64,000 nucleotides of DNA, taken from the NCBI RefSeq assembly GCF_041320705.1, contig NZ_JBGGTQ010000003.1, positions 496,001 to 560,000 of the forward strand. Reading direction: 5' to 3'. Below the pieces are notes generated by a model. It saw only the letters and a list, made by a program, of their open reading frames with translations, was not told the origin of the DNA and searched no databases. Every line of letters starts with the position of its first letter. Positions within the stretch are counted from its first letter, which is position 1. The DNA is from Kineococcus mangrovi (GTDB lineage Bacteria; Actinomycetota; Actinomycetes; Actinomycetales; Kineococcaceae). Below are positions 1-64,000 of this stretch, piece after piece. The translations under genes and the position numbers were made by a program.

Positions 1-237
1 TACTCCATCCACGCCCTGTGCCCGTACTGCATGGTCGTGTGGGCCGTCGTCGTCCCGACGTTCTGGACCCACGTGGCCGACGCCCTCGACCGGGGACTGC
101 TGCCCGTCCCGGCCGCCGCGCGCGGGGCCGCCCGGGTGGTCGTCGACTACCGCGCCCTGATCGTCGTGCTCAGCTTCGCGGCCGTCCTGGTCATGGTGGC
201 CACGAAGTTCTGGAGCTACTGGAGCACGCTGCTCTGA
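1..237 (+). CDS. VKOR-family membrane thiol oxidoreductase, C-terminal fragment
   Basis: The frame enters from the left edge, so only the last 78 residues are visible. CPYC at fragment residues 7-10 is the redox-active CxxC of the vitamin K epoxide reductase family. Two hydrophobic segments flank a short loop (about residues 10-25 and 50-68), as in the last helices of bacterial VKOR. In this family the membrane protein re-oxidises a DsbA-like extracytoplasmic oxidase and passes electrons to quinone. The N-terminal half and any fused thioredoxin domain lie outside the window. The family call rests on the CPYC motif and the membrane topology, so it is probable rather than certain. Confidence 0.75.
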   Translation, partial: YSIHALCPYCMVVWAVVVPTFWTHVADALDRGLLPVPAAARGAARVVVDYRALIVVLSFAAVLVMVATKFWSYWSTLL

Positions 238-244
238 GCCCACC

Positions 245-267
245 GGCCGGGTGCGGGTGACCCGGCC
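245..267 (+). terminator. Putative terminator hairpin after the VKOR gene
   Basis: An 8-bp perfect inverted repeat, GGCCGGGT (245-252) and ACCCGGCC (260-267), encloses a 7-nt loop and lies just after the stop codon. No T-tract follows, which is usual in very GC-rich actinobacteria. Termination is inferred from position and stem. Confidence 0.45.
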
Positions 268-319
268 CGCGGCGCGGGGTCGTCACCCGGCGGGCACCGC
301 GGAACGGCACGATGGGCTC

Positions 320-1183
320 GTGACCCGCGCCCTGACCGTCCTGCGCCGCATCGTCACCGCCGTCGAGCGGGACGGCTTCGGCGCGCACGCCGCGCACGTC
401 CGGGTCGGCGACGACGCCGCGCAGTTCCGCTGGAGCCCGGACGTGGCGCGCGACGTCCACTCGGTGGCGAAGGGGGTGTGCGTGCTCGCCGCCGGCATCG
501 CCGCGGACGAAGGGGTCTTCGACCTCGACGCCCCGGTGGCGCAGCACCTCCCGGACCTCCCCCTCGGGGAGGGGGTCCAGGCCGTGACCACGCGGCACCT
601 GCTGGGGATGCGCAGCGGCATCGACCTGCCGTGGGCACCGACGTCGCTGACCGACTGGCCGGACCTCGCCCGGGAGTTCCTGAGCCGCCCCTCCCGTGGA
701 CGGGTCTTCCAGTACTCCAACGCCAGTTCGTACACGGCTATGCGTGCCCTGGCCTCCGTCGTCGGGGACGTCCCGGCGTGGTTGCAGCCGCGGTTGTTCG
801 ACCCGCTGGGCATCCCCGCCCCGGTGTGGGACCGCTGCCCCGGCGGGTGGATCGCGGCGGGCGGGGGACTGCACCTGCGCTCGGGCGAGCTCGCCCGGAT
901 CGGGCAGTTGATCCGCGACGGCGGGGTGTGGCGGGGCAGGAGCCTGGTGTCCTCGCGGTGGGTCGACGCGCTGCACTCGGACTGGTTCGAGCGGGAGGGC
1001 GCCCCCGGCTACACCCGGTACGCCCTCGCCGGGTGGGGCGGACCGGGACGGGCGTGGCGCCTGCACGGTGCCCACGGGCAGCTGCTGGTGTTCCTGGACG
1101 ACGCCGTGGTGACGATCACGGCCGACGACCACGCCGGGGCCGACCGGGTGGCCCAGCAGGTGGTCAGTGCCCTGGAGGGCTGA
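320..1183 (+). CDS. Serine hydrolase of the beta-lactamase / penicillin-binding fold
   Basis: A 287-residue protein. SVAK at residues 48-51 is the SxxK motif that holds the nucleophilic serine and its lysine. YSN at 132-134 is the YxN motif of class C-like enzymes, and HGAHGQ near the C-terminus sits where the KTG/HxG motif is expected. No signal peptide or membrane helix is visible, so it looks cytoplasmic, like many DUF-type esterases of this fold rather than a true beta-lactamase. The GTG at 320 is preferred because the upstream in-frame extension from 251 reads through the terminator and is low-complexity. The substrate cannot be told from sequence. It converges on the iron-importer operon. 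Confidence 0.8.
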   Translation: MTRALTVLRRIVTAVERDGFGAHAAHVRVGDDAAQFRWSPDVARDVHSVAKGVCVLAAGIAADEGVFDLDAPVAQHLPDLPLGEGVQAVTTRHLLGMRSGIDLPWAPTSLTDWPDLAREFLSRPSRGRVFQYSNASSYTAMRALASVVGDVPAWLQPRLFDPLGIPAPVWDRCPGGWIAAGGGLHLRSGELARIGQLIRDGGVWRGRSLVSSRWVDALHSDWFEREGAPGYTRYALAGWGGPGRAWRLHGAHGQLLVFLDDAVVTITADDHAGADRVAQQVVSALEG

Positions 1184-1223
1184 GGACCGTGCCCGCCGAT
1201 CGACCGGCGCCGTCCCGCGCCCC

Positions 1224-2060
1224 TCACGGGCTCGACGTCGTCGACCGCGAGGGAGTCCTCGGCGCGCAGTGGTGGCGCCCCACGGGCAGCACCATCGGGC
1301 GGCCCGAGACGGGGTCCGGCACGACCTGGCTGGCCATCCCGAACACCTCCCGCACCGTCTGGGCGGTGAGGACGTCGGCCGGGTCCCCGGCGGCGTGCAA
1401 CCGTCCGGAGCGGACCGCGACGAGGTGGTCGGCGTAGCGCGCGGCGAGGTTCAGGTCGTGCAGGACCATGGCGATCGTCGTGCCGCGGTCGCGGTTGAGG
1501 TCGGTGAGCAGGTCCAGCACCTCGACCTGGTGGCACACGTCGAGGTAGGTCGTGGGTTCGTCCAGCAGCAGCACGTCGGTCTGCTGGGCCAGGGCCATGG
1601 CGATCCACACCCGCTGGCGCTGACCCCCGGACAGCTCGTCGACGGAGCGGTCGGCCAGCGGCAGGGTGTCGGTGACCCGCAGCGCCTCGGCGACGGCGGC
1701 GTCGTCGCGGGGCGAGGAGCGGGCGAACACCTTCTGGTGCGGGTTGCGCCCGCGGGCGACCAGGTCGGCGACGGCGATGCCCTCGGGGGCCACGGGTGAC
1801 TGGGGCAGCAGTCCCAGGGTGCGGGCGATCTCCCGGGTGGGGGTGGAGTGCACGCTCCTGCCGTCCAGCACGATGCGGCCCGACCGGGCCGGGAGCAGGC
1901 GCGCCATCGCGCGCAGCAGGGTCGACTTGCCGCAGGCGTTGGCCCCCACGATGCAGGTGATCCGCCCGGGGGGCAGCGCCAGGTCGAGGTCCTGCACGAC
2001 CGTCCGGTCCCCGTAGCCGAGGGTGACGCCCTCGACGAGGAGGGTGTGGTCCTTGGTCAC
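1224..2060 (-). CDS. Iron-chelate (siderophore/hemin-type) ABC importer, ATP-binding subunit
   Basis: A 278-residue FecE/FepC-type ATPase, last gene of a four-gene importer operon (binding protein, permease, permease, ATPase). Walker A is GANACGKST, the signature is LSGGQRQR, and Walker B is LLLDEPTTYLD followed by the H-loop histidine in MVLHDLNLA. The GTG start at 2060 overlaps the upstream permease stop by four bases (GTGA), which implies translational coupling. It hydrolyses ATP at the inner membrane face to drive uptake of an Fe(III) complex. It is closely similar in plan to the ATPase at 49922-50779, so the two importers are paralogous. Confidence 0.9.
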   Translation of the reverse strand: MTKDHTLLVEGVTLGYGDRTVVQDLDLALPPGRITCIVGANACGKSTLLRAMARLLPARSGRIVLDGRSVHSTPTREIARTLGLLPQSPVAPEGIAVADLVARGRNPHQKVFARSSPRDDAAVAEALRVTDTLPLADRSVDELSGGQRQRVWIAMALAQQTDVLLLDEPTTYLDVCHQVEVLDLLTDLNRDRGTTIAMVLHDLNLAARYADHLVAVRSGRLHAAGDPADVLTAQTVREVFGMASQVVPDPVSGRPMVLPVGRHHCAPRTPSRSTTSSP

Positions 2061-3115
2061 AGCGAACCTCCGGCGCGGTTGGTGCGGACGAGCAGGTAGA
2101 TGAGGAACGGCGCCCCGAGCGCGCCGGTGATGACGCCCACCGGGTAGCGGGTGCCGAAGAGGAACTGCCCCGCCAGGTCCGCGGCGAGGGTGAGCAGGGC
2201 TCCGGTGAGCATCGAGGGGACCAGCAGCGACCCGCCGGGGCCGACGACCCGGGCCGCGATCGGACCGGACAGGAAGGCGACGAAGGCGATGGGCCCGGTG
2301 GCGGCGGTGGCGAAGGCCACGAGCACGACCGCCACCACGACCGCGACCACGCGGGTGCGTTCGACCCGGACGCCCAGCGCGGCCGCGGAGTCGTCCCCGT
2401 GCTGCAGCAGGTCCAGACCGCGGGCCTGGCCCAGGAGCAGCGGCGCGGCCACCAGCAGGGCCAGGGCCAGGGGCAGGGCGGCGTCCCAGTCGGCCGAGTT
2501 CAGGCTGCCGGTGAGCCAGCGGGTGGCGGTGGCCAGGTCGTAGGAGGCCGCTCCGGCCAGCACGTAGGAGATGACGCTGTCCAGCATCGCGGCGACGCCG
2601 ATGCCGATGAGGATGAGCCGGCTGCCGGCCACCCCGTGCCGGTAGGCCAGCCCGTACACGGCCAGTGCCGTCACCAGCGCGCCGGCGACGGCCAGCACGG
2701 AGACCTGGGCCGGGGACCACCCCAGGACGACGAGGCCGACGACCGCCGCCGCGCTGGCCCCGGAGCTGATGCCGATGACGTCGGGGGCGGCCAGCGGGTT
2801 GCGCAGCATGGTCTGGAAGGTGATCCCCGCCAGCCCGAACGCCGCGCCGGCCAGCACCCCCAGGACGGTGCGCGGCAGGCGCAGCACCCCGACGGTGAAC
2901 GAGGCCCCGGGGACCCGCTCCCCGAGCACGACCCGCAGGACCTCGCCCGGGCCGTAGAACGTCTGGCCCACCATGAGGGCGGTGAACGCGAGCGCCACGA
3001 CGCCGGCGCCGAGGAGCAGCGTCGTCCGGCGGCGCCGGCGCGCTCGCGAGCGCCGTCCGGCGGCGACGGCCTCGGCGTCCTGGACGCCGGCGGCGGGGGA
3101 GGACACGGCGGTCAC
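2057..3115 (-). CDS. FecCD-family iron-chelate permease (second permease of the operon)
   Basis: A 352-residue integral membrane protein with many hydrophobic helices. It carries the FecCD landmarks TMLRNPLAAPDVIGISSGA and a late GPIAFVAFLSG. The first ~35 residues form a basic, Arg-rich cytoplasmic tail. The GTG start at 3115 overlaps the stop of the preceding permease (GTGA), and its own stop overlaps the ATPase start, so the three are coupled. Together with the 3112-4158 permease it should form the heterodimeric BtuC-like channel. The chelate is not identifiable from the permease. Confidence 0.88.
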   Translation of the reverse strand: MTAVSSPAAGVQDAEAVAAGRRSRARRRRRTTLLLGAGVVALAFTALMVGQTFYGPGEVLRVVLGERVPGASFTVGVLRLPRTVLGVLAGAAFGLAGITFQTMLRNPLAAPDVIGISSGASAAAVVGLVVLGWSPAQVSVLAVAGALVTALAVYGLAYRHGVAGSRLILIGIGVAAMLDSVISYVLAGAASYDLATATRWLTGSLNSADWDAALPLALALLVAAPLLLGQARGLDLLQHGDDSAAALGVRVERTRVVAVVVAVVLVAFATAATGPIAFVAFLSGPIAARVVGPGGSLLVPSMLTGALLTLAADLAGQFLFGTRYPVGVITGALGAPFLIYLLVRTNRAGGSL

Positions 3116-4158
3116 AGGGCACGCACCTTCTGCCGGCGCACGATCCAGATGAAGACGGGGGCGCCCACGACGGCGGTGACGATGCCGACGTCGACCTCCT
3201 CCGGGCGGGCCACCAGGCGGCCGATCACGTCGGCCGCGGTCAGCAGGGCCGCACCGGCGAGCACCGAGAACGGCAGCAGCCAGCGGTGGTCGACGCCCAC
3301 GAGCAGGCGCACGAGGTGGGGGACGGCGAGGCCGACGAAGCCGATGGGCCCGGCGACCGCGGTGGCCGCGGCGCACAGCGAGATGGCCCCGGCCGCGGCG
3401 AGCAGCCGGGTGGTCCCGACGCGGACGCCGAGACCGGTCGCGACGTCGTCCCCCAGCGCCAGGGCGTTCAACCCGCGGGCGGTGGCGAAGCACAGCAGCA
3501 CCCCGACGAGGAGGAAGGGGGCCACCTGTCCGATGCGCCCGGCGTCCGCCCCGCCGACCCCACCGATCTGCCAGTGCCGGAAGGAGTCCATGACCTGCAC
3601 GCGGGGCAGCAGCACGGCGCTGATGAGCGAGCTGAACGCGGCGGAGGTGGCCGCCCCGGCCAGTGCGAGCTTCAGCGGGGTCGCGCCCCCCCGGCCCGCG
3701 GACCCGATCGCGTAGACCAGGGCGGCGGCCAGCGCGGCCCCGGCCAGGGCCAGCCACACGTAGCCGGCGGGGGAGGACAGCCCGAGGAAGGCGATCCCGG
3801 TGACGACGGCGAGCGAGGCGCCGGTCGTGACGCCGAGGATGCCGGGGTCGGCCAGCGGGTTGCGGGTCACGCCCTGCATGACCGCCCCGGCCAGCCCCAG
3901 GGCGCCCCCGACGGTCATCGCCAGGAACGTCCGCGGCACCCGGCGGTTCACCGCCGCCTGCTCGATCGTCCCGGTCGAGCCGGTGACACCGGAGACGACG
4001 TCCCCGAGGGACACCGCCCGCACCCCGAAGGCCACGCTCGCGGCACCGACGAACGCCAGGGCCAGGAGCAGGGCGAGCAACCAGAGGAGCCGCACCGGCA
4101 CCGGCCGCCGCGAGGGGGCCTCCGGTGCCGGGCGGGGGTGCGGGACGGTGTGCAGCAC
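3112..4158 (-). CDS. FecCD-family iron-chelate permease (first permease of the operon)
   Basis: A 348-residue multi-helix permease. It contains the family stretch MQGVTRNPLADPGILGVTTG and the C-terminal GPIGFVGLAVPHLVR loop that contacts the ATPase in BtuC-type importers. A short Pro/Arg-rich tail precedes the first helix. It starts at a GTG only four bases downstream of the binding-protein stop and overlaps the next permease by four bases, so all four genes are read as one message. The probable role is transmembrane passage of an Fe(III)-siderophore. Confidence 0.88.
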   Translation of the reverse strand: MLHTVPHPRPAPEAPSRRPVPVRLLWLLALLLALAFVGAASVAFGVRAVSLGDVVSGVTGSTGTIEQAAVNRRVPRTFLAMTVGGALGLAGAVMQGVTRNPLADPGILGVTTGASLAVVTGIAFLGLSSPAGYVWLALAGAALAAALVYAIGSAGRGGATPLKLALAGAATSAAFSSLISAVLLPRVQVMDSFRHWQIGGVGGADAGRIGQVAPFLLVGVLLCFATARGLNALALGDDVATGLGVRVGTTRLLAAAGAISLCAAATAVAGPIGFVGLAVPHLVRLLVGVDHRWLLPFSVLAGAALLTAADVIGRLVARPEEVDVGIVTAVVGAPVFIWIVRRQKVRAL

Positions 4159-4162
4159 GAGG

Positions 4163-5200
4163 TCAGGCGATCTTCGCGACGGCGCCGGCGAGCAGGTCCA
4201 TGTACTGCTCCAGCGCCCAGGGCGTCGCCAGCGGCGAGGGGTTGGCCGCCGCGGCCAGCGGGGAGGTGGCCCCGAGCAGCGCGAAGGACCCGCGGGCCAC
4301 GGCGGGGATCTGCGAGAGCAGCGGGTCGGCCTGCAGCGCGGTCAGGAGGGTCTCGTCGCCGTAGGTCACGACGATGTCGACGTCGGCGAAGGAGTCCGCC
4401 TGCTCCGAGGACACGGTCGCGTAGAACTCCTCGCTGGCGGCGGTCGCCTCGGCCACGGCCGAGGGGGTGGCGAACCCGATGCTCTCCAGCCAGCCCGCCC
4501 GGGGGTCGGTGGTGGTGTAGAAGCCGATGGAGCTGAGGTCCGTGGGGTCGAAGTAGCCGAACATCACGTTCTTGCCGGCGAGGGCGGGCCGGGCCGCCAG
4601 GGCCGCCTCGACCTGCCCGTCGATGTCCTCGAGCAGCGCGTCGCCCTGCGAGGCCATGCCGAGGGCCTCGCTGTTCATCGTCGTCATGTCCGGCAGGGAC
4701 GTGCCCCAGGCCACCTCGGGGAAGGCCACGGTCGGCGCGATCTGGCTGAGCTTGTCGTAGTCCTCCTGCGTGAGGCCGGAGTAGGCGGCCAGGATGACGT
4801 CGGGGGTGGTGTCCGAGACGCCCTCGAAGTCGATGGCGTCGGTCTCGTCGAACAGGACGGGGGTCTGGCCCCCGAGCTCGTCGAGCTTGTCCTTGACCCA
4901 CGGCAGGATCCCGTCGCCGTCGTCGTCCCCGAAGGTCGCCTTGGCCATGCCCACCGGGACGATCCCCAGGGCCAGGGGGACCTCGTGGTTGGCCCACTGC
5001 ACGGTGGCGACGCGTTCGGGCTTCGCCTCGATCGTCGTCTCGCCGAACGCGTGGGTGATGGTGACGGGGAAGGCCGCGCCGGAGGTGCCCGACGTGCCGT
5101 CGGAGCCGGCCGGGGTGGTGGTCTCCTCGGAGGAGCAGGACGACAGACCGAACAGGGCGGCGGCGGTGGAGGTGGTCAGGAACATCCGTCGGGTGTGCAC
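4163..5200 (-). CDS. Iron-siderophore ABC importer, substrate-binding lipoprotein
   Basis: A 345-residue periplasmic-binding-type lipoprotein. The N-terminus has a twin-arginine-like RRMFL followed by a hydrophobic stretch ending in LSSC, a lipobox, so it should be anchored to the outer membrane leaflet. The body matches FepB/FhuD-type clamshell proteins: an early strand with AKPERVATVQW, then a DVILA(A)YSGLTQED segment. The GTG start at 5200 is preceded at good spacing by AGGAGA. It is the first gene of the operon and lies just behind a DtxR/IdeR-like box, consistent with iron-repressed expression. The Fe(III)-siderophore ligand is inferred from family and operator. Confidence 0.88.
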   Translation of the reverse strand: MHTRRMFLTTSTAAALFGLSSCSSEETTTPAGSDGTSGTSGAAFPVTITHAFGETTIEAKPERVATVQWANHEVPLALGIVPVGMAKATFGDDDGDGILPWVKDKLDELGGQTPVLFDETDAIDFEGVSDTTPDVILAAYSGLTQEDYDKLSQIAPTVAFPEVAWGTSLPDMTTMNSEALGMASQGDALLEDIDGQVEAALAARPALAGKNVMFGYFDPTDLSSIGFYTTTDPRAGWLESIGFATPSAVAEATAASEEFYATVSSEQADSFADVDIVVTYGDETLLTALQADPLLSQIPAVARGSFALLGATSPLAAAANPSPLATPWALEQYMDLLAGAVAKIA

Positions 5201-5214
5201 GATCTCTCCTCAGA

Positions 5215-5233
5215 GTAGGGTAGGCGACCCTTA
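5215..5233 (-). promoter_or_regulatory. DtxR/IdeR-like iron box of the first importer operon
   Basis: The plus-strand site GTAGGGTAGGCGACCCTTA matches the IdeR consensus (TTAGGTTAGGCTAACCTAA) at 14 of 19 positions and keeps the dyad AGGGT-N5-ACCCT. On the coding strand a TACCCT -10-like hexamer lies inside it, 17 nt before the GTG of the binding-protein gene. Iron-loaded repressor bound here would cover the promoter. Confidence 0.6.
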
Positions 5234-5323
5234 TTGGAGCACACTCTCCACCCTGGTGAGGACCCCCGTCCCGGTGAGCCGGATCGTCCTGCGGCGGCGC
5301 ACGTCCCGCACGCGACCGGGCCG

Positions 5324-7342
5324 TCACGCACGCCGGGGGCGCTGCTCCCAGGCGGTGCGGCGCAGCAGCCGCAACCCGTTGAGGGCGACGACGACGGTGG
5401 ACCCCTCGTGCCCGGCGACCGCCAGGGGCAGCGGCAGGTGCCCGACCAGGTCCCACGTGACGAGGACCACGATGGAGGTGGCGGCGACGACGAGGTTGGC
5501 CACGACGACCCGGTGGGCCCGCCGGGACAGGGCCACCAGCCGGGGGACGGCGTCGATCTCGTCGCGCACGACGACCGCGTCGGCCGTGTCCAGGGCCAGG
5601 TCCGAGCCGTGCCGGCCCATCGCCACGCCGGTCGCGGCGGTCGCCAGGGCCGGGGCGTCGTTCACCCCGTCTCCGACGAGCAGGACCCGTTCCCCGGCGT
5701 CCTGCAGCTCGGTGACGACGCGGGCCTTGTCCTGCGGCAGCAGCCGGGCGTGGACGGCGCTGATCCCGGTCCGGGCGGCCACGTGGCGGGCGGCGGCCTC
5801 GTCGTCGCCGGTGAGCAGGTGGACGGGCGCGCGGGTGAGGGCGGCGGCGGCCGCGACGGCGGCGGGGGAGGCCGGGCGCAGCCGGTCCACCAGGGTGATG
5901 GTCCCCGCGAGGGTGTCGTCGAGGTGCACGGCCACCACGGTCCCCACGTCCTCGCGCCCCCCGTCCTCGCGCCGGTCGCGGGCCGGGGGCGCGGCGCGTT
6001 CGACGCGGACGGCGTGCCCGTCGACCACGGCGAGGACCCCTCGCCCGGGCAGGGACCGGAAGTGCTGGGCGGCGGGGACGTCCAGGCCCCGGTCGCGGGC
6101 GGCCCGCAGGACCGCCCGGCCCAGGGGGTGTTCGCTGGCCTGCTCGGCGGCCGCGGCCGCGCGCAGCACCTGGTCCCGGTCCCACGGGCCCGCGGTGGCG
6201 ACCCGGGTGACCTCGGGGGCGCCCTCGGTGAGGGTGCCGGTCTTGTCGAAGGCGACGAGGCTGGTCCGCGCGACCGCCTCCACGACGGTCGCCGACTTCA
6301 CCAGGACCCCGTGGCGCCCGGCGTTGGCCATCGCCGACAGCAGGGGGGGCATGGTGGCCAGCACCACCGCGCAGGGCGAGGCGACGATCATGAAGGTGAT
6401 CGCCCGCAGCAGCGCGTCCTCGAAGGACGTGCCGAGGACGACCGTCGGGACCGCCAGCACGAGCAGCGTCGCCACGACGACGCCGAGGGAGTAGCGCTGC
6501 TCGACGCGTTCGACGAACAGCTGCGTGCGGGCCTTGGTCGCGCTGGCCTGCTCGACCATCGCCACGACGCGGGCGATGACGGACCCGCTCGCCTCCCGGT
6601 CGACCCGCACCCGCAGTGCGCCGGTGCCGTTGACGGTGCCGGACAGCACCTCCTGGCCGGGCCCGCGGGGTACGGGGACCGACTCGCCGGTGATGGCCTG
6701 CTGGTCGACCTCGGAGGTGCCGGCGACGACGGTGCCGTCGGCGCCGACGCGTTCGCCGGGGCGGACCAGGACGAGGTCGCCGACGAGGAGGTCGGCGACG
6801 TCGACGGACCGTTCCACGACGCCGTCCGCGGGTCCCTCGCCGGGGTGCAGGCGGGTGGCGCGTTCGGGGGCCAGGTCCAGCAGGGAGGTGACGGAGTCGG
6901 CGGTGCGCTGGGTGATGACGGCCTCGATCGCGCCGGAGGTGGCGAAGATGACGATGAGCAGGGCGCCGTCGAGGACCTGGCCGACGGCGACGGCCGCCAC
7001 GGCGGCCAGGACCATGAGCAGGTCGACGTCGAACGTCTTCTCCCGCAGGGCGAGCACTCCGGCCCGGGCCGGTTCCCACCCGCCGGCGGCGCAGCAGGCC
7101 AGGAGGGCCGTCCAGGCGGCCCAGGTCGGGGCCCCGGCCAGCTGCAGCGCACCGCCGAGCAGGAACAGGACCAGCGCGAGAGCGGCCCAGCGGACCTCGG
7201 GCAGGTCGGGGGCGGTGCGCCAGATCGACGGTGGGCGGGGCAGCACGCGCCCCCCGTCGCGACCCCCGTCGGGCCCGGAGGGGGTCGGGTCCGGACGGGG
7301 GGCCGGCGTGCTCGCGGGTCGGTGCGCGGGCGGGGTTGTCAC
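5324..7342 (-). CDS. P1B-4-type heavy-metal-transporting P-type ATPase (Co/Fe/Ni-class exporter)
   Basis: A 672-residue P-type ATPase. Landmarks are TGES at 218-221, the intramembrane metal motif SPC at 322-324, the phosphorylation motif DKTGT at 366-370, the hinge GDGVNDAPA, and HEGST in the last helix near residue 645. SPC plus HEG(G/S)T, and no N-terminal metal-binding domain, define subgroup P1B-4 (CoaT, CtpD, PfeT), which exports Co2+, Fe2+ or Ni2+. A Pro-rich cytoplasmic tail of about 45 residues precedes the first helix. The GTG at 7342 overlaps the stop of the ArsR regulator (GTGA), giving a two-gene operon. The iron importer next door makes Fe2+ a plausible substrate, but that is inference. 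Confidence 0.88.
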   Translation of the reverse strand: MTTPPAHRPASTPAPRPDPTPSGPDGGRDGGRVLPRPPSIWRTAPDLPEVRWAALALVLFLLGGALQLAGAPTWAAWTALLACCAAGGWEPARAGVLALREKTFDVDLLMVLAAVAAVAVGQVLDGALLIVIFATSGAIEAVITQRTADSVTSLLDLAPERATRLHPGEGPADGVVERSVDVADLLVGDLVLVRPGERVGADGTVVAGTSEVDQQAITGESVPVPRGPGQEVLSGTVNGTGALRVRVDREASGSVIARVVAMVEQASATKARTQLFVERVEQRYSLGVVVATLLVLAVPTVVLGTSFEDALLRAITFMIVASPCAVVLATMPPLLSAMANAGRHGVLVKSATVVEAVARTSLVAFDKTGTLTEGAPEVTRVATAGPWDRDQVLRAAAAAEQASEHPLGRAVLRAARDRGLDVPAAQHFRSLPGRGVLAVVDGHAVRVERAAPPARDRREDGGREDVGTVVAVHLDDTLAGTITLVDRLRPASPAAVAAAAALTRAPVHLLTGDDEAAARHVAARTGISAVHARLLPQDKARVVTELQDAGERVLLVGDGVNDAPALATAATGVAMGRHGSDLALDTADAVVVRDEIDAVPRLVALSRRAHRVVVANLVVAATSIVVLVTWDLVGHLPLPLAVAGHEGSTVVVALNGLRLLRRTAWEQRPRRA

Positions 7343-7770
7343 CGCGCGGCGCCGGGGGCCGGGCGCGTCCCGTCGTCCTCGGTGGCCGCCGCCGTCGAGC
7401 GGGCCGCCGCGCCCGGGGGCACACCGGCGCGCTGGTGCGCGGTGCGCGGTTCGAGCGCCTGCTCGGCGTGCGAGACGGCCGCGGCCACCAGGGTGCGGGC
7501 GTGGTCGTCGACCAGCCGGTAGAAGACGCGGTTGCCGTCCTGCCGGGTGGTCACCACGCGCCCCCAGCGCAGCTTGCTGAGGTGCTGGGACACGGTGGTG
7601 GGGGACTTCCCGACCAGGTCGGCCAGCTGGGTCACCGACGTCTCCCCGGCTCGCAGGGCGAGGACGATGCGGATGCGCGTCGGGTCCGACAGCAGCGAGA
7701 ACACCTCGGCGGCCACGTCGACGTACTGGCTGTCCACCCCGAGGGAGCACCTCTTCAAACCTTCGTTCAT
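7339..7770 (-). CDS. ArsR/SmtB-family metal-responsive repressor
   Basis: A 143-residue winged-helix regulator. The helix-turn-helix covers about residues 45-75 (TSVTQLADLVGKSPTTVSQH) with a wing at RQDGNRVFYRL. DDHARTLVAAAVSHAEQAL forms the C-terminal helix where NmtR/CzrA-type repressors bind metal at the dimer interface; D, H, H and E are candidate ligands. A Cys at residue 8 could add to the site. The tail beyond residue 110 is low-complexity. It is first in an operon with the P1B-4 exporter, the usual arrangement for a repressor that releases DNA when metal is in excess. Autoregulation is likely through the dyads over its own start. Confidence 0.88.
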   Translation of the reverse strand: MNEGLKRCSLGVDSQYVDVAAEVFSLLSDPTRIRIVLALRAGETSVTQLADLVGKSPTTVSQHLSKLRWGRVVTTRQDGNRVFYRLVDDHARTLVAAAVSHAEQALEPRTAHQRAGVPPGAAARSTAAATEDDGTRPAPGAAR

Positions 7771-7783
7771 GTGAAGATGTTCA
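7766..7783. promoter_or_regulatory. Candidate ArsR operator overlapping the arsR start
   Basis: TTCATGTGAAGATGTTCA contains TTCA-N2-TGAA followed by TGAA-N4-TTCA. This alternation of TGAA/TTCA half-sites is typical of SmtB/NmtR/CzrA operators. It overlaps the ATG of the regulator, an autoregulatory position. The AT-rich character stands out from the flanks. Confidence 0.5.
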
Positions 7784-7884
7784 GGTGTGAGGGTTCAGCG
7801 GTCAAGCGCGGGCTGCTCGGTCACCTCCCTGAGCCCACCGGCACGGGGCCGCGACTCACCACCGCTCCCGGCGTCACGGCACGG

Positions 7885-10800
7885 TCAGGGTGCGAGGACG
7901 ACGACGTCGCGACCGGACGCCTTCGCCCGGTAGAGCGCGGAGTCGGCCCGGGCCAGGACGTCGGACAGCTGCTCACCCTCGCGCAGCACGGCGACCCCGA
8001 CGCTGACGGTGACGTCGAGCTGCTCCCCGCGCACCTCGACGGGGGTCCGGCGCACGCCCAGGCGCAACCGCTCGGCGACGTCGCGGGCGTCCAGCGTCCC
8101 GTGGTCCCCCTCGGCCGGGCTCGTGACGACGAGGGCGAACTCCTCACCGCCGTAGCGACCCAGCACGTCCGTCTCCCGCGTCTCGTGCTGCAGCCGGCGC
8201 GCCACGGTCGTCAGCACCTCGTCGCCCGCGGCGTGGCCGTACGTGTCGTTGACGGCCTTGAAGTGGTCGACGTCCACCATGACCACCGCGACGGCCCGGC
8301 CCGCAGCGGTGCGCCGGACCCGCTGCTCACCCAGGCGCAGCAGGTGCCCGCGGGTGGCGACCCCCGTCAGGGAGTCGGTGCGGGCCAGGTGCTCGACCTG
8401 GGCGAACAACCGCGCGTTCTCCAGCCCGATGGCCGCGGGGGCGGCCAGCGCCTCGGCGACGTGGGAACGGGCGGCCGGGCCCTCGGGCCCGCCGGTGAGG
8501 ACGAGGGCCTCGGCGACCAGTCCCGTGCGGTCCTTCAACGGCACGACGAGCCACGGCGCGGGCGGCTGCCCCCCGGGCTCGGGCCGGTGGGCGGGCGGTG
8601 CGGTCGCCAGGTCGATCAGCCCGGCCAGCCGCGACGGCAGGGTCTGCTCCCCGGTCCCGTCCCCGCTCACCGCGTGCGCGCTCTCCAGCAGCCGTGCGCA
8701 CTCCGGCTCGCCCTGCCAGTCCCGGCTCCAGGCGACCTCGCGGACGGCGGGGGACGCGGCGTCGGTGACGAGCGCCGGCGGGTCGGCGTCGGGGCCGGGG
8801 CGCACGGCCACCGGCACGAGCGCGGCCCGGTGCCCCCCGAGCTCGGTGAGCGCCGAGCGCACCAGCCGGCGCCGCACCGTGGGCAGCTCCAGGCTCCCGG
8901 AGACCTCCTCGGTGACGCGGCGGACCGCTTCGGCCAGGTCGCGTTCGCGCTGGGCGCCGTGCACCTCGATCTCCAGCCGCGCGGCGCGCGCCGTCTCCAG
9001 CGAGGCCGCGACCTGCCCGGCGATGAGCTGCAGCAGCTCGACGTCCCCGCGCCCGAAGGCCCCCTGGGCCACGGTGCTGACGGCCGACAGGACACCCGTG
9101 CGCCGGCCCCGGACCAGCAGGGGGACCGCCACGACGCTGCGCGCCACCTCGTCGGCGCTGTGCGCGCCGCGGGTCGCGGCGCTCGCCGCCGTCTCCAGCG
9201 CCCCCCGCACGACGGGCCGCCCGGTGCGGGCCGCGCGGGCCGCGGCGGGGTCGACCGCGCCCCGCCCGGGCAGGTCGGTGCCGGCGCGCGTGCGGCCGGC
9301 GAAGACGACGAGCTCGTCCTCGGGGTCCAAGACGGCCAGCACCGCCCGGTCCGCCCCGAGCACCTCGCACGCCTGGTCCAGGGCCAGGCGCACGACGTCC
9401 TGGGGGTCCAGGACCTGCGCCGCGTGACCCACGTCGCGCATGGCCGACAGCAGCCGGCGCCGGCGCCCCGGGGCGGGGGTCCAGGGACCACCGGCGCCGG
9501 CCCCCGGCCCCGACGGCTGGGTGGGGGCGCGGTCGGCGCGGCCGCGCTGGACGAGCCGGACCCAGCCGTGCTTCTCGGCCAGGGCCGTCGCCATCCACCG
9601 CAACCGCTCGGCGTCGGGCTGCGCTCCCGTCTCCTCCAGCGCCTCGGCGCGCAGCACCAGGACGTGGTGGTCGACGAGCGGGGCGTCCAGGCGGGTGGCC
9701 CGCACCTCCGCCCGCCGCAGCAGCGCACGGGCCCGCCGCGGTGACCCGAGGCGGTGCAGGGCCGCGGAGCGGACGACGTCGACGTGCGCGGCCTGCACGG
9801 CGCTGCCGCGGCGGGCCGTGCGACACCTCGCGCGCCCCAGCGCCCGCAGCGCGTCCCGCAGGTCGCGTTCGCGTTCCTGCGCCCGGGTGGTGTCGCCGGC
9901 GTCGACCGCGGCGCGCAGCTGCGCCAGCCGCCCCCGGGTGAGGAGCAGCAGCGTCCAGCGGACCTCGCCCGCCCCGCGCAGGGGGGTGCGGCGGGCGGCG
10001 CGCAGGACCTGGCGCGCGACGGCGTCGAAGCGCTCGGACAGGTCGGCCTGCTGCACGAGCCAGTCGGTCGTGGCCAGCAGGAGGTGCCACTCGTGCAGCA
10101 GGGCCCGCTCGCCGGGTCCCGAGCCCGCCGCGGCGCCGGACCGGTCCTCGACCTCCCGGCGACGCACCGAGTCCAGCACGTCCCCGGCCTCGCCGGGACG
10201 GCCCTTGGCGCTCAGGAGGGCGGCGCGCAGCAGCTCCAGCTCGGCGGGCACCTCGGCGTCCTCCCGGACGCGGCGCACGGCCCGCTCGTGCCAGGCGGTC
10301 GCCGCGCCGAGGTGCCCGGCGGCCAGGCGCTCCACGGCCACGGCGAGCGCGCCCGCGACGTGGGCCGGCAGGTCCAGCCACTGACCGTCCTCCTCCAGGA
10401 CGTCGGCCACCGCCCGCCACGTGCCGCGCCGGCGCAACCGCTGCAGACCGTCGGCCAGGCGCAGCGAGGCGAGGACGACCGGGTCGGTCTCGGTGCGCCC
10501 GCGCGGGACGGCCGGGGTCAGCGGGCGCCCGAGGAGGCTGTCGGTGCCGGGCAGCCGGACCGGCAGCAGCGTCAGCCGGCCCGTCGCGACCTGCAGCAGC
10601 GCGGCCCGCAGCGTCCAGCGGGCGTCGCGGGCCAGATCGACCCGGCGCGCCCGCAGCGCGTGCCCCCAGGACGCCACCGCCGTCGGTGCGGCGGCCAGCG
10701 GCCGGCCCCGCTGCAGGTCCGCGGCGGCGGCCTCGCGCAGCAGCACCGCGCGGGCGCCCTCGAGCGTGGCCTGCTCGACCTCGCGGACCGAGTCCAACCG

Positions 10801-13554
10801 GTGGCGGCTGTCGTGCCGGTGGGCGCGGCGCAGCACGGTGGCCAGCAGCACCACCAGCGAGGTCAGGGCGAACGCGAGCCGCGCCGCCGGGCCGACCGGG
10901 CGCGGGGCGCCGAGCGCGGCCAGCCCCTCGGCGGCCGCCGCGGCCGCGCGAGCGGGGCCGGCCGCGGCGCGTTCGTGCCGGTGGACGGTGGCGACCTCGC
11001 CGAGGACGACGGCCCGGTCCAGCGGGTCGGTCGCGCCGGCCCGCAGCTCCTCCAGGTGCGCCCGGGCCTCGAGGTGGCGGCCCTGGCGGGCCAGGCAGGA
11101 CGCCAGCAGGCGCCGCAGGCGGGGGTCCAGGTCCAGACCCGCGCTCGTGGCCGCCTGCACGGCCCGGGTGAGCAGGGCGACCGCCGTCTCGGGGGCCGAG
11201 CGCCGCGCCGCCTCGACACCGGCGGCCGCGCAGGCGGCCACCACGTCCGCGGGGGCCACGGCGTCCCCGGCGCGCAGGTGCTGCTGGGCGCAGGCGAAGA
11301 GGGCGTCCCGCTCGACCGACCCCGCCGCCGTCGCGACCCCTGAGCCGGTCCCCGTCCCCGGACCCGCCCCGGCGCCGGTGTCGGCGCGCAGGACCCGCGC
11401 CAGGCGCGCGTGCAGGGCCCGCCGCTCGACCTCCTCGACGCCCTCCAGGACCGCGTCCACGACCTGCTGGTGCCAGAACTCGTGCCGCCCGTGCGGCAGC
11501 GGGCGCAGCAACCGGGCCGCCACCCCCGCGGCCAGCCCGGCGTGCACGCCGTCGGCGTCCAGCCGCGGCGCCGCCGCCCGCAGGACGAGGTCGTCGGGGA
11601 CCGACCGTCCGCAGGCCGCCGCCAGCCGCAGCACGTGCCGGTGCCCCGGCGGCAGCTCGTCGACGCGCCGCAGCAGCGCGCTGAGCAGCCGCGGGGCGAC
11701 CGGTACCGCCTCCAGGGCGGCGTGCTCCAGGCGCCAGTGGCCCCAGTCCGGCAGGAGGCCGCCCTCGTCGAGCAGCGTCGTCAGCAGGGCCAGGAGGGCC
11801 CCGGGGTTGCCGGCCGCCCGGGAGACCAGCGCGCTGGCGACGGAGTCGGTGACGACCGCGCCCGGCAACCGCCGGCGCACCACCGCGCGGGCCGCGGCGT
11901 CCGACAGCGGGGGCACGTCCAGCACCAGGGCGCGGGCGGTGTCGAAACCGGGGATCCCCTCGAGGTCGTCGTCCCCGGAGCGCACCCGGTCGACGAGGAC
12001 CACCAGCAGCGGCAGGTCGGAGCACTCACCGGCCACCCAGCGCAGCACCGCCAGCGTCGAGGCGTCGGCGTGCTCGGTGTCGTCGAGGACGACCAGGAGC
12101 GGGCCGGTGCGCGCGGCGTGCTGCAGCAGCTCCTCGGCCAGGGCCTGCGGCCGGGGCTCGTCCTCGGTGGCCTCGGGGCCCACGTCCGCGCTCGAGAGGC
12201 CGGCGACCGCCATCGCCCGGCGCAGCGCGCTGAGCGGGGAGCTGGGCGAGGTGGTGGTGTCGAGCACGACGGCCGCACCGCCCTGGGTGAGCGCCCGGCG
12301 GCGCAGGCGGTCGACCAGGACCGAGCGACCGGAGCCGGCGGCCCCGCGCACGAGGACGAGGCCGCCGGAACCGGCCCGGGCGTTGTCCCAGGCGGCCTCC
12401 AGCAGCCCGCTCTGCCGGCCGCGTTCGAGCAGCGGCCCGTCGATCGGGCTGGTCCAGCCGCGCCGGCCCAGGGCGACGTCGGGCGTGGTGGCGGCCGCGA
12501 TCCGGGCCAGCTCGTCGGCGACCGCGGCGGCGTCGTCGGGCCGGTCCTGCGGGTCCCGGGCGAGCAGCCGGCGCAGCAGCGTCCCCAGCGGCCGCGGGAC
12601 GTCGGGGCCCAGGCGGTCCAGGTCCAGGGGTCGCAGCCGCGCGAGGCGCCGGCGCACCTGCACCGCGTCCGACCCCTCGACGGGGGTGCGGCCGGTGAGG
12701 CACTCCAGCAGCACCGCCCCCACCGAGTACAGGTCCGAGCGGTGGTCGACGGGGCTGCGCACCACGCCGGCCTGCTCCGGGGAGCGGTACAGCAGGGCCC
12801 CGGCCCCGGCGTCGGAGCCGTCGGCGGTGCCGGTGGCACCGTCGGCGCGGGGGTCGTGGCGGCGTTCGGGACCGTCGGGGCGGGCGGTCGGGGGTGCGGG
12901 GGACCCGCCGGTGTCCAGGTGGGCGACGCCGAGGTCGACGAGGACGGCCCGGCCGGTGCGGGTCACCAGGACGTTGGCCGGTTTCACGTCCCGGTGGACC
13001 AGCCCCGCCGCGTGCAGGGCGTGCAGCGCGTCGCACACGTCGACGAGCAGGCGCAGGGTCGTCGGCACCGACAGCAGGCCCGAGGGCAGGTCGGCCGGGT
13101 CGCCGCCGGTCCCGGCGGCGGTCAGGGGCGGTGAGTGCAGCAGGTCCGCCAGCGACGTGCCGTCGTGGGCGTCCATGACCATGGCCAGGCGGCCACCGAC
13201 CTCGGTCACCGCGTGCACCCGGGTCAGGCCGGGGTGGTGGACGCTGGCCAGGAGGGCCGCCTCGCGGCGCAGGGTGCGGTCGGCGTCGCCGCCCTGGTCC
13301 CCGCGGACCCGGCCCGGGCCGGTCCCCGGTCGTTGCCGCTTGACCGCGTACTCCCGGTCACCGCGGACGGCGAGGTGGACCACCGACCCCGCTCCCCGGC
13401 CCAGCTCGCGCAGGACGGTCCACGGCGGTTCCGGGGCCTGGAGCGCGGCGGGGGAGGGCGGCGTCGTCGGGCCGGGCACGGCCGGTGGGGCGGCGGGGGG
13501 ACCCGGCACCGTCGACCCGCGACCGCGGGGCCAGGTGGAGCTCACATCCCCCAT
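7885..13554 (-). CDS. Giant Ser/Thr kinase - STAND-like ATPase - GAF-like - GGDEF fusion protein
   Basis: A 1889-residue protein. The kinase domain covers about residues 45-355: Gly-rich GRGAGSVV, VAIK-type lysine K72, HRDVKPANV (187-195), DLG in place of DFG, and YRSPEQA. A P-loop ATPase follows at about 375-650 with GAAGSGRS (404-411), in which the Walker A lysine is Arg. A long Ala/Arg-rich helical region (about 700-1370) resembles the TPR-like part of PknK-type proteins. GAF-like regions lie at about 1380-1550 and 1570-1715. The C-terminal GGDEF domain (1724-1889) has an intact GGEEF (1802-1806) and a correctly spaced RETD inhibitory site, so it should make c-di-GMP. No membrane helix is visible. 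The ATG at 13554 is chosen because a TAGGGT -10 box (13592-13597) overlaps the longer GTG start at 13593. Confidence 0.85.
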   Translation of the reverse strand: MGDVSSTWPRGRGSTVPGPPAAPPAVPGPTTPPSPAALQAPEPPWTVLRELGRGAGSVVHLAVRGDREYAVKRQRPGTGPGRVRGDQGGDADRTLRREAALLASVHHPGLTRVHAVTEVGGRLAMVMDAHDGTSLADLLHSPPLTAAGTGGDPADLPSGLLSVPTTLRLLVDVCDALHALHAAGLVHRDVKPANVLVTRTGRAVLVDLGVAHLDTGGSPAPPTARPDGPERRHDPRADGATGTADGSDAGAGALLYRSPEQAGVVRSPVDHRSDLYSVGAVLLECLTGRTPVEGSDAVQVRRRLARLRPLDLDRLGPDVPRPLGTLLRRLLARDPQDRPDDAAAVADELARIAAATTPDVALGRRGWTSPIDGPLLERGRQSGLLEAAWDNARAGSGGLVLVRGAAGSGRSVLVDRLRRRALTQGGAAVVLDTTTSPSSPLSALRRAMAVAGLSSADVGPEATEDEPRPQALAEELLQHAARTGPLLVVLDDTEHADASTLAVLRWVAGECSDLPLLVVLVDRVRSGDDDLEGIPGFDTARALVLDVPPLSDAAARAVVRRRLPGAVVTDSVASALVSRAAGNPGALLALLTTLLDEGGLLPDWGHWRLEHAALEAVPVAPRLLSALLRRVDELPPGHRHVLRLAAACGRSVPDDLVLRAAAPRLDADGVHAGLAAGVAARLLRPLPHGRHEFWHQQVVDAVLEGVEEVERRALHARLARVLRADTGAGAGPGTGTGSGVATAAGSVERDALFACAQQHLRAGDAVAPADVVAACAAAGVEAARRSAPETAVALLTRAVQAATSAGLDLDPRLRRLLASCLARQGRHLEARAHLEELRAGATDPLDRAVVLGEVATVHRHERAAAGPARAAAAAAEGLAALGAPRPVGPAARLAFALTSLVVLLATVLRRAHRHDSRHRLDSVREVEQATLEGARAVLLREAAAADLQRGRPLAAAPTAVASWGHALRARRVDLARDARWTLRAALLQVATGRLTLLPVRLPGTDSLLGRPLTPAVPRGRTETDPVVLASLRLADGLQRLRRRGTWRAVADVLEEDGQWLDLPAHVAGALAVAVERLAAGHLGAATAWHERAVRRVREDAEVPAELELLRAALLSAKGRPGEAGDVLDSVRRREVEDRSGAAAGSGPGERALLHEWHLLLATTDWLVQQADLSERFDAVARQVLRAARRTPLRGAGEVRWTLLLLTRGRLAQLRAAVDAGDTTRAQERERDLRDALRALGRARCRTARRGSAVQAAHVDVVRSAALHRLGSPRRARALLRRAEVRATRLDAPLVDHHVLVLRAEALEETGAQPDAERLRWMATALAEKHGWVRLVQRGRADRAPTQPSGPGAGAGGPWTPAPGRRRRLLSAMRDVGHAAQVLDPQDVVRLALDQACEVLGADRAVLAVLDPEDELVVFAGRTRAGTDLPGRGAVDPAAARAARTGRPVVRGALETAASAATRGAHSADEVARSVVAVPLLVRGRRTGVLSAVSTVAQGAFGRGDVELLQLIAGQVAASLETARAARLEIEVHGAQRERDLAEAVRRVTEEVSGSLELPTVRRRLVRSALTELGGHRAALVPVAVRPGPDADPPALVTDAASPAVREVAWSRDWQGEPECARLLESAHAVSGDGTGEQTLPSRLAGLIDLATAPPAHRPEPGGQPPAPWLVVPLKDRTGLVAEALVLTGGPEGPAARSHVAEALAAPAAIGLENARLFAQVEHLARTDSLTGVATRGHLLRLGEQRVRRTAAGRAVAVVMVDVDHFKAVNDTYGHAAGDEVLTTVARRLQHETRETDVLGRYGGEEFALVVTSPAEGDHGTLDARDVAERLRLGVRRTPVEVRGEQLDVTVSVGVAVLREGEQLSDVLARADSALYRAKASGRDVVVLAP

Positions 13555-13591
13555 GAAGAGCCGTTCCCCCGTCGCCGACCGGTCGATGGTC

Positions 13592-13597
13592 ACCCTA
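13592..13597 (-). promoter_or_regulatory. -10 box of the kinase-GGDEF gene
   Basis: TAGGGT on the minus strand, about 37 nt before the chosen ATG. Its position excludes the upstream GTG at 13593 as a start for transcripts from this promoter. Confidence 0.45.
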
Positions 13598-13631
13598 GGG
13601 CATCACCTGTGGACGGCCAGTGCACGGTGGA

Positions 13632-14657
13632 TCACGCTGTCAGGGGGTCGTCCCGCGTGCTGCGCCGAGCGGCCAGCAGCCGCCGGAAGGACTGCAACCG
13701 GGCCGGGCCCGCCGCACCGGCCCGCCCCTGCTCCACCCAGGCGTCCAGGGCGCAGTCCGGTTCGTCGTGCGTGCACCCGCGGGGGCACCCGTCCTCACCG
13801 GGCAGCAGGTCGGGGAAGGCCCGCAGGACCGATTCCGGCGCGACGTGGGCCAGGCCGAAGGAACGGACGCCGGGGGTGTCGACCACCCAGCCGCCGCCGG
13901 GCAGGGCCAGGGCCGCCATCGACGTCGACGTGTGCCGACCGCGGCCGGTCACGGCGTTGACGTGCCCCGTCGCGCGCGCGGCGTCCGGCACCAGCGCGTT
14001 GACGAGGGTCGACTTGCCCACCCCCGAGTGCCCGACGAGGACGCTGACGCGGCCGGCCAGGCGCTCGCGCACGGCCTCCAGCCCGGCCAGGCCGTCCGCG
14101 CCGCGGGAGGTGACGACCGCCTCCAGCCCCAGCGGGGCCCACGTGTCCAGCACCTCCGAGGCCGGGCGCAGGTCCCCCTTGGTCAGGCACAGCAACGGCG
14201 TCATCCCGGCGTCGTAGGCCGCGACGAGGCACCGGTCGACCAGGCGCGAGCGCGGTGCGGGGTCGGCCACGGCCGTCACGACGACGAGCTGGTCGGCGTT
14301 CGCGACGACGACGCGCTCGATCGGGTCGGTGTCGTCGGCCGAGCGGCGCAGCGAGGTCCGGCGCTCGTCGATGCGGACGATGCGCGCCAGGGTGTCGGTG
14401 GCGCCCGTGACGTCCCCGACGAGCCCGACGCGGTCACCCACGACGACGCCCTGGCGGCCCAGCTCGCGGGCGCGCATGGCCGTGACGGGCCGCGCGTGCG
14501 CGCCGCCCTCGCCGACCAGGACCGTGGACCGGCCCCGGTCGACGGCCACGACGAACCCGGGGACCGCGTCGGCGTGCGCCGGGCGGTCCTTCGTGCGGGG
14601 CCGGGACCCGCGGCGGTTGGGCCGGATCCGGACGTCGTCCTCGTCGAACCGGCCCAC
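13632..14657 (-). CDS. rsgA: Ribosome small-subunit-dependent GTPase A
   Basis: A 341-residue circularly permuted GTPase with an N-terminal OB-like domain (GFVVAVDRGRSTVLV), NADQLVVV, G4-like TKGD, P-loop GHSGVGKST and G3 DTPG. A C-terminal Zn knuckle is built from GCPRGCTHDEPDCAL. RsgA checks late 30S maturation. The GTG at 14657 gives VGRFDEDDVRIRPN, matching the usual actinobacterial N-terminus; a GTG at 14711 would add 18 residues and overlap aroA. It lies directly downstream of aroA, the conserved actinobacterial order. A hisN-like phosphatase often follows in relatives but is absent here. Confidence 0.93.
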   Translation of the reverse strand: MGRFDEDDVRIRPNRRGSRPRTKDRPAHADAVPGFVVAVDRGRSTVLVGEGGAHARPVTAMRARELGRQGVVVGDRVGLVGDVTGATDTLARIVRIDERRTSLRRSADDTDPIERVVVANADQLVVVTAVADPAPRSRLVDRCLVAAYDAGMTPLLCLTKGDLRPASEVLDTWAPLGLEAVVTSRGADGLAGLEAVRERLAGRVSVLVGHSGVGKSTLVNALVPDAARATGHVNAVTGRGRHTSTSMAALALPGGGWVVDTPGVRSFGLAHVAPESVLRAFPDLLPGEDGCPRGCTHDEPDCALDAWVEQGRAGAAGPARLQSFRRLLAARRSTRDDPLTA

Positions 14658-14677
14658 GGGGCCGCGCTGGCGCGGGC

Positions 14678-16030
14678 TCAGGCGCCGACCCCCGCGAGCA
14701 TCGCGGCCCACATCCCGGGGAAGTCGGGCAGCGTCTTGCCGGTCGTGCCGATGTCCTCGACGAGGACGCCCTCCACGGCCAGGCCGAGCACGGCCCCGGC
14801 CGTGGCCATCCGGTGGTCGGCGTAGCTGCGGAACACCCCGCCGTGCAGCGTCGCCGGGTGCACCAGCAGACCGTCGGCGGTCTCCTCGGCGCGCCCGCCG
14901 AGCGCGTTGACCTCGGTGACCAGCGCCGCGAGCCGGTCGGTCTCGTGCCCGCGCAGGTGGGCGATCCCGCGCAGCCGGGTCGGGGAGCTGGCCAGGGCCG
15001 CCAGCGCGGTGATGACGGGGGTCAGCTCCCCGGCCTCGTGCAGGTCCAGGTCGACCCCGTACAGCTCGCCCGTGCCCTCCACGAGCAGCCCGTCCCGGTC
15101 GAGGGTGACCTCGGCACCCATCTGGTCCAGGACGTCGCGCAGCACGTCACCGGCCTGCGTCGTCGCCTGCGGCCACCCCGGGACGCGCACGCGGCCACCG
15201 GCCGCGGCGGCCGCGGCCAGGAAGGGGCCGGCGTTGGACAGGTCCGGTTCGACCTGGACGTCGAGGGCGCCGATCTCGCCGGCCTCGACGGACCAGCGAC
15301 CCGGGGTGTCGTCGTCCACGACGACACCGGCGTCGCGCAGCACCTCCACCGTCATCCGGATGTGCGGCAGGCTCGGGATCGGCGGACCGTCGTGGACGAC
15401 CTCCAGCCCCTCGCGCGTGCGGGCGCCGACGAGCAGCAGGGCCGAGACGAACTGGCTGGACGCGGAGGCGTCGATGCGGACGGTGCCGCCGCGCAACCCC
15501 TCCCGCGGCCCGTGGACGGTGAAGGGCAGCAGCCCCCGGCCGCCGTCCTCGACCTGCGCGCCGAGCTGGCGGACGGCGTCGACGACGGCCCCCATCGGGC
15601 GCTCGCGGGCCCGCTCGTCGCCGTCGAACTCCACGGGGGAGGGGGCCAGGGCCGCCACCGGCGGCAGGAACCGCATGACGGTGCCCGCCAGGCCGCACTC
15701 GACGCGGGTGCCGCCGGTCACCGGACCGGGGCGCACGACCCAGTCGTGCTCGCCCACGCGGTCACCGCGCGAGCCGCTCTCGCAGACGTCGGCCCCCAGC
15801 CCGCGCAGCCCCTCGGCCATGAGGGTGGTGTCCCGCGAGACGAGCGGGTCGCGCAGGATCGAGGGGCGGTCGGCCAGGGCGGCGACGACGAGGTAGCGGT
15901 TCGTCAGCGACTTCGAGCCCGGCACCGGGACGACGGCGTCGAGGGGACCGGCCGCCGTGGGGGCCGCCCACAGCTGGTCGTCCCCGGTGGCCGGGCTCGA
16001 GGGTCTGCTGGACGGATCGTTCGATGTCAC
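14678..16030 (-). CDS. aroA: 3-phosphoshikimate 1-carboxyvinyltransferase (EPSP synthase)
   Basis: A 450-residue enzyme that joins shikimate-3-phosphate and PEP in aromatic amino-acid synthesis. Hallmarks are PGSKSLTNRYL near residue 38, the AGTVMRFLP loop that binds PEP, DASASSQF for shikimate-3-phosphate, and a C-terminal YADHRMATAGAVLGL. Length is normal. The GTG at 16030 has GAGGA upstream at about eight bases. It probably shares a transcript with rsgA and sits in the aroA-rsgA / sigR-rsrA neighbourhood common in actinobacteria. Confidence 0.95.
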   Translation of the reverse strand: MTSNDPSSRPSSPATGDDQLWAAPTAAGPLDAVVPVPGSKSLTNRYLVVAALADRPSILRDPLVSRDTTLMAEGLRGLGADVCESGSRGDRVGEHDWVVRPGPVTGGTRVECGLAGTVMRFLPPVAALAPSPVEFDGDERARERPMGAVVDAVRQLGAQVEDGGRGLLPFTVHGPREGLRGGTVRIDASASSQFVSALLLVGARTREGLEVVHDGPPIPSLPHIRMTVEVLRDAGVVVDDDTPGRWSVEAGEIGALDVQVEPDLSNAGPFLAAAAAAGGRVRVPGWPQATTQAGDVLRDVLDQMGAEVTLDRDGLLVEGTGELYGVDLDLHEAGELTPVITALAALASSPTRLRGIAHLRGHETDRLAALVTEVNALGGRAEETADGLLVHPATLHGGVFRSYADHRMATAGAVLGLAVEGVLVEDIGTTGKTLPDFPGMWAAMLAGVGA

Positions 16031-16120
16031 GGGGGCATCCTCGCAGCCGCCCCCGACACGCGGCGAGCCGCGCGCCGGGGACCCGGGCCCACCGGGGCGC
16101 GGCCGGCCGCGGTGGTGACC

Positions 16121-16651
16121 TCAGCCGATCTTGGCCGCCGCGAGCTGGACGTCCTTCTTGCCCAGCTCCGCGGCGTGGACGGCCTCGCGCGCGGCCAGGC
16201 GGGCCATGCGCTGCGCGTCCCGCCCGGCGCGCTTGCCGCGCCACAGGGCGCCGGGCCTGCCCGCGGTGTCGGCCGCGGCCAGCAGCGCGGCGCCGAGGAG
16301 GCCGACGTCGACGAGGAAGTCGTGCAGCACCTCCTTGCGCACGCCGGGGTCCTTCTCGGACCAGAACGGGTGGTTGACGTAGGGGGTGGGCGCCGCCGTC
16401 ACCGCGAGCACGGTGGCCGCCATCCGCGGCGCCTTGCCGAGGGCGAACAGCACGCCCGCCCCGGCCATCGCGGCGCCGTTGAGGCGGACGAGCAGGACCG
16501 GGTCGTCGGGCAGCCGCAACGGGCCGGCCGCGCGGTGCACGAGCGGTTCGGCCGAGGGGGCGAGGTCACCGGCGTGCCGGAGCTGGTCGATGCCGTTCTT
16601 GATGAAGATCGCCGCGAGCATCGGGCGGGCCAGTCGTCGCACCACAGTCAT
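16121..16651 (-). CDS. DoxX-family membrane protein
   Basis: A 176-residue protein with three to four hydrophobic helices and the N-terminal pattern RRLARPMLAAIFIKNGIDQL of the DoxX family. The C-terminal 45 residues are Ala/Lys/Arg-rich and cytoplasmic. Some family members associate with thiol/redox complexes or quinone metabolism. Function here is not determinable. Its start is divergent from the SRAP gene with 86 bp between. Confidence 0.8.
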   Translation of the reverse strand: MTVVRRLARPMLAAIFIKNGIDQLRHAGDLAPSAEPLVHRAAGPLRLPDDPVLLVRLNGAAMAGAGVLFALGKAPRMAATVLAVTAAPTPYVNHPFWSEKDPGVRKEVLHDFLVDVGLLGAALLAAADTAGRPGALWRGKRAGRDAQRMARLAAREAVHAAELGKKDVQLAAAKIG

Positions 16652-16737
16652 GGGAGTTGCCTACCGCAAAGCCGTGATCACCGCGAACGCGGGCGCGTGC
16701 CCGGACCGGTGTCGGAGGTGGGTGCCACAGTGCTCCC

Positions 16738-17553
16738 ATGTGCGGTCGCTACGCCCTCCGGAGAGACGTCCACGACCTCCTCGAGGAGTTCGAGGTCGAC
16801 GAGGACGCGCTCGAGGGGTCCGGCGCGGGCGTGACGAGGTCCACGAACGTCGCCCCCACGACGACCCCGCCGGTCGTCCTGGAGCGGTTCCGCAAGGACG
16901 ACCCCGAGGCCCCGCCGGTGCGCTCGCTGCGGGCGCTGCGCTGGGGGCTGGTACCCAGCTGGTCCAAGGACGCCTCGGGCGCGGCGCGGATGGTCAACGC
17001 GCGCGCCGAGACGCTGCTGGACAAGCCGGCGTTCGCCAGGGCCGCGCTCGCGCGGCGCTGCCTCGTGCCGGTCGACGCCTGGTACGAGTGGCAGACGAGC
17101 GGGACGGCGACCGAGGGCGGCAAGCCCCGCAAGCAGCCCTTCGCGGTCGCGGCGGCCGACTCCTCGGTGCTGTCGCTGGCCGGGGTCTACGAGTTCTGGA
17201 AGGACCCGGCCAAGGCCGACGACGACCCCTCGCGCTGGCTCGTCTCCTTCGCCGTCGTCACCACGGCCGCCGAGGCGGGCCTGGACCGCCTGCACGAGCG
17301 GATGCCCCTCGTCGTCCCGCGCGACCTGCGCGACGCCTGGCTGGACCCCTCCCTCGACGACGGCGACGACGTGCGGTCGCTGCTGGGGGCCGTCCCGCGC
17401 GACCTCTTCCTCGGCGGGACGCTGCAGGCGCACCCGGTCTCGCGCGCGGTGGGGAACGTGCGCAACACCGGTGAGGACCTCCTCGACCCCGTCCCGCTCG
17501 AGGAGCTCGAGGGGGTCGTGGACCTGCGCACGGGCGAGCTCCTGGGGGCCTGA
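16738..17553 (+). CDS. SRAP (HMCES/YedK-type) abasic-site DNA-protein crosslink protein
   Basis: A 271-residue SOS-response-associated peptidase family protein. Mature Cys2 (from MCGRY) is the residue that forms a thiazolidine crosslink with abasic sites in single-stranded DNA. Further conserved points are the Asn of MVNARAETL, the Glu of DAWYEW and the His of HERMPLVV. It shields abasic sites from error-prone processing. The start is fixed because the initiator Met must be removed to expose Cys2. A small acidic insertion near residue 20-35 is the only unusual part. Confidence 0.93.
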   Translation: MCGRYALRRDVHDLLEEFEVDEDALEGSGAGVTRSTNVAPTTTPPVVLERFRKDDPEAPPVRSLRALRWGLVPSWSKDASGAARMVNARAETLLDKPAFARAALARRCLVPVDAWYEWQTSGTATEGGKPRKQPFAVAAADSSVLSLAGVYEFWKDPAKADDDPSRWLVSFAVVTTAAEAGLDRLHERMPLVVPRDLRDAWLDPSLDDGDDVRSLLGAVPRDLFLGGTLQAHPVSRAVGNVRNTGEDLLDPVPLEELEGVVDLRTGELLGA

Positions 17554-17612
17554 CGGCGACGAGGCCGTGACGTGACCGGGGTCTGACCGGGGCCGGGACG
17601 GTCGCCGCGCCC

Positions 17613-17638
17613 GGAATGGGGGTACCGGTCGCGGCGTT
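17613..17638 (+). promoter_or_regulatory. SigR-type promoter (GGAAT-N18-GTT) of sigR
   Basis: GGAAT (17613-17617) is separated by exactly 18 nt from GTT (17636-17638). This matches the consensus of the SigR/SigH oxidative-stress sigma factors. It lies upstream of the sigR homologue itself, as expected for positive autoregulation. Transcription should start about 6-10 nt later, next to the in-frame ATG at 17648. Confidence 0.8.
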
Positions 17639-17804
17639 GCGCAGGACATGCCGTTCGCCCCAGCCCTCGAACCAGCCCGCGAGTCCGCGCGCCGGGTCGA
17701 GCCGCGCACCCCCTCGAAGGGTTCGCTCGGCCCGCCCGGCCGGGGGCCCGGCCGGGGCCCCGCCCGACGGGGCCCGCGCGGGGGCGGGGCCCGCGCGCAG
17801 GGCC

Positions 17805-17810
17805 TAGGCT
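17805..17810 (+). promoter_or_regulatory. Housekeeping-type -10 box for the short SigR form
   Basis: TAGGCT ends 8 nt before the ATG at 17819, the spacing seen at several other genes in this window. It would give a leaderless transcript for the short protein. No clear -35 is visible. Confidence 0.55.
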
Positions 17811-17818
17811 CGAGCACG

Positions 17819-18466
17819 ATGACCGAACAGACCGCACAGGTCGCCCCCGAGGACCCGGCCCAGCTCCTGGCGCAGGAGACGGCCGACGAGCGCGCTGCGC
17901 GCTTCGAGCGCGACGCCCTGCCGTTCCTGGACCAGCTGTACTCCGCGGCCCTGCGCATGACCCGCAACCCGGCCGACGCCGAGGACCTCGTCCAGGACGC
18001 CTTCGCCAAGGCGTACGGCGCGTTCCACCAGTTCACCCCGGGGACGAACCTCAAGGCGTGGCTGTACCGGATCCTGACGAACACGTACATCAACACGTAC
18101 CGCAAGAAGCAGCGCGAACCGCAGCAGTCGCACTCGGACGAGATCGAGGACTGGCAGCTGGCGCGGGCGGAGTCGCACTCCTCCCGGGGTCTGCGCTCGG
18201 CCGAGACCGAGGCGCTGGACCACCTGCCGGACTCGGACGTGAAGCGGGCCCTGCAGCAGGTGCCGGAGGACTTCCGCCTCGCGGTCTACCTCGCCGACGT
18301 GGAGGGGTTCGCGTACAAGGAGATCGCCGACATCATGGGCACGCCGATCGGGACGGTGATGTCCCGGCTGCACCGGGGCCGTCGTCAGCTGCGCGAGCTG
18401 CTGCGCGACTACGCCGTCGACCGGGGCGTCTCGGGGGCCGTGGCCACGCAGGGGGGGACGTCGTGA
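17819..18466 (+). CDS. sigR: ECF sigma factor of the SigR/SigH thiol-oxidative stress type
   Basis: A 215-residue group 4 sigma factor. Region 2 runs from about residue 35 ([25 protein letters not shown]) through [20 protein letters not shown]. Region 4 has [37 protein letters not shown]. Pairing with an RsrA homologue identifies the subtype: it turns on thioredoxin, mycothiol and proteolysis genes during disulfide stress. The stop overlaps the rsrA start (GTGA). An in-frame ATG at 17648 would add 57 Gly/Pro/Arg-rich residues; with the upstream SigR promoter this resembles the unstable long isoform known for Streptomyces SigR. Confidence 0.93.
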
Positions 18467-18768
18467 GCACCGCGGGGAGCACGCCGTCGAACCCCGGCGC
18501 GGACGCCGTCCGGTTGTCGCACTGCCACGAGGTCCTCGACCGCGCGTTCGAGTACCTCGACGGCGAGATGCCGGACCTGGACTGCGAGAAGCTGCGCGCC
18601 CACCTCGAGGAGTGCGCGAGCTGCCTGGCGCAGCTGGCCGAGGACGAGAAGCTCAAGCAGGTCATCCGGGACGGGTGCCCCTGCGAGGAGGCCCCGCAGA
18701 CCCTGCGGGCGCGCATCATCGTCTCGATCACCGAGGTGAGCGCGGTCACGAGCACGACCCCGCGCTGA
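18463..18768 (+). CDS. rsrA: Redox-sensing zinc anti-sigma factor RsrA (mycothiol system anti-sigma-R)
   Basis: A 101-residue ZAS-family anti-sigma factor. C21, C41, H47, C51, C54 and the C72/C74 pair reproduce the S. coelicolor RsrA set (C11, C31, H37, C41, C44, C61/C62) with a constant offset of ten at the core. HLEECASC is the HxxxCxxC zinc motif. Oxidation forms a disulfide, zinc is released, and SigR is freed. The GTG at 18463 overlaps the sigR stop, ensuring near-stoichiometric synthesis. A strong hairpin follows ten bases after the stop. Confidence 0.95.
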
Positions 18769-18777
18769 ACCGCACGC

Positions 18778-18815
18778 ACGAGGGCCCCGGATCCGCCTGG
18801 ATCCGGGGCCCTCGT
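18778..18815. terminator. Bidirectional terminator between rsrA and bL37
   Basis: A perfect 17-bp inverted repeat, ACGAGGGCCCCGGATCC (18778-18794), has a GCCT loop and its complement at 18799-18815. It lies between two convergent genes and can end both transcripts. This is one of the strongest stems in the window. Confidence 0.88.
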
Positions 18816-18831
18816 CGTCTGGTGCGCGCGC

Positions 18832-18906
18832 TCAGGCGTTGGGGCGCTTGCCGTGGTTCGCGGCGTTGCCCTTGCGCGAGCGGCGCTTGCGGCCTCGCTT
18901 GCTCAT
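18832..18906 (-). CDS. Large-subunit ribosomal protein bL37 (24 residues)
   Basis: A 24-residue, extremely basic peptide beginning MSKRGRKRRSRKGN and ending ANHGKRPNA. It has an ideal ribosome binding site, GAGGAGG, six bases before the ATG. It matches the tiny actinobacterial 50S protein bL37 seen in mycobacterial ribosomes. Its position beside rsrA also fits my recollection of other actinobacteria. It converges on rsrA across the shared terminator. Its size means length-filtered annotation easily misses it. Confidence 0.85.
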   Translation of the reverse strand: MSKRGRKRRSRKGNAANHGKRPNA

Positions 18907-18983
18907 GGCGGTCCTCCTCGTCGTGCGCTCTTCCGGAAGTGGTGCAGTCCTGCTCCGCCGTCCATGGTCCCACGGGGTGAGGA

Positions 18984-20162
18984 GTGCTCAAGGTCGGGCC
19001 GGTGCGTCCCGATGCCGCAACGGTGACGATCACGCAGGGGACCGAGGAGCCACGGGGCGCCGCGCACGCCGCCGCGCCCGTCGAACCGCTCATCACGCCG
19101 TACCTGCGCGCGCTGGTGGACCTGCGCGGGTCGGACCTGCACTGCAAGGCGGGCTCCCCGCCCCGCATCCGGATCGACGGGCGGCTGCGTTCCCTGCAGG
19201 CGCCCCCGCTCACCGCCGACGTCACCGAGCGGATGCTCGAGCAGATCCTGCGCCCCGACCTCGTCGAGGAGTTCGCCCGCACGAACGAGGCCGACTTCGC
19301 CCACAGCCTCCCGCACGGCGCCGGTCGCTTCCGCGTCAACGCCTTCCGCCAGCGCGGGTCCGTCGGCCTGGTGCTGCGCCGCGTCGCCGCCCAGGCCGTC
19401 CCGCTGTCCGGTCTCGGCGTCCCGCCCGTCATCGAGCAGCTCGCCCTGGAGCACCGCGGGCTGCTGCTCGTCACGGGGCCGACGGGATCGGGCAAGACGA
19501 CGACCCTGGCCGGGATGATCGACCACATCAACACGGTCCGCGAGAGCCACATCGTGACCATCGAGGACCCCATCGAGGTCCTGCACACCGACAACCGGTC
19601 CATGATCAGCCAGCGCGAGGTGCGGCTGGACACCGCCGACTTCACCACAGCGCTGCGCGCGGCGATGCGTCAGGACCCCGACGTCATCCTCGTCGGGGAG
19701 ATGCGCGACCAGGAGACGGTCAAGGCGGCCCTGTCGGCGGCCGAGACCGGCCACTTCGTCATGTCCACCCTGCACACCATCGACGCGGCCGAGACGATCT
19801 CGCGCATCATCGACTTCTTCCCCCCGCACGAGCAGAAGCAGGTCCGGCTCGCCCTCGCCGGGTCGCTGCGCGGCATCGTGTGCCAGCGGCTCGTCCCGCG
19901 CGCGGACGGCGCCGGCCGCTGCGTCGTCATGGAGATCTGCGTCAACACCGGGCGCGTCGCCGACGCCATCTCGGACCCGGACAAGACCCACCTCATCACC
20001 GACCTCGTCAAGGAGGGCCAGTACTACGCGATGCAGACGTTCGACCAGCACCTCGTCGCGCTGGTCCGCGACGGCGTCGTGACCCTGGAGGACGCCCAGG
20101 GCGCCGCGTCGAGCCCGCACGACCTCGCGGTCGAGCTGCGGCGGCTGGGGATCCTCGCCTGA
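18984..20162 (+). CDS. PilT-type twitching/retraction ATPase
   Basis: A 392-residue secretion-superfamily ATPase. The N-terminal PAS-like domain has DLRGSDLHCKAGSPPRIRIDG. Walker A is GPTGSGKTTT, the Asp box is EDPIE, Walker B is DVILVGEMRD, and the His box is HFVMSTLHT. The full core matches PilT/PilU. PilT powers depolymerisation of type IV pili at the inner membrane. No pilin, PilB or PilC is in the window, so it stands alone here. The GTG at 18984 has GAGGA too close for a good ribosome site; a GTG at 19023 is a possible alternative. Confidence 0.88.
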   Translation: MLKVGPVRPDAATVTITQGTEEPRGAAHAAAPVEPLITPYLRALVDLRGSDLHCKAGSPPRIRIDGRLRSLQAPPLTADVTERMLEQILRPDLVEEFARTNEADFAHSLPHGAGRFRVNAFRQRGSVGLVLRRVAAQAVPLSGLGVPPVIEQLALEHRGLLLVTGPTGSGKTTTLAGMIDHINTVRESHIVTIEDPIEVLHTDNRSMISQREVRLDTADFTTALRAAMRQDPDVILVGEMRDQETVKAALSAAETGHFVMSTLHTIDAAETISRIIDFFPPHEQKQVRLALAGSLRGIVCQRLVPRADGAGRCVVMEICVNTGRVADAISDPDKTHLITDLVKEGQYYAMQTFDQHLVALVRDGVVTLEDAQGAASSPHDLAVELRRLGILA

Positions 20163-20170
20163 GACGGGGC

Positions 20171-20190
20171 GAGGTGAGGTGAGGTGAGGG
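20171..20190. repeat. GAGGT pentamer tandem repeat
   Basis: Three copies of GAGGT and a fourth GAGGG follow the pilT stop. It is a short low-complexity tract with no visible function. Confidence 0.6.
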
Positions 20191-20202
20191 GCCGGGCACC
20201 GC

Positions 20203-20907
20203 TCACGGCGTGAGCGCGGCCGCCAGGACCTGCGCCGCGCGCCCGCGGTCGCCCGCGACGACCAGGGCGGTGCCCGTGCTCGTCGTGCGGCCCCACAGCA
20301 GCCGCAGGAGCTCGGTGTCGGGGCCGGCCACGGTCGCGACGACGGGGCCCGTGCCCAGCCGCCACCGGCGCGACCCCAGGAGTTCCACGCCGACCTCGAC
20401 CGCCGCGGTCCGGCCCAGCCGGACCTGGCGGGGCAGCAGCGTGTCGAGCACCTCCTCGACGGCGTCGGCGACGCGGTCGGCCGGGCCGGTGCGCGGCGCA
20501 CCCGCGGCGTCGGCCAGGTCCCACGTGTGCACGAGCGTCTCGTGGGCCTGCCGCCGGTACCAGTCACCGGCGCGCCCGGCCCCGGCGAGGGTGGTGCACG
20601 GCCGGTCGGGGTCCTCGTCGAGCGCGGCGAGCAGCGCGCGGGCAGCGGCCGCGTAGGCCGCGGCCGGGTCGTCGGCCGGGGAGGGGTCCTCGTCCGGGGG
20701 GACCGGGGCACCCGGTGCGGTGCGGCTGAGCGCGGCCGCCCACCGGTGCACGCCGGTGAGGTGGGCGACGACGTCGCGGACCGTCCAGCCCGGGCACCCG
20801 GGGACGCCCGCGTCCGGCGGGGCCGTCCGGGTCAGGGCGAGGAACGCCGCCTGCTGCGCGACGAGGGCGTCGCGGTGCGCCCCGGGCGCGACGACGGGAC
20901 CGGTCAC
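20203..20907 (-). CDS. Maleylpyruvate-isomerase-family mycothiol-dependent enzyme (DinB-like fold)
   Basis: A 234-residue protein. The N-terminal CPGWTVRDVVAHLTGVHRW is the family signature of the DinB/MDMPI fold. Histidines in VVAHLTGVHRW and in the AHETLVHTWDLA helix form the usual metal triad (H, E, H). The C-terminal half is the MDMPI_C-type domain. Family members transfer or use mycothiol in isomerase-type reactions, in keeping with the SigR/RsrA thiol system nearby. The GTG at 20907 overlaps the stop of the small membrane protein just upstream (GTGA), which fixes the start and shows coupling. Confidence 0.8.
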   Translation of the reverse strand: MTGPVVAPGAHRDALVAQQAAFLALTRTAPPDAGVPGCPGWTVRDVVAHLTGVHRWAAALSRTAPGAPVPPDEDPSPADDPAAAYAAAARALLAALDEDPDRPCTTLAGAGRAGDWYRRQAHETLVHTWDLADAAGAPRTGPADRVADAVEEVLDTLLPRQVRLGRTAAVEVGVELLGSRRWRLGTGPVVATVAGPDTELLRLLWGRTTSTGTALVVAGDRGRAAQVLAAALTP

Positions 20908-21041
20908 GGGTGGGGCCGGGGGACGGGGCCGTCCTGCGACCACTCGCGCGAGGTCCGGGTGTCGGCACCGAAGCGGGGTGCGGCCAGGGCCAGCACCACG
21001 AGCACGATCAGCACCACGAGGGCGGTGAGGTCACTGGGCAC
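20904..21041 (-). CDS. Small single-pass membrane protein coupled to the mycothiol enzyme gene
   Basis: A 45-residue peptide: a short N-terminus (VPSDLTA), one hydrophobic helix (about residues 8-26, LVVLIVLVVLALAA), then a charged polar tail. Its stop overlaps the GTG of the downstream gene by four bases, the coupling used throughout this window, which supports real translation. No family is recognised. It may be a membrane anchor or a leader cistron for the enzyme. Confidence 0.6.
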   Translation of the reverse strand: MPSDLTALVVLIVLVVLALAAPRFGADTRTSREWSQDGPVPRPHP

Positions 21042-21142
21042 GCGCCCAGCCTCGTCCGGCGGCACCGGCCGGACGAGTGGCAGCTCTGCCGATGTTCGGC
21101 CAGATCCTGCCAAGGTCGCCGGGCGCTGGCACACTGCTCGGC

Positions 21143-22147
21143 ATGGCGACCCGCGGTGACCTGCACGACGTGGCGGTGGTCGTCGACGAGGGGTTCTCGG
21201 CGTTCGAGTTCTCCGTCGCCTGCGAGGTGTTCGGCATCGACCGCACCGAGGACGGCGTGCCCCCCTTCCGGTTCGCGGTGTGCACGCAGGAGGCGGGCCC
21301 GGTCGCCTCGCGGCAGGGTTTCAGCCTGACCGCCGACCACCGGCTCGACCGGCTGGACGAGGCCGACCTCGTCGTCGTCACCCCCACCAAGCGGGGTTTC
21401 GGCCCGCCCGCGCCCGAACTCGTCGAGCGGCTGCACGCGGCCGTCGAGCGGGGCGCGACGGTCGCCAGCTTCTGCAGCGGGTCCTTCACCCTGGCCCACG
21501 CCGGTCTGCTCGACGGCCGCCGCGCCACGACGCACTACCTCTACGCCGCCGAGCTGGCGCGCCGCTTCCCCCTCGTCGAGGTCGTCCCCGACGTGCTCTA
21601 CGTCGAGGACGGGCCGGTCGCCTCCAGCGCGGGCACGTCCGCGGGCATCGACCTGTCCCTGCACCTGGTCCGCGAGCACCACGGGAGCGCCGTCGCCACG
21701 GCCATCGCACGGCGCATGGTCGTGCCCCCGCACCGCGACGGCGGGCAGGCCCAGTACGTCGAGGCGCCCGTGCGTCCCTGCGCGGACGAGTCGCTGTCCG
21801 CGGCGCTGGACTGGGCCGCGGGGCACCTGCACACCGAGATCGACGTCGCGGCGTGGGCACGGGCGGCGGCGATGTCCCCGCGCACGTTCGCCCGCCGGTT
21901 CCGCGCCGAGACGGGCGTCACCCCGCACCGCTGGCTGCTGGAGCGCCGCGTCGCGGCGGCCCGGTTGCTGCTGGAGGAGGGCGACCAGAGCGTCGACGAC
22001 GTGGCCCGCCGCTGCGGTTTCGGCTCGGCCGCCACGCTGCGCCAGCACTTCCTGCGGCTCGTGGGGACGACGCCCACCGCCTACCGGCGGACCTACCGGG
22101 GGGCGCGGTCACCGGCTGCGGTGCGGCTGCTGCCGGCCGGCGCATGA
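21143..22147 (+). CDS. GlxA-type AraC-family transcriptional regulator (DJ-1/PfpI-like sensor)
   Basis: A 334-residue regulator. Residues about 8-185 form a DJ-1/PfpI-like (class I glutamine amidotransferase fold) domain; its nucleophile-elbow region is ATVASFCSGSFTLAHAG with Cys. An AraC-type double helix-turn-helix occupies about 220-325 (SPRTFARRFRAETGVTPHRW and DVARRCGFGSAATLRQHF). Such FtrA/GlxA proteins often control nearby detoxification or amine-catabolism genes. The stop overlaps the next gene (ATGA), so the YihY-family gene is co-translated. Confidence 0.88.
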   Translation: MATRGDLHDVAVVVDEGFSAFEFSVACEVFGIDRTEDGVPPFRFAVCTQEAGPVASRQGFSLTADHRLDRLDEADLVVVTPTKRGFGPPAPELVERLHAAVERGATVASFCSGSFTLAHAGLLDGRRATTHYLYAAELARRFPLVEVVPDVLYVEDGPVASSAGTSAGIDLSLHLVREHHGSAVATAIARRMVVPPHRDGGQAQYVEAPVRPCADESLSAALDWAAGHLHTEIDVAAWARAAAMSPRTFARRFRAETGVTPHRWLLERRVAAARLLLEEGDQSVDDVARRCGFGSAATLRQHFLRLVGTTPTAYRRTYRGARSPAAVRLLPAGA

Positions 22148-23004
22148 GGTTCCTGCGCCGCCTGTTCGCCGACGTCCACACCCGCCTGCAGGGCCACGAC
22201 CTGTTCCTCGTCTCGGCGGGGGTGACGTTCTACGCCGCGATCGCGCTGGTGCCCTCGCTCGTCGTCGTCGTGCGGCTGCTGGCCGCGGTGATCGGTCCCG
22301 AGCAGGTGCTGCGGCTGGCCGACGCCGTCGGCAGCGCGCTGCCGAGCGCGCAGGGGGCCGGTGACGTCGTGCGCGAGCTGGCCGCGACCGCGGTCGACGT
22401 CGGGTGGCTCGCGGTCGTCGTCGCGCTGGTCCCCGCCACCGTGTACGGGGAGGGGTTGCGCCGGGGTTTCGCGCGCATCAGCGTCCGGCACCCCGAACCC
22501 GCGCCCCCGGCCGTGCGCGGACGGGTCGGGGCCTGGGTCGTGCGGGCGCGGGCGCTGCCGCTGCTGCTGCTCGCGCCGGTGGGTTTCCTCGCCGTCCTGG
22601 AGGTCGCGCCGTTCCTGGTGCGCCTGTTCGGTTCCGGCACGTTCGGCAGTTCCGCCCTCGCCGTCTACGTGGCCCTCAACGTCGACTGGCTCGTCGTCTC
22701 GCCCGTCCTCGTCTACGTCTACAAGGTGCTCGGGCCGGTGCGGACCGGGTGGTGGGCGGCGTTGTGGGGCGCCTACTCCACCGGGGCGTTCGTGTCGGGG
22801 TTCCTCCAGGGCTTCGTGCTGTTCCTGGCGATCCCCGTCGACCTCGGCGCCCCCTTCGGCGGTTTCACCCAGGTCGGGGGAGCCGTCGCGGTCTGCCTGT
22901 GGCTGTGGGTCTTCACGGCGCTGACGGTGTACGGGTACGCGGTGACGCTGGAGCTGCAGCGCCACCGCGACCGCGGCCGCGACCGCCGGCCCAGCCGGGT
23001 GTGA
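22144..23004 (+). CDS. YihY/BrkB-family inner-membrane protein
   Basis: A 286-residue protein with about six hydrophobic segments and the family opening HDLFLVSAGVTFYAAIALVPS. It was formerly misannotated as ribonuclease BN; the molecular role is unknown. A basic C-terminal tail ends the protein. The ATG overlaps the GlxA-type regulator stop by four bases, so the regulator and membrane protein form one operon, an unusual pairing. Confidence 0.85.
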   Translation: MRFLRRLFADVHTRLQGHDLFLVSAGVTFYAAIALVPSLVVVVRLLAAVIGPEQVLRLADAVGSALPSAQGAGDVVRELAATAVDVGWLAVVVALVPATVYGEGLRRGFARISVRHPEPAPPAVRGRVGAWVVRARALPLLLLAPVGFLAVLEVAPFLVRLFGSGTFGSSALAVYVALNVDWLVVSPVLVYVYKVLGPVRTGWWAALWGAYSTGAFVSGFLQGFVLFLAIPVDLGAPFGGFTQVGGAVAVCLWLWVFTALTVYGYAVTLELQRHRDRGRDRRPSRV

Positions 23005-23010
23005 GCGGCC

Positions 23011-25143
23011 TCAGCGCAGCGTGAACTGCTTCACCTGGTCGTCGAGGGACCCGGCGACGGCGGCGAGCTCGCTCACCGACCCCCGCACCGCGCGGACCTC
23101 CTCGGTGGTGCCCTGCACCGCACCCGCGGTGCCCGCCAGGGCCGAGGCGATGCCGGAGGAGCGGTCGGCGGCGGTGTGCAGGGTCCCGCTGACCGACGTC
23201 GTCGTGGCGAGCTGCTCGGCCACGGCCGCCGCGATCGTCGTCTGCAGCTCGTCGATGTGGGCGATCGTCTCGGTGATCCGGGCGATGTCCGAGCGCACCG
23301 CGGCGGCCTCGGACTGGACCGCCGTCAGGGTGGGGGCGATCTCCTCGGTCGCCTGCGCGGTCTGCCGGGCCAGTTCCTTGACCTCCTCGGCGACGACGGC
23401 GAACCCGGCGCCGGCCTCGCCGGCGCGGGCGGCCTCGATGGTCGCGTTGAGCGCCAGCAGGTTCGTCTGCGCGGCGATCGCCGTGATGGTCCGCAGGACG
23501 TCGGCGATCTGCTGGGAGCTGTCGCCGAGACGTTCGACGGTGCCCGTCGCGGCCTCGGCGAGCTGGACCGCGTCGGCGGCGACGACGGTGACGTTGCTGG
23601 CGGTCGCGGAGACCTCGTCGGCCGCGGCACGCAGCTGCTCCACGGCCGCCGACACCTCGTGCACCCCGTTGGAGACCGTCGTGGCGTCCCCGGTGACCTG
23701 GTCGATCTCGGCGGCGGTGGAGCCCGCGGCGCCCGCGAGGCGGTCGCTGGCGCCGTCGAGGGACCCCGCGGCCCGCGTGACGCGGGCCGCGCCGTCGCTC
23801 ACGGCCGCCAGGGCCTCGCGCACGGCGTGCGTGGCCGCGTCCAGGGCGCAGCCCATGGTGCCGATCTCGTCGTCGCCGTGGCGTTCGCCCTCGGCCAGGG
23901 TGGTCGCCGACAGGTCGCGGGCCGCGACGCGGCGCAGGACGGCGGTGAGGCGGCCGATGCGGCGCACGAGGGTCCGGGCCAGCAGCCCGATGACGACGGC
24001 CATGAGCACCGCGATGGCGAGGCCGAGCAGCGCGGTGTGCCGGACCAGGGCCGCACCGCCCCCGGTGACCCGGTCGGTGACGGCGGCGGTGTCGGCGTCG
24101 GGCAGCCAGCTCGTGACGACCCAGTTGTAGGCGGGGTAGCGTGAGACGCCGACGGTGTAGCTGCCGGAGGGGAGCCGGACGGCCGTCGTCGTGGAACCGT
24201 CGGCGGGCAGCGCCTTCGCCGCGGCGAGGATGTCCTCGACGTAGGGCCTGCCGTCGGCGTCGGTGGCGTCGATCATCGGCTGCCCGTCCTGGCCGCCGTC
24301 GGGGGCCACGACCGCGGTCCCGGCGCTCGCGGCCGCGTCGGAGAACACCGCGAAGAACCCGTCGCTGCCCAGGACGGAGGAGGACAGGGCCGTGCGCAGC
24401 GGGGCGGTGACGTCGGCCTGCGGCAGCCCGACGAACACGGCGCCGACGACCTCGTCCCCCACCTTCAGGGGTTCGTAGACGGTCACGTAGGGCTTGTCCA
24501 CGACGGTGGCGGTGCCGTGGTACGTCTGGCCCGCCAGCAGCGAGGCGACGACGGCGTTCTTGCTGCCGTCCGCGCCCGTGGCGGGGATGTAGGTCCCGAT
24601 GGCCCGGGAGCCGCTCGCACCCACGACGGTCGTGGCGACGCGCAGCATGTCCCCGTCGTCGTTCATCTTCTGGAAGACGGTGACGGCGGCTCCGGTCAGG
24701 CGCGCGGACTCGTCGATGGCCGGGACGAGTGCCGCGGGGTCGGCCTGCTGGCCGAGCCAGGTGCCGCCGAACTCCAGCCGCGGCAGCGTGAGCGTGCGCT
24801 GGTCCTTGGTGGTCTGGTTCGTCGCCGTCCACGTCGCCGTCTGCGCGGGGTTCACCGCGGCCGGCCCGAACCCGGTCAGCCGGTCGGTGGTCACCCGCAG
24901 GTCGGAGTCCAGCCAGCTCTGCACGGCCGCGGCCTGCGTCGTGACGGTGGCCTGCACCTGGGCCCCGGTGTCGCGCAGGGAGCGCTCGGACATGGCCTGC
25001 ACGTCACCGGCGGTGTCGTGGGACAGGTCGTGGACCTGCAGGGCGGACAGACCGCTCATGAGAGCGGCGGTGACGACCACGGCACCCACGCCGGGAACCA
25101 GCAGCTGGGACCGCAGCGAGCGGGGACGCAGGGAGAAGGCCAT
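23011..25143 (-). CDS. Methyl-accepting chemotaxis protein with extracytoplasmic Cache domain
   Basis: A 710-residue chemoreceptor. TM1 is at about residues 15-35, followed by a roughly 330-residue Cache_3/Cache_2-type sensor ([33 protein letters not shown]), TM2, a HAMP domain ([24 protein letters not shown]) and a signalling domain. The CheA/CheW-binding tip reads [17 protein letters not shown], preceded by [18 protein letters not shown]. No C-terminal CheR/CheB-tethering pentapeptide is present. Such Cache domains often bind small carboxylates or amino acids. Its presence implies a flagellar or pilus chemotaxis pathway elsewhere. Confidence 0.93.
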
Positions 25144-25245
25144 GGTCACTCGATCGGCCGACGACCGCCGGAACTCAAGCAGGACGCGCCGGGCTCGTCC
25201 CGCGGCCGCCCGGTCGGCTCCTCCCGCGCGCCGACGCCCCGCCCG

Positions 25246-25251
25246 TAGGCT
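25246..25251 (+). promoter_or_regulatory. -10 box for a leaderless MOSC gene transcript
   Basis: TAGGCT ends six bases before the GTG at 25258. No ribosome binding site fits between, so a leaderless message is expected. Confidence 0.5.
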
Positions 25252-25257
25252 GCCGTC

Positions 25258-26043
25258 GTGACCGCGCACGTCGAGGGCCTGTTCGTCTTCCCCGTCAAGG
25301 GGATGACGGCGCAGCCGTTGGACCGCGTCACGCTCACCGCCGGCCGCGGCGTCCCGCACGACCGGACGATCGCGCTGGCCCGTCCCGGCGGGCGGTACGA
25401 ACCGGGGATGCGGCACGGGGTCTCCAAGCACGAGTTCTTCGTCCTCGTCGCCGAGGAGCGGCTCGCCGCCCTCACGACGCACCTGGACCCGGCGACGGGG
25501 GTGTTCACCGTGGACGTGCGCGGGCACCGCGTCCTGGAGGCCGACCTCGGCACCGACGACGGGCTCGCGCGGCTGCGCGCGTTCTACGCCCGCGTCCTGG
25601 ACCTGCCGCCCGGCACCGAACCCGTCGTGGCCCGCGATCCCGGCCGCCGGTTCACCGACACCGCCCACGCCTCGGACGAGGCGATGGAGCTGGTCTCCGT
25701 CCTCAACCTCGCCTCGGTGCGCGACGTCGAGCAGCGCACGGGGGACCCGCTCGATCCGGGCCGGTTCCGCGCCAACGTCCACCTCGACGGCCTGCCGGCG
25801 TGGAGCGAGCTGGACCTGGTGGGGCGGGAGTTCTCCCTCGGCGGGGTGCGCGTGCGCGGCGCGCGGCCCACCGTCCGCTGCGCCGCGACGGAGGTGGACC
25901 CGGCCACCGGCCGGCGCGACCTGCCGGTGCCGCAGCTGCTCTCGCGCACCTACGGGCACGACGTCATGGGGTTCTACGTCGAGGTCGTCGGTGGTGGCGA
26001 GCTCGCGGTGGGGGACCCCGTGCGGGAGGACGTCCGTGCCTGA
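25258..26043 (+). CDS. MOSC-domain protein (YcbX/mARC-like molybdenum-cofactor binding)
   Basis: A 261-residue protein with the N-terminal MOSC beta-barrel ([13 protein letters not shown]) and a C-terminal MOSC domain. The segment [16 protein letters not shown] holds the conserved Cys that ligates molybdenum in YcbX and mARC enzymes. Those enzymes reduce N-hydroxylated compounds and need an electron partner. It overlaps the following reductase gene by eight bases, which very likely supplies the electrons. The 2Fe-2S domain that YcbX carries at its own C-terminus is absent here and is found in the partner. Confidence 0.88.
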
Positions 26044-26998
26044 CGCGCGGCCCGACGTGCAGCCCGACCCGATGCGCCTCGTCGTCGCCGAGAGGTCCGA
26101 CCTCACCCCGGCCGTGGCCCGCTTCGTGCTGCGCGACCCCGACGGTGCGCCGCTGCCGGGCTACCGCGGCGGGGCGCACGTCACCGTCACGACGCCCTCG
26201 GGAGAGCGGCGCAGCTACAGCCTCGTCGAACCCGGCGGGCGCCGGCCGGTCGAGTACGTCGTCTGCGTGCGCCGCGACCCCGGTGGCCGGGGCGGGTCGG
26301 TCAGCCTGCACGACGACGTCCGCCCGGGCGACACGCTCGAGGTCACCTGGCCGTCGAACGGGTTCGGGCTCAAGCGCGCGAAGCGCTACCTGTTCATCGC
26401 CGGGGGCATCGGCATCACACCGGTCCGGGCGCTCGTCGCCGAGGCGCGGGCCCGCGGCGGTGCGGACGTCCGGCTCCTCTACCTCACCCGCGACCGCGAG
26501 GACACCGTGTTCCTCGACGAGTTCTCGGGCGTCGACGGCACGCTCCTGCACCACAGCGCCGAGCACGGCCGCCTCGACCTGTGGCCGTTCCTGGCGGACC
26601 CCGACGACGACGCGCGGGTCTACTGCTGCGGGCCCACCGCCCTCGTCGAGGAGGTCCTCGCCCTCACCGCGCACTGGCGGCCCAGCCGCGTCCACGTCGA
26701 GGACTTCGCCGGGGTCGACCCCCTCGGCGGCCGGCGCACGCCGTTCACCGTGGTCTGGGCGCCCACGGGCGCGCGGGTGGAGGTCCCGGCCGACCGCACG
26801 GCGCTCGACGCCCTGGAGGGGGCGGGGATCGCCGTCGACGCCTCGTGCCGCTCGGGCACGTGCGGCACCTGCCGGCTGCGGTTGCTGGCCGGCGCGGCCG
26901 ACCACCGCGACCTCGTCCTGACCGCCGAGCAGCGCGCGGACCACGTCATGCCCTGCGTCTCGCGCGCGCTCGACGACGAGCTGGTGCTCGGACCCTAG
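26036..26998 (+). CDS. PDR/VanB-type flavin oxidoreductase with C-terminal 2Fe-2S ferredoxin
   Basis: A 320-residue phthalate-dioxygenase-reductase-like protein. The flavin-binding barrel has RRSYSLVEP. The nucleotide domain has [14 protein letters not shown] and [12 protein letters not shown]. The C-terminal plant-type ferredoxin has CRSGTCGTC and a fourth Cys in HVMPCVS. Electrons pass from NAD(P)H to flavin to 2Fe-2S. The GTG start at 26036 lies inside the end of the MOSC gene, so the two proteins are translationally coupled and probably form one electron-transfer unit. Confidence 0.92.
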
Positions 26999-27032
26999 CC
27001 AGGTGCCCGGTGTCGGTGGGACGCTGCGGTTC

Positions 27033-27851
27033 GTGGACACCGTCACCACCGACCGCGTCGGCGGGCTCGCCGTGCGGCGGACCGGGACCGGTGAACCCGT
27101 GCTGGCGCTGCACGGCTCCGGCGGGGGGCTGCACTCCCTGGCCCCGCTGGCGGCGCGGCTGGCGGACTTCGAGGTGTGGCGGTTCGCCCGCCGCGGCTAC
27201 CCGCCGAGCCCGAACGGGTTCGGCCGCAAGAGCTTCGGGGCCGAGGTGCGGGACGTGCGGACGCTGCTGGAGACCGTGCGGGCCGTCACCGAGTCCGACG
27301 TCCACCTGGTCGGCGTCGGCTACGGCGCGACGCTGGCGCTGCACACCGCGCTCGCCGAACCGGCCGGCATCCGTTCCCTCGCCCTCCTCGAACCGCCGGT
27401 CCTGCTGGCCGGACCGCCCCTGGAGGACGTCCTGGCCCGCTACCGCGCGCTCGTGGCGGCCGGGGAGCACCGGGCCGCGGAGGAGCTGCTGGCCCGGGAG
27501 GTCACGCGGGTGCCCGAGCCCCAGCTGGCGGCGCTGTCGACCCTGGGCGGTCCCGACCTGCACGCCGACCCGGCGCGCGCGGCGGGGCTGGCGGAGGGCT
27601 GGACGCACGACCTGGAGGCCCTCGCCTCCGACGAGGACGACGTGGCGCGCTGGGCGGCGCTGCGCCCCGGGCTGCCGGTCCTGCTGGCGCAAGGGGCCGA
27701 CAGCGCCGAACCGCTGCCGGCCGGGATGGACGCCCTCGCCGCGGTCCTCCCGCACGCCCGCCGGGTCGTGTGGGAGGGCCGGTCGCACCTCGCGGCGGCC
27801 TCGGCCCCCGGCGTCGTCGCCGGGAGCCTGCGGGAGTTCTGGCTGTCCTAG
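27033..27851 (+). CDS. Alpha/beta-hydrolase fold protein lacking the nucleophilic serine
   Basis: A 272-residue protein with the fold landmarks [13 protein letters not shown] (oxyanion hole), RRGYPPS and a C-terminal GRSHLAAAS that would hold the catalytic His. At the nucleophile elbow the sequence is GVGYG (residues 94-98), where GxSxG is expected; the codon at residue 96 is GGC, Gly. A classical hydrolase reaction is therefore unlikely; a non-hydrolytic or binding role is possible. The GTG start follows the reductase stop by 34 bases, so it may belong to the MOSC-reductase operon. Its last four bases overlap the convergent ABC gene. Confidence 0.75.
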
Positions 27852-28639
27852 GCCGACCCCTCGTGCAGCATCCGGGCCAGGAAGGTCCGGGTGCGCTCCT
27901 CGCGGGGGTTTCCGATGACGTCGGCCGGGGCGCCGTGCTCCACCACGACCCCGCCGTCCATGAAGACGACCTGGTCGGCGACGTCCCGCGCGAACGCCAC
28001 CTCGTGGGTCACGACGACCATCGTCGTCCCGTCGGCGGCCAGTTCGCGCATGACGGCCAGCACCTCGCCCACGAGTTCGGGGTCCAGGGCCGAGGTCGGT
28101 TCGTCGAAGAGCATGAGCTTGGGCTGCATGGCCAGGGCCCGCGCGATCGCGACGCGCTGCTGCTGGCCCCCGGACAACTGGGCGGGGTAGTTCTGCGCCC
28201 GGTCGGCCAGGCCCACTCGTTCGAGCAGGTCGTGCGCGCGGCGGTGCGCTTCGGCCTTGGGCACCCCCCGGACCCGGATCGGCGCCTCGACGACGTTCTC
28301 CAGGGCGCTCAGGTGCGGGAACAGGTTGAAGCGCTGGAACACCATGCCGATGTCCCGACGCTGCCGCGCGATCTCGGTGTCCTTCAGCCGGTGCAGCCGC
28401 CCGCCCCGCTCGGCCAGCCCGACGAGGTCGCCGTCGACCCAGATCCGGCCGGCGTCGATGCGTTCCAGGGAGTTGATGCAGCGCAGGAACGTCGTCTTGC
28501 CCGACCCGGACGGACCGAGCAGGCAGACGACCTGCCCGGCGTGGACGTCGAGGTCGATGCCCTTGAGCACCTCGACGTGGCCGAAGTTCTTGTGGACGTT
28601 GCGCGCCTTCACCAGTGGTGTTCCCGGCGGTTCGCTCAC
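27848..28639 (-). CDS. Polar amino-acid ABC importer, ATP-binding subunit
   Basis: A 263-residue GlnQ/HisP-type ATPase: Walker [11 protein letters not shown]-loop [12 protein letters not shown], signature [15 protein letters not shown], Walker [14 protein letters not shown] and H-loop VVTHEVAF. It is the last gene of a binding protein-permease-ATPase operon, starting inside the permease stop. It powers uptake of a polar amino acid, possibly glutamate or glutamine. Confidence 0.93.
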
Positions 28640-29613
28640 TTGGCACCCCCCGGGCCCAGGGAGACCCCGGCGGCCGCGGTCCTGCGCGCGGGCGTCGCGC
28701 CGTACCCGCGGCCGAACCGCTTCTCCAGGAAGTACTGCCCCACCATGAGGATCGAGGTGGCGACGAGGTAGTAGAGGACGGCGGCCATGTTCCCGGCCAT
28801 CACCTGGTAGGTCGTGTTCTTGATCTGGCTCACCCGGAAGAACAGCTCGGTCGAGACGGGGATCGCCGCGAGCAGCGAGGTGTCCTTGAGCATGGCGATG
28901 ACCTCGTTGCCCGTGGGGGGCACGATGACGCGCATCGCCTGCGGCAGCACGACCCGGCGCATGGCGAGCCGCTTGGACATGCCCAGGGCCTCAGCGGCCT
29001 CGTGCTGGCCCTTGTCGACGCTCAGCAGACCCGCGCGGGCGATCTCGGCCATGTACGCGGCCTCGGACACCCCCAGCCCGAGGATGCCGCCGAGGACCGT
29101 TCCCAACAGGGCGTACAAGGTCGTCTGCGAGACCGTCAGCAACCGCAGGTCCGGCGTCCCGAACCACTGCTGCAGCAGGAAGTCGAACGGCACGCCGATC
29201 GACAGACCCGTCGCGAACAACGCCCCCAGGCCGCCGGTGATGGACAGCAGCACGTAGCGCGGGATCGCGCGGAAGAACCAGGTGAACGTCCACGCCGCCC
29301 CGGCCAGGACGCGGTTGTCCGACAGGCGCAGGACCGCCAGGAGCACCCCGCCGGTGATCCCGATGACCATCGCGCACACCGTCGTGAACAGCGTGCCGAC
29401 GAGCAGACCGCGGATGACGATGCTCTGGTTCATCACCTCCAGGGTGAAGGGCCAGTCGAACGCCGGGTTCGTCACCAGCAGGTGCACGAGCATGAGCGCG
29501 AGCACCGCGATGACGGCCACGGTGACCCAGCGCCACGGGTGGCGCACCTCGACGGCGTCGATGCGCCCGGGGCGTTCCTCCTCCCCGGTGCGCGTCGCCT
29601 CCGGGGCGCTCAC
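28636..29613 (-). CDS. Polar amino-acid ABC importer, permease subunit
   Basis: A 325-residue HisM/GlnP-type permease with about five to six helices. The EAA loop reads [22 protein letters not shown], the contact site for the ATPase. The N-terminal ~35 residues are charged and cytoplasmic. The GTG at 29613 overlaps the binding-protein stop (GTGA). Only one permease gene is present, so the channel is presumably a homodimer. The periplasmic loop after the first helices is longer than usual. Confidence 0.92.
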
Positions 29614-30539
29614 GAGACGGCGGGGTTGACCGGGAACTCGGTGACGGCCCCGTTCTCCCCGCCCCACGGGGCGAGGGCCGCCTCGTACTGGCCGTCCTTC
29701 GCGATCTCCTCCAGGGCGCTCGAGATGGCCTGCGCGGCGTCCGTCTCGGCCTTCGGCACGACGATGCCGTAGGGGGCGGAGTCGTAGACGTCACCGGCGA
29801 GTTCGAGCTGGTCGCCGGTCTGCTCCACGGCGTAGGCGGAGATCGGGGAGTCGGCGAGCATGGCCTTGGCGCGGCCCTGGACGACGGCCGCGGTGGCGTC
29901 CTCCTGGGAGTCGAAGGACAGCACGTCGATCTGCGGCTCGCCCTCGGAGGCGCACTGCTGCTGGCGCGCGGGCAGGTCGTCGTTGGACTGGGTGGTGCCG
30001 GTCTGGACCGAGACGGTCTGCCCGCAGGCGTTGTCGGGGTCGATGCCCTCGGGGTTCCCCTTCGCGACGACCCACTGGGTGCCCGCGTCGTAGTACTGGA
30101 CCATGTTCACCTGCTCGAGCCGCTCGGGCGTGATGGTGAACGAGGAGATGGCCGCGTCGTAGCGGTTGCCGGTGACGCCGGTGATGAGGGAGTCGAAGCT
30201 GGCGTCGGAGTACTCCACCTGCACGCCGAGCTTGGCGCCCACGGCGTTCATGATGTCGATGTCCATGCCCGTGATCGTCGTGCCCTGGAGGAACTCGTTC
30301 GGGGCGTACTCGGCGTTGGTGCCCACCCGCAGGACGCCGCTGTCCCGGACGCTCTGCGGCAGCATCGCCGTCAGCGCCGCGTCGGCGCTGCCCGTGGGGG
30401 CGGCCGAGGTGGTGGACGAGGAGGAGGTGGACCCCCCGGACAGGGAGTCGGAGCCGCAGCCGGCGGCGGTGAGGCCGACCGCGGCGAGGGCGCCGACGGT
30501 GAACAGCAGGGAGCGGCGGGCGGTGGGGCGAACGGGCAC
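29610..30539 (-). CDS. Polar amino-acid ABC importer, substrate-binding lipoprotein
   Basis: A 309-residue family 3 solute-binding protein. An Arg-rich signal peptide ends in the lipobox LTAAGC; a Ser/Thr-rich linker precedes the ligand domain. GVLRVGTNAEYAPNEF and MDIDIMNAVGAKLGVQVEY are typical of glutamate/glutamine/cystine binders, as is the late DSAPYGIVVPK. The GTG at 30539 has GGAGG at good spacing. It heads the three-gene operon, and its promoter region runs up to the left end of the inserted element at 30660. Confidence 0.92.
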   Translation of the reverse strand: MPVRPTARRSLLFTVGALAAVGLTAAGCGSDSLSGGSTSSSSTTSAAPTGSADAALTAMLPQSVRDSGVLRVGTNAEYAPNEFLQGTTITGMDIDIMNAVGAKLGVQVEYSDASFDSLITGVTGNRYDAAISSFTITPERLEQVNMVQYYDAGTQWVVAKGNPEGIDPDNACGQTVSVQTGTTQSNDDLPARQQQCASEGEPQIDVLSFDSQEDATAAVVQGRAKAMLADSPISAYAVEQTGDQLELAGDVYDSAPYGIVVPKAETDAAQAISSALEEIAKDGQYEAALAPWGGENGAVTEFPVNPAVS

Positions 30540-30644
30540 AGGTACCTCCGGTGGCAGGTGGCGAGCGAGCACAGTGTGGACCAGGTGAACGCCCGGGTGT
30601 GCACGCCGCCCGGTCGACCCCCCGTTCGTAACGCAGTCGTCACA

Positions 30645-30659
30645 CGTGGACGGCACGCC
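30645..30659. repeat. Left 15-bp target-site-duplication copy
   Basis: CGTGGACGGCACGCC directly abuts the left inverted repeat and recurs with one mismatch at 33497-33511. The identity extends seven further bases outward (CGTCACA), giving 21/22 matching bases with 33490-33511. Confidence 0.75.
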
Positions 30660-30687
30660 TGTGATGTATCCGGACATCGGTGACAGT
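30660..30687. repeat. Left terminal inverted repeat
   Basis: This 28-bp end contains GGACATCGGTGACAGT, the exact complement of the inner 16 bases of the right end. The outer 12 bases differ from the right end at three positions. Confidence 0.8.
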
Positions 30688-30895
30688 CGTGGGATTGAGA
30701 GCGACCGGCAGTAGGGCCGCCGACCGGCCTGACTGCACCGCGACGGACTGCTCGACGCCGGCGTCGCAGGGGGCTCCTCGGCGCGCGGAGCGCACCAGCC
30801 TCGCCATCGCCCTTCCCCACTGCCGGTCGCTCCAAGCCGGTGCCGACGCCCACGACTGCGCGCACGACGCGGGATGTGCGAACGAGCGTGCCGCC
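30688..30895. other. Non-coding left arm of the element
   Basis: About 208 bp between the left inverted repeat and the stop of the first cargo gene. I see no convincing coding frame or transposase remnant. It is downstream of a minus-strand gene, so it may hold that gene's terminator. Confidence 0.5.
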
Positions 30896-31231
30896 TCAGC
30901 CGTCGGAGCCGCCCATGGAGTCGGGTGAGTCGTCGGGTCGCTGGTGCCTCGCTGACTTCGCGCGCCTGGCGAAAACCCAGCCTCCTGCAGCAAAGGCTGC
31001 CGCGACCGGGACCGTTAGGACGGCCACGGCATAGCCGGCGCTGCCGCCTTCCCCATTGCTGCTGGCGGTGACCACGATGGAGTAGATGGCGAAGCCCAGA
31101 AGTACGGCCGTCGCGCCCAGGCAGTAGATGGCGCCGTTGACGTTCGAGCGCATCGGGTTGCCGCGCTTGGTCGAGAAGTACCAGCCGAGACCGGCAACCA
31201 TCGCGATGATCACGAGCGAGGACGTCACCAA
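30896..31231 (-). CDS. Small multi-pass membrane protein of unknown function (element cargo)
   Basis: A 111-residue protein with three hydrophobic segments (about residues 2-18, 33-54 and 65-86) and a charged, Ser/Asp-rich C-terminal tail. Codon use is less GC-biased than in neighbours. It may start at the GTG at 31231. No family is recognised. It is the leftmost cargo gene of the repeat-bounded element. Confidence 0.6.
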   Translation of the reverse strand: MVTSSLVIIAMVAGLGWYFSTKRGNPMRSNVNGAIYCLGATAVLLGFAIYSIVVTASSNGEGGSAGYAVAVLTVPVAAAFAAGGWVFARRAKSARHQRPDDSPDSMGGSDG

Positions 31232-31400
31232 CGGAGCATCTCGGTAGCGGGTGCGTCGGGCGACTTGGGCGGGCGACGATCACTCACACGGGCCCATGAG
31301 CCCTCTCATCCAGTCGGCTTCCAGATGCTCGCCCGTACCCGGCGACAGCTCGCTCTTCGTCAAGACCGCGACCTCAGGGGCCGCTCATGGCCGCGCGCTA

Positions 31401-31444
31401 CGCGGGATGACCGTGCGCTGCGCGCGCACCGCGGGATGACCGTG
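31401..31444. repeat. 15-bp direct repeat pair inside the element
   Basis: CGCGGGATGACCGTG occurs at 31401-31415 and again at 31430-31444, upstream of the phosphatase-like gene. The rest of the 31232-31523 gap shows no gene. A regulatory role is possible but untested. Confidence 0.55.
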
Positions 31445-31523
31445 AGCCCGCGCCGAGCCACGACCTTCCACTGCGGAGTGGCTGCGCGGTGAGGGTCGCC
31501 CGGTGGCCTGGCAGGCTGCCGGG

Positions 31524-32102
31524 GTGATCGTCTACGTGGTCTCCCACCCCGAGGTACTGGTGGACCCCGCCGTTCCAGTGCCGCAGTGGGGTCTGTCGCC
31601 AGCTGGGTACGAGCGGCTGCAGCGGCTGCTGGTGATGCCGTGGGTGCGGTCGGCGTCGTTCGTGGCCTCCAGCGCGGAACGCAAGGCGGTACAGACGGCG
31701 CAAGCGGTGGCCCAGATCAGTCAGTGCGCCGTGCATGTCGAGGAGGAGTTGGGGGAGAACGACCGCAGCGCGACGGGCTTCGTCCCCCCGCAGCAGTTCG
31801 AGGCACTGGCTGATGCCTTCTTCGCCGAGCCCGAGCGCAGCGTGCGCGGATGGGAGATGGCGGCCGATGCTCAGCGGCGCATCGTGGCGGCGGTGGACCG
31901 GGTCTTGGGGGGTGCGCGGCTCGCCGGCGTCCCGGAGGACAGTCAGGTGGTCATCGCCACCCACGGTGGTGTGGGCACCTTGCTGCAGTGTTCGTTGCGT
32001 AGAACAGCGATCGCGCGAAGCTTCGACCAGCCCGGGCAAGGCAGCTGGTACAGCTTCGACAGCTCCACGCACCACGTCCACCACGGGTGGCGCCGGCTGT
32101 AA
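31524..32102 (+). CDS. Histidine-phosphatase-superfamily protein with atypical active-site motif (element cargo)
   Basis: A 192-residue protein with the overall plan of the phosphoglycerate-mutase-like fold: an N-terminal strand IVYVVSHPE, ASSAERKAVQTAQ, ENDRSATGF, and a C-terminal ATHGGVGTLL bearing the second His. The usual RHG tripeptide reads SHP, so the phospho-accepting His is kept but its Arg and Gly partners are replaced. This could be a substrate-specialised branch or a weak enzyme. The GTG at 31524 is preferred because CAGGCT lies six bases upstream, the leaderless spacing seen elsewhere; a GTG at 31503 is the alternative. Confidence 0.75.
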   Translation: MIVYVVSHPEVLVDPAVPVPQWGLSPAGYERLQRLLVMPWVRSASFVASSAERKAVQTAQAVAQISQCAVHVEEELGENDRSATGFVPPQQFEALADAFFAEPERSVRGWEMAADAQRRIVAAVDRVLGGARLAGVPEDSQVVIATHGGVGTLLQCSLRRTAIARSFDQPGQGSWYSFDSSTHHVHHGWRRL

Positions 32103-32332
32103 AGACTGTCTACTCCATGCCGACGGGGACGCGAGCAAGCTCTGGGCGACGTCCGGCCATCGTCAGGTCAGGTCGTTGCCGGCCGTCCGAGATCGCGCAC
32201 AACGCGGCATGAGCGGGCACTGCGCAACCGGCTTGCGTGGTGAGACCCCTCCTGCATCGCGGCTGGGCAGCTGCTGGCTCGAGGCGGGCTTGGCTCCGGC
32301 GGGGTGGGCGACGTGGCCCACGTGGTGCGGGC

Positions 32333-32683
32333 TCAGTTGCCGGGGGCGGAGCCCAGGACGGGGCCACGGTCCTCAGCGCCGAGGTCGGCGGCCTGCTGGG
32401 CGATCTGCTGGAGCGCTGCTAGGTGCGCGGCCAGCCTTCGTCGGCCCTCGCGGCTGAGGGCGATCCACACGCGGGAGCGCTTGCCGACGTGACCGCGGCG
32501 CACGTCGACGAAGCCGGCGTCCTCCAGGGCCGAGACGGTGCGGCTGAGGGTGGAGTCGGTCAGGTGCAGGCGGTCGCGCACGGCCTGGAACTCCGCCTCG
32601 GCACAGCCGGAGAGGAAGGCGGCTACGGCCAGCTTGGTCGGGTGCTGCACGGCCTCTTGCAGCTGCGGCTCGGGAGTGCTCAC
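32333..32683 (-). CDS. Winged-helix transcriptional regulator (MarR/HTH_34-like; element cargo)
   Basis: A 116-residue protein. The helix-turn-helix is FQAVRDRLHLTDSTLSRTVS, followed by ALEDAGFVDVRRGHVGKRSRVWIAL, a winged-helix pattern like the HTH_34 family of small MarR-type regulators. A C-terminal helix (AALQQIAQQAADL) could dimerise. The GTG at 32683 overlaps the stop of the upstream membrane-protein gene (GTGA). It likely controls that shared promoter through the dyads at 33148-33190. Confidence 0.8.
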   Translation of the reverse strand: MSTPEPQLQEAVQHPTKLAVAAFLSGCAEAEFQAVRDRLHLTDSTLSRTVSALEDAGFVDVRRGHVGKRSRVWIALSREGRRRLAAHLAALQQIAQQAADLGAEDRGPVLGSAPGN

Positions 32684-33126
32684 ACCGCACCACGCTGCTG
32701 GTGCGCCAGCCGCCACCACAGGGCGGCTCCGCCGGTGACGCCCCACGTCAGCACCCCCGCCGCCCACCCGACGCCCAGGCCCACGACCAGACCCAGGAGC
32801 AGGGCAGCCAGCTCGGGCAGCTGGCGCAACCAGCGCTGCCGGGACGTGCCGACGGGCAGCTGCACCAGCCCACCAGCACGGCTCGCCACGACCATGAGCA
32901 GCAGGAAGCCTGCAAGGCAGGCCGCCGCGGCGAGGAGGTAGAGCGCCCGCGGCCGCCAGTCGCCGATCGCGGCGGCTCCGCACGCCAGCCCCGCGGCGAA
33001 CAGCGCCCCGGCAGCTGGGGGCAGCCAGGCGGGGAAGGACCGCGGGGCCTGCGCCTGTCGGAGGGCCTGCTCAGCGCGGACCAGGTCGGCACGGGCCCGC
33101 TCGGTGTGCATGGAGGTGTCGTCCAT
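32680..33126 (-). CDS. Membrane protein of unknown function paired with the regulator (element cargo)
   Basis: A 148-residue protein. A polar, possibly helical N-terminus (HTERARADLVRAEQALRQA) precedes four hydrophobic segments arranged as two pairs separated by a basic loop (TSRQRWLRQL). It precedes and overlaps the regulator gene, so the two form a coupled module. Such regulator-plus-membrane-protein pairs are common in actinobacteria, but their function is unknown. ATG at 33126 is chosen because the repeated operator-like dyads lie just upstream of it. Confidence 0.7.
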   Translation of the reverse strand: MDDTSMHTERARADLVRAEQALRQAQAPRSFPAWLPPAAGALFAAGLACGAAAIGDWRPRALYLLAAAACLAGFLLLMVVASRAGGLVQLPVGTSRQRWLRQLPELAALLLGLVVGLGVGWAAGVLTWGVTGGAALWWRLAHQQRGAV

Positions 33127-33147
33127 GACGCCATCCTGATCTATCAC

Positions 33148-33190
33148 TTGCATGTTGCGCAAGAGGTCCGTCAAATGCAACCTCTTGCAT
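33148..33190. promoter_or_regulatory. Paired operator dyads upstream of the cargo regulator operon
   Basis: ATGCAACCTCTTGCAT (33175-33190) is a perfect 6-4-6 dyad. CTTGCATGTTGCGCAAG (33148-33164) repeats the TTGC/GCAA half-sites and contains the palindrome TTGCGCAA. On the minus strand a TTGACG -35-like hexamer (33169-33174) lies between them. This suits autoregulation by the winged-helix protein. Confidence 0.55.
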
Positions 33191-33448
33191 CCGGTGGGCA
33201 CTCGATGTGCCGAGCCATCCGCAGATCGGCATGACCGTGACGTCCGTGACCGTGAAGTCGGGGCCGGCCCGGGTGGGCCGCGGCCTGGCTCCAGCGGTGT
33301 TGCTCGCGTGGCCGGGTCCGCCCATCGACGTGCGCACCGCGTGTGGGTCGCCGGACGCAGGGGGTCCGCGCCGCGCGGTGGCCAGCTGAGGCAAGCCCGG
33401 CGGGCTCCGAAGACCGAGGAGTGTCATCACCACGAGGGCTGGAAGTGC
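33191..33448. other. Non-coding right arm of the element
   Basis: About 258 bp with no supported gene. It lies between the operator region and the subterminal repeat of the right end. No transposase frame is visible. Confidence 0.5.
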
Positions 33449-33496
33449 CACCGATGTCTTGATGCAGAACTGTCACCGATGTCCTGAGACGTCACA
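33449..33496. repeat. Right terminal inverted repeat with subterminal copy
   Basis: The terminal 28 bp (33469-33496) pair with the left end. A second copy of its core, CACCGATGTCTTGA, lies 25 bp inside at 33449-33462, against CACCGATGTCCTGA at 33474-33487. Duplicated subterminal transposase-binding motifs of this kind occur at transposon ends. Confidence 0.75.
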
Positions 33497-33511
33497 CGTG
33501 GACGGCGCGCC
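33497..33511. repeat. Right 15-bp target-site-duplication copy
   Basis: CGTGGACGGCGCGCC abuts the right inverted repeat and matches 30645-30659 at 14 of 15 positions. Confidence 0.75.
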
Positions 33512-33529
33512 CCACCCAGCGCGTGCGGG

Positions 33530-35218
33530 TCAGGTGCGCGTGAGGGTGCGGGTGAGGGTGCGCCGCAGCCGGGGCACGCCCTGGCACCGGCCCGCGTGCT
33601 CCACCTCGACGTCCGCCGTCCCGTCGGCGCCGAGCACGACGGTCATGACGCCGTTGTCGAACCAGGGGCCGTGCTCGACCTCCCAGGCGACGTCGGCCTC
33701 CCGGACCCCCGCCAGCAGGGCCAGGCCCCGGAGCAGGGCCCGCATCGGGATGCGGTCCAGGACGCGGTTGGCGACCTGCATGCCACGTTCGAGGGGGTTG
33801 CGGAAGGGGGACATGACGAGCTGGTGGACCACCGTGCGGGCCGGGTCGAGCCCCGGGACGTCGACGCGCGCCGTGTAGCTGCAGTGCACGTCACCGGACA
33901 GCAGCAGCACGCTGGCGGGTGGTTCGGGGGTTCGGCCCACCTGGCCCAGCAGGGCGACGAGGTCGACGAACGAGGGGTGGAACGCCGCCCAGTGCTCCAG
34001 GTCCGCGGCCTGCCGCAGCCACTCTCCCCAGCGCGCCGCCCGGCGGCCGAACCGCCCGTCGGCGAGCGCGGCGTCGAAGGTCTCGGCGTGGTGGATGCCG
34101 TGCAGCAGGAAGGCGGGCAGCGTCGTGGCCAGCAGCAGGTGCCGGGCGCCGGGGGCCAGGGCCCGCTCGCGGACCCACTCCCACTCGGCCGCGTCGGTCA
34201 TCCGCCGGGCACCGGGTGTCAGCTGCCGGGCGCACCGGGAGTCGATCGCCACCAGTCGCGTCGAGCCCAGCTCGCGGGTGAAGCTCCACCGCGCGGAGGT
34301 GGGCTCGGCGTCGGCGGTGCGGGCGAACTCGTCCAGGACCGCGTCGCGCTCGGCGTCGTCCTCGATCGCGCGCAGCGCGGCCAGCAGGTGGTCGCGGGCC
34401 AGCTCGTCGGGGGAGAGGTTCCCCAGGTGCTGGTAGATCCAGTAGCTGCCGAAGGCGCCGGTGACGCGCTCGCGCCACCACGGCCGGCGCGAGACCTCCG
34501 CGCGCCACACGTCGGAGGTGTTCCAGTCGTCGCGCAGGTCGTGGTCGTCCAGCAGCATGCACGTCGGCACCGTCGACAGCAGCCAGCGCACCGGGTCCGG
34601 CCCCCACGTCTCCCGGTAGAGCCAGGTGTACTCCTCGAAGTCCCCGATCTCGTCGCGGACCGCGGCGTCCTCGTCGGGGCGGCCCGCGTGCCGTTCCCGC
34701 AGCCGGTCCACGATGCCGGGGTTGGGGTCGTCGGCGTAGACCTGGTCGCCCACGAAGAGCAGCAGGTCCGGGTGCGGGGCCGGTGCCTCGTCCCGCAGCC
34801 GGTGGGCCAGCGCCGACAGCGCGTCGACGCCGACGAGCCGCGTGGACCCCTCCCCGTCGTCGCCCGCGCGACGGCAGGAGCCGAAGGCGATCCGGACCGC
34901 GGCACCGGGCGCCGGGGTGCGGATGTGGCTCTCCGGCCACGCCCAGGTCCCGGCCGGCGGCGGCCACAGCGGCGTGTCGTCGAGCCGGACGGCGTAGGGC
35001 AGGGACGCGCCGGCCGGCAGCTCCGTCACGACGACGAGGGCGAAGTGGTGCCCGTGCAGCGTCAGGGTCGGGCTCGAGGCGGTCCGCCCGGTGCCGTCGG
35101 GCAACCGGACGTCGACGTGCACGAGGCCGGGTCCGTCCACCTCCACCCACACCGTGGCGCTGGTGGCGTCGACGTGGCGCAGGACCGGACCGAGGAGGGG
35201 GACGGGCACGGGCCCCAT
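33530..35218 (-). CDS. PhoD-like metallophosphatase (alkaline phosphatase D family)
   Basis: A 562-residue protein. An N-terminal beta-sandwich domain (about 1-100, ATVWVEVDGPGLVHVDV) precedes the metallophosphatase core: FGSCRRAGD, LLLFVGDQVYAD, CMLLDDHDLRDDW and LLLSGDVHCSYTA. These carry the Asp/Asn/His ligands for a two-metal site. No secretion signal is visible, unlike classical Tat-exported PhoD, so a cytoplasmic phosphodiesterase or phosphatase is more likely. The C-terminus is a short Arg/Thr repeat (RTLTRTLTRT) encoded by a GGGTGCG-type tract. The right end of the inserted element lies 18 bp beyond the stop. Confidence 0.88.
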   Translation of the reverse strand: MGPVPVPLLGPVLRHVDATSATVWVEVDGPGLVHVDVRLPDGTGRTASSPTLTLHGHHFALVVVTELPAGASLPYAVRLDDTPLWPPPAGTWAWPESHIRTPAPGAAVRIAFGSCRRAGDDGEGSTRLVGVDALSALAHRLRDEAPAPHPDLLLFVGDQVYADDPNPGIVDRLRERHAGRPDEDAAVRDEIGDFEEYTWLYRETWGPDPVRWLLSTVPTCMLLDDHDLRDDWNTSDVWRAEVSRRPWWRERVTGAFGSYWIYQHLGNLSPDELARDHLLAALRAIEDDAERDAVLDEFARTADAEPTSARWSFTRELGSTRLVAIDSRCARQLTPGARRMTDAAEWEWVRERALAPGARHLLLATTLPAFLLHGIHHAETFDAALADGRFGRRAARWGEWLRQAADLEHWAAFHPSFVDLVALLGQVGRTPEPPASVLLLSGDVHCSYTARVDVPGLDPARTVVHQLVMSPFRNPLERGMQVANRVLDRIPMRALLRGLALLAGVREADVAWEVEHGPWFDNGVMTVVLGADGTADVEVEHAGRCQGVPRLRRTLTRTLTRT

Positions 35219-35241
35219 CGTGGACCCCGGGGCGGAGCCGC

Positions 35242-35279
35242 GTGCGGTGCGGGTGCGGTGCGGGTGCGGTGCGGGTGCG
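35242..35279. repeat. 11-bp tandem repeat, about 3.5 copies
   Basis: GTGCGGTGCGG is repeated head to tail at 35242, 35253 and 35264, with a partial fourth copy. It lies between phoD and the kinase-like gene. A slippage-prone tract; a related GGGTGCG tract encodes the PhoD C-terminus. Confidence 0.85.
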
Positions 35280-35292
35280 ACGTCCGCCCGGT

Positions 35293-35964
35293 TCAGCCCG
35301 CGAGCGGTCGGGTGCTCACGAGGAACGTCCCCGGGACGCCGGCGCCCCCGGTGCCCGCCACGACGAGGCGTGCGCGCTCCCAGGGCCGCTGGGCGGCCTG
35401 GAACGGCACCTCCTCGCGGTCCCACTCGTCCCAGAACGCCTCCGCCTGCTCCGGGTCGCCGTTCACGCCGGAGGCGACGTCCCGGGCCAGGCCGCGCGCA
35501 CGGGCCACCTCGACGTCGGACTGCACCCACGCGACGGCGTCGAGGAGGCCGGTGACGTCGCGCCGGGCCGCCCCGACGCCCTCGACGAGCAGCAGCCGGG
35601 TCCCGGCGGGCACCTCGACGGCCCCGTCGCGGCCGTTCGGCCGCCAGCCCGGCGGGACGAACCGCACGGCCCCGCCCGCCCGGAAGGGGCGCAGGACCCC
35701 GTCGGCGAGGAGGTCGGCCCAGTCGAAGAACGAGTGGTGCCAGGCGAGGTCGTCGGTGTGGACGACCGCGCAGGGCACACCGCGGTGCGTCGCCTCGGCG
35801 TGCAGGGCAGCGGTGAGCGTCGTCTTCCCCGCGGCGCTGCGGCCGTCGACGGCGGCGACGACCCGCCCCGCGAGGTCCAGCCCGGCCAGGAGCTCGACGA
35901 GGACCTCACCGCCCGCGGCGCGACGCCACGGCCCGGCGGCCGGTTCCCCGTCGTGCAGCCTCAC
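35293..35964 (-). CDS. Uridine-kinase-like P-loop nucleoside kinase
   Basis: A 223-residue protein. The P-loop is GRSAAGKTT (about residues 41-49), and VVHTDDLAWHHS follows where uridine/pantothenate kinases bind substrate. LLVEGVGAA is a Walker-B-like strand. It resembles the short actinobacterial proteins called uridine kinase, though the true substrate is not established. The first ~25 residues are low-complexity. It sits 18 bases after the SGNH gene and 74 before phoD, all on one strand, so one operon is possible. Confidence 0.75.
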   Translation of the reverse strand: MRLHDGEPAAGPWRRAAGGEVLVELLAGLDLAGRVVAAVDGRSAAGKTTLTAALHAEATHRGVPCAVVHTDDLAWHHSFFDWADLLADGVLRPFRAGGAVRFVPPGWRPNGRDGAVEVPAGTRLLLVEGVGAARRDVTGLLDAVAWVQSDVEVARARGLARDVASGVNGDPEQAEAFWDEWDREEVPFQAAQRPWERARLVVAGTGGAGVPGTFLVSTRPLAG

Positions 35965-35982
35965 CGGGACCTCAGGCGCCGG

Positions 35983-36585
35983 TCACGGCTGGGGGACGCC
36001 CAGCCAGTCGTACCAGCCGCTGTGCAGCACCAGCCACGCCAGCAGCCCGTACCCGGCCTGGCCGGGGTGGGTGCCGTCGGAGGCGGCGAGGTCGGCGTAC
36101 CAGTCCTCGTGCTCCAGCAGCGGGGAGAAGGTGTCGACGTAGGCGATCCGGCGGCGCGCGCACACGTCGGCGAACGCGTCGGCGAGGTCACCGATGCGGT
36201 CGTTGCGCTCGGCGTCGGAGACGGGGGTGGGGCCCACGACGAGCGTCGGCAACCCCCGTGCCTCGCACTCGTCGAGGACGTTGGCGAGGTTGAGGCGGCT
36301 GCGCGCGAGCGTCGTGCCCGCGTCGAGGTCGGCGTGGCCCAGGCCCACGACGAGGCGGTGCTCGTCGCCGCCGACGAACCGGCGGGAGGTCTCCTCGCGC
36401 CAGCGGCCGTTCAGCTCGGTGGTCGTCTCACCCGGCACGCCGAGCGGGAAGAAGGTCACGTCGCGGTCCTCGCGCGGGGTGCGGGCCGAGACGCGGCCCA
36501 CCCAGCCCAGCGCGCGGGGGTCGCCGACCCCCGTGACGAACTCGTCGCCGACGAGGCACACCCGCACGTCGTAGCGGCCGTTCAC
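35983..36585 (-). CDS. SGNH/GDSL-fold protein with Glu in place of the nucleophilic Ser
   Basis: A 200-residue SGNH-fold protein. Block I reads VCLVGDEFVTGVGD: the catalytic Ser of GDS is Glu15 (codon GAG). Block V keeps SDGTHPGQAGY with the catalytic Asp-His pair. Block III, usually GxND, is weak (VGLGHADLDAG). From memory, a GDE variant recurs in actinobacterial relatives, so this may be an established subgroup rather than a decayed gene. Ordinary ester hydrolysis is doubtful. The GTG at 36585 has AGGA upstream at a usable distance. Confidence 0.72.
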   Translation of the reverse strand: MNGRYDVRVCLVGDEFVTGVGDPRALGWVGRVSARTPREDRDVTFFPLGVPGETTTELNGRWREETSRRFVGGDEHRLVVGLGHADLDAGTTLARSRLNLANVLDECEARGLPTLVVGPTPVSDAERNDRIGDLADAFADVCARRRIAYVDTFSPLLEHEDWYADLAASDGTHPGQAGYGLLAWLVLHSGWYDWLGVPQP

Positions 36586-36699
36586 TGCTGGTCCTCGCTC
36601 ACGCGGGTCGTGCTCCTCGTCGTCAGGGTGGTCGGGGTGGTCTGCGCTGCGGGTCCGGTGCGGCGCCCCGCGGTCGGGGCGAGGATAGTCGCTCGCACG

Positions 36700-36737
36700 C
36701 ACGGACCCCGCCACCCTCACGGGTGACGGGGTCCGTG
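36700..36737 (-). terminator. Terminator downstream of kgd
   Basis: CACGGACCCCG (36700-36710) and CGGGGTCCGTG (36727-36737) form a perfect 11-bp stem. It extends inward by a CCACCC/GGGTGA pairing with one mismatch and a TCAC loop. It lies just after the kgd stop. Confidence 0.8.
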
Positions 36738-36747
36738 GGCGCGGGGG

Positions 36748-39700
36748 TCAGCGCGTGAACGCGGCCTCGACGATCTCGCGCTGCTCGGCCTGGTGGCGCT
36801 TGGCCGACCCGGCCGCGGGCGAGGCCGACGCCGGCCGCGACACGAGGCGCAGCTTGGCGGCCAGCGACGGGAACAGGCCCATCGCGACGTGCCACCAGCC
36901 GCCCTGGTTCGCCGGCTCCTCCTGCACCCACACCGGTTCGGCGTTCGGGAACTGCGACAGGACGGACAGGACCTGCTGCACGGGCAGCGGGGCGAGCTGC
37001 TCCAGGCGCACGACCGCGGTGGACGTGTCGCCGCGGGACGCGCGCTCGGCGACGAGGTCCCAGTAGACCTTCCCCGAGCACAGCAGCACCCGGTCGACCT
37101 TCGCCGGGTCCAGCCCGCCCTGGTCGCCGACGACCTCCTGGAACGTGCCCGACGTGAAGTCCTCGACGTCCGAGGTCGCGGCCTTCAGGCGCAGCATCGA
37201 CTTCGGGGTGAAGACGACCAGGGGCTTGCGGGGGCGGGCGTAGGCCTGGCGCCGCAGCAGGTGGAAGTAGCTGGCGGGCGTCGAGGGGACGGCCACCGTC
37301 ATGTTCTCCTCGGCGCACAGCTGCAGGAAGCGCTCGATGCGCCCCGAGGAGTGGTCCGGGCCCTGACCCTCGTACCCGTGCGGCAGCAGGAGCACGACGG
37401 AGGAGCGCTGGCCCCACTTCTGCTCACCGGCGGCGATGAACTCGTCGATGACGGTCTGCGCGCCGTTGAAGAAGTCGCCGAACTGGGCCTCCCACAGCAC
37501 GAGCGCGTCGGGCCGCTCGACCGAGTAGCCGTACTCGAAACCCATCGCGGCGTACTCGGACAGCAGGGAGTCGTAGATCCAGAACTTCGCCTGCTCGGCC
37601 CCCTCGCGCCCCAGGTACAGCAGCGGGGTCCACTCGTCACCGGTCACCCGGTCGGTGAGCACCGCGTGGCGGGAGACGAACGTGCCGCGCCGGGAGTCCT
37701 GACCGGACAACCGGATCGGGGTGCCCTCCATGAGCAGGGAACCGAAGGCGAGCAGTTCGCCCCAGCCCCAGTCGATCCCGCCCTCGGTCGACATCTGCGC
37801 GCGCTTGTCGAGCAGCTGGCGCAGCTTGGGGTGCACGGTGAAGCCCTCCGGCGGGTTCGCCTGCACCTCGCCGATGTGCTTCAGCACGGCCGCCTCGACG
37901 GCGGTCTCGCGCGCCTGCGCCGGGGTCTGCTCGTCGGCCTCCTGCGCGGACGGCTTCTCCAGGCCGCCGCGGCTGTCGCCGTCCCCGGACCCGCCGTTCT
38001 TCGTGCCCCTGGTCTCGGCGAACGCGCGCTCGAGCTGGGCGGAGTAGTCGCGCAGCGCCTCCTCGGCCTCCTCGACGGAGATGTCGCCGCGGCCGATGAG
38101 GCCCTCGGTGTAGCTCTTGCGCACCGAGCGCTTCTTCTCGATGAGGTTGTACATGAGCGGCTGCGTCATCGAGGGGTCGTCGCCCTCGTTGTGACCGCGG
38201 CGGCGGTAGCAGACCATGTCGATGACGACGTCCTTGTCGAACTCCTGGCGGAACTCGAACGCCAGCTGCGCCACCCGGACGCACGCCTCGGGGTCGTCGC
38301 CGTTCACGTGGAAGATCGGCGCCTGGATCATCCGGCCGACGTCGGTGCAGTACACCGACGAGCGCGAGGACGCCGGGGCCGTGGTGAACCCGACCTGGTT
38401 GTTGATGACGACGTGGACCGTGCCGCCCGTGCGGTACCCGCGCAGCTGCGACAGGTTGAGCGTCTCGGCGACGACGCCCTGACCGGCGAACGCCGCGTCC
38501 CCGTGGATGAGGACGGGCAGCACCGGGAACGAGGCGCCGGCGAGGTTGATGCGGTCCTGCTTGGCCCGGGCCACGCCCTCCAGGACCGGGTCGACGGCCT
38601 CGAGGTGGGAGGGGTTCGCGGCGACGTAGACCTTCGTCCGCTCACCGTCCTCGCCGGTGAACGTCCCCTCGGTGCCGAGGTGGTACTTCACGTCCCCCGA
38701 GCCCTGGACGGTGCGCGGGTCCTGCATGCCCTCGAACTCGCGGAACACCTGCGAGTAGCTCTTGCCCGCGATGTTCGTCAGCACGTTCAGCCGGCCGCGG
38801 TGGGCCATCCCGAGGCAGACCTCGTCCATGCCGTTCGTCGCCGCGCGCGAGAGCAGCGCGTCGAGCAGGGCGATGACGGACTCCCCGCCCTCGAGGGAGA
38901 AGCGCTTCTGCCCCACGTACTTCGTCTGCAGGAACGTCTCGAACGCCTCGGCGGCGTTGAGGCGGCGCAGGACGCGCAGCTGCTCGGCCGCGGTCGGCTT
39001 GGCGTACGGGCGCTCCACCCGGTCCTGGATCCACTGGCGCTGGTCCGGTTCCTGGATGTGCATGTACTCGATGCCGACGGTGCGGCAGTAGGAGTCGCGC
39101 AGGACGCCCAGGACGTCGCGCAGCTTCATGTGCGCCTTGCCGCCGAAGCCGCCGGTGGGGAACTCCCGGTCGAGGTCCCACAGCGTGAGGCCGTGGGTCT
39201 CGATCTCGAGGTCGGGGTGCATCCGCTGCTTGTACTCCAGCGGGTCGGTGTCGGCCATGAGGTGACCGCGCACGCGGAACGCGTGGATGAGCTCGACCAG
39301 CCGCGCCGTCTTGTTGATCTGGTCGTCGTGGCTGATGGAGATGTCCGGCGTCCAGCGGATCGGCTGGTACGGGATGTGCAGCGCCTGGAAGACGCGGTCG
39401 TAGAACCCGTCCTCACCCAGCAGCTTGGAGTGCACGATCCGCAGGAACTCCCCGGACCCGGCGCCCTGGATGATCCGGTGGTCGTACGTCGAGGTCAGCG
39501 TGATGACCTTGCTGACGGCCAGGCGCGTCAGCGTCTCCTCGCTGGCGCCCTGGTACTCGGCCGGGTACTCCATCGCGCCGACGCCGATGATGGCGCCCTG
39601 GCCCTTGACCAGGCGGGGCACCGAGTGGACGGTCCCGATCGTGCCGGGGTTGGTCAGCGAGATCGTCGTCCCGGCGAAGTCCTCGGTCGTGAGCTTGCCG

Positions 39701-40575
39701 CCGCGGGCGCGCCGCACGACGTCCTCGTAGGCGGCCCAGAACTCGCCGAAGTCCTTGCTCTCGCACCCCTTGACCGCGGGCACCATGAGCTGGCGCGACC
39801 CGTCGGGCTTGGGCAGGTCGATCGCGATGCCGAGGTTGACGTGCGCGGGCTGCAGGACGGCCGGCTTGCCCTTGGCGTCGGTCGTGTACGCGGCGTTCAT
39901 CGTCGGCATCGCCGACAGGGCCTCCACGACGGCGAAGCCGATGAGGTGGGTGAAGGAGACCTTGCCGCCGCGGGCGCGCTTGAGGTGGTTGTTGATGACG
40001 ATGCGGTTGTCGACCAGCAGCTTGGCCGGGACCGCGCGCACGCTCGTCGCGGTGGGGACCTCCAGGGAGTCCTCCATGTTCGTCACGACCCGGGCGGCGG
40101 GGCCGCGCAGCGGGGAGACGGTGTCCTGCGCCGGGGCCGCCGGCTCCTCAGCGGGCTTCGGGGCGGGCTTCGGGGCGGGCTTCGGGGCGGGCTTCGGGGT
40201 CGCCTTCGGAGCGGCCTTCGGAGCGGCCTTCGAGGCGGGCTTCGGCGTCGCCTTCGGGGCGGCCTTCGGGGCGGGCTCGGCGGCCGGCTCCTCGGGGGCC
40301 TTCGCGGCGGGCTCCTCCTGAGGGGCCGGGGCCGGCGGGGTGGTCGACCCCGTCGTCGCGCCCTGCGTGGTGCCGTTCGTGCCGTTCGCGCCCGCCGACC
40401 TCGTCGTGCCCGCCGGGTTGTCGGCGGGGGAGTAGTCCTCGAAGAAGTCCCACCACGCCTCGTCGACGGAGTTCTTGTCGGCCTGGTACTGCTCGAACAG
40501 CTCGTCCACGAGCCACTCGTTGGGACCGAAGGTGGCTGCGATCTTGTCCTCGTGGTGCGAGGGCTGTGATGGCAC
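36748..40575 (-). CDS. kgd: Multifunctional 2-oxoglutarate decarboxylase/dehydrogenase E1 fused to succinyltransferase domain
   Basis: A 1275-residue actinobacterial OdhA/Kgd-type protein that runs the 2-oxoglutarate step of the TCA cycle with thiamine diphosphate. Order: an N-terminal [16 protein letters not shown] segment, an Ala/Pro/Lys linker (about residues 60-165), an E2-like acyltransferase domain (about 180-420, with [15 protein letters not shown]), then the E1 domain with [29 protein letters not shown] and the transketolase-like C-terminal half ([17 protein letters not shown]). GTG at 40575 is chosen because an upstream in-frame GTG at 40641 overlaps the TAGGGT -10 box. A strong terminator follows. 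Confidence 0.96.
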
Positions 40576-40639
40576 GGCGGTGTCGCCTTCTTCCTGGGTG
40601 ACCGAACGGGTGTTCGTGCTCGACTGCGGGCGCCCGTTC

Positions 40640-40645
40640 ACCCTA
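40640..40645 (-). promoter_or_regulatory. -10 box of kgd
   Basis: TAGGGT on the minus strand lies about 64 nt before the chosen kgd start. The resulting ~55-nt leader carries the ribosome site (GAAGG). Confidence 0.4.
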
Positions 40646-40675
40646 TCCCGGTGTGGTATGCGCCTGTCTGCCGCC

Positions 40676-44193
<3,518 letters not shown>

Positions 44194-44197
44194 CCGG

Positions 44198-45022
44198 TTG
44201 ATCCTCGAGGGCGTGCGACACGCGGACGGCTCACCCGTCGACGTCGTCACGTCCGGGGCCGGACCCGGGCTCGTCCTCGTCCACGGGGCCCGGCCCGCGG
44301 CCGACTACGGCAGGCTCGCCGACCGGCTGGCGGGCCGCTTCACCGTCCACCGCTACGACCGCGAGCAGACCGGCCGGGACGGGGCCCGGTACGCCGTCGC
44401 CGACGACGTCGCCCTGCTCGGCGCGGTCCTGACGCGCACCCGGGCCCGGCTCGTGCTCGGTCACGGCCTCGGCGGGCTCGTCGCGCTGCTGGCCACGGCC
44501 GGCCTGCTCGACCGGTGCGTCGACCGCGTCGCCGTCTACGACGCCGTCCTTCCCATCGACGGCTCGGTGCCGGAGGAGGCCCTGGAGCAGGCCGCGCGGG
44601 CGCTCGCGACGAACGCCCCGGACCTCGCCCTGGCCCACCTGGACCGCCACCTGCGCACGTCCTCGCTGCAGGCCGTCGCCCGCAGCGAACGCGTCCAGCG
44701 CCTGCTCGGCGGGGTGCTGGCCCGGACCGAGTGGGGCCGCTCCACGGCGGCCCGGCTGCCGCAGGTGCTCGCCGAGACCCGGGCCGGGTTGCAGTTCGAC
44801 GGGCCCGCCGAGGTCTACGCCGACCTGCCCGCGCGGGCGCTGCTGCTGACGGGGGAGCGGTCCCCGGCGTTCTTCGGCGAGGCCGCCCACGCCATGGCCG
44901 CCGCCGTCCCGACCGCCACGGCCCTGGTCGCGGGCGGGTGCGGGCACGACTCGCTGCTGCGCGCCGCGCGGCGCTGCGTCATCCCGCTGGAGACGTTCCT
45001 CGGCGGGGACACCCTGTTCTGA
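44198..45022 (+). CDS. Alpha/beta-hydrolase fold protein lacking the nucleophilic serine (second copy type)
   Basis: A 274-residue protein with an oxyanion-loop strand LVLVHGARPAADY and a C-terminal GGCGHDSLL where the catalytic His would sit. The nucleophile elbow reads LVLGHGLGGL: Gly90 replaces the Ser of GHSxG. It resembles a serine-less MenH/haloperoxidase-type protein. The start is TTG at 44198, five bases after the guaB1 stop, or GTG at 44213 with GAGG close by. It is probably co-transcribed with guaB1. Confidence 0.72.
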   Translation: MILEGVRHADGSPVDVVTSGAGPGLVLVHGARPAADYGRLADRLAGRFTVHRYDREQTGRDGARYAVADDVALLGAVLTRTRARLVLGHGLGGLVALLATAGLLDRCVDRVAVYDAVLPIDGSVPEEALEQAARALATNAPDLALAHLDRHLRTSSLQAVARSERVQRLLGGVLARTEWGRSTAARLPQVLAETRAGLQFDGPAEVYADLPARALLLTGERSPAFFGEAAHAMAAAVPTATALVAGGCGHDSLLRAARRCVIPLETFLGGDTLF

Positions 45023-45109
45023 GCCGTCCTCGGGGACGCGACGAGGTCGGGGTCGGCGCCGGCCCGTCGGGGCCACGGGTCGACCGGGCCCGCTCGGCGC
45101 ACCTGCCAC

Positions 45110-45115
45110 TACGAT
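45110..45115 (+). promoter_or_regulatory. -10 box upstream of the CNNM-gene leader ORF
   Basis: TACGAT lies ten bases before the ATG at 45126 and matches the box at 58814-58819. It supports near-leaderless translation of the short ORF. Confidence 0.45.
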
Positions 45116-45125
45116 CGTGGACGCC

Positions 45126-45224
45126 ATGAGCTCAAGTGCCCGGGTCGACCCCGACCCCCCCTCCCGCCACCACCCGCGCCCGGCGCTCGCCGGGGAGCTC
45201 TCGCCGGGGGCCCCCGGGTGCTGA
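45126..45224 (+). CDS. Possible 32-residue leader peptide coupled to the CNNM gene
   Basis: A short Pro/Ser/Arg-rich ORF beginning MSSSARVDPDPPSRH. Its TGA stop overlaps the GTG start of the downstream membrane-protein gene within GTGCTGA, so translation of one could feed the other. A -10 box ten bases before its ATG suggests it is the first thing read on the message. No family is recognised. It could be a regulatory leader; it is not yet shown to be translated. Confidence 0.4.
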   Translation: MSSSARVDPDPPSRHHPRPALAGELSPGAPGC

Positions 45225-46564
45225 CCGAGTGGCTCCTCCTGCTCGTCGGGATCGTCCTCACCCTCGGGACCGCCGTGTTCGTCGCGGCCGAGTTCGCGTT
45301 CGTCACCCTCGACCGCTTCACCGTCGAGAAGGCCGTCGAGGACGGTGACCGCCGCGCCGCCGGTGTCCTGCCCGCGCTGCGCACCCTGTCGACCCAGCTG
45401 TCCGGGGCCCAGGTCGGCATCACCCTCACGACCCTGCTCGTCGGCTACCTCACCGAACCATCCCTCGCGTCCCTGCTGAGCGGCCCGCTCACCTCCCTCG
45501 GGCTCGGTGAGCGGCTCGCGGGCACCGTCGCCGGGGTGGTCAGCGTCGTCATCGCGGCCGCGTTCTCGATGGTCGTCGGCGAGCTCATCCCCAAGAACCT
45601 CGCGCTGTCAGTGCCGCTGCGGACGGCCGGCGTCGTCGCGCCCCTGCAGCGCGGGTTCACCTGGTTCACCGGCCCGCTCATCCGCGTCCTGAACGGCAGC
45701 GCGAACCGGTTCCTGCGCCTGATCGGCGTCGAACCGCAGGAGGAGCTGTCCGGGGCCCGCTCGGCCCGCGAGCTGGCGGCCCTGGTCCGCCGCTCGGCCG
45801 ACCTGGGGACCCTCGACGAGGGCACCGCGAACCTCATCAGCCGCTCGCTGCTGTTCGGCGACCAGACCGCCGCCGACGTCATGACCCCGCGGGTGCGGAT
45901 GGAGGTCGTCCGGTTGGGGGAGTCCGCCGCCGACGTCGTCGCGCGCGCCCGGGCGACGGGGCACTCCCGCTTCCCGGTGACGGGCGACGACGACGACGAC
46001 GTGCGCGGGGTCGTCCACCTCAAGGCGGCCGTGGCCGTCCCGGCCGACCGGCGCCACGACGTGCCCGCGGCGGCGCTCATGACCGACGCCCGGCGCGTGC
46101 CGGACTCCCTGACGCTCGAACCGCTGCTGGTCCAGCTGCGGCAGAAGGGGTTGCAGCTCGCCGTGGTCGTGGACGAGTACGGCGGGACCGCCGGCGTGGT
46201 GACGCTGGAGGACCTCGTGGAGGAGATCGTCGGCGACGTCTCCGACGAGCACGACCGCGACCGGGGGGGCCTGCGCCAGCACCGCGACGCGACGTGGACG
46301 GTCCCCGGGCTGGCCCGCCCGGACGAGGTCCGCGACGCCACCGGCGTCGACGTCCCCGACGACCCCGCCTACGAGACCGTCGGCGGTTTCGTCATGGCCC
46401 GGCTGGGTCGCATCCCCGCCGTCGGCGACGAGGTCGAGGTCGACGGCGCCGTCCTGCGGGTGGCGCGGATGGAGGGCCGGCGGGTCGAGCGGTTGCGCCT
46501 GCGGCCGACCGCGGCGGCCGGCGCGGCACCGGCCGCCGCGGTGGGCGAGGGGGGTGCCCGGTGA
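45218..46564 (+). CDS. CNNM/CorC-type membrane protein (hemolysin-family) with CBS pair and CorC domain
   Basis: A 448-residue protein. The N-terminal CNNM (DUF21) membrane domain has VAAEFAFVTLDRF and VVGELIPKNLALS, and covers about residues 1-190. A CBS pair (VMTPRVRM to VVTLEDLVEEIVGDVSDE) follows, then a C-terminal CorC/HlyC domain (PAYETVGGFVMARLGRIPAVGDEVEVDG). Such proteins are linked to Mg2+ (and Co2+) efflux or homeostasis. The last 20 residues are Ala-rich. Its stop overlaps the next gene (GTGA), giving a pair of related proteins. Confidence 0.9.
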   Translation: MLTEWLLLLVGIVLTLGTAVFVAAEFAFVTLDRFTVEKAVEDGDRRAAGVLPALRTLSTQLSGAQVGITLTTLLVGYLTEPSLASLLSGPLTSLGLGERLAGTVAGVVSVVIAAAFSMVVGELIPKNLALSVPLRTAGVVAPLQRGFTWFTGPLIRVLNGSANRFLRLIGVEPQEELSGARSARELAALVRRSADLGTLDEGTANLISRSLLFGDQTAADVMTPRVRMEVVRLGESAADVVARARATGHSRFPVTGDDDDDVRGVVHLKAAVAVPADRRHDVPAAALMTDARRVPDSLTLEPLLVQLRQKGLQLAVVVDEYGGTAGVVTLEDLVEEIVGDVSDEHDRDRGGLRQHRDATWTVPGLARPDEVRDATGVDVPDDPAYETVGGFVMARLGRIPAVGDEVEVDGAVLRVARMEGRRVERLRLRPTAAAGAAPAAAVGEGGAR

Positions 46565-47613
46565 GCGACCAGGCCGCCCTCCTCGTGGCCGTGCTGCTGA
46601 TCCTCGGCAACGCGTTCTTCGTCGGCGCCGAGTTCGCGGTCCTGTCCGCCCGGCGCAGCCAGATCGAGCCGCTGGCCGAGACCAGCGCGCGCGCCCGCTC
46701 GGCGCTGGCCGCGATGGAGCACGTCTCCCTCATGCTGGCGGCCTGCCAGCTCGGGGTCACGCTGTGCTCCCTCGGCCTCGGCGCCGTGGCCGAACCGGCC
46801 ATCGCCCACCTGCTGGAGCCGCTGTTCCACGCCGTGCACCTGCCCGAGGTGCTGGTGCACCCCGTCTCGCTCGTCATCGCGCTGTCGATCGTGACGTACC
46901 TGCACGTCGTGGTCGGGGAGATGATCCCGAAGAACCTCTCGATCGCGGGCCCGGACCGCGCGGTCCTCGTCCTCGCCCCGCCGCTGGTCGCGATCGGCCG
47001 CGTCATCGGCCCGCTCATCCGGGCCCTGAACGCCCTGACCAACGCCGCGCTGCGGCTCATGGGGGTCGAGCCGAAGGACGAGGTCTCCAGCGCCTTCACG
47101 GTCGAGGAGGTCCAGTCCATCGTCGCCGAGTCCCAGCGGGAGGGGACCCTGGAGGACTCCGGCGGCCTGGTCACCGGCGCGCTGGAGTTCTCCGACCGCA
47201 CCGTCGGCGACATCGCCGTCGCGCTGGCGGACCTGCGCACGCTGCCGGTCGGTTCCTCACCGGCCGACGTCGAGGCGCTCGTGGCCCGCACGGGTTTCAG
47301 CCGGTTCCCGCTCGTGGACGACGGCGGCGACCTGCACGGGTACCTGCACCTGAAGGACATCCTCTACGCCGACCCCGGCGAGCACCCGGACCGCTACGCC
47401 GAGCCGGTGCCCGAGAAGCGGATCCGCGCGCTGGGGACGCTGGGCGTGGCCGAGGAGGTGGAGGACGCGCTGGCCGCCATGCGCCGCACCGGCGCGCACC
47501 TGGCCCGCGTCGTGGACGCGGGGGGCGCGGTCACGGGGGTCGTCTTCCTCGAGGACGTCCTGGAGGAGCTCGTCGGCGAGGTCAGCGACGCCATGCAGCG
47601 CGCCCGCTCCTGA
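46561..47613 (+). CDS. CNNM-type membrane protein with CBS pair, no CorC domain
   Basis: A 350-residue paralogue of the preceding protein: the CNNM core has VGAEFAVLSARRSQ and VVGEMIPKNLSIAG, and a CBS pair ends with VVFLEDVLEELVGEVSDAM. The C-terminal CorC domain is missing. The GTG overlaps the preceding stop by four bases, so the two are made together, possibly as a heterodimer. A terminator stem begins inside the last codons. Confidence 0.9.
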   Translation: MSDQAALLVAVLLILGNAFFVGAEFAVLSARRSQIEPLAETSARARSALAAMEHVSLMLAACQLGVTLCSLGLGAVAEPAIAHLLEPLFHAVHLPEVLVHPVSLVIALSIVTYLHVVVGEMIPKNLSIAGPDRAVLVLAPPLVAIGRVIGPLIRALNALTNAALRLMGVEPKDEVSSAFTVEEVQSIVAESQREGTLEDSGGLVTGALEFSDRTVGDIAVALADLRTLPVGSSPADVEALVARTGFSRFPLVDDGGDLHGYLHLKDILYADPGEHPDRYAEPVPEKRIRALGTLGVAEEVEDALAAMRRTGAHLARVVDAGGAVTGVVFLEDVLEELVGEVSDAMQRARS

Positions 47614-47634
47614 CGGCACCGTCGGGAGCGGGCG
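47601..47634. terminator. Terminator stem after the CNNM pair
   Basis: CGCCCGCTCC and GGAGCGGGCG pair, extended inward by GACGG/CCGTC with one mismatch, around a CA loop. It overlaps the last codons and lies between convergent genes, so it may serve both. Confidence 0.75.
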
Positions 47635-47641
47635 CCGGGGG

Positions 47642-48004
47642 TCAGCGGCGGGCGAGCCGGCGCCCGCTCGGGGTGTCAGCGGGGGCGTAGTCCATCCCGT
47701 AGTGGGCGTAGATGCGGGGTTCGTCGTCCGGGCCGAGCTCCTCGTCGGTGCCGAACTCCGGCGCGCCCTTCACGGTCTCGCGGGGGAAGGCCACGCGGAC
47801 GTCGTGCCGGCCGACGGCCGCACCCTCCAGGGGGACCAGGACGACCTTGCGGAACCCCACGAGCCCCGTCTCCACGGCGGCGAACAGCCACTCGTCGGTC
47901 GCCGCGTCCACGTAGACCGAGGCGAGGTTGCCGACCTTCGCGTCGCTCACGTCGAGGACGGGGGCGCCCTTCCACTGGTTCAGGTCCTGCACGAGGATCG
48001 TCAT
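47642..48004 (-). CDS. PRC-barrel domain protein
   Basis: A 120-residue cytoplasmic protein. The barrel spans about residues 10-85, with VLDVSDAKVGNLASVYVDA and GFRKVVLVPLEGA. A Tyr/Asp-rich tail follows (IYAHYGMDY). PRC barrels occur in stress and RNA-handling proteins; no specific role is known. The ATG at 48004 is the only good start. Confidence 0.85.
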   Translation of the reverse strand: MTILVQDLNQWKGAPVLDVSDAKVGNLASVYVDAATDEWLFAAVETGLVGFRKVVLVPLEGAAVGRHDVRVAFPRETVKGAPEFGTDEELGPDDEPRIYAHYGMDYAPADTPSGRRLARR

Positions 48005-48112
48005 GGGCACACTCTGGCGGGGCGGGCGCCGCGGCGCGACAGGAGCCTTCACAGGACCTGACCGCCACGCTGCCGGGACCCCCGTGAGCGGCCTGCCACG
48101 ATGGCTGACGGC

Positions 48113-48934
48113 ATGAGCGAGCAGACCCCACCCCGGACGACCCTGACCATCAACTGGCTGCAGATCGCGGGCGGAGCCGGCGCGGCCGTGACCTCCGCCG
48201 TGCTGCTGGCCGGGCTGAGGACCTTCGGCACCTACGGCACCCTCGTCGGCGCCGCCCTCGGCAGCGTCACCGCCTCCACCGCGGCGGCGGTGTACGGGCA
48301 CTACCTGGGCGCGAGCCGAGACCGCGTGCGCGAGGCCGCCCGCCGGGCGCGGCAGCGGCGCACCGGGACGGTGCCGCCCGCGCAGGACGACGTGGTGGTC
48401 CCGGCACCACCGCCCGCCGAGCCGGTGCCCGGCCCCCCGCCGCGTCCCCGGTCCGGGGCGCGCGGCGTCGTCGCGCTGGGGGCGCTCGCCTTCGTCCTGA
48501 GCGTCGGCGGGATCTTCGCGTACGAGTCGGTCTCGGGGGAGAGCCTCGCCGCCCAGCGGCAGGGCAGCACGACGGCGGTCAGCCGGACCGTGCTGGGCAC
48601 GCCGGTGACGAAGGCCCCGGCCACCCCGGTCCCGGCGGTCGCCCCGCCGGGCACGCCCACCGCCCCCACTACCGAGACCACCGCCGAGCCCACGAGCACC
48701 GCCTCGGCCACCGCGACCGGTACCGCGACCGCCACCGCGACCGTCCCGGGCGCGGCGCAGCCCACCCGGAGCCCGCAGGCGACGGCCACCGCGACGGAGG
48801 AGCCGACGAGCGCGGCCGACGGCACCGCCACCCCGGGCGCCCGGCCGAGCGGCGGGCCCACGGCGACGGGCCGCTCCGCGACGCGGGACGACGCGGCCGA
48901 GCCCCCGGCCACCGGGGCGAGCACGACCCCGTGA
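48113..48934 (+). CDS. Membrane protein with long Thr/Ala/Pro-rich extracytoplasmic tail
   Basis: A 273-residue protein. A hydrophobic N-terminal part (about 15-70, Ala/Gly-rich) is followed by a basic RRARQRRTGT and a Pro-rich linker. One clear transmembrane helix (about 120-140) precedes roughly 125 residues rich in Thr, Ala, Pro and Ser, including TATGTATATATVPG. The tail resembles wall-spanning or O-mannosylated stalks. No catalytic domain is visible. Function is unknown. Confidence 0.7.
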   Translation: MSEQTPPRTTLTINWLQIAGGAGAAVTSAVLLAGLRTFGTYGTLVGAALGSVTASTAAAVYGHYLGASRDRVREAARRARQRRTGTVPPAQDDVVVPAPPPAEPVPGPPPRPRSGARGVVALGALAFVLSVGGIFAYESVSGESLAAQRQGSTTAVSRTVLGTPVTKAPATPVPAVAPPGTPTAPTTETTAEPTSTASATATGTATATATVPGAAQPTRSPQATATATEEPTSAADGTATPGARPSGGPTATGRSATRDDAAEPPATGASTTP

Positions 48935-48972
48935 GCGCGACCCCGTGAGACCGGCTCCCGCCGGTCGCGGGG

Positions 48973-49920
48973 TCAGCGGGAGCGGGTGCCCTCGCCGCGG
49001 CGCAGCTCCCGGGGGACCAGCTCGAGCATCTCCTCGGGCAGCAGCGGCAGGTCGAGCAGGCTGAGCTTGACCCGCGCCCGCCGACCGTGACCGGCGGCGT
49101 CGAGGCGGATGACGTGGCCGGCGTCACGTTCGGCGCGGACCTCGATGACCGACCCGGGCGGCAGTTCCCCGGCGGCGATGCCGTCCACCTCGACGACGGG
49201 CGGGCCGGACCCCTCCAGCAGCTCCAGCCGGACGGGCTCGTCGACGCCGAGGACGATGGGCCGCCCGATGCCGGACATGGGCGCGACGGGCGTCACGAGC
49301 AGGGTGTCGGCGCCGGGGGAGACCACGGGACCGCCCGCGGCGTAGCTATAGGCCGTCGAGCCCGTCGGGGTGGCCAGGACGATCGCGTCGCAGCGCAGGT
49401 ACCCGATCCGCTGGTCGGCGACGGACAGGGCGGCGGTGACGGTGCCCTTGCCGGGGGTGCGGGCCAGGGCGATGTCGTTGAACGCCACGGCCTCGCGCCG
49501 GTGGTCGCCCGTGTGCAGCTCGGTGCGCAGCGACAGGTGCGGTTCGACGGTGAAGTCGCCGGCGGAGATGCGTTCCAGGGCGGCGGGCAGCTCGCGGGGT
49601 TCCAGCTCGACGAGGAACCCGAGGTGGCCGAGGTTCACGCCCAGCACGGGCACGGGCCGGCCCGCCAGCAGGCGCAGCGCGCCGAGCATCGTGCCGTCCC
49701 CGCCGAGGCTGACGACGGCGTCCACCGTGGCGGCGAACTCCTCGACCCCCACGCGCGTCACCGTCGGCGGCAGCCGGGTCGCGTCCGTGCGCAGCCCCAC
49801 GACCTCCTTGCCGTGCTCGGCGGCCCACCGCTCCACGACCCGGGCCTGCTCGACGGTGTCGCGCACGGGGTGCACGACGAGACCGAGGCGTCCGACGGGT
49901 CCGGTGGGCACCTGCGACAC
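48973..49920 (-). CDS. nadK: NAD kinase
   Basis: A 315-residue ATP-NAD kinase. The diacylglycerol-kinase-like motif SLGGDGTMLGALR and the second motif TPTGSTAYSYAAGGPVVSPG are intact, as is FNDIALART. It makes NADP from NAD. The GTG at 49920 follows the iron-ATPase stop by one base; a longer GTG start at 49962 would overlap that gene by 41 bases. It sits at the end of the second iron importer operon. Confidence 0.92.
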   Translation of the reverse strand: MSQVPTGPVGRLGLVVHPVRDTVEQARVVERWAAEHGKEVVGLRTDATRLPPTVTRVGVEEFAATVDAVVSLGGDGTMLGALRLLAGRPVPVLGVNLGHLGFLVELEPRELPAALERISAGDFTVEPHLSLRTELHTGDHRREAVAFNDIALARTPGKGTVTAALSVADQRIGYLRCDAIVLATPTGSTAYSYAAGGPVVSPGADTLLVTPVAPMSGIGRPIVLGVDEPVRLELLEGSGPPVVEVDGIAAGELPPGSVIEVRAERDAGHVIRLDAAGHGRRARVKLSLLDLPLLPEEMLELVPRELRRGEGTRSR

Positions 49921-49921
49921 G

Positions 49922-50779
49922 CTAAGGGGCGTGGACGTCGGCGGGCCGGTCGGGGTGCTCACCGGGGGGTCGCCCGGGCGCGCGCCCCCGCCGGCTCGTG
50001 CGGGCGCGGGGCACGACCAGGGGCGTGCCCGTCTCCGGGTCCGGCACGACGACGCACGGCAGGCCGAAGACGGCCTCGACGAGCTCGGCGGTGACCACCT
50101 CGGACGGGTCGCCCTGGGCCACCACCGCGCCGTCCTGCATCGCGACGAGGTGGGTGGCGTAGCGCGCGGCGTGGTTCAGGTCGTGCAGGACGGCGACCAG
50201 CGTCCGGTCCTGCTCCTCGTGCAGCTGGGCGCACAGGTCGAGCACCTCGATCTGGTGCGCGACGTCGAGGTACGTCGTCGGCTCGTCGAGCAGCAGCAGG
50301 GGGGTGTCCTGGGCCAGCGCCATCGCGATCCACACGCGTTGGCGCTGACCCCCGGACAGCTCGTCGACGGTCCGTTCCGCCAGGTCCTCCACCCGCGTCC
50401 ACGCCATCGCGGCGTCCACGGCGCGCTCGTCGTCGGCCGACCACTGGCGCAGCAGCTTCTGGTGCGGGAACCGGCCGCGGGCGACGAGGTCGGCCACGGT
50501 GATGCCGTCCGGGGCCGTGGCCGTCTGCGGCAGCAGGCCGAGCCGGCGGGCGACCTCCTTGCCGGGCAGGGAGTGGATCTGCTGCCCGTCGAGCAGGACC
50601 GCGCCCCGCTTCGGCTTGAGCATCCGCGCCAGGGCCCGCAGCAGCGTGGACTTCCCGCACGCGTTGGGGCCGATGACGACGGTGAAGGACCCGTCGGGGA
50701 TCTCCACGTCGAGGTCGCGCACGATCGTGCGGTCGTCGTAGGCGAGGGTGAGGTCCTGCGCGTGCAGGCGCGTGTCCAC
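49922..50779 (-). CDS. Iron-chelate ABC importer 2, ATP-binding subunit
   Basis: A 285-residue FecE/FepC-type ATPase: Walker A GPNACGKST, signature LSGGQRQRVW, Walker B LLLDEPTTYLDVAHQ, H-loop LHDLNHAARYA. It is last of the three-gene importer and closely similar to the first importer's ATPase. The GTG at 50779 (GGAG at good distance) is preferred over an in-frame start at 50806. A Pro/Arg-rich tail of about 25 residues extends the C-terminus. Confidence 0.92.
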   Translation of the reverse strand: MDTRLHAQDLTLAYDDRTIVRDLDVEIPDGSFTVVIGPNACGKSTLLRALARMLKPKRGAVLLDGQQIHSLPGKEVARRLGLLPQTATAPDGITVADLVARGRFPHQKLLRQWSADDERAVDAAMAWTRVEDLAERTVDELSGGQRQRVWIAMALAQDTPLLLLDEPTTYLDVAHQIEVLDLCAQLHEEQDRTLVAVLHDLNHAARYATHLVAMQDGAVVAQGDPSEVVTAELVEAVFGLPCVVVPDPETGTPLVVPRARTSRRGRAPGRPPGEHPDRPADVHAP

Positions 50780-50810
50780 GGGGTGCTCCGTTCTCCGGGG
50801 TCGCACGGGG

Positions 50811-51914
50811 TCAACCGCGCCCGCGGCGCCACTGCGAGACCAGCAGCCAGGCGAGGTAGAGGCCGCCCACGGCGCCGGTGACGACGCCGACGGGCAGCTG
50901 GGTGGGGGCGAAGACGCGCTGGGCGGCCAGGTCGCTGACGAGCAGCATGAGCGCGCCGGTGAGACCGGCCGCCACGAGGCCGGCGCCCACCGCGCCGGTG
51001 AGCCGGCGGGCGATCTGCGGGGCGGCGAGCGCGACGAAGGCGATGGGCCCGGCGGCCATGGCGGCCAGGGCCGTCAGCGCGGTGGCCAGCACCAGCACCA
51101 GACCCCGGGTGCGGCCGACGTCGAGGCCGAGCGCGCGGGCCGCGTCGTCACCGAGGTCCAGCAGCGTCAGCGACCGGCCCGCGACCAGCAGCACCGGCAG
51201 CAGGAGCACCAGGCCGGCGCCGAGCGGGGCCGCCTGCTCCCAGCCGCGGCCGTTGAGGGACCCGGCGATCCACAGCTGGGCGCCCTGGGCGTCCTCGACG
51301 CGGGCACGGGTGAGCAGGTAGCTGTTGACCGCCTGCAGCACCGCCGAGGCGCCGATCCCGACGAGGATCAGCCGGTAGCCCTGCACGCCGCCGCGGCGGG
51401 AGAGCAGGTGGACGAGCACCGCGGTGAGGCCGCCGCCGGCCAACGCCCCGAACGACACCGACCACCCGCCGAGCTGCAGCACCAGCAGGACCACGAGGGC
51501 CCCGGTGACGGCGCCGGAGGTGAACCCGATGACGTCCGGGGACCCCAGCGGGTTGCGCGTCACGAGCTGGAACACCGCACCGGCGACCCCGAGGGCCACC
51601 CCCACGAGCAGGCCCGTGACCACGCGCGGCAGGCGCAACCCGGTGACGATGAACTCCTCGGCCCGGTCGCCGCGACCGGCCAGGGTGCGCAGGACGTCGG
51701 GCACGGAGATCGGGTAGTCGCCCGTCGTGAGGCTCACCGCCACGACGGCGGCGAGCAGCGCGAGGAGCACGACGCAGACGGTGACCGTGCGGCCCTCGAC
51801 GCGCACCGACAGCCCCCGCCCGGCCCGGACGGTGCGCCCGGCCCGCGCCCGGTCGGCGACGCGCGGGCGGGGGACGGCGCCGTCCAGACCGACGTCCACG
51901 CCGGGGGCGCTCAC
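50811..51914 (-). CDS. FecCD-family iron-chelate permease of importer 2 (second permease)
   Basis: A 367-residue permease with a ~55-residue Arg-rich cytoplasmic N-terminus and many helices. Family markers are QLVTRNPLGSPDVIGFTSGA and GPIAFVALAAPQIARRL. The GTG overlaps the first permease stop (GTGA). It pairs with the 51911-52996 product as the channel dimer. No binding protein is encoded in this operon. Confidence 0.88.
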   Translation of the reverse strand: MSAPGVDVGLDGAVPRPRVADRARAGRTVRAGRGLSVRVEGRTVTVCVVLLALLAAVVAVSLTTGDYPISVPDVLRTLAGRGDRAEEFIVTGLRLPRVVTGLLVGVALGVAGAVFQLVTRNPLGSPDVIGFTSGAVTGALVVLLVLQLGGWSVSFGALAGGGLTAVLVHLLSRRGGVQGYRLILVGIGASAVLQAVNSYLLTRARVEDAQGAQLWIAGSLNGRGWEQAAPLGAGLVLLLPVLLVAGRSLTLLDLGDDAARALGLDVGRTRGLVLVLATALTALAAMAAGPIAFVALAAPQIARRLTGAVGAGLVAAGLTGALMLLVSDLAAQRVFAPTQLPVGVVTGAVGGLYLAWLLVSQWRRGRG

Positions 51915-52996
51915 AGCTGGGCCAGCCGGCGGCGGCGGACGAGGGCGATGAGGACGGGTGCCCCCAGGACCGCCGCGACGATGCTGACCTCCAGCTCGCC
52001 GGGGCGGACGACGACCCGGCCCAGGACGTCCCCGAGCAGCAGCAGCGCGGGGGCCGCGACGCAGGACAGGGACAGGACCCAGCGCTGGTCCGGGCCGGTC
52101 AGGGCCCGGACCAGGTGCGGCACGGCCAGCCCGACGAAGGCGATGGGCCCGGCGGCCGCGGTCGCCGCGCCGCACAGCAGGGTGACGGCGAGCGCCGTCA
52201 GGACGCGGGTGCGGCCCACGTGCGCGCCGAGGGCCCGGCCGGAGTCCGCGCCGAGGGCGAGGGCGTTCAACGGCCGGGCCTGGCTGAGCCCGAGCGCGGT
52301 CCCCACGACGAAGAACGGCAGCAGCTGCCCGACGACGGACAGGTCCTGGCCGGCGAGCGTGCCGACCTGCCAGAACCGGAACCGGTCGAAGGTGCGGGTG
52401 TCCAGCAGGACCGTCCCGCTGACGTAGGCGTGCAGCGCGGCCGAGATCGCCGTGCCGGCCAGGGCCAGCCGGACCGGGGTCGCCCCACCGCGCCCCGTGG
52501 CGCCGAGCAGGTAGACGAGCACCGAGACGACGGCGGCTCCCGCGACCGCCGCCCACACCAGCTGCAGGCGCGAGGTGAGGCCGAGGACGCCGACCGCGGT
52601 GACCATCGCGGCGGCCGCCCCGGCGTTGACCCCCAGCAGGCCGGGGTCGGCCAGCGGGTTGCGCGTCAAGGCCTGCATGAGGGCGCCGGACAGGCCGAGG
52701 GCGGTGCCGACGGCGAGGCCGACGAGCGTGCGCGGCACCCGCAGCTCGCGGACCACGAGGACGTCCTGCGGGTCCCCGCCGCTCCCGCGCAGCGCGTCGA
52801 GGACGGAGCCGAGGGGGATCTCGCGGGACCCGACGGCGAGGCTGGCCAGCACGGCGACCAGGAGCAGGGCGAGCGCCACCGCCAGGGCCGTGGGGCGGTG
52901 CACGCGCCGGCGCCGGTCCGGTGGACGGCTCGCGGGGCGGCCGGGCGCGGGGCCGGGCGCGGGACCGGCCGACCGCGGCGTCGTCGAGGTGGGCAC
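51911..52996 (-). CDS. FecCD-family iron-chelate permease of importer 2 (first permease)
   Basis: A 361-residue permease, first gene of its operon. Family markers include MQALTRNPLADPGLLGVNAG and GPIAFVGLAVPHLVRALTG. The GTG at 52996 is preferred over an upstream in-frame start at 53086 because a -10 box sits eight bases before it, inside a DtxR/IdeR-like core. The N-terminal ~40 residues are Pro/Arg-rich. The missing binding protein is presumably supplied from elsewhere or by the first importer. Confidence 0.88.
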   Translation of the reverse strand: MPTSTTPRSAGPAPGPAPGRPASRPPDRRRRVHRPTALAVALALLLVAVLASLAVGSREIPLGSVLDALRGSGGDPQDVLVVRELRVPRTLVGLAVGTALGLSGALMQALTRNPLADPGLLGVNAGAAAAMVTAVGVLGLTSRLQLVWAAVAGAAVVSVLVYLLGATGRGGATPVRLALAGTAISAALHAYVSGTVLLDTRTFDRFRFWQVGTLAGQDLSVVGQLLPFFVVGTALGLSQARPLNALALGADSGRALGAHVGRTRVLTALAVTLLCGAATAAAGPIAFVGLAVPHLVRALTGPDQRWVLSLSCVAAPALLLLGDVLGRVVVRPGELEVSIVAAVLGAPVLIALVRRRRLAQL

Positions 52997-53004
52997 GGCG
53001 AGTG

Positions 53005-53014
53005 AGGTTAGCCT
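53005..53014 (-). promoter_or_regulatory. DtxR/IdeR-like core overlapping the -10 of importer 2
   Basis: On the minus strand AGGCTAACCT equals positions 8-17 of the IdeR consensus exactly. Its TAACCT part is also a TANNNT -10 box ending eight bases before the GTG at 52996. Repressor binding would directly block RNA polymerase, and the transcript would be leaderless. Confidence 0.65.
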
Positions 53015-53102
53015 CTCCACCCTCGGGTCCGCACCGCCGGGCACTGAGGTCCCGCGGCCGGCCGCCGATGGAGGGGTGGCACCCACCCCGGCCCAGGCCC
53101 AC

Positions 53103-53108
53103 TAGGGT
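53103..53108 (+). promoter_or_regulatory. -10 box of the DEAD-box helicase gene
   Basis: TAGGGT on the plus strand predicts a start near 53115 and a ~130-nt leader before the GTG at 53244. Long leaders often regulate RNA-helicase genes in the cold. Assignment is tentative. Confidence 0.4.
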
Positions 53109-53243
53109 GGTCGCCGGCGGTCACCGGAGGTGGCCGCGGTCGAGTGTTCAGTCCGGGTGCGCCCGGGCGCAGGTCCCCCGTGGTCCACGGGTGCGGTCGG
53201 GCACCACGGCCGATCCCCGTGTCCGACCACCGGAAGGTTCTCC

Positions 53244-54836
53244 GTGACTTCGTCCGCGCCCCGCGGCTCCCGCACGTCCACGACCGGCTCGCGCCCCGTC
53301 GAGGGTTCCGTCCCCCAGCCGCGCCGTCGCCGCCGTCCCGCCCAGGGGAGCGCACCCGTCCAGGACGGGCGGGCCGCGCGCCCCGCCCGCCCGGACGTCG
53401 TCCCCGACACCGCGACCGAGGTCGTGCCCGACGGCCGGTCCTTCGCCGAGCTCGGCGTCCCGCAGGCCCTCGTCGACGTCCTCGCCGCCCGCGGGGTCTC
53501 CAGCCCCTTCCCCATCCAGAGCGCGACGCTGCCGGACTCCCTCGCGGGCCGCGACGTCCTGGGCCGCGGCCGCACCGGCAGCGGCAAGACCATCGCCTTC
53601 GCGCTGCCGCTCGTGGCCCGCCTCGCCGCCTCGCAGCGTCCCCGTCGCAGCACGCGCCCCCGCTCCCTCGTCCTCGTGCCCACGCGCGAGCTCGCCAACC
53701 AGGTCGCGGCGAGCGTGACACCGCTGGCCCAGGCGGCCGGTCTGCGCACCGCCGTCGTCTTCGGCGGCGTCGGCCAGAACCCGCAGGTCACGGCGCTGGC
53801 GCAGGGCGTGGACGTCCTCATCGCCTGCCCGGGCCGGCTGGAGGACCTCATCGGCCAGGGCCACTGCCGCCTCGACGCCGTCGAGGTCACCGTGCTCGAC
53901 GAGGCCGACCACATGGCCGACCTCGGCTTCCTGCCCGGCGTCAAGCGGCTCATGGACGCCACCCCCGTCGTGGGGCAGCGCCTGCTGTTCTCGGCCACGC
54001 TGGACAACGGCATCGACGTCCTCGTCAAGCGCTACCTGTCCGAACCCGTCGTGCACTCCGTCGACCCGGCGGTCGCGCCCGTGTCGACGATGGAGCACCA
54101 CGTCCTCGAGGTCGCCACCGACACCAAGGCCGCCCTCGTGCGCGAGCTGGCCGCCGGCCGGGGCCGCACCGTCCTGTTCACCCGGACCAAGCACGCGGCG
54201 AAGAAGCTGGCCAAGCAGCTCACCGCGGCGGGCATCCCCGCCGTCGACCTGCACGGCAACCTCAGCCAGAACGCCCGCGAGCGCAACCTCGGGGCCTTCT
54301 CCGACGGTTCGGTGCGCGTGCTGTGCGCCACCGACATCGCCGCCCGCGGCATCCACGTCGACAAGGTCGGCCTCGTCGTGCACGTGGACCCGCCCACCGA
54401 GCACAAGGCCTACCTGCACCGGTCGGGCCGCACCGCCCGCGCCGGCGCCGGGGGGCTCGTGGTGACGGTCGCGACGCCGGACCAGCGCGGCGACGTCCGC
54501 ACCCTGGCGCGCCAGGCCGGCATCTCGCCCGAGTGGACGCCGGTCGGCACCGGGCACGCGCTCACCGCCCGCCTCGTCGGGCCGACCGCCGCCTACGTCG
54601 ACCCCGCCGACTCGCCCGTCCCCACGGCCCCGGCGCAGCCGCAGCGGGCGCCGAAGCAGCGCACCACGACGGCCACGACGGCGCAGGCGACGCCGGGCAG
54701 CGGGGGCCGGGCGTCCGGGATCCGTCCGGCCGCGGCCGGTGCGGGTGCGGCCCCCGGCGGTGCGCCGCGCCGCCGTCGCCGCGGGGGTCGCGGCGGCCGC
54801 GGCGGTGCCGGGTCCCCGGGCAGCGCGACACGCTGA
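53244..54836 (+). CDS. DEAD-box ATP-dependent RNA helicase
   Basis: A 530-residue helicase. After a basic, disordered ~65-residue tail come the Q motif (FAELGVPQALVD...FPIQSATLP), Walker A GRTGSGKT, PTREL, DEAD in VLDEADHM, SAT in LLFSATLDNG, and the helicase C motifs TDIAARGIHVD and HRSGRTARAG. The C-terminal ~100 residues are Pro/Ala then Arg/Gly-rich, ending in RRRRRGGRGGRGG, an RNA-binding RGG-like tail. It probably remodels rRNA or mRNA. GTG at 53244 has GGAAGG upstream. Confidence 0.94.
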   Translation: MTSSAPRGSRTSTTGSRPVEGSVPQPRRRRRPAQGSAPVQDGRAARPARPDVVPDTATEVVPDGRSFAELGVPQALVDVLAARGVSSPFPIQSATLPDSLAGRDVLGRGRTGSGKTIAFALPLVARLAASQRPRRSTRPRSLVLVPTRELANQVAASVTPLAQAAGLRTAVVFGGVGQNPQVTALAQGVDVLIACPGRLEDLIGQGHCRLDAVEVTVLDEADHMADLGFLPGVKRLMDATPVVGQRLLFSATLDNGIDVLVKRYLSEPVVHSVDPAVAPVSTMEHHVLEVATDTKAALVRELAAGRGRTVLFTRTKHAAKKLAKQLTAAGIPAVDLHGNLSQNARERNLGAFSDGSVRVLCATDIAARGIHVDKVGLVVHVDPPTEHKAYLHRSGRTARAGAGGLVVTVATPDQRGDVRTLARQAGISPEWTPVGTGHALTARLVGPTAAYVDPADSPVPTAPAQPQRAPKQRTTTATTAQATPGSGGRASGIRPAAAGAGAAPGGAPRRRRRGGRGGRGGAGSPGSATR

Positions 54837-54848
54837 GCCGTGCCGTCC

Positions 54849-54854
54849 TAGGTT
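54849..54854 (+). promoter_or_regulatory. -10 box of the membrane zincin-like gene
   Basis: TAGGTT ends six bases before the GTG at 54861, predicting a leaderless message. Confidence 0.5.
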
Positions 54855-54860
54855 GCTGAG

Positions 54861-55682
54861 GTGGGCGGGCGGCGTCGCTGGTGGGGGTACACCCACCCGC
54901 ACAGCCGCGCCGCCGTCCACCTCGCCTTCTGGGTCCTGCTCACGGGGGTCGTGGGCGCCCTGTGGTGGTGGTCCCGCGGCCGGCACGCGCCCCTGCGGTC
55001 CGCGCCCGTGCGGGTGGCGCAAGGGGTCGCCGCCGGGCTCGCCGTGGGCCTGGTCCTCGTCGGGACCACCTGGCGCAGCGTGACCGACCTCGGCGACGCC
55101 CCCGTCTGCTCGGCCCCGCCGGGGGAGGAGTGGGAGTCCACGGCCGACGTCGGGGCGCTGACGCCGAGCGTCCTGGCGCAGAAGGTCGCCACCTGGCCCG
55201 AGACGGGGCTCGCGATGCTCTACGCCGACGCCCGGGGCCTGTCCGTGTGCCGCTACGCGGCGGCGGACTACTACGTGGGGGTCGTGCCCGTCGCCGTCGC
55301 CGGCAAGCGCACGACGAACTTCGGCGACATGGTCGTCTCCCCGCGCTTCCCGACGGTCCCGGCCGAGGCCGCCGCGCTGGCCCGGCACGAGTCGCGGCAC
55401 CGCCCGCAGTGGGCCGTCGCCACGGTCCTGGCCGGCCCGGCCGCGTTCCCGCTCGCCTACGGCGTCGACGACTTCTTCTTCCCCGGCGCCCGCAACCACT
55501 TCGAGCGCCTCGCCGGCCTCGCCGAGGGCGGGTACGAGCCCGAGGGCACCGGCCCGGTGCTGGGTGCGCCGCAGGTCGTGGTCCTCGCCGCGCTCGGGGC
55601 CGCGGTGACGGCGTTCGCGGTGCGCCGGGCCCGCCGACGACGCCGCCGCCGTCGGCGCGCGGACCCCGCCGGGGCAGGATGA
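54861..55682 (+). CDS. Membrane protein with zincin-like HExxHxxQ motif
   Basis: A 273-residue protein. TM helices lie at about residues 20-37, 52-70 and 237-254. The extracytoplasmic part has two Cys (83 and 130) and the motif HESRHRPQ (176-183), an HExxH zincin motif followed by Gln. About 35 residues later NHFERLAGLAEGGY supplies a Glu as possible third ligand. Bacterial proteins with HEYGHxxQ and a downstream ExxAD share this layout, but their role is unknown. The C-terminus is a run of Arg. It overlaps no gene; hrpB starts five bases later. Confidence 0.6.
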   Translation: MGGRRRWWGYTHPHSRAAVHLAFWVLLTGVVGALWWWSRGRHAPLRSAPVRVAQGVAAGLAVGLVLVGTTWRSVTDLGDAPVCSAPPGEEWESTADVGALTPSVLAQKVATWPETGLAMLYADARGLSVCRYAAADYYVGVVPVAVAGKRTTNFGDMVVSPRFPTVPAEAAALARHESRHRPQWAVATVLAGPAAFPLAYGVDDFFFPGARNHFERLAGLAEGGYEPEGTGPVLGAPQVVVLAALGAAVTAFAVRRARRRRRRRRRADPAGAG

Positions 55683-55686
55683 CCTC

Positions 55687-58227
55687 GTGCCGACGGGACC
55701 GCCGACCGACCCCCCGGGGCCCGTGGTGGGCCGGCTCCTGGCCGCCCACCGCGACGCGCTGCCCGTCGCCGCGGCGGTCCCCGGGCTCCTCACGGCCCTC
55801 GACGCGCACGGGACCGCGGTGCTGCAGGCCCCGCCGGGCACCGGGAAGACGACGCTCGTCCCGCTCGCCCTCGCCGCCCACCGGGACCGGGGGCGGGTCC
55901 TCGTCGCCGAGCCGCGCCGGGTCGCCGCCCGCGCGGCGGCCGCCCGGATGGCCGCGCTGCTGGGTGAACCGGTGGGCGCCACGGTCGGGTACGCCGTCCG
56001 CGGGGACCGGCGGGTCGGGCCCTCCACGCGCGTCGAGGTCGTGACGACGGGGCTGCTGCTGCGCCGGCTGCTGCGCGACCCGGAGCTGCCCGGCGTGTCG
56101 GTCCTCCTGCTCGACGAGGTGCACGAGCGCCAGCTCGACGCCGACCTCGCCCTGGCCTTCGCGCTGCAGGCCAGGGAGCTGCTGCGCGAGGACCTGCACC
56201 TGGTGGCCGCCTCGGCGACCCTCGACGTCCCGCGCCTGGCCGAGCTGCTCGCCGCGCCCGTCGTCACCGCGACCGCCCCCGTCCACCCCCTCGACGTGCA
56301 GTGGTGCCCGCCCGCGCGGCCGGTGCGCCCGCCCGACGGGTTGCGCGTGGACCCGGCGCTGCTCGACCACGTCGGCGCGCTCGTGCGCCGGGCGCTGGCC
56401 GAGCGGGACGGGGACGTCCTCGTCTTCCTGCCGGGCACCGGGGAGATCCGTGCCGTCGAGGGGCGGCTGGCGGGCACCGCCCCCGACGTCGACGTGGTCT
56501 CGCTGCACGGCGGGCGGTCCGCCGCCGAGCAGGACGCCGCCCTGCGGCCGGGGACCCGGCGCCGCGTCGTGCTGGCCACCGCGGTGGCCGAGTCCAGCCT
56601 CACCGTCCCGGGGGTGCGCGTCGTCGTCGACGCCGGGCTGGCCCGCGTCCCCCGCTTCGACCACGCCCGCGGCCTCGGCGGGCTCGACACCGTCCGGGTC
56701 TCGCGCGCCGGAGCCGACCAGCGCGCCGGTCGCGCCGCCCGCGAGGCCCCCGGCACGGTCTACCGGGCGTGGTCGGGCGCCGAGCACGCCCTGCTGTCCC
56801 CGCACGCGGTCCCGGAGGTCCTCACGGCCGACCTCACCGGGTTCGCCCTCCTGTGCGCCGGGTGGGGCGACGTGGCCGACCTCCCGCTGCTCGACGCGCC
56901 GCCACCGGGACCCCTGGCCGCCGCCCGGGAGACCCTGCACCGCCTGGGGGCGCTCGCGGACGGGGCGCTCACGCCGCTGGGCCGGCGGATGGCCGACGTC
57001 GGGCTGCACCCGCGGCTGGCCCGGGCCCTGCTCGAGGGCGCCGACCGGGTCGGGCGCCGCCCCGCCGCGGAGGTGGTCGCCCTGCTGTCCGAGGACGGCG
57101 GCCCCGGGTCCGGCGACGACCTCGTCGCGCGCTGGCGCGCCGCGGGCCGGGAACGGTGGCCGCAGTGGCGCCGCGAGGTCGAGCGGCTGCTCGCCGCGCT
57201 CCCCGGGGGCGCGGGCCGGACGGCGGCGGCGGTGCCCCGGGACCTGGCGGCCGGCCTCGTCGTCGCGCTCGCCCACCCCGAACGGGTCGCGCGGCGCCGC
57301 ACCCGTGACGGCGACCGGGACGGGACGGCCTACGCCACCGCGGGCGGGACGGGCGTCGAACTGGGGTCCGGCAGCGGTCTGCGCGGCGCGCCGTGGCTGG
57401 CGGTGGCCGTCGCCGACCGCGCCCCCGGCCGGGCCGCCGCGTGCGTGCGGGCCGCCGCACCCCTCGACGAGGGCACCGCCCGCGAGGTCGTCGGCGTCGA
57501 GGTGGTCGACGAGGTCGGCTGGGACGGGGACGTGCGCGCCCGCCGCGTCGAGCGCCTCGGGGCGCTGGAGCTGTCGTCCCGCCCGCTGGCGGACCCACCC
57601 GCGCACGCGGTGGCCGCGGCGGTCGCCGACGGGGTCCGGCGCGAGGGGCTGGAGCTGCTGACGTTCGGCGCCGCAGCCCGCTCGCTGCGCGCCCGCGTCG
57701 CGTGCTGCCGCGCGGCGCAGGGGGACCCGTGGCCGGACCTCGGGGACGAGCACCTGCTGGCGACCCTGCCGCAGTGGCTGGGCGGGCCGCTGGCGGGGGT
57801 CCGCTCGCGCCGCGACCTCGCCCGCGTCGACGTGCTGACGGCGCTGCGCGCGCTCCTGCCCTGGCCGTGGGCCGGCCGCCTCGACGAGCTGGCCCCCACC
57901 GACCTGCCGGTGCCGGCCGGGCGGCGCGTCGCGCTCGACTACGCCGACCCGGCCGCCCCCGTGCTCGCGGTGAAGCTGCAGGAGGTGTTCGGCTGGACGG
58001 CCACCCCCCGGCTGGTGGACGGGCGGGTGCCCGTCGTCCTGCACCTGCTCTCACCCGCGGGCCGCCCGCTCGCGGTCACGGCGGACCTGGGGTCGTTCTG
58101 GCGCGGCGTCTACCCGTCCGTGCGGGCGGAGAACCGCGGCCGCTACCCCAGGCACCCGTGGCCGGAGGACCCGCTGACGGCCGTCCCCACGGCCCGCACG
58201 GCGCGCTCCGCCCGCGGCTCAGGCTGA
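55687..58227 (+). CDS. hrpB: ATP-dependent RNA helicase HrpB
   Basis: An 846-residue DEAH-family helicase: Walker A APPGTGKTT, Ia EPRRVAARAAAARM, DEVH in LLLDEVHERQ, SAT in VAASATLD, motif V ATAVAESSLTVPG, and motif VI QRAGRAAREAPG, in which the usual GR pair reads AR. The winged-helix, HA2-like and HrpB C-terminal domains (GGPLAGVRSRRDLARVDVLTAL) are present, and length is typical. GTG at 55687. Its last nine bases overlap the convergent phosphoribosyltransferase gene. Confidence 0.94.
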   Translation: MPTGPPTDPPGPVVGRLLAAHRDALPVAAAVPGLLTALDAHGTAVLQAPPGTGKTTLVPLALAAHRDRGRVLVAEPRRVAARAAAARMAALLGEPVGATVGYAVRGDRRVGPSTRVEVVTTGLLLRRLLRDPELPGVSVLLLDEVHERQLDADLALAFALQARELLREDLHLVAASATLDVPRLAELLAAPVVTATAPVHPLDVQWCPPARPVRPPDGLRVDPALLDHVGALVRRALAERDGDVLVFLPGTGEIRAVEGRLAGTAPDVDVVSLHGGRSAAEQDAALRPGTRRRVVLATAVAESSLTVPGVRVVVDAGLARVPRFDHARGLGGLDTVRVSRAGADQRAGRAAREAPGTVYRAWSGAEHALLSPHAVPEVLTADLTGFALLCAGWGDVADLPLLDAPPPGPLAAARETLHRLGALADGALTPLGRRMADVGLHPRLARALLEGADRVGRRPAAEVVALLSEDGGPGSGDDLVARWRAAGRERWPQWRREVERLLAALPGGAGRTAAAVPRDLAAGLVVALAHPERVARRRTRDGDRDGTAYATAGGTGVELGSGSGLRGAPWLAVAVADRAPGRAAACVRAAAPLDEGTAREVVGVEVVDEVGWDGDVRARRVERLGALELSSRPLADPPAHAVAAAVADGVRREGLELLTFGAAARSLRARVACCRAAQGDPWPDLGDEHLLATLPQWLGGPLAGVRSRRDLARVDVLTALRALLPWPWAGRLDELAPTDLPVPAGRRVALDYADPAAPVLAVKLQEVFGWTATPRLVDGRVPVVLHLLSPAGRPLAVTADLGSFWRGVYPSVRAENRGRYPRHPWPEDPLTAVPTARTARSARGSG

Positions 58228-58734
58228 GGCGACCCCCGGGACGGGGCCCTGCGAGGACCAGGGGAACTCGATCCACCGGTCGGTCCCGCGCCAGGCCCAG
58301 TCCGGCTCCCGGGTCGTCGTCGGCTTGCGGTAGACGACGACCGACCGTGCCCGCACCCCGGCGTCGGCGCACATCTCGACGACGACCCCCAGGGTGCGGC
58401 CGGTGTCGGCGACGTCGTCGACGACGAGCACGTCCCGGCCGGCCAGTTCGGCGAGGTCCACCGACGGTGCGAGCACGACCGGCTCGGGGAGCCGGGAGTC
58501 GACCCCCGTGTAGAACTCGACGTTGATGGTGGCCGTCTCCTTCACGTCGAGCGCGTAGGCCAGGCCCGCGGCCAGGGGGAGCCCGCCCCGGGCGATGCCG
58601 AGCACGACGCCGGGCCGGAAGCCGTCCCGGGCGATGCTCGTGGCGAGGTCGCGGACGGCGTCGCCGAAGGTCGACCACGTCAGCACCTCCCGCGTCCGGG
58701 TGTCGGCGGGCGCGGGGGCGGGGGCGTCGGTCAC
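58219..58734 (-). CDS. Type I phosphoribosyltransferase (purine-type)
   Basis: A 171-residue protein. The PRPP loop reads VLVVDDVADTGRTL. VLGIARGGLPLAAGLAYAL is the pyrophosphate loop region. The length and C-terminal aromatic patch (RWIEFPWSSQ) resemble xanthine/guanine phosphoribosyltransferases. It would salvage a purine base. GTG at 58734 lies six bases after a TAGCCT box. Confidence 0.88.
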   Translation of the reverse strand: MTDAPAPAPADTRTREVLTWSTFGDAVRDLATSIARDGFRPGVVLGIARGGLPLAAGLAYALDVKETATINVEFYTGVDSRLPEPVVLAPSVDLAELAGRDVLVVDDVADTGRTLGVVVEMCADAGVRARSVVVYRKPTTTREPDWAWRGTDRWIEFPWSSQGPVPGVASA

Positions 58735-58740
58735 GCGGCG

Positions 58741-58746
58741 AGGCTA
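58741..58746 (-). promoter_or_regulatory. -10 box of the phosphoribosyltransferase gene
   Basis: TAGCCT on the minus strand, six bases before the GTG at 58734; leaderless arrangement. Confidence 0.5.
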
Positions 58747-58813
58747 GTCGTCCTGAGCACGGCCGGTGGGGACCCCGGGCGCCCGCTTCCCGACGCGCCG
58801 GGCGCCGGGACAC

Positions 58814-58819
58814 TACGAT
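58814..58819 (+). promoter_or_regulatory. -10 box upstream of the monooxygenase leader ORF
   Basis: TACGAT lies eight bases before the GTG at 58828, the same hexamer as at 45110-45115. Confidence 0.45.
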
Positions 58820-58827
58820 CACTGGCT

Positions 58828-58869
58828 GTGACCACTGGTGCGCCGCGTCGACCGGGGGGACGGGTGTGA
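58828..58869 (+). CDS. Possible 13-residue leader peptide coupled to the monooxygenase gene
   Basis: A short ORF, VTTGAPRRPGGRV, whose TGA overlaps the GTG of the next gene in GTGTGA. It is preceded by a -10 box eight bases upstream, so it would be read from the 5 prime end. It may couple translation or act as a regulatory leader. Evidence is positional only. Confidence 0.35.
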   Translation: MTTGAPRRPGGRV

Positions 58870-59918
58870 GCCCGGCCCTGCACACGGTCGACGTCGTCGT
58901 CGTGGGCGCCGGCCAGGGCGGCCTGTCGGCCGCCGCCTTCCTCGACCGCGCCGGGCTGGACCCGGGGCGGGGGTACGTCGTCCTCGACGCCGACGACGAA
59001 CCCGGCGGCGCCTGGCGCCACCGCTGGCCCGGGCTGGTCATGGCCCGCGTCAACGGGGTCCACGACCTGCCCGGTTTCCCGCTCGGCGCGATCGACCCCG
59101 CCGCGGCGGCCCGCGACGTGGTCCCCGCCTACTTCGCCGAGTACGAGCTGCGCCTCGGGCAGCCCGTGCGCCGGCCCGTCGTCGTCGGCGACGTCCGGCC
59201 CGCGGGGGCCCGGCTGCTCGTGACCTCCTCGGCGGGGACCTTCGCCGCGCGGGCGGTCCTCAACGCGACCGGGACGTGGACGCGGCCGTTCTGGCCGTCC
59301 TACCCCGGCCGGGAGACGTTCCGCGGCCGGCAGCTGCACACCGCCGACTACGCCGGGCCGGAGGAGTTCACGGGGCAGCACGTCGTCGTCGTGGGGGGCG
59401 GCATCTCGGCCGTGCAGCACCTCGAGGACCTCGCCGCGCACGGCGTGGGCACGACGTGGGTCACGCGCCGCGAACCGGTCTTCCGCGAGGACTTCGACGT
59501 CGACGCGCGCCGCACGGCCGTGGAGGTCGTGGCCCGCCGGGTGGCGGCGGGGGAGCCGCCCGGCAGCGTCGTCTCGGCCACCGGTCTCGTCCTGACCCCG
59601 CAGGTCGCGGCCCTGCGCGACCGCGGCGTGCTCAAGCGCCACCCGGCGTTCTCGCGCATCGCGCCCGACGGCGTCGCGTGGGCCGACGGCTCCCGCCAGG
59701 GCGCCGACGCGATCCTGTGGGCGACCGGGTTCCGCCCGGCCCTGGACCACCTGCGGAGCCTGCACCTGCGCGAACCCGGCGGCGGGATCCTCGTCGACGG
59801 CACCCGGGTCGTGCGCGAACCGCGGCTGCACCTGATCGGCTACGGCCCGTCGGCCAGCACCGTCGGGGCGAGCCGCGCCGCCCGCCAGGCCGTCCACGAG
59901 GTGCTGGCGGGACGCTGA
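58866..59918 (+). CDS. Flavin-containing monooxygenase / CzcO-like NAD(P)-binding oxidoreductase
   Basis: A 350-residue flavoprotein. The FAD motif GAGQGGLSAA lies near residue 14, and a second Rossmann motif, VVVVGGGISAVQHL, binds NADPH. LWATGFRPALDHL matches the ATG motif of this superfamily. Length fits the short CzcO/Trk-like branch rather than full FMOs. The substrate is unknown. Confidence 0.85.
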   Translation: MSPALHTVDVVVVGAGQGGLSAAAFLDRAGLDPGRGYVVLDADDEPGGAWRHRWPGLVMARVNGVHDLPGFPLGAIDPAAAARDVVPAYFAEYELRLGQPVRRPVVVGDVRPAGARLLVTSSAGTFAARAVLNATGTWTRPFWPSYPGRETFRGRQLHTADYAGPEEFTGQHVVVVGGGISAVQHLEDLAAHGVGTTWVTRREPVFREDFDVDARRTAVEVVARRVAAGEPPGSVVSATGLVLTPQVAALRDRGVLKRHPAFSRIAPDGVAWADGSRQGADAILWATGFRPALDHLRSLHLREPGGGILVDGTRVVREPRLHLIGYGPSASTVGASRAARQAVHEVLAGR

Positions 59919-59929
59919 GGCGCCGCGGG

Positions 59930-59935
59930 TACGTT
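59930..59935 (+). promoter_or_regulatory. -10 box of the peroxidase gene
   Basis: TACGTT lies eight bases before the ATG at 59944. Confidence 0.45.
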
Positions 59936-59943
59936 CTGCGCCC

Positions 59944-60435
59944 ATGAGCTCCCCCTTCTCCGTACCCCTCACGGCGCTCGCCGGCGGACCGCTGCCCGCG
60001 GACGCCCTCGACGGCCGCGCCGTCCTCGTCGTCAACGTCGCCTCCCGGTGCGGGCTGACCCCGCAGTACGAGGCGCTGGAGGCCCTGCACCGGGAGTTCG
60101 CCGGCCGGGGGTTCACCGTGCTCGGCGTGCCGTGCAACCAGTTCAACGGCCAGGAACCGGGCACCGACGCCGAGATCGCCGAGTACTGCTCGGCCACCTG
60201 GGGCACGACGTTCCCCATGACGGCGAAGGCCGACGTCAACGGGCCGGACCGCCACCCGCTGTACGACGTGCTGGCCGCCACGCCCGACGCCGACGGCGAG
60301 GCCGGGGACGTGGCCTGGAACTTCGAGAAGTTCCTCGTGGCCCCCGACGGGCAGGTGGTGGGCCGCTTCCGCCCGCGCACCACGCCGGAGGACCCGGCGC
60401 TGCGGTCGGCGGTCGAGGCGACCCTGCCCGGCTGA
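59944..60435 (+). CDS. Glutathione-peroxidase-family thiol peroxidase (Cys type)
   Basis: A 163-residue protein. The peroxidatic Cys is in NVASRCGLTPQY; the Gln is in CNQFNGQEPG with a further Cys; WNFEKFLV carries the catalytic Trp/Asn. It is a non-selenium enzyme, most likely reduced by thioredoxin rather than glutathione, since actinobacteria use mycothiol. It detoxifies hydroperoxides in the cytoplasm. Confidence 0.94.
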   Translation: MSSPFSVPLTALAGGPLPADALDGRAVLVVNVASRCGLTPQYEALEALHREFAGRGFTVLGVPCNQFNGQEPGTDAEIAEYCSATWGTTFPMTAKADVNGPDRHPLYDVLAATPDADGEAGDVAWNFEKFLVAPDGQVVGRFRPRTTPEDPALRSAVEATLPG

Positions 60436-60442
60436 GCCGCGC

Positions 60443-61129
60443 TCACGGGCGCACGGGTTCGGCGAGGGCGAACGGCACCGCGAGGACGCCCCGCCGGACC
60501 CGGACGTGGTACCGGGACCGGCCCACCTTCACGACCTCCCCGGTGCTGCCCGCGTGCGGACCGCCGCCCCCGACCCGCACGCGGGTGCCGACCGGCAGCC
60601 GGTCCCGCACCACGGGGCCGACGCTCCCGGCGGACAGGTGGGCCCAGTCCTCCTGGTAGCTGGCGGGCAGCGCCGACGGGGCGACCGGCCGGCCGTGCAG
60701 GCTCCAGCTCACGACGTGGTCCGGGTCGAACCACGGTCCGCAGCGCGCGCACGCGAGGACCCGCGTCGGGCGGCGGTGGCGGGTGACGACGTGGCCGGCC
60801 GGGCACGTGCCGGTCCACGGCCCGGGCGGGCGGGGCGCCCGCGACGTCCGTTCCCCGGAGCACCCGATGCGCAGCGCCGTCTCCCGCCACACCGCGTCGT
60901 GGCCGTGCCGGGGCCCGACCAGCGCGTGGGCGATCTCGTGCAGCACCGTGTCCCGGACCTCGGCCTCGTCGTGCAGGGCCGTCAGCGGGCCGCTCAGCCC
61001 GATCTCGCGCCGGTCGGCCCGGCAGACCCCGGCCCGGGTCCTGGCCCGGTCGAGCACCACCGTCCAGTCGTCCAGCCCGTGCCGGGCGCAGAGCTCCCGC
61101 GCCACCACCAGCGCCTCGCGCACGTCCAC
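60443..61129 (-). CDS. SprT-like zinc metallopeptidase-domain protein
   Basis: A 228-residue protein. The SprT-like domain has HEIAHALVGPRHGHDAVW, where HExxH and a third His bind zinc. A zinc-ribbon-like part follows (CPAGHVV...CARCG). The C-terminal ~60 residues hold a small beta domain (VGTRVRVGGGG) that could contact nucleic acid. SprT/Spartan relatives cut DNA-protein crosslinks. Start at GTG 61129 with GAGGGG upstream; GTG 61135 and ATG 61174 are alternatives. Confidence 0.82.
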   Translation of the reverse strand: MDVREALVVARELCARHGLDDWTVVLDRARTRAGVCRADRREIGLSGPLTALHDEAEVRDTVLHEIAHALVGPRHGHDAVWRETALRIGCSGERTSRAPRPPGPWTGTCPAGHVVTRHRRPTRVLACARCGPWFDPDHVVSWSLHGRPVAPSALPASYQEDWAHLSAGSVGPVVRDRLPVGTRVRVGGGGPHAGSTGEVVKVGRSRYHVRVRRGVLAVPFALAEPVRP

Positions 61130-61228
61130 CCGCACCCCTCGCCCGTCCCGCCCCGGCCCGATCCCGCGCCACATCCGAGCACAGCCGTCGGACACGGGGA
61201 CCGCAGCGGCGGTGCGGCCCGGGAACGC

Positions 61229-61261
61229 CGAAGGGCGCCGCACGGTGTGCGGCGCCCTTCG
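61229..61261 (-). terminator. Terminator of the tRNA-Arg gene
   Basis: A perfect 15-bp stem, CGAAGGGCGCCGCAC with its complement, has a GGT loop. It begins four bases after the 3 prime end of the tRNA. Confidence 0.88.
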
Positions 61262-61264
61262 CGC

Positions 61265-61339
61265 TGGTGCCCCCGGCAGGACTCGAACCTGCGCACACGG
61301 CTCCGGAGGCCGATGCTCTATCCGCTGAGCTACGGGGGC
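61265..61339 (-). tRNA. tRNA-Arg (anticodon CCG)
   Basis: The minus strand folds as a cloverleaf. The acceptor pair is GCCCCCG/CGGGGGC with discriminator A and an encoded CCA (61265-61267). The D arm is in TAGCTCAGCGG, and the anticodon loop CTCCGGA gives anticodon CCG, reading CGG. The T arm has GTTCGAGTCC. It is divergent from argS, the synthetase that charges it. Confidence 0.95.
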
Positions 61340-61464
61340 CCTGCGGTGCGACGCCGACACTACCAGCGATGGGCGCCCGCCCCGACCAGCACCACCCCCC
61401 GGCCCCCCTGACCGGCTCCTGGTCGGCCCCGCGGGTGGCGGACGGAGGTGAGGCGGTGCGCCGG

Positions 61465-61470
61465 TAGGCT
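61465..61470 (+). promoter_or_regulatory. -10 box of argS
   Basis: TAGGCT lies eight bases before the GTG at 61479, supporting that start and a leaderless message. Confidence 0.55.
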
Positions 61471-61478
61471 TGCCACTC

Positions 61479-63143
61479 GTGACTCCCGCCGAGCTCTCAG
61501 CTGCCCTGAGGGACGCCCTGACCACGGCCGTGACGGCCGGAGAGCTGTCCCTCGACCCCGCCGACGTCCCGGCCGAGGTCCGCGTGGAGCGCCCGAAGAA
61601 CCGCGACCACGGCGACTGGGCCACCAACGTCGCCCTGCAGCTGGCCAAGAAGGCCGGGACCGCGCCGCGCGAGGTCGCCGCCGTCGTGCAGCGCCGCCTG
61701 GTGCAGGTCCAGGGCGTGCGGGCCGTCGACGTCGCCGGCCCGGGGTTCCTCAACATCACCCTCGACGCCGCCGCCGCCGGCGACCTCGCCCGCGTCGTCG
61801 TCGAGGCCGGTGCCGCCTTCGGCCGGGCCGCGGTGCCCAGCGGCGAGAAGGTGAACCTCGAGTTCGTCTCGGCCAACCCCACCGGCCCCATCCACCTCGG
61901 CGGCACCCGGTGGGCCGCCGTCGGCGACTCCCTGGCCCGGGTCCTGGAGGCCGCCGGCGCGCAGGTGACGCGCGAGTACTACTTCAACGACCACGGCGCG
62001 CAGATCGACCGGTTCGCCCGCTCGCTGCTGGCCCGCGCCCACTCCGAACCCGCCCCCGAGGACGGTTACGGGGGCGACTACGTCGGCGACATCGCCGACG
62101 CCGTGCTGGCCCGCGTCCCCGGCCTGCTCGACCTGCCCCGCGACCAGCAGCAGGAGGCGTTCCGCCGCGAGGGCGTCGACCTCATGTTCGGCGAGATCAA
62201 GCAGTCCCTGGCGGAGTTCGGCGTCGAGTTCGACGTCTACTTCCACGAGGACTCCCTGCACACCTCCGGTGCCGTCGACCGCGCCGTCCAGCGGCTGCGC
62301 GACCTCGGCCGGATGTACGAGGCCGACGGCGCGACCTGGTTGCGCACCAGCGACTTCGGCGACGACAAGGACCGCGTGGTCCTCAAGAGCGACGGGAACC
62401 CGGCCTACATCTCCGGCGACCTCGCCTACTACCTCGACAAGCGCGAGCGCGGTTTCGACCGCTGCGTGCTCATGCTCGGCGCCGACCACCACGGCTACGT
62501 CGGCCGGATGATGGCGATGTGCGCGGCGTTCGGCGACGAACCCGGCGTCAACCTCGAGATCCTCATCGGCCAGATGGTCAACCTCGTCCGCGACGGCGTG
62601 CCCGTCCGGATGAGCAAGCGCGCCGGCACGGTCGTGACGATGGAGGACCTCGTCGGGGCGGTCGGCGTCGACGCGGCCCGGTACTCGCTCGTGCGCTCCA
62701 GCGTGGACTCCAGCATCGACGTCGACCTGGACCTGCTGACGCGGCGCACGAACGACAACCCCGTCTTCTACGTGCAGTACGCCCACGCCCGCACGGCCAA
62801 CGTCGCCGTCAACGCGGCGGCGGCCGGGGTGCGCCGCGAGGACGCCTTCGACCCCGCCCTGCTGACCGACGAGACGGAGTCCCTGCTGCTGGCCGCCCTC
62901 GCCGAGTTCGGCGAGGTCGTGCGCCGCGCCGGGGAACTGCGCGAACCGCACCGCGTCGCGCGGTACCTGGAGGAGCTGGCCGGCCGGTTCCACAAGTTCT
63001 ACGACGCCTGCCGCGTCACGCCCCGCGCGGGCGAGGACGTCACCGACGTGCACCGCACCCGGCTGTGGCTGAACGACGCCACCCGCCAGGTGCTGGCCAA
63101 CGGTCTGGCCCTGCTCGGCGTCTCGGCGCCGGAACGCATGTGA
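61479..63143 (+). CDS. argS: Arginyl-tRNA synthetase
   Basis: A 554-residue class I synthetase. The HIGH-equivalent is in [15 protein letters not shown], the form usual in actinobacteria. The KMSKS-equivalent is [11 protein letters not shown]. The N-terminal Add1 domain (tRNA D-loop recognition) and the C-terminal DALR anticodon-binding domain ([21 protein letters not shown]) are present. GTG at 61479 is chosen over an in-frame TTG at 61470 because the -10 box overlaps the TTG. lysA follows directly. Confidence 0.95.
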
Positions 63144-63157
63144 GGAGAGGGACACCC

Positions 63158-64000
63158 GTGGCGGACATCGCCGTCGTCCCCGCGTGGCTCACGCCGCCGG
63201 CCGACGTCAACGAACTGCTCCCGCAGCTGTGGGCGCGCACCGTCGCCCGCGACGCCGACGGGGCGCTGCGCGTCGGCGGCGTGGGCGTGGCCGACCTCGC
63301 GCGCGAGCACGGCACGCCGCTGTTCGTCGTCGACGAGCTGGACTTCCGCTCGCGGGCGCTGGCCTTCCGCGACGCCTTCGCCGACGCCTTCGCCGACCTG
63401 TGCGGGGGGGCCGACGTCTACTACGCGTCCAAGGCGTTCCTCGCCACCGGCGTGGCGCGCTGGATCGCCCAGGACGGTCTGCACCTGGACACCGCCTCCG
63501 GCGGCGAGCTCGCGCTGGGCTTGCGCGGTGGCGTCCTGCCCGCGCGGATCGCGTTGCACGGCAACAACAAGTCGCGTCGTGAGATCGCGACCGCGCTCGA
63601 AGCCGGGGTGGGCCGGATCGTCGTGGACTCCCTCGGCGAGATCGACCTGGTCGCCGACCTGGCGCGCGAGCGCGGAGTCGTGGCCCCCGTCATGCTCCGG
63701 GTCACGGTGGGCGTGGAGGCCCACACCCACCAGTACGTCGCGACGGCGCACGAGGACCAGAAGTTCGGGCTCTCGCTGGCCTCGGGGCAGGCGGAGGTCG
63801 CCGTCGCCCGGGCCCTGGCCCGGCCCGAGCTGCAGCTGCTCGGCCTGCACAGCCACATCGGCTCGCAGATCTTCGACCTCGGCGGGTTCGAGGTCTCGGC
63901 CCGCCGGCTGCTGGAGCTGCACCGCCGGGTGGAGCGCGAGCACGGGGTCGAGCTGCCCGAGGTCGACCTCGGCGGCGGCTACGGCGTGGCCTACACCTCC
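63158..64000 (+). CDS. lysA: Diaminopimelate decarboxylase, N-terminal part (runs off the window)
   Basis: The first 281 residues of the fold-III PLP enzyme that makes lysine from meso-diaminopimelate. PLP-binding Lys is in VYYASKAFL. LHSHIGSQIFD and EVDLGGGYGV (glycine-rich phosphate loop) are present. GTG at 63158 has GAGGAGAGG at good spacing, 15 bases after the argS stop. An argS-lysA order, followed in many actinobacteria by threonine genes, is expected. Confidence 0.93.
   Translation, partial: MADIAVVPAWLTPPADVNELLPQLWARTVARDADGALRVGGVGVADLAREHGTPLFVVDELDFRSRALAFRDAFADAFADLCGGADVYYASKAFLATGVARWIAQDGLHLDTASGGELALGLRGGVLPARIALHGNNKSRREIATALEAGVGRIVVDSLGEIDLVADLARERGVVAPVMLRVTVGVEAHTHQYVATAHEDQKFGLSLASGQAEVAVARALARPELQLLGLHSHIGSQIFDLGGFEVSARRLLELHRRVEREHGVELPEVDLGGGYGVAYTS

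Follow-up and report, generated by a model that had tools for sequence, protein, structure and literature searches.

The question raised by this locus is how a block of four genes with transposon-like ends came to lie at positions 30660–33496 of the window (the whole 64,000-nucleotide stretch of Kineococcus mangrovi DNA analyzed here), and what its cargo represents. The block begins and ends with 28-bp terminal inverted repeats (30660–30687, plus strand, and 33469–33496, minus strand) that match at 25 of 28 positions (89%); inverted pairs this good would be expected about 5e-4 (0.0005) times by chance in 3.6 kb of the same composition. It is flanked by a 15-bp target duplication, CGTGGACGGCACGCC at 30645–30659 and CGTGGACGGCGCGCC at 33497–33511, whose copies differ in one base (14/15), and an extra subterminal copy is present at the right end (33442–33462). 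A sequence-only reading had described these features together with a transposase-free interior, and all of them were reproduced: ORF inspection and a domain search of the element detected no transposase ORF within 30660–33496. Compared with sister left ends, approximately 52 bp have been deleted from the left end, including two of three subterminal repeats. The left-end module also contains a 134-bp MITE-like insert (30699–30832) with 18-bp inverted ends (17/18), which is absent from sister left ends; DNA similar to this repeat is present in genome G001. To view the locus without the element, we joined the flanks into a 654-base query, which aligned across the join in nine relatives (69–87% over most of its length). 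In each of the five junction alignments inspected, the element was absent at the join. Because the flanks are contiguous without it in the relatives examined, the element is an insertion.

The genome that hosts the window (G000; 4.36 Mb in 23 contigs) yielded no IS481 transposase in a genome search for rve, which gave no match over the cut-off; the one weak transposase match was of the DDE_3 type. Since a transposase was found neither inside the element nor in the genome, the element can only be non-autonomous. Its right-end module (33225–33496, plus strand, including the subterminal repeat) recurs with 96% identity at C7:120917–121163 in the same genome and with ~90% identity in G006. A 6.5-kb element on contig C7 shares both ends and is flanked by an exact 15-bp duplication (CGGCGGCGGGGCCCG), and G006 contains an 8-kb sister element with the duplication GAGCTTGGGCGTGAT (15/15); thus, the target duplications in the three elements match at 14/15, 15/15 and 15/15. 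No transposase was recognized among the genes scanned in the 6.5-kb and 8-kb elements. A further locus in G006 (L072:7830–10953) holds, in this order, the same left end, a 425-aa IS481-type transposase (211.7 bits against NF033577, below the cut-off of 224), a cassette site, cassettes and the right-end block. The earlier reading had proposed to look for a full IS481-family copy with the same ends; at this locus the outermost right repeat is missing where another left end starts. In addition, a similar left end adjoins another IS481-type transposase in G031. The element ends thus appear to match those used by an IS481-family transposase. Taken together, the sister copies, the empty sites and the transposase that follows the shared left end in G006 make a non-autonomous transposon with IS481-type ends, mobilized in trans by a transposase elsewhere, well supported, as had been proposed.

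Six left ends (that of the window element and five others) and six right ends could be aligned as fixed modules, bordered on the inner side by a cassette site. On C7 the 6.5-kb element directly adjoins an older, diverged right end (L009:4464–4628), and a left and a right end are directly adjacent in G006; these elements might insert beside the ends of other elements.

The block had also been described as less GC-rich. Its GC content (0.709) is indeed below that of the right flank (0.764) and the window (0.758), but equals that of the left flank (0.71). As a sign of foreign origin, low GC is weak overall but visible at third codon positions, where the cargo genes (0.84–0.90) differ from neighboring genes (0.96–0.99) more clearly than in total GC. 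The four cargo genes were as described: two membrane proteins, a histidine-phosphatase-like protein and a winged-helix regulator. What had not been remarked is that five internal recombination-type repeats split this cargo, which is probably part of an integron-like array of cassettes. The repeats are sites of 26–29 bp with the core GCGG[G/C]ATGA, all on the plus strand. The first, degenerate copy (30859–30885) marks the inner edge of the left-end module and is followed by cassette 1, a small membrane protein of 110–111 aa (30896–31231, minus strand) with a weak DUF6203 match. Two copies in tandem with a 29-bp period (31392–31418 and 31421–31447) precede cassette 2, which encodes the 199-aa histidine-phosphatase-like protein (31503–32102, plus strand; PF00300, 36.6 bits), in which SHP replaces the family RHG. 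A fourth copy (32194–32220, core GCGGCATGA) separates it from cassette 3, composed of the 116-aa winged-helix regulator (32333–32683, minus strand; PF13601, 58.5 bits) and a 148-aa membrane protein (32680–33126, minus strand). The fifth copy (33220–33240, core CGGCATGA) forms the inner border of the right-end module. PADLOC returned weak matches to regulators and nothing else. In G007 the phosphatase gene is flanked by sites, and in G003 it has one nearby. No site was seen in its vicinity in G008, G009 or G006, and the gene may thus have been captured from a chromosomal copy.

The same sites form arrays elsewhere. The pattern SGCGGGATGAYCGYGM occurs in 48 exact copies in G000, compared with none for the reversed control, and the site was present in all 12 genomes of the family that were searched, with 4–137 exact copies per Kineococcus genome and the maximum of 137 in G001. 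Across array loci, 156 sites point in one orientation and 0 in the other, whereas the genes between them are divided 88 to 76 by strand. These genes have a median length of 170 aa, with boundaries that are approximate because the gene caller was home-made, and the median site spacing is 859 bp. Tandem site copies mostly show 26–29-bp periods. No Rfam match was found in the two arrays searched. Contigs C6, C7, C10 and C16 of G000 end inside cassette arrays and share 130–141-bp ends (98–99%), so its array count is a lower bound. Genome G001 has two very large facing arrays (C1:39191–206228), with plus-strand sites at 39–86 kb and minus-strand sites at 90–206 kb; between array sites of this genome there is also a gene resembling class II tRNA synthetases (PF00152 with OB-fold; L064:6589–7878). 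An IS110-type transposase is located inside a cassette array on C9 (L044:9167–10516). Some IS110/IS1111 elements target attC sites.

The cassettes appear at unrelated places, and identity between copies stops at the site. Five cassettes are present twice in G000 (95–99% identity), and at most of their ends identity shifts at a site. Of 114 alignment ends in the array loci, 47 fell within 40 bp of a site, compared with 10.6% for random positions; the remaining ends were mostly at the recombinase platform or at transposon ends. The identity shared at cassette breakpoints is ~15–25 bp.

A tyrosine recombinase is encoded inside the arrays of G001, G003, G006 and G010, on the strand opposite to the array sites; five copies are 93–95% identical, and broken or partial copies in G001 and G008 are also near sites. 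It scored 53–55 bits against the IntI model (cut-off 265), lower than its own scores against the NCBIfam XerC and XerD models (116–123 bits; cut-offs 335 and 330), and IntI4 was a distant match only. By NCBIfam curated cut-offs the array recombinase is neither IntI nor XerC/XerD, and G000 has separate XerC- and XerD-like genes. In several copies it is neighbored by a divergent gene of 176 aa that belongs to no known Pfam family, and both genes sit between sites like any cassette. The array recombinase was not found in the G000 assembly, although an orphan homolog of the partner gene (85%) occurs there beside array sites with no adjacent recombinase (L011:689–1216; C6:217,689–218,216). Because several contigs end inside arrays, this absence is not firm, and a recombinase copy might sit in an assembly gap. 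Arrays without the recombinase occur in G000 and G007, and in G004 sites are few and a good match to the recombinase is lacking. Another gene, at L039:1027–2088 (C5:371184–372242), was set aside as a cassette integrase, as there is no site near it in G000; it encodes a second, non-array tyrosine recombinase, shared at 60–92% identity by G011 and most Kineococcus genomes.

Relatives of the array recombinase, mostly 66–84% identical, were detected in Cellulomonas, Actinotalea, Tessaracoccus, Micropruina, Nocardioides, Ornithinimicrobium, Amycolatopsis, Rhodococcus and other genera. Their spread is patchy (14 of 395 genomes of the class at E ≤ 1e-70). Outside Kineococcus, the site around these copies was deduced from its strand bias and shows more diversity than within the genus. 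With no motif assumed, CATGCCGC was the most strand-asymmetric of ~22,600 8-mers (114 vs 33 occurrences by strand; 38 vs 3 loci). The motif T[CA]ATGCCGC occurred 71 vs 5 times overall, 51 vs 4 at distances above 1.5 kb and 24 vs 3 beyond 4 kb; its reverse complement (consensus GCGGCATGAgCG) agrees with the core in Kineococcus, GCGGGATGACCG. Versions in 34-bp tandem were present in Nocardioides psychrotolerans (L121) and Actinotalea (L088). The strand bias of both motifs around the gene indicates that sites and recombinase co-occur in one relative orientation.

These data bear on whether the repeats merely mark breakpoints of RecA-dependent or illegitimate short-repeat exchange, with the recombinase as a passenger cassette. 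The recombinase and its partner are flanked by sites as ordinary cassettes are, and arrays without it occur. However, identity of ~15–25 bp is short for efficient RecA exchange, and such exchange would leave unexplained the same core, in one orientation, around the recombinase in other families, out to beyond 4 kb. We consider this explanation unlikely. Still less probable is an ordinary passenger transposon, non-autonomous and of IS481 type, whose internal repeats are incidental (REP-like sequences, terminators or uptake signals). The evidence for a transposon stands independently of the cassette reading, and bacterial genomes commonly carry intergenic repeats. On the other hand, a single site orientation despite genes on both strands is unlike terminators or uptake signals, the cassettes travel as units, with breaks at the site, and the arrays hold a recombinase whose relatives in other genera are surrounded by the same core. 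A true integron (IntI family, attC sites) missed by the models through high GC is the most improbable of these explanations: the array anatomy and recombinase orientation are integron-like and a few CALIN are reported in Actinobacteria (PMC9024848), but the IntI score is far under its cut-off and below the Xer scores, IntI4 is distant, the core differs from GTTRRRY, the genes lack strand preference, and site folding is near background with a slight excess (mean z −0.3 to −0.5; 4–6 of 60 below −2). An attC-like fold, weak at best, was accordingly dropped as a defining trait.

We therefore regard it as likely that 30660–33496 is a non-autonomous, IS481-ended transposon whose cargo consists of three cassettes of an integron-like system. 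The following mechanism may be proposed. The recombinase would recognize the core GCGG[G/C]ATGA, excise cassettes and reinsert them elsewhere, at sites that include those of the transposon ends; the sites of the end modules are candidate equivalents of attI. An IS481-type transposase acting in trans would then relocate whole arrays, bounded by the two end modules, to new chromosomal places, and cassettes would thereby spread on two levels, by recombinase shuffling and by transposition. Given sites without an attC-like fold, conventional double-strand exchange would be as likely as the single-strand route of integrons. Because neither the recombinase nor an IS481 transposase was found in G000, the copy in the window is probably stranded there.

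The arrays resemble those of chromosomal integrons and superintegrons in being long, same-orientation arrays of small, mostly uncharacterized genes, each bounded by a short repeat, as well as in the identical cassettes in different contexts and the tyrosine recombinase encoded within the array on the strand opposite to the sites. They also ride on a transposon, as do Tn402-like transposon-borne integrons. In contrast to integrons, the recombinase is non-IntI by curated cut-offs, the core is not GTTRRRY, strong hairpins are lacking, genes occur on both strands, the carrier is of IS481 type and the hosts are Actinomycetota. Arrays of like-oriented sites, with breaks at these sites, were found, and the system would operate much as an integron does. 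Since two integron-defining features, an IntI integrase and a GTT/AAC-ended hairpin attC, were not found, we do not file it as one. The carrier shares with the IS481 family the TGT-ended inverted repeats with subterminal repeats, and one relative has an IS481 transposase following this left end; the carrier differs in its conserved end modules, which are bordered internally by a cassette site, in its cassette-array cargo and in the many transposase-free copies. In the XerCD/dif (pdif) modules of Acinetobacter plasmids, genes likewise lie between short sites of an Xer-like recombinase; these sites are dif-like and alternate in orientation, whereas the sites described here keep a single orientation and have another core, and the arrays contain a dedicated recombinase.

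The cassette system, rather than the transposon, is the main result. In a large survey, no complete integron and only a few attC clusters were found in Actinobacteria (PMC9024848). We found no paper on this cassette system in the openly licensed literature, a scope that leaves out preprints and most subscription journals, and an integron-like system across actinobacteria has apparently not been described so far. The broader proposal, which we favor slightly, is that Actinomycetota have independently evolved cassette capture with a distinct Xer-like recombinase and short GCGG[C/G]ATGA sites rather than hairpin attC, and that Kineococcus arrays are carried on IS481-type transposons, with capture and spread performed by different enzymes. 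If this is true, gene capture in cassette arrays reached, or arose in, a major bacterial group via another recombinase and site, and many uncharacterized cassette genes become visible. The defined pair of recombinase and site would then be directly testable and comparable with IntI/attC.
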